Shown one piece after another: positions 1-27,234 of a DNA stretch of 27,234 nucleotides. Location: IMG/VR virus record IMGVR_UViG_3300046829_000045, positions 1-27,234 of that record. One strand, 5' to 3'. The notes beneath the pieces are model-generated. The model saw only the letters and a program-made list of their open reading frames with translations, made no database searches and was not told the DNA's origin. A program made the translations under genes and the position numbers. Position 1 is the stretch's first letter; the number at the start of each line of letters is the position of its first letter. Origin of the DNA: a virus.

Positions 1-308
1 ACATGCTCGCCGTCAAGGTCAACGCGCTGTCGTCGCTCCGCTACGAGAACGAGGCAGGCGGCGAGCAGCTCCGCGCCGAGGTCGCCCTCTGGGAGCGCGC
101 CCTGGACCGCTGCGAGCGGTTCCTGACAGCCATGGCGCGGCTCAACATCGACGAGCGGCTGGCGAAGATCAGCGAGCAGCGCGCTGAGGTCATCATCACC
201 GTGTTCACGGTCGCCCTCGAGCGGGCAGGCGTCCAGGGCGAGCAACTCGACGCGGTGCTGACGGCGGCCGACGAGGAGTTCGCGCGGGCGGCGGGTGTCA
301 CACTGTGA
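1..308 (+). CDS. Probable small terminase subunit, C-terminal part (5' end outside window)
   Basis: The reading frame is open to the left edge, so the ATG at position 3 is probably internal and the gene is partial. About 101 residues are visible, strongly helical and charged. The stretch around GGEQLRAEVALWERALDRC followed by ARLNIDERLAKISEQRA resembles, from memory, the C-terminal region of small proteins found directly before the large terminase in Streptomyces-type phages. In such phages the small subunit recognises the packaging site and recruits the large subunit. The DNA-binding N-terminus cannot be seen, so the role rests on this resemblance and on the position next to the large terminase. 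It could also be an unrelated hypothetical protein. Confidence 0.55.
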   Translation, partial: MLAVKVNALSSLRYENEAGGEQLRAEVALWERALDRCERFLTAMARLNIDERLAKISEQRAEVIITVFTVALERAGVQGEQLDAVLTAADEEFARAAGVTL

Positions 309-415
309 GCATGATTCGCTTGTGGGACGGGACGGTCTCTGCCGTGCGCCGCAACCCGGGACTGCCTTTCGCGCTTGCCGTCGTCGTGAATCATGGTCGT
401 CTGGCTTGCGGTGAG

Positions 416-1882
416 ATGACCACTGCGCTTGACCGCCGCACCTTCGCCGCGGTCAGCACCCGCGCCCGCAAGCGCCGCGAGCCGCCGAAGACCGCCGTGC
501 AGTGGGCCGCCGACCACGGCATCCACTGGTGGTCAGCGCAGCGCGCCATCGCCGCCAGCGTCGAGCAGAACAGGCACACCGCCGTCCGGGCGGGCCACGG
601 CGTGGGCAAGAGCTACACCGCCGCCGGGCTCGCCGCATGGTGGGCGGACACCCACCCGGACGGCATCGTCGTGTCCACCGCGCCGACCAAGGACCAGGTC
701 CACGCGATCCTGTGGGAGGAGATCCGCAATCTCCACGGGCGCCTGAACCTGCCTGGCAGCATCGGGCTTGACGACAGGTGGCAGGTCGGCCGGCGGCTCG
801 TCGGCTTCGGCCGCAAGCCCCCCGACGCGGCCAAGGGCAGCGACTTCGACCCGTCCACGTTCCAGGGCATCCACCGCACCGGCGGCGTCCTGGTCATCCT
901 CGACGAGGCGGGCGGCCTGCCCGGCTGGCTGTGGACCGCCGCCGAGACGATCACCACCACGGGCAACAGCCGAATCCTGGCGATCGGCAACCCCGACAAC
1001 CCCGGCTCAAGGTTCGCGGAAGTGTGCGCGCCGTCCGCGAAGGGCTGGGCGCAGTACAAGATCAGCGTGTTCGACAGCCCGAACTTCACCGGCGAGAAGG
1101 TGGCGCCGGAGGTATCGGCCGCGCTGGTCACCCGGCAATGGGAGGCCGAGCGGCGCGACGACTGGGATGTAGACGACCCCCGGTACATCTCCAAGGCCCT
1201 CGCCGAGTTCCCGAAGGACCATCCGAACCAGGTCGTCCCGCTGGCCGCGCTGCTTGCCTGCAAGCTGGCCGAGCCGCGCCCGGCGTCCGAGCTGGCCCCG
1301 GTCGAGCTGGGCGTCGACGTTGGCGGCGGCGGTGACCTGACGGTGGTCCGCGAGCGCTGCGGGATGCGCGCCGGCCGCCGTTGGGCCGGCCGGACGCCGG
1401 AGCCGGAGCAGGCCGCCGCGCTGGTGAAGCGCGCCCTGGCCGAGACCCGTGCGACGTCGGTCAAGATTGACGCGATCGGCGTGGGCTGGGGACTGGCCAG
1501 CGACGTGCGGCGCATCATCCGCACCGAGCTGGACTGGGAGTGCGCGGTGTACCCCGTCACGGTGTCCAAGGAGGCGCACGACCCGAAGCGCTTCCACAAC
1601 CTCCGCTCGGAGCTGTGGTGGATGGCGCGGGAACTGTCGCAGCAGGGCGCATGGGACCTGTCGTGCGCGGAGGACATCGACACCGTGATAGCCGAGCTGG
1701 CCCTGCCGCGCTGGGATCCGGACCTGGCGGGCCGCGTCCAGGTCGAGGCGAAGGACGACATCAGGGCGCGCACCGGCGGCAAGTCACCCGACGACGCGGA
1801 CGCGCTGCTGCTGGCCTATTACGTGCCGCGGGATGCGCAGGGCGCGTACTGGCAGGCGCTGACCAGCGGGAGGCTGAGGTAG
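416..1882 (+). CDS. terL: Large terminase subunit (packaging ATPase/nuclease)
   Basis: This is the motor that pumps DNA into the prohead and cuts the concatemer. Numbering from ATG 416 (488 aa), a Walker A motif AGHGVGKS lies at residues 59-66 and a Walker B motif VILDE at about 160-164. The nuclease domain has the acidic GVDVGGGGD motif with Asp at about 301, a second acidic stretch KIDAIG, and a C-terminal DDADALLLAYY typical of RNase H-like terminase nucleases. The frame is open to a GTG at 305 that overlaps the upstream stop (525 aa). However, codons 308-415 end in A or T far more often than the rest of the gene, and MTTALDRRTF looks like a natural N-terminus, so I prefer ATG 416. The Shine-Dalgarno is weak for both starts. 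Confidence 0.93.
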   Translation: MTTALDRRTFAAVSTRARKRREPPKTAVQWAADHGIHWWSAQRAIAASVEQNRHTAVRAGHGVGKSYTAAGLAAWWADTHPDGIVVSTAPTKDQVHAILWEEIRNLHGRLNLPGSIGLDDRWQVGRRLVGFGRKPPDAAKGSDFDPSTFQGIHRTGGVLVILDEAGGLPGWLWTAAETITTTGNSRILAIGNPDNPGSRFAEVCAPSAKGWAQYKISVFDSPNFTGEKVAPEVSAALVTRQWEAERRDDWDVDDPRYISKALAEFPKDHPNQVVPLAALLACKLAEPRPASELAPVELGVDVGGGGDLTVVRERCGMRAGRRWAGRTPEPEQAAALVKRALAETRATSVKIDAIGVGWGLASDVRRIIRTELDWECAVYPVTVSKEAHDPKRFHNLRSELWWMARELSQQGAWDLSCAEDIDTVIAELALPRWDPDLAGRVQVEAKDDIRARTGGKSPDDADALLLAYYVPRDAQGAYWQALTSGRLR

Positions 1883-1932
1883 GCGCCGCGCGCCAGAAGA
1901 CTAAACCTCTACTTGAGCCTTACACTTCGGCC

Positions 1933-2382
1933 ATGAGCAACACGCGCCACGCCAGGCTGCCCGACGTCGCGCCGCCGCCCCCGTCGCCCGACGTCGCTGA
2001 GCACGGCATAGCCCAGGTCATCGGCCAGGCCGTGGCGCTGCACCTCGGCGAGCTGCTCGCCCAGCTGCTGCCCGCGATGCCCTGGCAGCCTGACTGCTTC
2101 TTCTGCCTGATCGGCGCCAAGAAGACCGTCCGCGATCATCAGGTGGCCATCGCCAACGCGCAGGCCGCAGGCGAGGAAATGCCCGCGCTCCCCGCCGCCC
2201 CGACGGTGAACCGGGCCGTCACGCAGGTCGTCGTCACGCAGCTGGTGCCGACTCCCGCCGGGATGGTGCCGTCTTCCGGTTCCGTGTGGGCGTGCTGGGA
2301 TCACCTGGAGCTGCCGTCCGAGCCTCCCCGGCAGTCCGGCCTCGTCGACGTCGCAGGCCGCCCGATCGCCGCACGGCGGTAG
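1933..2382 (+). CDS. Small CxxC-containing hypothetical protein
   Basis: A 149-residue protein between terminase and portal. The N-terminus is Pro-rich (PDVAPPPPSPD), followed by a helical segment (AQVIGQAVALHLGELLAQLL), a DCFFC cysteine pair near residue 55 and a WACWDH element near the C-terminus. The two cysteine-containing elements could bind a metal, but no known family is recognised. The same frame is open upstream into the terminase gene, but that part is an antiphase shadow, so ATG 1933 is taken as the start. No good Shine-Dalgarno precedes it. The gap at 1883-1932 is visibly more AT-rich than its surroundings. It ends three bases before the portal start, so it probably belongs to the head operon. 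Confidence 0.7.
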   Translation: MSNTRHARLPDVAPPPPSPDVAEHGIAQVIGQAVALHLGELLAQLLPAMPWQPDCFFCLIGAKKTVRDHQVAIANAQAAGEEMPALPAAPTVNRAVTQVVVTQLVPTPAGMVPSSGSVWACWDHLELPSEPPRQSGLVDVAGRPIAARR

Positions 2383-2385
2383 CGG

Positions 2386-4275
2386 GTGGCGAGCCGGGCA
2401 GCGCGCCGCAACCAGGCCAGGACGCCCGCTAAGCGCCCCCCGGCGAACCCTGGCGGCGTCAACCTCACCGGCGACCAGCTCACCGCCGTCCTCGCCGCCT
2501 CCCAGCGCGCCTCCGCCCTCGCGGCACCGCTGCCCCGCCCGCCGCAGTGGGCATCCGATCCGTTCGGCCCCGGCACCCCGCTCCGCCCGTCACCGATCAA
2601 CCGGCCCAACCCGCGCACCGGCCGCGCCGAGCCGCGCCTGTTCGAGCTGCCGATCAGCACGAACCTCAACGTCAACACCGCGCCGTTCGTGCCGTGGAAG
2701 ACCCTCAGTGACGCCGCGGACATGCCCTTGTTTCGCAAGTGCATCGAGCGCCGCAAGTCCGTGTGTGACCTGGACTTCGTCATCTCCGTCGACCCTAAGG
2801 CCGTCGCGAGGGAAGCAGCGCTCAGCGGCCAGCACGAGAAGGACGTCGAGGCCGCGCTGCGGGACAAGTACACCGCCGACATCGCCCGGTGCACCGACTG
2901 GCTGCAGGAGCCGGACCGGAAGAACGGCTACGACTGGGGCGCCTGGACGCGGCAGCTCATGGAAAACCGCCTGGTTTACGACGCCACCGTGGTGTACCCC
3001 AAGTACACGTTCGGCGGCGACGTCTTCGCCTTCGAGTCCATCGACGGGTCGACCATCAAGCCGCTGCTGGACGAGTCAGGCGGCCGCCCGCTGCCCCCCG
3101 CGCCGTTCGCCCAGCAGGTCCTGTACGGCTTCCCCCGCGGCGAGTTCGTCGCCGACACGGTCGACGTCGGCGGCAAGACGATGGTACCCGGCGGGATGAC
3201 CACCGACCAGCTGGCCTACGAGCGCACCATCATCCGCCCCAAGACCCCCTATGGGATGTCCGCCACCGAGATCGCGCTGCTCGACGGCATCCTGTGGATG
3301 CGCCGCATGGGCTGGCTGATGTCCGAGTACTCGCAGGGCGTGACGGGGGCGATGCTGGAGACGTCGGCTGAGGTCGACTGGGACGTGTTCCAGTGGGAGG
3401 ACTGGGTCGTCGCGCTGAACGACAAGCTCCGCGGTGACACCGCTGAGCGGCTGGCGTGGTCGCTGCTGCCGCCGGGGACGAAGGCGGTCATCCCGCCGGA
3501 GGTCGCCGAGCGGTACAAGCCGGAGATGGACTTGTTCCTCATCAAGCTGGTCGCCGGGGACTTCGGCCTGCCCGCCAGCGAGGTGGGGTTCACGGAGGCC
3601 GGGGCACTGGGAGCGTCGTTCCATGAGGGCGAGGAGGACATCCTCAACCGGCAGACGCGCCGCCCGGACGCTGACTGGCTGGGGCGGATCGCGACGCGGC
3701 TGATGGTGCGCCACAACCGGATGCCGCCGGTGCTGGCCGTGCAGGTGCTGGGCCTGGAGTCCGAGGATGAGGCGGCGGCGGACACGATCGCGGACACGCG
3801 GGTCCGCGGCGGCCGGATGACCCTCAACCAGGACAACGCGCGCCGCGGCGAGCCGCCGTATGACTTCGACGAGGCCGACATGCCGATGCTGATCACGAAC
3901 CGCGGCGTCGTGTTCCTCGAGGGAGCGTCGAAGCAGGGGCCGCCCGGCTCGCTGATCGGGCCGCCGCAGGCCCCGCCGCCGGGAGCGCCGCAGCCGGGCC
4001 AGGACGGCCAGCAGGACGGGAACGAGGGCCAGGACGATGAGGACGAGGATCCCGCGCAGAAGGCGCGGTTCTTCAGCGAGGCCGCCGAGCTGGAGGCGCT
4101 GAAGAACTGGCTCGGCAAGGCGCGCAACGCCGGCAAGACCTTCACGTGCCACACGCTCACGGCAGGCGACTGGCATGGCCCGGCGGATCCGCGGATCATC
4201 TTCAAGGCGGATGATGCGGCCCCAAAAGCGCTAAGCGGGACTGGCCCGGCTGGCAGAGGGACCGGGAGCTGGTGA
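2386..4275 (+). CDS. Portal protein
   Basis: A 629-residue protein in the canonical place after the large terminase. It forms the dodecameric vertex ring through which DNA enters and leaves the capsid. The central part is typical of actinophage portals: PYGMSATEIALLDGILWMRR, then EYSQGVTGAMLE, a DWDVFQWEDWV segment, an LPPGTKAVIPPEVAE stretch, and GEEDILNRQTRRPDADWLGR. The C-terminus is Pro/Gln/Asp-rich and probably flexible. The GTG start lies three bases after the preceding stop. The zero-frame C-terminus after residue 614 (ALSGTGPAGRGTGSW) looks artificial. A slippery CCCAAAA at 4221-4227 would shift translation by -1 into the MuF-like frame and give a fusion of about 917 residues (see separate feature). 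Confidence 0.9.
   Translation: MASRAARRNQARTPAKRPPANPGGVNLTGDQLTAVLAASQRASALAAPLPRPPQWASDPFGPGTPLRPSPINRPNPRTGRAEPRLFELPISTNLNVNTAPFVPWKTLSDAADMPLFRKCIERRKSVCDLDFVISVDPKAVAREAALSGQHEKDVEAALRDKYTADIARCTDWLQEPDRKNGYDWGAWTRQLMENRLVYDATVVYPKYTFGGDVFAFESIDGSTIKPLLDESGGRPLPPAPFAQQVLYGFPRGEFVADTVDVGGKTMVPGGMTTDQLAYERTIIRPKTPYGMSATEIALLDGILWMRRMGWLMSEYSQGVTGAMLETSAEVDWDVFQWEDWVVALNDKLRGDTAERLAWSLLPPGTKAVIPPEVAERYKPEMDLFLIKLVAGDFGLPASEVGFTEAGALGASFHEGEEDILNRQTRRPDADWLGRIATRLMVRHNRMPPVLAVQVLGLESEDEAAADTIADTRVRGGRMTLNQDNARRGEPPYDFDEADMPMLITNRGVVFLEGASKQGPPGSLIGPPQAPPPGAPQPGQDGQQDGNEGQDDEDEDPAQKARFFSEAAELEALKNWLGKARNAGKTFTCHTLTAGDWHGPADPRIIFKADDAAPKALSGTGPAGRGTGSW
4221..4251 (+). other. Putative -1 programmed frameshift site joining portal and MuF-like genes
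   Basis: The heptamer CCCAAAA (4221-4227) is read in the portal frame as C CCA AAA, which is the canonical X XXY YYZ phase. A -1 slip continues at 4227 as SAKRDWPGWQRDRELV and runs without a stop into the MuF-like gene. The -1 frame is open only from 4215, so the site sits inside a 60-base window shared by both frames. A six-base spacer is followed by a GC-rich stem: AGC/GGG at 4234-4239 pairs with CCC and GCT at 4245-4251, with one bulged G and a five-base loop. WPGWQRD in the shifted frame looks like real coding sequence. Inference from sequence only. Confidence 0.62.
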
Positions 4276-5138
4276 GCGTGTACGCGCCGCGGGTGCAGGC
4301 GGCCGTAGCCGGGGCGGTCGACGCTCAGAGGCTCGCTGAGGCGTGGCAGGCGCTGCACCCGAAGGACGTCACCAAGGGGACGGCAGCGACGGCCCCGTAC
4401 GAGGTAGGTCGCGGGAGTTCGCTTGAGTCCCCGGCCGGCCGGACCGGATCATCCCGCCGCGCCCGCACGCCGCTGCCTGCTGCCGAGGCTACCAAGGCGC
4501 TCAACCCGGTACTGTCGGCGTTCCTTAACCGCGCCCGCACGGCCATCACCGGCGCGCTCAGGGACGTCCTGGTCAAGCTGTGGACCGAGGCGTGGGTGCT
4601 CGGCAACCGCTCCGCGCTCGCCGCCGTGGACAGCCTGGACCCCGACTGGGGCGCCTGGACGCCTGGCGACTACGCCGCCGCTGACGCGATAGCCGGGCCG
4701 GGGCTGCGGCAGCTGCTGCAGGAGGCCGGGATCCGCATCAAGTCCATCACCGAAAGCCGCCTCGAGGAGCTGTCGGCGGTCCTTGAGGCGACGCTGCGCT
4801 CCGATGAGATCCGCCGGACGCCGGGCACGGAGCCGCTGCCGCCGTTCCTGTCCGTCGGCGACCTCGCGAAGCGGCTCGAGGCGGTGCTGGACAACCCGGA
4901 CCGCGCCGAGCTGGTCGCCCAGGCGGAGATCGCGCGGGCGCAGGCGACCGCGGCCAGGCAGGTGTACCTGGAGACGGGCCGCTCCGAGGTGGAGATCTCG
5001 ACGGCGGAAGACGACAAGGTGTGCCCGGTGTGCGATGCTGCCGCGAAGCTGGGCGCGCACCCGATCGGAGTGGCCCCGATGGTGCCGCTGCACCCGCGGT
5101 GCCGGTGCGCTGAGCTGCCCGTGCTGGAGCCGGCATGA
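4272..5138 (+). CDS. MuF-like minor head protein (SPP1 gp7 type)
   Basis: A minor head morphogenesis protein that usually binds the portal and is packed in low copy number in the capsid. The 288-residue product has a central helical region (KLWTEAWVLGNRSALAAVD, then GLRQLLQEAGIRIKSITE) and the hallmark C-terminal signature CPVC at about 251-254 followed by HPRCRC at about 274-279. Both are typical of the Mu F/SPP1 gp7 domain. GTG 4272 overlaps the portal stop as GTGA, with GGGAG three bases upstream, so independent initiation is possible. Coding-like sequence continues upstream in this frame to 4215, which suggests that much or all of the protein may instead be made as a -1 frameshift fusion to the portal. 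Confidence 0.88.
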   Translation: MSVYAPRVQAAVAGAVDAQRLAEAWQALHPKDVTKGTAATAPYEVGRGSSLESPAGRTGSSRRARTPLPAAEATKALNPVLSAFLNRARTAITGALRDVLVKLWTEAWVLGNRSALAAVDSLDPDWGAWTPGDYAAADAIAGPGLRQLLQEAGIRIKSITESRLEELSAVLEATLRSDEIRRTPGTEPLPPFLSVGDLAKRLEAVLDNPDRAELVAQAEIARAQATAARQVYLETGRSEVEISTAEDDKVCPVCDAAAKLGAHPIGVAPMVPLHPRCRCAELPVLEPA

Positions 5139-5461
5139 TCAGGCTCTGGCGGCGTCGCCCGCGCAACGTCATCAAGCCGCCCGCGCGCCAGTGGTTCCGG
5201 GACAAGGACGGCACCTACTACCGCAACTGCCCGCTGATCAGGTCCGAGCAAGACGAGGTCAGGGCATGGCCGACGGGCACCGCGCTGAAGTGGGCGATCG
5301 TCGAGGAGCTGAGCGCCGAGTGGTGGCGCACCTTCCACGCCGGCGTGCAGCGCAAGGCTGACCTTGACCCCGGTGACGTGGTTGTTACGCCCGCGCCGTT
5401 CCGCGAGGCGTACCCGCGCCACCCGGGGCTGTGGGCGCTCGACGAGCCGGAGTCGGCATGA
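5135..5461 (+). CDS. Hypothetical protein in head operon
   Basis: A 108-residue soluble protein with a basic N-terminus (MIRLWRRRPRN) and a Trp/Tyr-rich body (WFRDKDGTYYRNC, EEWWRTFH-like region). The start overlaps the MuF-like stop as ATGA and its own stop overlaps the next start as ATGA, so it is translationally coupled on both sides. Third positions are GC-rich, as expected for a real gene here. I do not recognise a family. Its place between the MuF-like gene and the prohead protease suggests an accessory head or morphogenesis role, but this is only inference. Confidence 0.7.
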   Translation: MIRLWRRRPRNVIKPPARQWFRDKDGTYYRNCPLIRSEQDEVRAWPTGTALKWAIVEELSAEWWRTFHAGVQRKADLDPGDVVVTPAPFREAYPRHPGLWALDEPESA

Positions 5462-5730
5462 TCGGCCAGCACCTGCACGCGCTGTGGAACGACCTGTGGC
5501 CGAACACGGTGGCGCCGTCGGCGTGGACGCTGGTCGCTGTCGTCGTCAGCCACGTCAGGGCGGCGCGGCAGCGGCAGCGGCATCACGAGGACATGAAACG
5601 GCACGTCACGAACGCGGCAGGAGGCGCCGATGCAGGGGCCAGGTTACGCGCTAGGCCAGTTCCTGGCCGGGCACGGCGCGCACGTCACGATCCACAAGAC
5701 GACGTACATCCACGAGGCGCGCCCCGGTGA
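5458..5730 (+). CDS. Small hypothetical protein with hydrophobic segment
   Basis: A 90-residue product starting at an ATGA overlap with the upstream gene. The first 60 residues look genuine: a hydrophobic stretch near residues 17-30 (APSAWTLVAVVVSHV) followed by a basic, His-rich helix (RQRQRHHEDMKRHVTNA), consistent with a small membrane-anchored or helical protein. After position 5630 the frame overlaps the next gene by 100 bases and turns into Arg/Pro-rich sequence with poor third-position GC. The original stop may therefore have been lost, or the true product may be shorter. No family recognised. Confidence 0.5.
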   Translation: MIGQHLHALWNDLWPNTVAPSAWTLVAVVVSHVRAARQRQRHHEDMKRHVTNAAGGADAGARLRARPVPGRARRARHDPQDDVHPRGAPR

Positions 5731-5830
5731 CCGCCCCGCCGGCGAGGCCATCATCAGCGAGCACGTCACTGCCACGCTCCCCGACGGCACTCAGGTCGGC
5801 ATGGACGTCCGGTTTGAGGAGGATGCGTGA
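5630..5830 (+). CDS. Small hypothetical protein
   Basis: A 66-residue acidic protein preceded by an excellent Shine-Dalgarno, AGGAGG, six bases before ATG 5630, which fixes the start. The C-terminal half (EHVTATLPDGTQVGMDVRFEEDA) looks like a small beta-rich domain. Third codon positions are strongly GC-biased, so this frame rather than the overlapping upstream one is the coding frame at 5630-5730. It ends in an overlap with the next GTG start. No family recognised; probably translationally coupled to its neighbours in the head operon. Confidence 0.72.
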   Translation: MQGPGYALGQFLAGHGAHVTIHKTTYIHEARPGDRPAGEAIISEHVTATLPDGTQVGMDVRFEEDA

Positions 5831-6108
5831 AGATCGTCTACATCAGCATCGGCAACAGCGACGACAAGCTCTCGCAGGCCGAATGGTCCACGTTCGCCCA
5901 GCGGGTAAGCATCACGGTGCGCGCCCGCGCCTCAGCCGTCCACGGCGAGTGGCACTCCCTGCCGAACAGCGAATGGCAGAACATGTGCATCTGCGCAGAG
6001 TTCAGCGATCCCGACGTGCCCTGCATCCGCGACGAGCTCGCGGCGCTGCGGAAGGCGTGGAAGCAGGACTCCGTAGCGTGGGCCGTAGCGGAAACGGAGT
6101 TCATCTGA
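5827..6108 (+). CDS. Conserved hypothetical protein (MKIVYISIGNSDDKLSQ type)
   Basis: A 93-residue protein starting with GTG in a GTGA overlap, with GAGGAGGA just upstream. The N-terminus MKIVYISIGNSDDKLSQ and the C-terminal KQDSVAWAVAETEF resemble a small hypothetical protein that I recall from Streptomyces genomes and mobile elements. The alternating beta-alpha look suggests a compact globular protein. It has no obvious structural role, so it may be cargo (a morphon-type gene) within the head operon. It ends in an ATGA overlap with the prohead protease gene. Function unknown. Confidence 0.75.
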   Translation: MKIVYISIGNSDDKLSQAEWSTFAQRVSITVRARASAVHGEWHSLPNSEWQNMCICAEFSDPDVPCIRDELAALRKAWKQDSVAWAVAETEFI

Positions 6109-6659
6109 TGGGAAAGCTGCACCTGCCTGACGGTGCCGTCTACGACGCTGGCGACGGCCAGCATGCGGCCAAGGGCGCGGCGACATGGGACCGCGAGACC
6201 ACCTGGACGCGCATGGTGAAAGCCGAGGAAGCACGGCGGTACACGCTGCACGTCGTCTACCCCGCCGACAAGGCGGACATCGGCCGCGCGCTCGACGGCC
6301 ACCGCGACTTCGCTTCCAAGGCCGTCGTGCAGGAGGCCGCCTGGAACTGGATGCGGAACTACCGCAAGGTCGGCGCGTTCCACACGCCGGAGCAGGCCGC
6401 CGCGGCAGGCGGCGTGCTCCTGCAGGAGGGCGCGGCCGAGCCGGTCGAGTCCTACATCTACCCGGGACCCGACTGGACGCTGAAGGCCGTCGACGGCTCT
6501 GAGCAGGTCATCAAGTCGGGAGACTGGCTGGCCGGCTTCATCTGGGAGCCTGAGCCCTGGAAGCTCATCCTGGCCGGCAGGATCGGCGGCGTGTCCGTCG
6601 AGGGCGGGGCGAGGCGGCGCAAGCCGTCGCCGGATGCAATCGCGAACCTGAGGAACTGA
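6108..6659 (+). CDS. XkdF-like prohead protease
   Basis: A 183-residue protein resembling the XkdF-type serine protease family (Peptidase_S78_2), which cleaves scaffold and capsid during prohead maturation. Recognisable elements in order are the opening strand TLHVVYPADKADIGRAL, the helix EAAWNWMRNYRKVG, a candidate catalytic His in GAFHT (H92), a candidate catalytic Ser in VESYIYP (S115), the DWTLKAVDG strand, and the closing GDWLAGFIWEPEPWKLILAG followed by GVSVEG. The length is normal for the family. The frame is open far upstream, but that is shadow; ATG 6108 overlaps the previous stop as ATGA. It lies directly before a scaffold-like gene and the major capsid gene, which fits the function. 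Confidence 0.8.
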   Translation: MGKLHLPDGAVYDAGDGQHAAKGAATWDRETTWTRMVKAEEARRYTLHVVYPADKADIGRALDGHRDFASKAVVQEAAWNWMRNYRKVGAFHTPEQAAAAGGVLLQEGAAEPVESYIYPGPDWTLKAVDGSEQVIKSGDWLAGFIWEPEPWKLILAGRIGGVSVEGGARRRKPSPDAIANLRN

Positions 6660-6660
6660 C

Positions 6661-7845
6661 ATGGACCTGCTAGACGGCGACGTGGAGCTGACCGAGTTCG
6701 AGGCGATGGACGTGGAGTCCATCAAGGGCGTCGGCCAGGGCGCCAACGGCTTCCCGATCCTGGTCATGAAGGGCCTGGCCGGGCCGGTCGTCAAGGGCGC
6801 GCGGGACTGCCCGAAGTGCGAGAAGTCGTATGACGCCGACCATGAGGGCGGCAAGTGCGAGAACTGCGGGACCGACCTGCCGGACGCTCCCGCGGCCAAG
6901 GCCGAGTTCGACCGGGACGCCGCGAAGGCGGCGGTGCGCGAGCTCATCGCCAAGGCGGCCGACCGTAAGGGCAACGTCGACGAGGCACCGGACATCGCGG
7001 GCGGCACGCAGGTCATCGCGATGATCGCGGACCTGATCATCGCGGAGGCGGGCGAGCTGAAGGCGGGCAACGCGGGGGAGATCGCCGATATCCAGCAGCT
7101 GGCGTGCGCGGCGGAGATGATCTGGTGCTGGCGGACAGGTGAGGAAGCGGTCAGCAGCGGCAGCGTGATGCCCGCGACGGCGCTCATGCAGGCGGCGGCC
7201 AAGGCGATCGAGGAAGCGCCGGAAGACATGGTGGCGCTACGGGCGCGCATCGTCGACGGGCTCGCCAAGGCGAAGCACTCGGCGGCTGGCCGGCGCAAGC
7301 TCGCCGAGGCGGGCAACGCGCTCTCCGACGGCTCGTACCCGATCGCCGACGAGCACGACCTCAAGTCCGCCGCCATCCTCGCCCAGTCCGGTCACGGCGA
7401 CGTCGAGGGAGCCAAGCGGCTGATCGGCCGGCGAGCCAAGGAGCTGGGCGTCAAGAACCCCCTCGACGACAACGGCAAGGACGACACGGCTAAGAGCCAG
7501 ATTGCACCAGGAGGGACGGACGTGGATACTGTCACCAAGGGAAGCGACGACCTGCAGAAGGCCGTCGCGGACGCTGTCGCGAAGGCCGTGGCCCCGCTAA
7601 AGGAGCAGGTTGACCTGTTCAGCGGTGAGCTGGCGAAGGTGAAGGCGCAACCACTACCCGGCGGGCCCGTGCTGTCCCGCAACGTCCAGGTGAAGGCCCC
7701 TGATGGCGTTGCGCGCGAGGACTGGGCCGCCAAGGCCGCGTACTACCGGGAGATGGCCGAGACGGTCACCGACCGGCCTACCGCGGATGGTTACCGCAAG
7801 CTCGCCCGCGAGGCCGACGCCAAGGCGCTCCCAGCAGCGACCTGA
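6661..7845 (+). CDS. Scaffold-like head assembly protein with zinc ribbon
   Basis: A 394-residue protein between protease and capsid genes, the usual place of a scaffold. The N-terminus (LTEFEAMDVESIKGVGQGANGF) is followed by a zinc-ribbon-like CPKC...CENC (residues about 43-62), a long helical middle, and a module KLAEAGNALSDGSYPIADEH followed by DLKSAAILAQSGHGD near residues 220-260, which I recall as a DUF6582-like domain. The C-terminal 110 residues form a coiled-coil-like region (LQKAVADAVAKAVAPLKEQV). AGGA six bases upstream supports ATG 6661. Probably the scaffold itself or a protease-associated assembly factor; the C-terminal part may also be made separately from an internal start at 7522. 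Confidence 0.68.
   Translation: MDLLDGDVELTEFEAMDVESIKGVGQGANGFPILVMKGLAGPVVKGARDCPKCEKSYDADHEGGKCENCGTDLPDAPAAKAEFDRDAAKAAVRELIAKAADRKGNVDEAPDIAGGTQVIAMIADLIIAEAGELKAGNAGEIADIQQLACAAEMIWCWRTGEEAVSSGSVMPATALMQAAAKAIEEAPEDMVALRARIVDGLAKAKHSAAGRRKLAEAGNALSDGSYPIADEHDLKSAAILAQSGHGDVEGAKRLIGRRAKELGVKNPLDDNGKDDTAKSQIAPGGTDVDTVTKGSDDLQKAVADAVAKAVAPLKEQVDLFSGELAKVKAQPLPGGPVLSRNVQVKAPDGVAREDWAAKAAYYREMAETVTDRPTADGYRKLAREADAKALPAAT
7522..7845 (+). CDS. Probable nested in-frame scaffold protein (internal start)
   Basis: Inside the previous gene and in the same frame, AGGAGGG (7509-7515) stands six bases before GTG 7522, the best Shine-Dalgarno geometry in the area. Translation from it would give 107 residues starting MDTVTKGSDDLQKAVADA, almost entirely helical and coiled-coil-like. 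This is the arrangement of phage lambda C/Nu3, where a scaffold is made from an internal start and shares the C-terminus of a longer protein. The residues before the start (KSQIAPGGTD) look like a linker. Direct observation is the motif; production of the short form is inference. Confidence 0.5.
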   Translation: MDTVTKGSDDLQKAVADAVAKAVAPLKEQVDLFSGELAKVKAQPLPGGPVLSRNVQVKAPDGVAREDWAAKAAYYREMAETVTDRPTADGYRKLAREADAKALPAAT

Positions 7846-7893
7846 GATCCGGCGCGCGGGCACCCCCACCAGCCTTTGTGAGGAGTGCCGTCA

Positions 7894-9795
7894 GTGGCGC
7901 CTACCCCAGCTCAGATGTTCTCCGACCGCTCCGGCACGGCCGTCCTGGAGCGGTTCGAGGAGTACAAGGACCTGCTCAAGGCGAGCATCGACCACGCCGA
8001 CGAGGGCCGCGACTTCTGGGTCGCCAAGTCGGCCGGCGGAACCGGGCAGATCCGCCGGAACGCCCGGCCGCCGAAGGACTTCACGCAGCGGCGCGACGCC
8101 GACCTGGCGACCCTCGACGCCCTCGCCAAGAGCGTCAGCACCGAGCAGCTCGCGAACATGCAGGGCCAGCTCGACCAGATGCGCGAGCGCCTCAGCAAGG
8201 ACTGGGACGCGTCTTTCCCCGAGTCTGGCTCGCTGACCGTCCCGGCGCAGCTCGCCCCGATCGACCTCGAGGGCCCGGCGAAGCTGCTGGTGCCCCGCGA
8301 GACGCCGATCCTGAACGAGATGCCCCGGGAGAACGACGGCGAGGGCTCGGCGCTGCAGTACCGGCGGATCCTCGGCTGGACCAACAGCGGCGTCGGCGGC
8401 ATGCCGGACCTGATGCCGTTCATGGCGTCGGAGTTCCCCAGCTCGCAGTCCACCAGCAACCTGCCGCAGTTCGGCGGCTACTCCAACACCACCGGCGGCG
8501 TCGCCTCCGGCGGGCTAGGGCTGCGACGCGGCCAGAAGATCACCTACAAGGCCGACGCCGCGCAGGTCACCTACGTCGAGCTGTCCCTGTCCGACGTGGT
8601 CAGCACCAAGGCGTACTACATCGGCCAGGGCTACCAGGACGTCCGTCAGCTGTCCGCGACGGCGCTGCTGTGGGCGCACAAGGGCGGCGAGGAGCGCGCC
8701 ATGCTGTACGGGCGCGGCGCCACCGCGCTCGGCTACACCGGCCCGATCGCGGCCCCGACCGGGTTCCTGGCGGCGGCGGTCGTCACGGCGAACACCGGCG
8801 GCAGCATCGCGAACGGCACCTACAGCGTGATGCTGACCGCGATCGGCGGCGGCGGCGAGTCCGCCCCGTCCGCGGTCGCGACCGGCGGCACGGCGATCAC
8901 CGGCTCGAATGTCGGCACGGTCACCATCACCTTCCCGGCGATCCCCAGCGGGGGCCTGGGCTGGAACATCTGGATGCTGAACGCCAGCTCCGGCAACTTC
9001 TTCTTCCAGGCGTCGGTCCCGAACGGGTTCGGCACCTTCCTGCTGACCTCGTACAACAGCACGGGCCCGACGCTGGCCAGCACGTCGACCACCGACTCGA
9101 CCGCGAACCCGAACGGGTACGACGGCCTGCTGACCATCCTGCTGAACCCGACGCTGTCCGGCTACGTGGGCACCTACGTCACCGCCGGGACGCTGGCGAA
9201 CAGCCTCAACTCGGTCGGCGGCGCGGTCGCCGGGTCAACGGCGTGCGGTGACACGCCATGGCAGAACGCGTTCGCCGCCCTGTACGGGGCGTCCACCCAG
9301 CCAGGTAACTACGGCATGTCCTCCGGCGCCCCGTCGTGGCAGTGGAACCAGGGCACCGCCTACGGGCAGAAGCTGCTCGCCCGGCCGCAGAAGGTCTACG
9401 TTGACGGCGCGATCCGCGCCGCGATGGGCCAGTTCGTCCGCAAGGCCTCAGGCGGCAGCACGGCCTACCGGCTGGTCATGCAGGCCGATGCCGCGACGGG
9501 CGGCGCGCAGGTCGGCGCGATCGTCAACGGCATCGCCAACCAGGTCACCGGCGACATGGTGGACTTCGACGTCCACCCGTACATGCCGGTCGGGAACAGC
9601 GTCCTGTGGACGAAGACGCTGCCGATCCCGGACAGCGAGATCACCAACACGATCGTCGCCAAGAACGTGCAGGACTACCTGTACCAGATGTGGCCGCAGA
9701 TCCAGTTCACCTGGGACGCCAGCACCTACCAGCTGGGCACGCTGATCTTCTACGCGCCCGCCTGGAGCGGCGGCATTACCGGCCTGGTTCCGTGA
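7894..9795 (+). CDS. Major capsid protein with inserted surface domain
   Basis: A large (633 aa) protein in the capsid position. The N-terminal 100 residues are charged and helical, like the delta/scaffolding domain of HK97-type capsids. The core follows (VPRETPILNEMPREN, GLGLRRGQKITYKADAAQVT, ALLWAHKGGEERAMLYG). Residues about 285-405 form an inserted beta-rich, Gly/Ser/Thr-rich module (GTYSVMLTAIGGGGES, TVTITFPAIPSGG) like the fibronectin/Ig-type domains on virion surfaces. The fold then resumes (QKVYVDGAIRAAMGQFV, DMVDFDVHPYMPVGNSVLWT). GTG 7894 is preferred over GTG 7885 because GAGGAG (7880-7885) lies eight bases upstream of the former and overlaps the latter. Confidence 0.85.
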   Translation: MAPTPAQMFSDRSGTAVLERFEEYKDLLKASIDHADEGRDFWVAKSAGGTGQIRRNARPPKDFTQRRDADLATLDALAKSVSTEQLANMQGQLDQMRERLSKDWDASFPESGSLTVPAQLAPIDLEGPAKLLVPRETPILNEMPRENDGEGSALQYRRILGWTNSGVGGMPDLMPFMASEFPSSQSTSNLPQFGGYSNTTGGVASGGLGLRRGQKITYKADAAQVTYVELSLSDVVSTKAYYIGQGYQDVRQLSATALLWAHKGGEERAMLYGRGATALGYTGPIAAPTGFLAAAVVTANTGGSIANGTYSVMLTAIGGGGESAPSAVATGGTAITGSNVGTVTITFPAIPSGGLGWNIWMLNASSGNFFFQASVPNGFGTFLLTSYNSTGPTLASTSTTDSTANPNGYDGLLTILLNPTLSGYVGTYVTAGTLANSLNSVGGAVAGSTACGDTPWQNAFAALYGASTQPGNYGMSSGAPSWQWNQGTAYGQKLLARPQKVYVDGAIRAAMGQFVRKASGGSTAYRLVMQADAATGGAQVGAIVNGIANQVTGDMVDFDVHPYMPVGNSVLWTKTLPIPDSEITNTIVAKNVQDYLYQMWPQIQFTWDASTYQLGTLIFYAPAWSGGITGLVP

Positions 9796-10073
9796 CCAGG
9801 GTCATCGTCGCGGACGGCTGCCACCAGCTCGACAGCCCGCTGACCGGCCGCCGCTACCACGCCAGGGGCGCCCGCGCGCTTGAGGGCAGCGTGCGCGGCG
9901 GCGTGTTCGACATGGCGCCCGTGGACGCGGCGATGGCCGTGAAGATGGGCGGCGCCATCGCGTCGGAGGCGGGAACCGCGCGCCGGTCGCTGGGCTGGCG
10001 CTGCCCGGCCTGCGGGTTCGGGTCGTTCCTGAAGCGCTGCGGCCGGTGCGGCGCGGAATGCGAGCGGGAGTGA
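9792..10073 (+). CDS. Small zinc-ribbon hypothetical protein
   Basis: A 93-residue protein translated from GTG 9792 in a GTGA overlap with the capsid stop, hence coupled to capsid synthesis. The C-terminus carries a clear zinc-ribbon pattern, CPACGFGSFLKRCGRCG (about residues 71-87). The frame is open further upstream inside the capsid gene, but that is shadow. Possible roles are a minor head protein or a small nucleic-acid-binding protein; no family recognised. It ends in a GTGA overlap with the next gene. Confidence 0.65.
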   Translation: MTRVIVADGCHQLDSPLTGRRYHARGARALEGSVRGGVFDMAPVDAAMAVKMGGAIASEAGTARRSLGWRCPACGFGSFLKRCGRCGAECERE

Positions 10074-10294
10074 TCACCAGGCCACGGCGGTGGCTGGTGA
10101 CGCTGATCCACAAGCCGCGCAAGCCGGCGACGGCCAGGCAGAAGGCGGCCCGGAAGCTGTCGGCGAAGAAGGCCGCGAAGACCAGGCAGGCGAACCGGAA
10201 GAAGGCCGGGGCTAAGGCGCCCGCGCCGCGCTCCGGCGCACCGCACAAGCCGCGCAAGGCGGCCCACCCCAGGCCCGCGACGACCGCGGCCTGA
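10070..10294 (+). CDS. Small Lys/Arg-rich protein
   Basis: A 74-residue, extremely basic protein: after MITRPRRWLVTLIHKP comes a run rich in Lys, Ala and Arg (ARQKAARKLSAKKAAKTRQ) ending in a Pro-rich basic tail. The composition resembles histone-H1-like tails and suggests DNA binding, perhaps inside the capsid, but this is inference from composition. GTG 10070 in a GTGA overlap with the previous stop, with GCGGGAG immediately before it, is preferred. ATG 10046 and ATG 10058 lie in the same frame upstream but would overlap the zinc-ribbon coding region. Confidence 0.6.
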   Translation: MITRPRRWLVTLIHKPRKPATARQKAARKLSAKKAAKTRQANRKKAGAKAPAPRSGAPHKPRKAAHPRPATTAA

Positions 10295-10315
10295 CAGCAG
10301 ACAGGAGGCGATGGC

Positions 10316-11263
10316 GTGACCGCGATACCCGCGCTGGTCCCGCCTCCCTCCGGCGTCCTGTCGCGCCCCTGGGTGACCACCGGCATGTTCAAGGGCTACC
10401 CGACGTGGCTCGACCTGGACGACCTCATCCCCGGCGGGGCGGCGGGCATCCAGGATGACGCCCTGGCCGACGTGCTGCTGGCAGCCGCCGACTGGGCGCA
10501 GGGCGTCCTCGACGAGATGCCCCTGCAGGGCCACTGGGTGCAGAACGAGAACGTGACCGCCTACGTCAAGCAGGGCGGCCGCGCGCACGTCCGGCCGCGG
10601 CACGTGCCGCTGCGGGCCATCACGAGCATGGCGTGGGGCGATGACCCCTCATCCATGACGGCGGTGCCGCTGCCCGACCCGACGATGCGGGTCACCGACT
10701 CCCGGCGGGTCTCCTGGGCGCTCGGCGGCGGCGCCGGGTCGTTCACCGGCCCGGCGCTGCAGTTCGGGCCGCGGGCCGCCGCGCCCCGGGCGGTGGACGT
10801 GACCTGGTCGTACGTTGCCGGGTTCCCGTTCGCCCTGCTCGCCAGCCCGGTCACCATCGGCGCCATGTCGGTGACGGTGGACGACCCCTCGAGCATCCTG
10901 CCGGGTGACGTGCTGCGGGTCTACGACCCGGGGCAGTCCGAGGCGCTGACGGTGGCCGCCTCCTACGTCCCGCAGGTCCCGACGGTGCCGCCGGCGCTGA
11001 CGACGGTGCCGCTTGCCGCCGCGGCGCAGCAGTCGCACGCGGCGGGCACCGGGGTCACCGGGTTCCCGCGCAAGGCGCTGCAGTCGGTCATCGCCTACTG
11101 CGTGGCGCTGCTGATGCGCGACGACGTGTCCGACGAGGAGCCGGCGGCCGGGTTCGGCCCCGCGGCGCGCACCACCAGCGGCACCCGTGGCGGGCAGGCG
11201 TCCGGCCTCGTCAACGACGCCTACGGGTGGCTGTCCTACTACCGGCCGACGCTGAGGAGCTGA
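10316..11263 (+). CDS. Head-to-tail adaptor/connector protein
   Basis: A 315-residue protein two genes after the capsid, where gp6-like adaptors are normally encoded. The N-terminal half has the helical look of this group (DALADVLLAAADWAQGVLDE). A beta-rich insert follows (PVTIGAMSVTVDDPSSILPG), a stretch common in phage connector and tail proteins, and then a C-terminal helical part (ALQSVIAYCVALLMRDDVSD, ending NDAYGWLSYYRPTLRS). AGGAGG (10303-10308) seven bases before GTG 10316 supports the start; a nearer ATG at 10311 runs straight into a stop. The adaptor role is inferred mainly from position and overall pattern. Confidence 0.66.
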   Translation: MTAIPALVPPPSGVLSRPWVTTGMFKGYPTWLDLDDLIPGGAAGIQDDALADVLLAAADWAQGVLDEMPLQGHWVQNENVTAYVKQGGRAHVRPRHVPLRAITSMAWGDDPSSMTAVPLPDPTMRVTDSRRVSWALGGGAGSFTGPALQFGPRAAAPRAVDVTWSYVAGFPFALLASPVTIGAMSVTVDDPSSILPGDVLRVYDPGQSEALTVAASYVPQVPTVPPALTTVPLAAAAQQSHAAGTGVTGFPRKALQSVIAYCVALLMRDDVSDEEPAAGFGPAARTTSGTRGGQASGLVNDAYGWLSYYRPTLRS

Positions 11264-11264
11264 C

Positions 11265-11450
11265 ATGCCCGCTGAGCTGGTATTCCGGCCGGTGATCACG
11301 GCGACGCTGGCGCACCGCAAGGCGTCGTCGTCCTGCTGTGCCGCGAAGCTGGCCCCCGGCGCGGAGCCGGAGGCGTACCTGTGCCGCGAGTGCGGGCAGC
11401 CCTGTGAGCGGGCCCTTGGTGACCCGGTGGAGGTGACGGCGCATGGCTGA
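11265..11450 (+). CDS. Small Cys-rich hypothetical protein
   Basis: A 61-residue protein with CC...CRECGQPC (residues about 24-47), a possible small metal-binding knuckle. It starts one base after the adaptor stop and its stop overlaps the next start (ATGGCTGA), so it is embedded in the operon. GC-rich third positions support coding. No family recognised; connector genes are often followed by a gp10/stopper-like gene, but this protein is too short for that. Confidence 0.55.
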   Translation: MPAELVFRPVITATLAHRKASSSCCAAKLAPGAEPEAYLCRECGQPCERALGDPVEVTAHG

Positions 11451-11814
11451 CGGCCTGAGCACCGCGAACGCCAACGCGGCGCTGAACGCGATCGTCGGCG
11501 TCAACGCCGGGTTCGTCCAGCTGCACACCGGCGCGCCCGGCGCGGCCGGCACGGCGAACGTGTCGAGCGTGACCACGCGGCCGGCAGTGTCCTGGGCCAG
11601 CGCGTCGGGCGCGTCGGTGGCGGCGAGCAGCCAGCCGGCGTGGACGAGCTGGGCGGGGACCAACGGCGAGGTCGACACGGACATCTCCGCCTGGTCGGCG
11701 TCGTCGGCAGGCTCGTTCGGCTTCTCGGCGCAGCTGTCATCTCCGGTGACCATGGACACGGGCGACTCCCTGACCCTGACGTCGATTACGGTCACCGCCC
11801 CGACGGCGTCCTAG
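11443..11814 (+). CDS. Small fibre-like structural protein
   Basis: A 123-residue protein, rich in Ala, Ser and Thr and poor in charge. The N-terminus GLSTANANAALNAIVGVNAGF, then VQLHTGAPGAAGTANVS and a TRPAVSWASASG element, matches from memory a family of small actinophage structural or tail-fibre proteins with the LHTGDPGAAGTSN-type signature. The C-terminal half (ISAWSASSAGSFGFSAQ, LTLTSITVTAPTAS) looks like beta strands. It overlaps the preceding gene by eight bases. Probably a virion surface protein or minor structural component. Confidence 0.68.
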   Translation: MADGLSTANANAALNAIVGVNAGFVQLHTGAPGAAGTANVSSVTTRPAVSWASASGASVAASSQPAWTSWAGTNGEVDTDISAWSASSAGSFGFSAQLSSPVTMDTGDSLTLTSITVTAPTAS

Positions 11815-11823
11815 GGGCGCCCC

Positions 11824-13176
11824 TTGACCACGTTCACGCTGTTCGGGCAGGCTGCCCCGTCCGGGAGCGCCCCGGTCGACGCGGGCAACTACACGATGGG
11901 CGTCCAGTGGTCGTCCTCGGTGCCCGGCACCGTGACGGCGGTCTGGTGGTACTCGCCCGCAGGCGCCCCGGAGCTGCCGACGCAGGTCGCGCTGTACCAG
12001 GTGTCCGGCGGCGGCACGGGCACCCTCGTGCACTCGGAGGCGGCCAGCTGGTCAGGCGCGGCAGGCTCCGGGTGGGTGCGGTCCCCGTTCGCCAGCCCCC
12101 CGGCTATCTCGGCGAGCACCGCCTACAAGGCGGCCATCCTGCGGCCCGGCACGGCGAACGTGGCCTGGTACCAGCACACGGCTGACTACTGGGACACCGG
12201 CGCCGGGTCTGGCGGAGTCGTCAGCGGGCCGCTGACCGCGCCGAACAATGCCGGGGGAGACGCAGGGCAGGACACGTTCACCGCCGGCGCCACGCTCGCC
12301 TACCCGGCGACGTCGTTCCAGGCGAGCAACTACTGGGTTGACGTTGAGCTGACGACCGGCACGGCGCGCACGCGCACCGCGTCGCTGACGGTGACGCCGT
12401 CGTTCACCGCGTCGCGGGCGGCGGGCCGGTTCCGGACCGCGTCCCTGACGGTTGCCCCGTCGTTCTCGGCGGCGCGCACGCGGGCAGCGCACCGTACCGC
12501 CTCACTGGCAGTCACCCCGGCCTTCGCCGTGACCCGCGCCCAGGGCCACGCGCGGACCGCGTCGCTGACGGTGCCGTTCGCGTTCCGCGCCGTGCCGTCC
12601 GGCGGCCACGCGAAGCTCGAGCGGCAGCTGGTGCGCCTCGCCGTCGCCGCCTACTTCGGCGGCGCGAAGGTGACGGCCGACGCGGGCACCTGCTTCCAGG
12701 GCGGCCCGCTCACGGCGTTCGGGCTGGGAACCGCCTACCCGTACACGGTCAGGAACGTCCCCGACGAGTACTACACCGCAGGGATGCCCGCCGGGCAGAA
12801 CTGGGGCGCCGTGATGTACACGACCCGCGTGGAGCGGAACACGAAGCTCGACAGCTACGGCGGCGCCGTCAGTGGCTGGTGGGCGCGGCGGTACACGATC
12901 GAGTGCGAGATCGCGCTCATCTGCGAGCTGCCCCACATCGAGGTCGCCGGGGCGGCCCTCGACGACCTCATCGACAAGGTCCACGCGCTGATCTACGCCG
13001 ACCGGACGCTCGGTACCAACGGCGGCGCCTCCGGCCTGCAGATCCTGCAGGCGGGCGCGGGCCGCGCCGGCATCCGCGACGTGACGGGCAAGTTCGCGGC
13101 GCTCGACGAGGTCAAGGGGCGGTACGCGGCCGAGGCGACCGTGACGTTCGAGGCACTGACCATGGTGACGGCATAG
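11824..13176 (+). CDS. Fusion of DUF4082-like domain, repeats and tail-terminator-like domain
   Basis: A 450-residue modular protein. Residues about 3-180 resemble DUF4082 (FTLFGQAAPSGSAPVDAG, GTVTAVWWYSP, then FQASNYWVDVELTTG), a beta-sandwich seen in secreted carbohydrate-associated proteins. Residues 184-263 are four 20-residue repeats each opening RTASLTV or RTASLAV. Residues about 264-450 look like a tail terminator (LERQLVRLAVAAYFGG, RYTIECEIALICELPH, DDLIDKVHALIYADRTLG), which caps the tail tube at the head end. The start is TTG 11824, unusual but needed because the DUF4082-like part begins at once; AGGGG lies upstream. Position before the major tail protein fits the terminator role; a surface domain on it is unusual. 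Confidence 0.66.
   Translation: MTTFTLFGQAAPSGSAPVDAGNYTMGVQWSSSVPGTVTAVWWYSPAGAPELPTQVALYQVSGGGTGTLVHSEAASWSGAAGSGWVRSPFASPPAISASTAYKAAILRPGTANVAWYQHTADYWDTGAGSGGVVSGPLTAPNNAGGDAGQDTFTAGATLAYPATSFQASNYWVDVELTTGTARTRTASLTVTPSFTASRAAGRFRTASLTVAPSFSAARTRAAHRTASLAVTPAFAVTRAQGHARTASLTVPFAFRAVPSGGHAKLERQLVRLAVAAYFGGAKVTADAGTCFQGGPLTAFGLGTAYPYTVRNVPDEYYTAGMPAGQNWGAVMYTTRVERNTKLDSYGGAVSGWWARRYTIECEIALICELPHIEVAGAALDDLIDKVHALIYADRTLGTNGGASGLQILQAGAGRAGIRDVTGKFAALDEVKGRYAAEATVTFEALTMVTA
12373..12612 (+). repeat. Four tandem 60-bp coding repeats (RTASLTV repeats)
   Basis: Four consecutive 20-codon units begin at 12373, 12433, 12493 and 12553. Each opens with codons for RTASL(T/A)V and then a variable beta-strand-like stretch ending in a basic or aromatic residue. 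They form the linker between the DUF4082-like and terminator-like parts of the host gene. The spacing is exact, although the DNA is diverged. Confidence 0.85.
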
Positions 13177-13185
13177 GAGGAATGC

Positions 13186-13386
13186 ATGACTGGGTACCGC
13201 TATGCCGGGCCGCAGCCGGCAGAAGACGCAGACGGCGAGCTGATCCATCCGGGTGACGTCCGGGAGCTCAGCGAGCCGCCGGACTGCCCGCCGTGGGAGC
13301 GCACGGAGCCGGAGCCTGACGGGTCCCCGCCGCCTTCCGTGACCACGACGACCACGCCCGCCACGGGCACTGAGGGAGGCATGTGA
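13186..13386 (+). CDS. Small acidic/Pro-Thr-rich hypothetical protein
   Basis: A 66-residue protein with AGGAGG five bases before ATG 13186. The N-terminal part (GYRYAGPQPAEDADGELIH, then PGDVRELSEPPDCPPWE) looks like a compact small domain; the rest is a disordered Pro/Thr tail (PPPSVTTTTTPATGTEGGM). It sits just before the major tail protein and ends overlapping that gene's start region. I recall similar short proteins in actinophage tail operons but know no function. Probably real given its ribosome binding site. Confidence 0.66.
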   Translation: MTGYRYAGPQPAEDADGELIHPGDVRELSEPPDCPPWERTEPEPDGSPPPSVTTTTTPATGTEGGM

Positions 13387-14672
13387 TGGCACCCCCCACC
13401 ACCTTCTCGCCCGTCGCCGGGCGGGAGATCTACCTGGCCCGCGAGCTGGTGCCCGGCACCATCCCCGCCACGGTCGGCTTTCCCTGGCCGCTGACGAGCT
13501 TCAAGCCCAGCAACAAGCCCATGATGATCGCCGACGAGTCGTTCCAGGGCTCGATGGGCGACACCTACGGCGAGTACCAGGGGCCGCTGATCGCCGGGTG
13601 GGACGCGGGCGGCCACGTCTTCGCCGACGTGTTCCCGCTGCTGTGCTGGTCGATCCTCGGCGACTACACGGCCACCGGCACGGCGGCGTCGCCCGCGGGC
13701 ACGACCAACGCCCCGGTCTCCGTCGGCGCGGCGGCGCTTCCGGTCGCCTCCGGCGGCGCGAGCTTCACCGCGGGCATGTTCGTGTGGATCGAGGACGCCG
13801 GGTCGCCCGCGGCCAATGAGGTCGTCAAGGTCGGCGCCGGGTCAACGGCGACCAGCGTCGTGCTGGACGCGACGACCCCGACCCGGTTCGCCCATCTGAC
13901 CGCGACGCCGTTCACCAACACGACCGCGCCCTACACGCACGCGTTCGCGCTCCTCAACGGCTCCACGGGGGCGCTGGCCGGGCCGGGGCAGCCGCCGACG
14001 CTGTGCGCCACCAACCGCAACGGCATCGCCGCCAACGGCGCCGAGCAGTACGCCTACAGCTGCCCGTCTGAGCTGGTGCTGACCGGGAACGCCGAGAAGC
14101 TGCTGGACTTCACCTGCAAGGCGATCAGCGCGTCCCGCCAGCCGGCGTCGGCGCCGGTCGGCTTCGCGAACATCTCCTCGGAGCTGGCGACCCCGTCGTG
14201 GCGCACCGCCGCCGGCATCGGCGGCATCGCGTCCGGCGGCACGCAGGTCAAGTACCTCGCCGAGCACACGGTCACGCTGACCCGCGCGGTCAAGGCCTAC
14301 AACACCGAGCAGGGGTCGCAGCAGCCCTACGTCATCGCCCGGGGCAAGCAGTCCAACGCCGGGAAGATGGTCATCTCCCCGGCGATCGACGACTCGAGCC
14401 TGATCGCGCTGCTGGCCAACACGCAGCCCCAGTTGCAGTTCATCAGCGACAACGGCCTGGCGAGCGCGTCGCACCGCCTGGTGCAGGTCGACATCCTGCT
14501 GGCCGCGTACCAGACCGACGACGAGAACGACGCCAGCGAGCTGTTCGGGTTCGACGTCGCGTTCAAGTGCGTGCACACGGCGGCGAGCTCGGGTGGCATC
14601 ACGACGACGGGCGCGTCCGGCGGCAAGGGCGCCGTCAAGATCACGGTCATCAACGCGACCCCCACCTACTGA
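13386..14672 (+). CDS. Major tail protein
   Basis: A 428-residue protein in the tube-protein position, before the frameshifting chaperone gene. The N-terminus EIYLARELVPGTIPATVGFP, then FKPSNKPMMIADESFQGSM, and the later FDVAFKCVH strand fit phage tail tube proteins. A middle module (PVSVGAAALPVASGGASFTA, VVLDATTPTRF) resembles the small beta inserts of phage structural proteins. The C-terminus is Gly/Thr-rich. GGGAGG lies six bases before ATG 13386; the GTG three bases earlier is in frame but worse spaced. It polymerises into the tail tube through which DNA passes. The assignment rests on position and pattern, not on a search. Confidence 0.76.
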   Translation: MAPPTTFSPVAGREIYLARELVPGTIPATVGFPWPLTSFKPSNKPMMIADESFQGSMGDTYGEYQGPLIAGWDAGGHVFADVFPLLCWSILGDYTATGTAASPAGTTNAPVSVGAAALPVASGGASFTAGMFVWIEDAGSPAANEVVKVGAGSTATSVVLDATTPTRFAHLTATPFTNTTAPYTHAFALLNGSTGALAGPGQPPTLCATNRNGIAANGAEQYAYSCPSELVLTGNAEKLLDFTCKAISASRQPASAPVGFANISSELATPSWRTAAGIGGIASGGTQVKYLAEHTVTLTRAVKAYNTEQGSQQPYVIARGKQSNAGKMVISPAIDDSSLIALLANTQPQLQFISDNGLASASHRLVQVDILLAAYQTDDENDASELFGFDVAFKCVHTAASSGGITTTGASGGKGAVKITVINATPTY

Positions 14673-14681
14673 GGAGTAACC

Positions 14682-15122
14682 GTGCGCACTGAGCTGGAGT
14701 CCGGGGGGTGGGTCGAGCACCTTCCGATCCAGGACGTCAAGGGAAAGCACATCCGCGCCTACCGGCGCGCGATAAGCCTCCACGTTCCCGGCAACGCAGT
14801 GGACGACGACGGCGACGTCGACCGGCGTGTCCTCGTCACCAGCCTGGACCTCGGCGAGCGGCGCGAGGCCAGGGGCGACGCCGTCGCAGCGATCATCCTC
14901 ACCGCATGGTCGTTCCCTGAGCCGGTACCGGACCTGGAGGGCTACAGCGTCGTCAACGGCGAGTCGCTCGGCGAGCTGCCGGCCGACGACCTGATCGAGA
15001 TCGAGCGGATCCTCGAGCCGTTCGCCGCCAAGTTCGACGACAAGCCAAACCCAAAAGAGGCGACTACCTCCATCTCAAATGGGTCGTCCAGGGCAAGAGC
15101 AGGAAGCTCCCGCCGGGGCTGA
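14682..15122 (+). CDS. Tail assembly chaperone, short (G-like) form
   Basis: A 146-residue zero-frame product, acting as a chaperone that loads tube subunits on the tape measure. The body is an acidic, helical protein (RRVLVTSLDLGERREARGDA, DLIEIERILEPFAAKFDD). GTG 14682 follows GAGGAG-type sequence after the major tail gene. The C-terminus after the slippery site (EATTSISNGSSRARAGSSRR) looks like non-selected sequence, as usual for such proteins. Between tube protein and tape measure, this is the standard location for the G/GT pair. Confidence 0.84.
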   Translation: MRTELESGGWVEHLPIQDVKGKHIRAYRRAISLHVPGNAVDDDGDVDRRVLVTSLDLGERREARGDAVAAIILTAWSFPEPVPDLEGYSVVNGESLGELPADDLIEIERILEPFAAKFDDKPNPKEATTSISNGSSRARAGSSRRG

Positions 15123-15277
15123 GCTGGGAGGACTACGAGGACATCCTGCACATCATCCGCTTCCGGCTACCGCCTGAGGCGGGCGGCAGGGACGACCTGC
15201 CGGCTGGCGTCTGGACCTGGCTGATGCCGGTGCAGATGGCGGTCGACAAGGCGCAGAGGGAGGCGATGAAGGGATGA
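14682..15277 (+). CDS. Tail assembly chaperone, -1 frameshift (GT-like) product
   Basis: Joined product 14682-15056 plus 15056-15277, about 198 residues. After slipping at CCCAAAA (15050-15056, read as C CCA AAA) the ribosome continues RGDYLHLKWVVQGKSRK, LSWEDYEDILHIIRFRLP and WTWLMPVQMAVDKAQREA, clearly coding-like, to a TGA at 15275-15277. This stop overlaps the next gene's ATG as ATGA. The T-like part has no start codon of its own, so frameshifting is the only visible way to make it, as known for lambda-type phages. Confidence 0.85.
15050..15056 (+). other. -1 slippery heptamer in tail chaperone gene
   Basis: CCCAAAA in exact X XXY YYZ phase relative to the 14682 frame. A small GAGG/CCTC hairpin can be drawn directly after it, and a weak GGCGAC/GTCGTC pairing further on; I place little weight on either. 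The shifted frame is open for 73 codons. Confidence 0.85.
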
Positions 15278-15777
15278 GACCGGAGGAGCTGCCCGGCTAC
15301 CTGGCCGGCCTGGGCCGTGCCGTCCGCGACCGCGCTGCACTGGACGCCGCCGACGCCATGGCGCAGTCCTACCAGCGCGACGTCGTGCGGTCGATGCGCG
15401 GCCCGTCGCCGTCACCCGCGGGCACGCCGCCAGCGCGCCGCACGGGCACCCTGGCCCGGTCAGTCCGCCCTGAGCCCGCGAAGGCCGCCGGGGCAGGGCG
15501 GGCCACCTCGAGCGTCGCCCCGCACACCGTCTACGCCCGCATCCAGCAGCTCGGCGGCCACGTCTACCCGGTGCGCGCCAAGGCGCTGCGGTGGAAGGCC
15601 AGGACGTTCGGGCCGCTGCGGCAGGGCGAGAAGCGCAGCAACTGGGTGTACGCGACGCATGTCTACCTGCCGCCGCGGCCCTACATGGTGATGAACGGCG
15701 CCCGGCGGCAGGAGTGCCGCAAGCAGGCCATCGCCGCGGTCTCCCGCGTCGTCCGGGAGGCGCTCGCCGGTGGATGA
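15274..15777 (+). CDS. HK97 gp10-like / tail-completion-type protein
   Basis: A 167-residue basic protein. The middle and end, SVAPHTVYARIQQLGGHVY, KALRWKARTF and THVYLPPRPYMVMN, match the pattern of the HK97 gp10-like family (strand, YA..QEFG, PRPFL), which act at the head-tail joint or tail tip. The start overlaps the chaperone stop as ATGA. In HK97- and lambda-type phages this family is encoded before the tail terminator and tube protein, so its place between chaperone and tape measure is noteworthy. The family match is from motif reading; the exact role is uncertain. Confidence 0.7.
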   Translation: MRPEELPGYLAGLGRAVRDRAALDAADAMAQSYQRDVVRSMRGPSPSPAGTPPARRTGTLARSVRPEPAKAAGAGRATSSVAPHTVYARIQQLGGHVYPVRAKALRWKARTFGPLRQGEKRSNWVYATHVYLPPRPYMVMNGARRQECRKQAIAAVSRVVREALAGG

Positions 15778-18106
15778 CATGGAGGAGGTCACCCAGCGGT
15801 TCGCGGCGGACGTCGAGTCGTACGTGGCGGAGGTCGGCCGGGCGGCCACTGAGGCGCGTGACCTGGCCGGGGCGACGGAGGAGGTCAAGTTCGCCGCTGA
15901 CGGCATGCGCGACAAGGTCACCGAGGCGGCCGCGGCGCTGAAGATCACCCGCGACGAGATGGGCAAGCTCCGCAACGCCTCCGGTGAGGTGATCACGGCA
16001 TCGGAGGCGCAGGCGCTGGCCCTGAAGCACATCCGCGACCAGGCGCTCGAGGCCGCCTTCGCGATGCGGGAGCTGGACAAGTACGAGAAGCCGTCCATGT
16101 TCTCCCGGCTCGGCGGCCTGCTCGGCGGCGGCGGTAGTGGCGGCGCCGGCGGCGGCCTCAGCGCGGGGGACCTCGCCCCGGGCCTGGGCAGCCCCACGGC
16201 GATAATCAGCATGATCGCCGCCGTCGAGGCCGCCATCATGATCATCGGCCCTGAAGTCGGGGCGCTCGCGACCGGGCTGACGGCGGCCGGGCTGGGCGTC
16301 GGGTCGTTCGCCGCGCTGGCAGTCCCCGCGCTCAAGAGCGTAACGGGCGAGTACCAGGCCCTGAACGCCGTCAACCAGAAATACCAGCAGGCAGTCGCGC
16401 TCGAGAAGATGGACCCGACGAAGGGGCACGCCGCCGCGGTCAAGGCGGCACTGGACCAGGTGAACCTCGTCGGGCAGGCATACCAGAAGCTGCCGAACGA
16501 CGAGCAGGGCGCGGTCGACGGCCTCTACAAGCTCACCCACGCCTTCCAGGCGCAGGCCAAGGCGTTCCAGCCCACCGCGTTCAAGGTCTTCAACGAGGCC
16601 CTGGGCGTCGCGAACCAGCTGCTGCCGTACCTGGGCCAGTTCGCGGCGGCGGTCGCGCCCGCGATCGAGCACCTGATCGGGGGGCTGGGCCGGTTCGTCG
16701 GCGGCGGCCAGTTCAGGTACTTCATGGGCTTCCTCCAGTCGCTGGCGGGGCCGGTGCTGGAGGCGGTCGGCTCCGGCATGGCCGGGCTGGGCCTGCGGCT
16801 CATGACGCTGATGGAGCTGTTCAGCAAGAAGGACGTGATAAACAGCGTCAACATCGCGTTCCGCGTCCTCGGCTTCCTCCTGCAATTGACTCAGGGCCTG
16901 ATCATGGAGGGAATGGACGCCTGGGACATCCTGACCCAGACGGTCCTTCCCGATGTGGCGCACTGGTTCGACGTGGCCCGCCACGCGGTCGCCAGCTTCG
17001 CCCACGGGGTCGCGCACGACTTCGACGACGTGCGCCACGACGTCGCCGAGTTCGGCCACGACGTGGCGCACTACTTCGACGACGCCAGGCACGATGTCGC
17101 GGAGTTCGGCCACGGGGTCGCGGTCGCGTTCGACGACGTCCGCCACGCGGTCGCCGTGGCCGTGACCGACACCGTCGGCTGGGTCCGCGACCACTGGAAG
17201 ATCATCCTGGCGTGGCTGGTCGCGCCCATCGGCATGGCGGTCTTCGAGATCAAGACGCATACGCACCAGATCGCGCAGGCGTTCGACGAGCTGCGCCACG
17301 ACGTCGCCGCGATCCTCGCCGGGGCACGCCATGACGTGGCCGCGTTCGCCGACTGGGCGCCCCACGCCATCAGGGTCGCCTGGGACACCGTCCGGCACGA
17401 CACGGCCGCCGCGATGGACTGGGTCCGCCACGAGATCGCGCACGCGTTCGACTCGGTGCGCCACGATATCGCGGCGGCCACGGGCGACGTGCGGCACGAG
17501 GTGGCCGCCGCCTGGGACTGGCTGCGGCACGCCACCGCCACGGCAGCCGACGCGGTCGCCCATTTCTTCGAGCAGCTCCCGGGGCGGATCCTGTCCTACC
17601 TGGCGTCACTGCCGGCGAAGATGGCCGACGCCGGCAAGAACGTCATCCTCGGCCTGATCCGCGGCATAGAGTCCGCCGCCAGCCAGATCCCGTCCATCAT
17701 GCGCGGCCTCGCCTCCGACGTCGCCAGCTACTTCACCAACCCGCTGAAGCTGTTCTCCCCGAGCCGGGTGTTCTTCGACCACGGCGTGAACATCGTGCTC
17801 GGCGCGATCAACGGCGTGCGGTCGATGGCGCCGCAGCTGCAGCAGGTCATGCGCCAGCTCGGCTCCGGAGTGGCCACGGGCGGCATCCCCGGCGCCGGCG
17901 CGGGCGGCGGGTACGGCGCCGCCGGCGGCGGCCGCGTGAACGTCACGGTGCCGCTGACCGCGGTGTTCGGGGCCGCCACCGGCTTCCTCAATGACCCGCA
18001 CTTCCTGCAGTACATCCAGACCGTCATCCAGGAAGCCGTCCTCCGGTACAACGTCAACAACCCCGGCAACGGGCTGGCGATCTCGGCCGGCGGCAGGCCG
18101 CTGTGA
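15770..18106 (+). CDS. Tape measure protein with His-rich 18-residue repeats
   Basis: A 778-residue, mainly helical protein that sets tail length. The N-terminus is coiled-coil-like (EEVTQRFAADVESYVAEVGR). Hydrophobic stretches occur at about 140-185 (AIISMIAAVEAAIMIIGPEV) and 477-494 (WKIILAWLVAPIGMAVFEI). Residues 400-600 carry many RHDVA-type units, including tandem 18-residue repeats FDDVRHDVAEFGHDVAHY. The C-terminus has the LFSPSRVFFDHG element typical of tape measures, then a Gly-rich linker and a VNVTVPLTAVFG strand. GTG 15770 overlaps the upstream stop; ATG 15779 is an alternative. At about 1.5 angstrom per residue the tail would be near 115 nm, a family-based estimate. Confidence 0.9.
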   Translation: MDDMEEVTQRFAADVESYVAEVGRAATEARDLAGATEEVKFAADGMRDKVTEAAAALKITRDEMGKLRNASGEVITASEAQALALKHIRDQALEAAFAMRELDKYEKPSMFSRLGGLLGGGGSGGAGGGLSAGDLAPGLGSPTAIISMIAAVEAAIMIIGPEVGALATGLTAAGLGVGSFAALAVPALKSVTGEYQALNAVNQKYQQAVALEKMDPTKGHAAAVKAALDQVNLVGQAYQKLPNDEQGAVDGLYKLTHAFQAQAKAFQPTAFKVFNEALGVANQLLPYLGQFAAAVAPAIEHLIGGLGRFVGGGQFRYFMGFLQSLAGPVLEAVGSGMAGLGLRLMTLMELFSKKDVINSVNIAFRVLGFLLQLTQGLIMEGMDAWDILTQTVLPDVAHWFDVARHAVASFAHGVAHDFDDVRHDVAEFGHDVAHYFDDARHDVAEFGHGVAVAFDDVRHAVAVAVTDTVGWVRDHWKIILAWLVAPIGMAVFEIKTHTHQIAQAFDELRHDVAAILAGARHDVAAFADWAPHAIRVAWDTVRHDTAAAMDWVRHEIAHAFDSVRHDIAAATGDVRHEVAAAWDWLRHATATAADAVAHFFEQLPGRILSYLASLPAKMADAGKNVILGLIRGIESAASQIPSIMRGLASDVASYFTNPLKLFSPSRVFFDHGVNIVLGAINGVRSMAPQLQQVMRQLGSGVATGGIPGAGAGGGYGAAGGGRVNVTVPLTAVFGAATGFLNDPHFLQYIQTVIQEAVLRYNVNNPGNGLAISAGGRPL
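16967..17160 (+). repeat. Tandem 54-bp repeats in tape measure gene
   Basis: Units start at 16967, 17021 and 17075, with a partial fourth from 17129. Each encodes an 18-residue FD(D/V)xRHxVAxFxHxVA pattern. The second and third units are nearly identical in protein. Further irregular RHDVA/RHEIA units continue to about 17540. The helical period suggests a long regular alpha-helix with a His/Arg face. Confidence 0.85.
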
Positions 18107-21100
18107 CCGTCGCCATCGTGAGCACGTGGACCGGCGGGTACGCGGCGCCAACCGGGTTCGCGCTGCCCCGCTCAGCCGCCGGGCCCGCGCAGGTCACCGT
18201 AGCGAACGCGGCCGGGGACTGGGTGATCGCCGTCATGGCGTGGCAGCAGCCTGTCGCCGGCGCGGGCACGTCCGTCACCGTCTCCGACGACGCCCGCAAC
18301 TGGTGGGAGCCAGTCGGCGCCCCCTCGGCCGACACCACGGCGGCCGTCATCGAACGCTGCTCAGTGTGGGCTGCGCCCGCCGCCCGCGCCGCCGCCTACC
18401 TGCAGGCATGCCCCGACGGCCCGTACGCGTCGCTGGCCGTCGCCGCCTACGACTTCTCCGGCATCGGCCCCGGCTGGGCGCCCGTCACCGTCGGGTCGAA
18501 TACGTCGGCGTCCGGCACGTCGCTCACCGTGCCCGGCGGGACCGTCTCCGGCCAGGTCCTCGCCATCGCCGTCCTCGGCGCCGGGGAGTGGGGCGCCACG
18601 ATCACCCCCCCGGCCGGGTGGACGGCGCTGACCGGGTCCACGATCGAGGCCATCGGGAACATCCCCGGCAGCTCCACCGTGGCGGCCGCCTGGCGGGTCG
18701 TCACCGGCACCGTCCCGTCAGTCACCTGGAGCGTCAGCGGCAGCGCCATCCCGCTCGCCGGGACGATCGTAGCCATCCCCGTGGCCGCCGCGGTCCCCGC
18801 CCAGAAGTCACCGAACTGGCCCGTCGTCATCACCGAGGCCGCGATCGGCTCGGGGCCGCAGTCGCCGCCCGCCGCGATGACGTGGACCGACATGTCAGCG
18901 CGGTCACTGGCGCTGACGGTGCAGCAAGGGCGCCAGTACTCCCTGTCGCAGCTGCAGGCCGCCCAGGGAACCATCACCCTCGACAACCCGGACGGGGCGC
19001 TCATCCCGCCCGGCACGGGCAGCTTCGCCGGGATTGACTCCGGGACGCCGGCGCGCAGGCGCTGCTACTGGCCGCACGGCACGATGACGTCTACCCCCTG
19101 GTCGGTGCCGTTCTCCGGGCTCTTCCGCCGCTGGCCGTTCACCGCCCCGGCGGACACGCTGCGCGGGCAGGCCGTCGCCGAGGTGTCCGACATCTGGGCG
19201 TACGCCGCCGGCAGCCTGAACAGCATGGCCCGCGAGGAGATGCTCACCGACCAGCCGTACGCCCTGTGGCCGCTGTCCGACCCGGCCGGGAGCGCCGCGG
19301 GCAGCAACATCGCCCCCGGCAACGCCAGCCCGCTGAACCTCGTCACGGCCAAGCTCGGCGCGGGCGGCGCCGTCCAGCAGTGGGGCGCCAACTCCGGTGC
19401 CCTGATCGGCGACAGCTCGGCGCTGGCCACCGGCAGCGGCAAGGGCAGCGGCCCCGGCACTTACCAGCTCACCCTCGCCGGCACGAGCCTGAACACCAAC
19501 GGCTACGGGCACAGCCTGCTGTGCACCGATCCCGGGTTCCCGCCGCTGTCCGGCCCCGGGGTCACCGTCGAGACGTGGTTCACCTGCGCCAGCAACACCA
19601 ACACGACCGGCTTCGGGTTCAGTAACAGCGGCAACACGCTCACGGTGCCGGGCAGTAACTTCGCCAACGGCACCCCGGTCGTGTTCACCTCGGCCGGCCC
19701 CGCGCTGCCGTCCGGGATGACCGCGGGCGTCATCTACTACGTCATCGCGAGCAGCGGCGCGACGTTCCAGATCAGCGCCACGATCGGCGGATCAGCCGTG
19801 GCGCTGTCCAGCAACAGCATCGGGTTCGTGGCGACCACCACCACCTTCAACCCGGTCGTCGTGGCGCTGCGCAACATCGCCGGGTCCCTGTTCTCCGTCC
19901 AGGTCGCCGCCACCACCGGGAACCTGTTCATCAGCGGCAAGGGCGTCGCCACCACCACCATTGACAGCTCGCGGGACTGGCGGCTGGCGGGCGCCCTGGT
20001 CCACCTGTCCGTTGCCCTCACCATGACCACGTGGCGGGTCATCATCGGCGGCGGCTCCATCGGGGTGGCCGCCGGCGCCATGACCAGCCCGGCGCCGACA
20101 TGGACTGAGCTGTGCCTCGGCGGCGCCATGGACCGGCTCGTGCAGGGCTTCGCGATGCCGGGGCAGCTGGCACTCGCCGCCGTCTACCCGTACGTCCTGC
20201 CGCAGGCGCGGGTCGTCGCGCACGAGTGGGGCGGCGCCGCGGGGATGCTGGGCGACGCGGCGCACGAGCGACTGGACCGGGTCCTGGGCTATGCGGGCAT
20301 CGCCGGGCGCCGGTGGATCGGGCAGCTGCGCGCCGGCGACCAGGGGGACGCGTGCCCGTCGGGGCAGGACATCGGCGGCCAGTCTGCCGCCACGGGCGCG
20401 GGGAACATCGCCGCGAGCACGGTGCCCGCGCTGCTGTACGTCGCGCCGACCGGCGACATCACCTACCTGGCCAGGCAGTACAGCTGGAACCAGGCGGTGC
20501 GATGGACGCTGGGAGATAACGCGGCGGGCGGGGAGATCCCGTTCTCGCTGGCGCAGTTCGCCACCGACTACGACCCGACGCGCATCTACGACAACATCCA
20601 GCTGACCCAGCTCGACAGCCAGTCCGTGACCGTCCCCGCGGGGGCGACCGCGAGCACGACGGTGGCGGCCATGGAGGCGGCGAGCGAGGCCCAGTACGGT
20701 GACCAGCCGTACCAGCAGACCGCTTACCTGCAGTGGGACTACAACGCCGCGTACACGGCGGGGTCGTCGCTGGTGGACCTGGCGGCGTGGATCGCGATGA
20801 TCTACGGCAAGCCCAGGAACCGGGTTCCGGGGGTGGTGGTGAACGCGGCGGCGTACCCGCTGGCGTGGCCGCTGTGGTGCCTGGCGTCGGCGGGGGACAT
20901 GGTGTCCGTGACCGTGCGGCTGCCGACGGCCGTCACGTCGCCGCTGCTGACCGTGGTCGCGCGGGTGACGCAGACGCAGCGGTCGATGCAGTGGTCTGTC
21001 GATTCGCCGCCGGTCGCGACGATCGCGCTGACGCTGGACGCGGCACCGGAATACAACGCCTTGATTTGCGACGACGCGGTTAGGGGGCTGCTCAATGGCA

Positions 21101-21120
21101 CTAACGTGCTTCCTTGGTAG
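18103..21120 (+). CDS. Large minor tail protein with LamG-like module
   Basis: A 1005-residue protein right after the tape measure, the place of distal tail/hub proteins. Residues 1-240 are a beta-rich module (VTVANAAGDWVIAVMAWQQP, SDDARNWWEPVGAPSADT). From about 250 (MTWTDMSARSLALTVQQGRQ) begins a baseplate-like region. Residues about 380-680 look like a LamG/concanavalin fold (DQPYALWPLSDPAGS, GPGVTVETWFTCASN) interrupted at about 505-585 by a small module (LPSGMTAGVIYYVIASSGAT) common in phage fibres. The end (YDPTRIYDNIQLTQLD, DTVSVTVRLP-like) resembles actinophage minor tail proteins. GTG 18103 overlaps the upstream stop. Likely hub or receptor-contact protein; the exact role is unknown. 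Confidence 0.78.
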   Translation: MTVAIVSTWTGGYAAPTGFALPRSAAGPAQVTVANAAGDWVIAVMAWQQPVAGAGTSVTVSDDARNWWEPVGAPSADTTAAVIERCSVWAAPAARAAAYLQACPDGPYASLAVAAYDFSGIGPGWAPVTVGSNTSASGTSLTVPGGTVSGQVLAIAVLGAGEWGATITPPAGWTALTGSTIEAIGNIPGSSTVAAAWRVVTGTVPSVTWSVSGSAIPLAGTIVAIPVAAAVPAQKSPNWPVVITEAAIGSGPQSPPAAMTWTDMSARSLALTVQQGRQYSLSQLQAAQGTITLDNPDGALIPPGTGSFAGIDSGTPARRRCYWPHGTMTSTPWSVPFSGLFRRWPFTAPADTLRGQAVAEVSDIWAYAAGSLNSMAREEMLTDQPYALWPLSDPAGSAAGSNIAPGNASPLNLVTAKLGAGGAVQQWGANSGALIGDSSALATGSGKGSGPGTYQLTLAGTSLNTNGYGHSLLCTDPGFPPLSGPGVTVETWFTCASNTNTTGFGFSNSGNTLTVPGSNFANGTPVVFTSAGPALPSGMTAGVIYYVIASSGATFQISATIGGSAVALSSNSIGFVATTTTFNPVVVALRNIAGSLFSVQVAATTGNLFISGKGVATTTIDSSRDWRLAGALVHLSVALTMTTWRVIIGGGSIGVAAGAMTSPAPTWTELCLGGAMDRLVQGFAMPGQLALAAVYPYVLPQARVVAHEWGGAAGMLGDAAHERLDRVLGYAGIAGRRWIGQLRAGDQGDACPSGQDIGGQSAATGAGNIAASTVPALLYVAPTGDITYLARQYSWNQAVRWTLGDNAAGGEIPFSLAQFATDYDPTRIYDNIQLTQLDSQSVTVPAGATASTTVAAMEAASEAQYGDQPYQQTAYLQWDYNAAYTAGSSLVDLAAWIAMIYGKPRNRVPGVVVNAAAYPLAWPLWCLASAGDMVSVTVRLPTAVTSPLLTVVARVTQTQRSMQWSVDSPPVATIALTLDAAPEYNALICDDAVRGLLNGTNVLPW

Positions 21121-21328
21121 CGCTGTCGTCCTTCAGCACGGCCAGCATGCCATCGAACTGCTTGCCGCTGGCCATCGCCTCACGGAGGGCCGCGACCTCG
21201 CGGGCGACATCGGCGCTGGCGCTGTCCAGGCCACGGCGGAACGACTCGGCGAGCTCGCGGCCGAACCGCCGCATCTGCCGCCTTCGCAGAGCCGGGCCGA
21301 TGACCGGTATCCGGTACCTGTTCACCAC
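21101..21328 (-). CDS. Small antisense helical protein inside the tail operon
   Basis: A 75-residue protein on the minus strand between two plus-strand tail genes, its 3' end overlapping the end of the large minor tail gene by about 20 bases. Nearly all codons end in G or C in this frame, and the composition (RRRQMRRFGRELAESFRRGL, then DVAREVAALREAMASGKQ) is that of an amphipathic coiled-coil-like protein, so it looks genuine. No convincing plus-strand gene fills 21121-21354. The start is GTG GTG with only a GGGG-type weak ribosome site. No promoter is obvious. No family recognised; it may be an inserted cargo gene. Confidence 0.55.
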   Translation of the reverse strand: MVNRYRIPVIGPALRRRQMRRFGRELAESFRRGLDSASADVAREVAALREAMASGKQFDGMLAVLKDDSATKEAR

Positions 21329-21354
21329 CCCAGCTTGCCACGGGCGGCGGCCAG

Positions 21355-22491
21355 GTGACGACGTCCCAGATCTCGCTCCCGTCCCCCCGCACCTGGGCCG
21401 CGAACGACCTCGTCACCGTCCCCCGCCTGCGCGCCGACGCGGTCGACGCCATCGCGTTCCTCCTCCAGCGGCCGACGTTCGCCGGGCAGGTCACCACCGG
21501 CAAGAGCTACGCCAGCGGCAGCGACCTGCCGCTGTTCCTCGACAGCGAGATAATCGACAACTGGAACGGCCACCAGCCCGGCACCGCCGTCAACGGCACC
21601 CAGAACCCCGCCGCGTACTACTGCCAGGTCCCCGGCTGGTACCTGTGCCGGTCTGCCCCCGCGTTCCAGTACACCAGCGCGACGCAGGCGGCGTTCGCCG
21701 GGAGCCTGGAAGGCCTCAGCAACGGCGGCTCGTTCGGCCCGTCGCGGGGCCAGCTCGTCCTGGACGGCAGCACCAACCCGCCGGTGGCGCAGTGCATCGA
21801 CCTCGTCAAGCTCGTGATCACCGGGCCGCCCGGCGGCTCCGGTGACTACGTCCAGTTCGATGCCCTCCAGACATCAGGCGGCAGCGTAAACCTGGTCAGC
21901 GCCGCCACTCAGCTCCCTGCCGGGTCGGCCCGGTGGGTGTGCGCCGTCTCCGGCACGCAGCCGCTGCCCGTCCCGCCCCTCACCGCGGTGCCCAGCCCCA
22001 TCACGCACGCGTGGCTCAACGCCGACGTCCGAGACACGATCGAATACCTCATCTACCCGCCGATCCTGCGGGCGATCTACACCGCCGGGAGCACCACGCT
22101 GCCCAGCCAGAGCCTCCCCGCCGGGACCGCCTGCCCGCTCAACACCATCACGATCGACAACTACGGCGCGTTCAACGCCTCGACGTTCACCTACACCGCG
22201 CCCGTCGCGGGCAGGTACCTGGTCGCCGGGCAGGTGAACCTCGCGGCCTCTGCCGCCTCCACGTCCTACAAGTGCGGGGTCAACGTCAACGGCGGCACCA
22301 CGCAGTGGGGCGACGACGTCAACAAGGTGTCCGACTCCACCGGCGGCGGCGCCGGGGTCGTCAAGCGGCTGCGGCTCAGCGCGAACGACACCGTCCAGCT
22401 GTTCGCATCCCAGGGATCGGGCGGGGCGGTTGCCTTCAACGCGAACGCCGCGAACCGCACCAGGCTGGTCGTCGTCTGGGAGGGGAGCTGA
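21355..22491 (+). CDS. Minor tail protein with two C1q-like domains
   Basis: A 378-residue beta-rich protein, likely at the tail tip or fibre. It appears internally duplicated. Residues about 10-205 open with RTWAANDLVTVPRLRADAVD, then IAFLLQRPTF, and contain IIDNWNGH and a YYCQVPGWYLC strand. Residues about 210-378 repeat the pattern with HAWLNADVRDTIEYLIYPP, TITIDNYGAF and FTYTAPVAGRYLVAGQVN, ending in RLVVVWEG. The Y..P..G.Y...G pattern is typical of C1q/TNF-like jelly rolls used by phages for receptor or glycan contact. GTG 21355 starts the gene, with a weak upstream ribosome site. Confidence 0.72.
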   Translation: MTTSQISLPSPRTWAANDLVTVPRLRADAVDAIAFLLQRPTFAGQVTTGKSYASGSDLPLFLDSEIIDNWNGHQPGTAVNGTQNPAAYYCQVPGWYLCRSAPAFQYTSATQAAFAGSLEGLSNGGSFGPSRGQLVLDGSTNPPVAQCIDLVKLVITGPPGGSGDYVQFDALQTSGGSVNLVSAATQLPAGSARWVCAVSGTQPLPVPPLTAVPSPITHAWLNADVRDTIEYLIYPPILRAIYTAGSTTLPSQSLPAGTACPLNTITIDNYGAFNASTFTYTAPVAGRYLVAGQVNLAASAASTSYKCGVNVNGGTTQWGDDVNKVSDSTGGGAGVVKRLRLSANDTVQLFASQGSGGAVAFNANAANRTRLVVVWEGS

Positions 22492-23046
22492 ATGCCGCAG
22501 CCTATTGTCCCCGCGATCCCGGGCATCCCCGCCGGGTACGCCCCGGTGCAGGCCGACATGGACGCCTGGGTCACCACCCCGTTCTCGTTCCTCGCGTCGC
22601 CGGCGGCGTTCCGCGGCGAGCTTCACGCCGCCACCGCGTGGGGCGCGGGCGCCTTCACGCTCGCGCCGCTCGACACGATCACCGAGGACGCGTGGGGCGG
22701 CTGGTCGGCCACGTCAACCGGCAGCCAGCCCGCGTTCAGCTGGCTGGCCCCGGCCGGCTGCTCGGGGCTGTACGAGGTGTCGCTGACGGCCTGGGCGACC
22801 AGCCCGGGGGCGTCGGTGACCGACCAGCTGCAGGCGTGCCTGTCCGTCGACGGGGTCCTGTACGCGCAGGCGTCGGCGGGGTGGGGGCCGCCGAGCGCGA
22901 CCGGCGGGTCGTGCGCGTCGGTGCAGGTGCCGCTCGTCGGCGGCGTCGACTACGTGCAGATGCTCGTGTTCAGCACGGTCGGGACGACGGCGACGGGGCT
23001 GGCGGGGCGGTACACGACGATGGAGATCGCATGGGTATCGACGTGA
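22492..23046 (+). CDS. Tail tip/fibre protein with C1q-like domain
   Basis: A 184-residue beta-rich protein starting directly after the stop of the previous gene (TGAATG). The order of elements (GYAPVQADMDAWVTTPFSFL, FRGELHAATAW, FSWLAPAGCSGLYEVSLTAW, ending YTTMEIAWVST) parallels each half of the preceding protein, so it looks like a third copy of the same C1q-like module encoded as a separate gene. Probably part of the same receptor-binding or fibre complex. The role is inferred from fold pattern and neighbourhood. Confidence 0.65.
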   Translation: MPQPIVPAIPGIPAGYAPVQADMDAWVTTPFSFLASPAAFRGELHAATAWGAGAFTLAPLDTITEDAWGGWSATSTGSQPAFSWLAPAGCSGLYEVSLTAWATSPGASVTDQLQACLSVDGVLYAQASAGWGPPSATGGSCASVQVPLVGGVDYVQMLVFSTVGTTATGLAGRYTTMEIAWVST

Positions 23047-23068
23047 CGAACAGCACGGAAGGGGCGAA

Positions 23069-23359
23069 GTGAAGTGGTGGCTGAAGGCGTGGCCGATGCT
23101 GCGGGACGCCGGGATCACCGGCACGGGCCTGGTCATCGTGTGGGCGCAGCTGCTGCTGTGGGCGGCGGCGGGTCGCACGCCGTCGGACGTGCTCATGGCG
23201 GTGGGATTGGCGTTGCTGGCCCCGGGCGCCACGGCGCACGTCAAGACGGTCATGGGGGCGGGCACTGGCGAAGCTGGGCCTTCCTCGCCCTCATCGCCGG
23301 GACACTCGCCGCCGCCATTGCCGGGTACGTCGTCAGCCACGGAGGTGCATGGTGAGTAA
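23069..23359 (+). CDS. Small membrane protein, holin candidate
   Basis: A 96-residue protein with two likely membrane segments, about residues 14-33 (ITGTGLVIVWAQLLLWAAAG) and 37-53 (SDVLMAVGLALLAPGATA), at the start of the lysis region. GTG 23069 is preceded by GGAAGGGG. The zero-frame C-terminus is Ser/Pro-rich (GPSSPSSPGHSPPPLPG), a tail seen in some actinophage small membrane proteins. In the -1 frame, however, the same DNA encodes WAFLALIAGTLAAAIAGYVV, a textbook membrane segment, ending in a GTGA overlap with the next gene. A frameshift near the G run at 23254-23258 is therefore possible. Holin function is inference. Confidence 0.58.
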   Translation: MKWWLKAWPMLRDAGITGTGLVIVWAQLLLWAAAGRTPSDVLMAVGLALLAPGATAHVKTVMGAGTGEAGPSSPSSPGHSPPPLPGTSSATEVHGE

Positions 23360-23657
23360 GAAGCTCGGGCGGGCGATCGTCGCCTTGTTCGTCATCGCGC
23401 TCGCGCTCGGCGGCGCGGCCCTGTTCGCCGTCAGCGCCCAGGTGGGGAAGCTGCAAACCGCGGTGCAGGCGTCGTGCGCGTTCGCCGCCGACCTCGGGAC
23501 GGCCCCGCTGCCCGCCTCTCCGAGGCCGGGCAAGCTCGGCGTGAAGCTCGTGACTGACTCCCGCGCGCAGTGGCGGGCGCTGCGCTGCCCCGGGACGCTG
23601 CCCCCCGCGCCGGGGCTCGACAAGTGGGCGCGGGTTTACGGCCTGCCCGGCAACTGA
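23349..23657 (+). CDS. Membrane-anchored protein of the lysis region
   Basis: A 102-residue protein (from ATG 23349; GTG 23352 also possible) with a basic N-terminus, one membrane segment (AIVALFVIALALGGAALFAV, about residues 9-28) and then an exported domain with AVQASCAFAADLGTA and RALRCPG. The two cysteines could form a disulfide outside the membrane. Similar single-pass proteins with an SCAF.DL motif occur, from memory, in actinophage lysis or tail-end regions. It could assist lysis, but this is not shown. Confidence 0.62.
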   Translation: MVSKKLGRAIVALFVIALALGGAALFAVSAQVGKLQTAVQASCAFAADLGTAPLPASPRPGKLGVKLVTDSRAQWRALRCPGTLPPAPGLDKWARVYGLPGN

Positions 23658-23658
23658 C

Positions 23659-23689
23659 CGCTAAAAAATTAGCGCTAAATCTTTAGCGC
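23659..23689. promoter_or_regulatory. AT-rich inverted-repeat cluster of TTAGCG half-sites
   Basis: Directly after the stop of the membrane protein lies CGCTAA-AAAA-TTAGCG (23659-23674), overlapping the palindrome TTAGCGCTAA (23669-23678), itself overlapping GCGCTAAA-TC-TTTAGCGC (23672-23689). Thus four TTAGCG half-sites in alternating orientation fit in 31 bases, in an AT-rich island of a very GC-rich sequence. It lacks a T-run after the second hairpin, so an operator-like protein site seems more likely than an intrinsic terminator; either is inference. Confidence 0.5.
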
Positions 23690-23708
23690 CCGAGAGAAAG
23701 GCCACGCC

Positions 23709-24023
23709 ATGGAGCCAATCACTGACGAGCAGATCGAGCAGGAAGTTCAGGGCAAGGGACTGACCGCGCCCCGCGTCACAAGCGAGTCGATCGCAGCGCT
23801 GATCACCGGCGAGGACTATCACATTTTTCCCGGGACGACGGTCACCGTGTGCTGCCTGACGCTCCGTAACGGGTACCGGGTCATTGGCCAGTCTGCCGCT
23901 GCCAGCCCGGAGAACTTCGACAAGGTGCTCGGCATGAAGATCGCCTACTCGGATGCGCATTCCAAGATCTGGGCGCTGGAGGGCTACCTCCTGCGCGAGC
24001 GGTTGCACCAGGCCGCGCAATGA
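23709..24023 (+). CDS. Gp49/gp66-family (N4 Gp49 / Sf6 gene 66) protein
   Basis: A 104-residue protein matching the pattern of the Phage_Gp49_66 family: PRVTSESIAALITGEDYHIF, then TVTVCCLTLRNGYRVIGQSA, SPENFDKVLGMKIAYSDAHS and KIWALEGYLLRERL. The family is widespread in phages of Proteobacteria and other hosts; its function is unknown to me. The start is ATG 23709 with GAAAGG about nine bases upstream. It lies just after the TTAGCG inverted-repeat cluster, so that element could control it. The stop overlaps the next start as ATGA. Confidence 0.78.
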   Translation: MEPITDEQIEQEVQGKGLTAPRVTSESIAALITGEDYHIFPGTTVTVCCLTLRNGYRVIGQSAAASPENFDKVLGMKIAYSDAHSKIWALEGYLLRERLHQAAQ

Positions 24024-24766
24024 CCGACGTGCTCATGTTTGACGGCATCAACTCCCTGGCCGCCGGGATCGCCCGCCAGTTCCCGGACGCCGCGAAGGTC
24101 GCCGGGTACGTCAACGGCACGTACGCGTGGTCGCAGGCGGAGTGGGACCTGTTCCCGCACGCCGGCCACGTGACGATCAGCGTGCGCGCGGCGGCGAACG
24201 AGGGCGATGTCCTCGACTGCGAGCCGGGTGACGCGATGCCCGCTCAGGTGCGCGCCTGGATTGAGATGCGGCACGCCGCCGGGCTGTACCGCCCGACGGT
24301 CTACTGCTCCGAGTCGGTGGTGCCCGCCGTGCGCGCCGGCACGGGGCCGCTGATCCTCGGTCGTGACTATGACATCTGGGTCGCGAAGTACGACGGGCTG
24401 ACCACGATCGCGCCGCCGCCGGGCCTGCCGGCCGCCTCGTACGTCGCGAAGCAGTACCGGGCGCGCGCTGACTGCGACATCAGCGTCGTCTACGACCCAG
24501 AGTGGCCGCACCGCCAGCCCGCGCACCCGGCGCCTATCCCGGCCCCGGCGAGGCCGTCCGCGACGGCGACGGCGGCTGACCTCGGCTGCCAGCCTGTCCC
24601 TGGTGCGACGGGCTACCGGTGGCAGGTGCGGGACGGCGACGGCGCGGTCACGCAGGCGCTGACGGCCGTGCCGCGCAAGGCGCTCGCGCTGACCGGGCCG
24701 GGGCCGCACGAGTGGCGGGTGCAGGCGGCGGGCGGCGCGTGGACGGCCTGGCTGGCCATCGGGTAG
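24020..24766 (+). CDS. GH25-like glycoside hydrolase, probable endolysin
   Basis: A 248-residue protein, likely a peptidoglycan or glycan hydrolase. The N-terminal barrel-like domain has MFDGINS (Asp 8), AAKVAGYVNGTYAWSQAEWD, the DxE motif in VLDCEPGDAM (D66, E68), and YRPTVYCSESVVPAVRAG, WVAKYD. These match the GH25-like/DUF1906-like proteins often found in actinophages. A Pro-rich linker (about 167-178) leads to a small FN3-like C-terminal domain (ATGYRWQVRDGDGAVTQALT). The start overlaps the previous gene as ATGA. Position after membrane proteins suggests the endolysin of the lysis cassette; a virion-associated hydrolase is the alternative. Confidence 0.66.
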   Translation: MTDVLMFDGINSLAAGIARQFPDAAKVAGYVNGTYAWSQAEWDLFPHAGHVTISVRAAANEGDVLDCEPGDAMPAQVRAWIEMRHAAGLYRPTVYCSESVVPAVRAGTGPLILGRDYDIWVAKYDGLTTIAPPPGLPAASYVAKQYRARADCDISVVYDPEWPHRQPAHPAPIPAPARPSATATAADLGCQPVPGATGYRWQVRDGDGAVTQALTAVPRKALALTGPGPHEWRVQAAGGAWTAWLAIG

Positions 24767-24839
24767 TTAAGCCGGCTTGAACGACGGCGGCGCTTGTTGA
24801 AGTTCCGCCCCGATTAGTTGAATAACCGAGAGGAACGGC
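24767..24839 (+). promoter_or_regulatory. AT-richer leader, possible weak promoter
   Basis: This 73-base gap contains the palindrome AAGCCGGCTT (24769-24778), a TTGAAG (24797-24802) and a GAATAA (24820-24825) 17 bases further, a loose -35/-10 arrangement, and a GATTAG (24812-24817). GAGAGGA (24828-24834) is the ribosome site for the next gene. The promoter reading is weak. Confidence 0.25.
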
Positions 24840-25118
24840 ATGACACCGACCGTAGGCCGCATCGTCCACGTCCTCGTGGACCCGAAGGCCAACAACGGGA
24901 GCGACGTCGCGCCCGCGATCATCACCCGCGTCTGGAACGACTCGGGCGTCAACCTGCGCGTGCTCCGGGACAACGCCCCGGGCCCGGAGGAGTGGATGAC
25001 GTCGATCTCGCTGCATGAGTCCCGCGAGGTGCTCGACGCGCACATCGAGTCGCTTAAGGCGGCTAACCCGGGCGCCGAGGTGAGCGTGCGCGGCGCGTTC
25101 TGGCCGCCCCGCGCCTGA
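24840..25118 (+). CDS. Small hypothetical protein, last gene of rightward operon
   Basis: A 92-residue protein with GAGAGGA five bases before ATG 24840. The opening TPTVGRIVHVLVDPKANNG is typical, from memory, of small actinophage hypothetical proteins with an SH3-like beta barrel; then IITRVWNDSGVNLRVLRDNA and SISLHESREVLDAHIES. Probably a compact beta-barrel domain. It has its own leader and stands between the hydrolase gene and the terminator. Function unknown. Confidence 0.7.
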   Translation: MTPTVGRIVHVLVDPKANNGSDVAPAIITRVWNDSGVNLRVLRDNAPGPEEWMTSISLHESREVLDAHIESLKAANPGAEVSVRGAFWPPRA

Positions 25119-25137
25119 CGTCCTCCGAAACAGCGAA

Positions 25138-25171
25138 GCCCCCGACCGGGAACCCCGGCGGGGGGCGTTTT
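25138..25171 (+). terminator. Strong intrinsic terminator ending the rightward operon
   Basis: GCCCCC (25138-25143) pairs with GGGGGC (25161-25166), enclosing an inner CCGG/CCGG pairing (25146-25149 with 25155-25158), followed by G and TTTT (25168-25171). It lies 20 bases after the last plus-strand gene and before the convergent minus-strand block, exactly where both operons must be separated. The T-run serves plus-strand transcripts. Confidence 0.85.
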
Positions 25172-25218
25172 CGCGTGCCCGGGCAGCGCGCGGGCGGTTG
25201 CCCTGGCAGGCCGCCAGC

Positions 25219-25596
25219 CTAGCGCTGCAGCGCCGTGATGCCCTGTGCGACCACGCACGGCGCGCAGAGTGCCACGTCCACCGGTCCCATCGCCGCCGTC
25301 TCGAACCGGCGCGTGGTGACCGCGTTCGCATCGCAGACGCCCTTGTCGTCGGGGTGCGCGTGGCCGCACAGGCAGTGGCATGGCCGGCGAGGCGACGGGA
25401 CCTCGCCGCGTTCGCGCGCCTCCAGGTAGGCGCGGACGGCCGGGTCTTGGGCTACCTTCTCCATCGCCTCGAAGAATGGCCGGTGCCGTTCAAGCCATGC
25501 CTGCGCGGCGCGGCCGAATGCGTCGGTGAATGCGCGGAATGCGGCTGCCAGCTCGGTTGCCGGGTCTGCCTGGTTCTTGTCGTCCATGCCCCTCAT
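25219..25596 (-). CDS. Cys/His-rich conserved hypothetical protein
   Basis: A 125-residue protein. The N-terminal helical half (ELAAAFRAFTDAFGRAAQAW, KVAQDPAVRAYLEARERG) leads to a Cys/His-rich C-terminal part CHCLCGHAHPDDKGVC...RRF...GPVDVALCAPC, which looks like a metal-binding module known to me from Streptomyces hypothetical proteins. ATG 25596 is chosen because it overlaps the stop of a small upstream gene as ATGA and has GGGAG just before it; ATG 25587 would shorten it by three residues. Last gene of the minus-strand block seen here. Function unknown. Confidence 0.72.
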   Translation of the reverse strand: MRGMDDKNQADPATELAAAFRAFTDAFGRAAQAWLERHRPFFEAMEKVAQDPAVRAYLEARERGEVPSPRRPCHCLCGHAHPDDKGVCDANAVTTRRFETAAMGPVDVALCAPCVVAQGITALQR

Positions 25597-25736
25597 CCTC
25601 TCCCGTCGCCGACGATCGCCGCCAGCCGCTCCAGCGCCTCACCCTCCGCCGCCACGCTCAGGTCCCGCCCCGACGCCGCCAGCAGCGCCAGGCACAGGCT
25701 CGCCAGCCGCTCCCGCACCAGCGCGTCAGCGGGCAT
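25593..25736 (-). CDS. Very small Leu/Ala-rich protein (47 aa)
   Basis: Read from ATG 25736 on the minus strand: MPADALVRERLASLCLALLA continues AASGRDLSVAAEGEALERL and ends AAIVGDGRG at a TGA that overlaps the next gene's ATG as ATGA. Almost all codons end in G or C, and the protein is a plausible pair of amphipathic helices. The stop-start coupling and codon bias are the main evidence. A weak GGAC lies about eight bases upstream of the start; a better GGAGG lies too far away. Function unknown. Confidence 0.5.
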   Translation of the reverse strand: MPADALVRERLASLCLALLAASGRDLSVAAEGEALERLAAIVGDGRG

Positions 25737-25786
25737 GACAGCGTCCAGCGGGAACCTCCGGAGGGTGAGTGCGCGAGCGCGCGAGA

Positions 25787-25969
25787 TCAGCCTAGCCGCT
25801 CCAGCCGGTCCACCAGTGACCCCAGGTCAGCGTCCCGCGCCACCTCCGCGCCCTCGGCCGTCTCGACGACATGCACCCAGCCGAGGTACCGCCGGTCCTC
25901 CACGTGATGCACGTGCCCCGGGTTCGCGGCCAGCCACCTGTTCAGCGCCTTCACGTTGTCGCGCTCCAT
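25787..25969 (-). CDS. Small hypothetical protein
   Basis: A 60-residue protein from ATG 25969: ERDNVKALNRWLAANPGHVH, HVEDRRYLGWVHVVETAEG, DLGSLVDRLERLG. It looks like a small alpha-beta domain. The open frame extends upstream to 26038, but that part overlaps the neighbour and reads like shadow; ATG 25969 lies five bases after the upstream gene's stop. The ribosome binding site is poor, so translation may depend on coupling. No family recognised. Confidence 0.6.
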   Translation of the reverse strand: MERDNVKALNRWLAANPGHVHHVEDRRYLGWVHVVETAEGAEVARDADLGSLVDRLERLG

Positions 25970-25974
25970 CGGCT

Positions 25975-26196
25975 CTAGGTCCACTGGACGTGCTCCCACG
26001 GCTCGCCGTCCGCCGGGCACGCGATCGTCTTGCGGCACCCCGCGCAGGCCGTCTGCAGCGGGTAGTCGTACCGCGACGGCACCGTCTTCCCCCAGTAGCC
26101 CCGCAGCACCGAGTGCCGGTAGTAGCCCTCACCGTCACGCGGCGCGGGCTTGTGCTCAGCGCGCTTCGCCACCACGCCGGCCACGTCGCCGGGCAT
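25975..26196 (-). CDS. Small CxxC hypothetical protein
   Basis: A 73-residue protein from ATG 26196, two bases after the stop of the upstream gene. The N-terminus PGDVAGVVAKRAEHKPAPRD leads into an aromatic middle (GYYRHSVLRGYWGKTVPSRY) and a CAGCRKTIAC cysteine cluster that could bind zinc, then DGEPWEHVQW. The frame stays open upstream to 26310, but that region is Arg/Gly-rich shadow of the neighbour. No family recognised; probably nucleic-acid- or metal-binding accessory protein. Confidence 0.65.
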   Translation of the reverse strand: MPGDVAGVVAKRAEHKPAPRDGEGYYRHSVLRGYWGKTVPSRYDYPLQTACAGCRKTIACPADGEPWEHVQWT

Positions 26197-26197
26197 C

Positions 26198-26485
26198 TCA
26201 GTCGTCCTCGACCGGGGCGGGCATCCGCGACGCATCCGGGCCGCCCAGCCACTTCTCCTCCGGCTGCCGCGATGCCGCGCCCCGCGTCGCCTCCCGCTGC
26301 CGCCACGCAACCCGCGACTCCGCCGGCCGCCCGTTCTGCCGGCGGATCCCGCCGCCCTCCGCCGGGCGCATCCCGTCCGCGCGGATCTCCGCGTTCCGGT
26401 CGCGGCGCTTGGCCATGGCGCCCGTCTCGCGCTTGTTCCGGCCCGTGCCCGGGTCGATGTGACTCCCCTTGCTGAACAGTCCCAT
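26198..26485 (-). CDS. Small basic, disordered hypothetical protein
   Basis: A 95-residue, highly charged protein from ATG 26485, with AGAGGAA seven bases upstream, a good ribosome site that fixes the start. The opening GLFSKGSHIDPGTGRNKRET is followed by Arg-rich, low-complexity sequence (AKRRDRNAEIRADGMRPAEG) and an acidic end (ASRMPAPVEDD). Probably disordered and possibly nucleic-acid-binding. It is the first gene after an intergenic region rich in TTAGC motifs, which may hold its promoter and operators. Confidence 0.62.
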   Translation of the reverse strand: MGLFSKGSHIDPGTGRNKRETGAMAKRRDRNAEIRADGMRPAEGGGIRRQNGRPAESRVAWRQREATRGAASRQPEEKWLGGPDASRMPAPVEDD

Positions 26486-26659
26486 GATCGATTCCTCTCG
26501 GGTTAGCCCGCCGGATAGCGGATTAGCTTCCTCATGAAGCCCGGCCAGGCCCCTAATCGGCCTGTGACCTGCGGAAATTAGCCGGATTAGCCGCGTGGCG
26601 GCATTAGCTGGCCAGGCTGCGCGGCGCCTGAAACGCCGTCCCGGCATGACGGCGGCCAC
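26486..26659 (-). promoter_or_regulatory. Intergenic region with clustered TTAGC motifs
   Basis: This 174-base gap holds five TTAGC on the plus strand at 26503, 26523, 26578, 26587 and 26604, a reversed GATTAG (CTAATC, 26553-26558) and a GATAGCG (26514-26520). Two sites form a direct repeat ATTAGCCG (26577-26584 and 26586-26593). The region is clearly more AT-rich than its surroundings. It probably carries control sites for the minus-strand gene at 26485; no confident -35/-10 pair was found. Confidence 0.45.
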
Positions 26660-27234
26660 CTAACTCATCTCCCTGCGCGCGAGCTCCGCCCGCAAGTCGG
26701 CCAGGTCGAGGCGCGGCACGTTGTCCGTGTTCGTCGTCCTCACGTCCAGCTCCGTCAGCTGCTGGCGCAGCTGCACGCCCGTCAGTGACCGGTACGGCCC
26801 CCATGTCTTCGCCAGGTCCTTCAGCCGCACCGCCAGGACGGACAGCCGCACCGGCTCGCCGTCGCCGCCGATGACCTCGGCCACGTCGGCGAGCAGGTCG
26901 CGCTGCTCGGCCGCCGGGAGCGCCAGGGTCGCCCCTGCGGGCGTGCCGGGCGCGAGGTTCTTCATGGCGCGGGCGATCACCTCGGTGGCGTCGTCATGGC
27001 CGGTGTCGTCGTCGGCGAAGATCAGGTGCCACTTCAGCAGCTCGAACTGGGCATCAGAGACGCCCGTGGTCACCGACCGGCCGACGTCGCGAGTAGGCCG
27101 CAGCTCCGTCGCCCTGATCCCGGCCTGGAATGCCCCGTCCCCCAGGAACCCGTCATTGGCCCGCCACGTCTTGACGTAGAAGCACACGTTCACGCTGACC
27201 AGCCCGACGATCTTCGGCGGGATCGCGTCCTTCC
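26660..27234 (-). CDS. FtsK/SpoIIIE-like DNA translocase, C-terminal part (5' end outside window)
   Basis: The frame runs off the right edge (GTG 27193 is probably internal). The visible IPPKIVGLVSVNVCFYVKTW, NDGFLGDGAFQAGIRAT and then ELRPTRDVGRSVTTGVSD correspond to the end of the FtsK/SpoIIIE ATPase domain of Streptomyces plasmid- and phage-type translocases, where N(D/M)..LG....GIRAT is a frequent signature. The C-terminal part (LSVLAVRLKDLAKTWGPYRS, LTGVQLRQQLTELDVRTTN) looks like the small winged-helix-like region that follows. Walker motifs lie upstream, outside the window. The role is probably DNA handling or transfer in the early region; the assignment rests on recalled pattern. Confidence 0.65.
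   Translation of the reverse strand, partial: KDAIPPKIVGLVSVNVCFYVKTWRANDGFLGDGAFQAGIRATELRPTRDVGRSVTTGVSDAQFELLKWHLIFADDDTGHDDATEVIARAMKNLAPGTPAGATLALPAAEQRDLLADVAEVIGGDGEPVRLSVLAVRLKDLAKTWGPYRSLTGVQLRQQLTELDVRTTNTDNVPRLDLADLRAELARREMS

Follow-up and report, generated by a model that had tools for sequence, protein, structure and literature searches.

A conserved slippery heptamer at the portal-MuF junction of a soil phage genome predicts portal proteins with and without a MuF domain

Ribosomal -1 slippage at a C CCA AAA heptamer close to the end of the portal gene very probably yields a portal-MuF fusion beside the plain portal protein, as judged from the sequence and from its conservation among relatives. 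The DNA analyzed here, called the window, is the whole stretch of 27,234 nucleotides of IMG/VR record IMGVR_UViG_3300046829_000045 and has a GC content of 71%. Because of this GC content, and because prophage relatives occur in Streptomyces, Sphaerisporangium and Frankia, the hosts are presumably actinobacteria. The GTDB genomes hold six loci with prophage relatives, these three genera being among the hosts, and prophage relatives make up 1 of 148 class members. The features on which the analysis is built are the following, all on the plus strand.

2386 to 4275, plus strand: portal gene, frame 0, 629 codons, 68.6 kDa (calculated); PHROG 2662 portal, E = 6e-29; aligns end to end with relatives
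4204 to 4216, plus strand: AAGGCGGATGATG, complementary to the 3' end of 16S rRNA and a peak of hybridisation energy; candidate upstream stimulator, putative function
4215 to 5138, plus strand: -1-frame ORF comprising the linker DWPGWQRD and the MuF domain (Pfam Phage_Mu_F, E = 7e-4; PHROG head morphogenesis, E = 2e-12; selection on the -1 frame)
4221 to 4227, plus strand: slippery heptamer C CCA AAA, in phase with the portal gene; next base G
4228 to 4275, plus strand: tail of the plain portal, i.e., its last 16 codons, ALSGTGPAGRGTGSW
4236 to 4248, plus strand: short putative hairpin formed by 4236-4239 and 4245-4248, 8 nt downstream of the heptamer; weak and not above controls
4272 to 4275, plus strand: GTGA, in which the portal stop TGA (4273-4275) overlaps a possible MuF restart GTG (4272); the start is not kept across the -1 clade
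14682 to 15122, plus strand: gpG-like tail assembly chaperone, frame 0, upstream of the tape measure gene (15770-18106)
15050 to 15277, plus strand: second C CCA AAA (15050-15056) with a gpGT-like -1 extension

An earlier note on this DNA had proposed that the portal and MuF-like genes are joined by a -1 frameshift signal, and the proposal is supported: it withstood those of its own refuting conditions that sequence can address. Reading of the ORFs confirmed the phase of the heptamer, as CCA and AAA are portal codons (X XXY YYZ). A slip would re-pair the ribosome on CCC AAA and continue with AGC GCT AAG CGG GAC TGG (SAKRDW). The -1 frame is indeed open from 4215, its upstream limit being the TGA at 4212-4214, and reads PKSAKRDWPGWQRDRELV into the MuF ORF. 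The first ATG, GTG or TTG of this ORF is the GTG at 4272, with none between the 4212-4214 stop and that position. Ribosomes reaching C CCA AAA would thus be split between two frames: normal decoding would end at 4275 and release the plain portal, and slipped ribosomes would read on in the -1 frame and join portal and MuF via the interdomain linker, giving a fusion of 917 aa and 99.5 kDa (calculated). Slippage presumably takes place at a useful rate, and an upstream stretch resembling an anti-Shine-Dalgarno (anti-SD) partner may aid it. In profile searches the portal of the window has no Pfam match; PF04860 is matched by fused relatives, with L105 and the phage Sonali above cut-off. The MuF domain (PF04233) of the window scores 20.8 bits, under the curated cut-off of 29.6, which is exceeded in the relatives L105 (42.2), Sonali (38.5) and L090 (35.9).

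The relatives were gathered by IMG/VR scans with window proteins and with alignments, and near-identical copies were removed before counting. All 54 de-duplicated loci with MuF in the -1 frame carry an in-phase heptamer before the junction, C CCA AAA in 49 and G GGA AAA in 5, which answers the question of the earlier note whether homologues keep it. The contigs are related to each other, so that such counts must not be read as independent trials. In the main clade CCA accounts for 4.5% of proline and AAA for 11% of lysine codons, and other in-phase X XXA/T heptamers number 9 in 29,691 codon pairs; the heptamer and its phase are therefore kept beyond what codon usage leads one to expect. The base 3' of the heptamer is G in 47/47. 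Swaps between CCC and GGG required at least 5 changes on the tree, each altering the amino acid while retaining slipperiness. The -1 relation with its heptamer was traced to about 43% portal identity, plus one locus at 31%, with the portal-frame stop kept. That distant locus, L051 (portal identity about 31%), lies on a contig binned, doubtfully, as a Micrarchaeota MAG; it has a -1-frame MuF and C CCA AAA 16 nt before the portal stop, and is possibly an independent case.

Relatives with one fused portal-MuF gene, which the earlier note had thought might exist, do exist, and 50 of them were examined for the heptamer, which they had been expected to lack. An in-frame C CCA AAA or G GGA AAA stands at the same portal/MuF boundary in 47 of the 50. 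L047 and L083 both have the heptamer. The residue before the heptamer is of twelve kinds in these relatives, while the heptamer itself is unchanged. In the 35 fused genes measured, a -1 slip would meet a stop after 3-57 codons (median 9), which is nearer than for most other codons within these genes (median percentile 0.09; KS p 1e-9, the loci being related). Two cultured Arthrobacter phages belong here, Sonali (L113, MK411746 gene 3; heptamer at codon 737 of 995) and Mufasa8 (L130, MN586027 gene 3; codon 738 of 1000). Both are annotated as portal or portal-MuF fusion, and in both C CCA AAA G occurs once in frame, just ahead of MuF, the -1 stop following 11 codons later. Their predicted slip products have 748 and 749 aa (about 82 kDa, calculated) and end in NPKSAYPSVLEG or FPKSTYPSLVEG, as compared with about 109 kDa for the full fusion. 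In Sonali the portal and MuF parts are separated by a NUDIX domain. As the fused relatives keep the slippery site wired the opposite way, both portal forms seem always to be made, in either wiring.

At least 4 changes have to be assumed on the portal tree to account for the -1 wiring; the largest -1 clade has 48-49 rows with support of 98-99, and L178, L180/L181 and L051 are placed elsewhere. These are FastTree and quick trees, which give the order of magnitude of wiring changes and not exact events. A separate observation concerns L047 and L096 (Sphaerisporangium prophage), where a fused gene with an in-frame heptamer has, in addition, a frame break of one base within the MuF domain. In L047 this break lies around 12000-12136, near DW/AWTPGD; it is seen in two records and represents either decay or another recoding site.

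The -1 reading of the overlap, PKSAKRDWPGWQRD..., is conserved among relatives. In clade A, changes in the overlap fell on -1 codon positions 1, 2 and 3 in the numbers 43, 41 and 70 (p=0.006, parsimony on the portal tree); clade B shows the same order by parsimony, 63, 54 and 79, where it is not significant. The excess falls on the second portal-frame position, and the -1 frame is therefore under selection in the overlap. Region 4228-4271, which belongs to the stretch (4215-4271) for which the earlier note had considered divergence in the case of independent MuF starts, thus proved in the relatives to be conserved as -1-frame protein. This bears on the alternative that MuF is a separate gene with a translationally coupled start at GTG 4272, the heptamer being incidental. 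Such a start is suggested by the stop-start overlap GTGA in the window, by a GTG at the same place in many clade A members, where it overlaps the portal stop, and by other lineages of the family whose MuF is able to restart alone. However, selection on the -1 frame acts before GTG 4272, five members (L051, L070, L092, L116 and L122) show no start codon within the initial ~50 codons of the -1 frame, and five others (L006, L008, L054, L065 and L080) lack a start at the position of GTG 4272. With start codons missing in several members, MuF cannot in general be made by re-initiation, and a coupled start would also leave the heptamer of the fused genes unexplained. We therefore regard coupling without frameshifting as improbable, though free MuF could also be made from the GTG at the portal stop in much of clade A, next to the frameshifted fusion.

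Other arrangements of portal and MuF occur in the family. Four loci (L079, L085, L093 and L175) have MuF in the +1 frame, and their portal reads CCCAAAAG or GGGAAAAG as CCC AAA AGT; here MuF would come either from a restart at an upstream GTG or from a +1 slip. Eight further loci (L082, L091, L106, L186, L189, L193, L195 and L196) have split genes with a +1-frame MuF and a possible ATG/GTG restart, often within a GGTGATG/GGTGGTG-like stretch of the kind that precedes the heptamer elsewhere. In a distant group (e.g., L183, L188, L194 and L206), MuF starts directly after the portal stop. With this variety of gene arrangements, the separation of portal and MuF is achieved in several ways. At the portal/MuF boundary of the related portals of THSA-485A, MMB025 and Polewnik (Firmicutes and Brevundimonas phages) there is no C CCA AAA or G GGA AAA; THSA-485A has other in-phase heptamers, as expected of AT-rich DNA. 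Cluster B1 mycobacteriophages were set aside, their MuF being fused to a protease and not to a portal.

The four +1 loci raise the possibility that CCCAAAAG is kept as a binding site on DNA or RNA, or as some other nucleotide signal, and not for decoding, as the string including the next G is retained where the portal phase differs (L079, L085, L093; GGGAAAAG in L175). Even in these exceptions, however, the heptamer stands in slippery phase of the MuF frame. Substitution by GGGAAAA is unexpected for a binding site, both wirings preserve the phase, and what follows in the -1 frame is either a conserved protein or a close stop. A nucleotide signal is consequently even harder to believe in than a coupled start, and ribosomal slippage at the heptamer remains the reading that we prefer.

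Regarding what might stimulate this slippage, C_CC.A_AA.A is among the motifs that shift more than 0.10% without stimulators in E. coli, and C_CC.A_AA.G reaches 54% frameshift with the IS3 pseudoknot (PMC4066793). The earlier note had pointed to a GC-rich stem at 4234-4251. This part of it was not borne out as a conserved element: only a core of four base pairs (4236-4239 with 4245-4248) is common to most relatives, and the stem, tested in three ways, showed no excess over shuffled or slid controls. Local folds reach no more than moderate stability (median percentile 0.23). The strongest complementarity with the 16S 3' end was seen in windows of 10 nt whose last base lies 3-9 nt ahead of the heptamer, with z of about -8 in the -1 loci and about -15 in the fused loci. 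Mean energies compared with synonymous shuffles were -8.1 versus -6.4 and -10.8 versus -7.7 kcal/mol; the signal is strong by position and only partly above the synonymous shuffles, since a part of it comes from Gly/Asp-rich coding. Judged by sequence, the anti-SD-like stretch appears the better candidate stimulator than the downstream stem.

Transcriptional slippage could likewise generate the second frame, a precedent being dnaX of Thermus thermophilus (PMC5009743). The runs in our loci, however, are three to four C or G plus four A, compared with about nine A or T in the bacterial cases described (PMC5009743). A slipping polymerase would also need neither the strict reading phase nor the upstream anti-SD-like stretch, and we attach very little weight to this explanation. 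That the two frames arose by erroneous sequencing or by a recent indel, the gene being truly fused, as the short double homopolymer CCCCAAAA and the existence of fused relatives might suggest, is refuted by the relatives, where frame relation, heptamer and portal-frame stop persist across the de-duplicated loci, and its probability is next to nil.

The window contains a positive control of its own for decoding at this heptamer, namely the frameshift in the tail assembly chaperone. The heptamer at 15050-15056 is in slippery phase of ORF 14682-15122 and opens a 75-codon -1 extension, the layout typical of tail assembly chaperone genes. With its next base it reads C CCA AAA G, as in the portal gene; two putative frameshift genes of one genome share one heptamer. 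The same heptamer is kept in L140, L141, L142, L144 and L146. CCCAAAA occurs 2 times in the 27-kb window, where shuffled sequence would lead one to expect 0.45 (at least 2 copies in 7 of 100 shuffles), and each copy stands in slippery phase within a gene that has a -1 extension. Relatives of P0003 gave no match in a pattern search of viral contigs and were reached via contigs of known relatives.

How the chain is built at the switch point can be considered in the AlphaFold model of the fused relative L090, which is to be taken as a rough guide in view of its mean pLDDT of 65.6. Its slip site, P634-K635, falls in a low-confidence stretch (residues 627-638) that separates the final strand of the portal from the first helix of MuF. 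It is thus probable that the switch lies in a linker, which would tolerate a shortened or extended chain.

Both wirings may meet one need, namely a portal in which some subunits bear MuF and others do not. By analogy with SPP1 gp7 and other MuF proteins, such a mix would place a limited number of MuF domains inside the head, and the SPP1-type precedent makes a controlled number of covalent MuF domains plausible. A low slip rate would give few fusions in the -1 wiring and nearly all fusions in the fused wiring. Since the wiring has been reversed repeatedly, we infer a rate near one half, or loose selection on the ratio; the simplest guess is that slippage, like that of dnaX, happens roughly half of the time. 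The earlier suggestion that only a few portal subunits carry MuF is thus not established, as repeated reversal fits a rate of about one half better than a low one. With somewhat more doubt than belief, we propose an ancient, reversible portal-MuF switch, in which portal subunits with and without MuF would always be mixed in either wiring, the symmetry of the twelve-subunit ring would be broken in a controlled way, and the switch would act also in cultured phages annotated as fusion-only.

In tailed phages, most known cases of programmed frameshifting concern tail chaperones, with a few tail or capsid proteins besides. Full-text literature searches found portal-MuF fusions and frameshifts in tail and capsid genes and returned no report of a portal-gene frameshift; subscription journals lay outside their scope, so that priority is unproven. 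The portion of the main recoding review covered by the searches makes no mention of portals. If true, a portal frameshift conserved through repeated reversals of wiring would account for the way in which some phages fix how many MuF domains a portal ring carries, and genes annotated as 'portal and MuF-like fusion', those of Sonali and Mufasa8 among them, would have a further product that their annotation misses. Isolated and sequenced phages are available, which makes the portal switch directly testable.

Among the closest known systems is that of dnaX tau/gamma, in which a slippery heptamer gives long and short forms from one gene, as is predicted here; the SD-like stretch upstream of the dnaX heptamer has a candidate counterpart at 4204-4216. 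As in dnaX, a -1 slip at the same site in the fused relatives is predicted to give a short product by early stop. Both wirings are found there as well, the short form being made by the slip in E. coli and the relation being apparently reversed in some bacteria (PMC5009743). However, dnaX encodes a DNA polymerase subunit and uses A AAA AAG with a firm stem-loop, whereas the gene here, with C CCA AAA or G GGA AAA, encodes a phage portal, and the stem is unsupported. In lambda gpG/gpGT and its relatives, a -1 slip near the end of a late gene likewise adds a C-terminal domain. The lambda chaperones are absent from the virion and are made at a ratio of about 30:1 (PMC5009743), while the portal is built into the virion and would receive MuF as its extra domain. 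SPP1 gp17.1* and Listeria phage PSA also place a C-terminal extension on a fraction of the subunits of a virion protein (PMC6316719), although other proteins, +1 shifts and other sites are involved. The SPP1 portal gp6 and the MuF-type minor capsid protein gp7 show MuF bound to the portal, in 1-2 copies per capsid (PMC5576092); unlike the portal-MuF fusion, they come from separate genes and bind non-covalently. Finally, the portal-MuF fusions of actinophages (Arthrobacter Sonali; Microbacterium EA3, EA5, EA8 and EB) have the same two domains in one chain. They are annotated as a single product, whereas in the window normal decoding gives the portal alone and the fusion needs a slip. Among these actinophage fusions, those of Sonali and Mufasa8 are homologous to the window genes and carry the heptamer.
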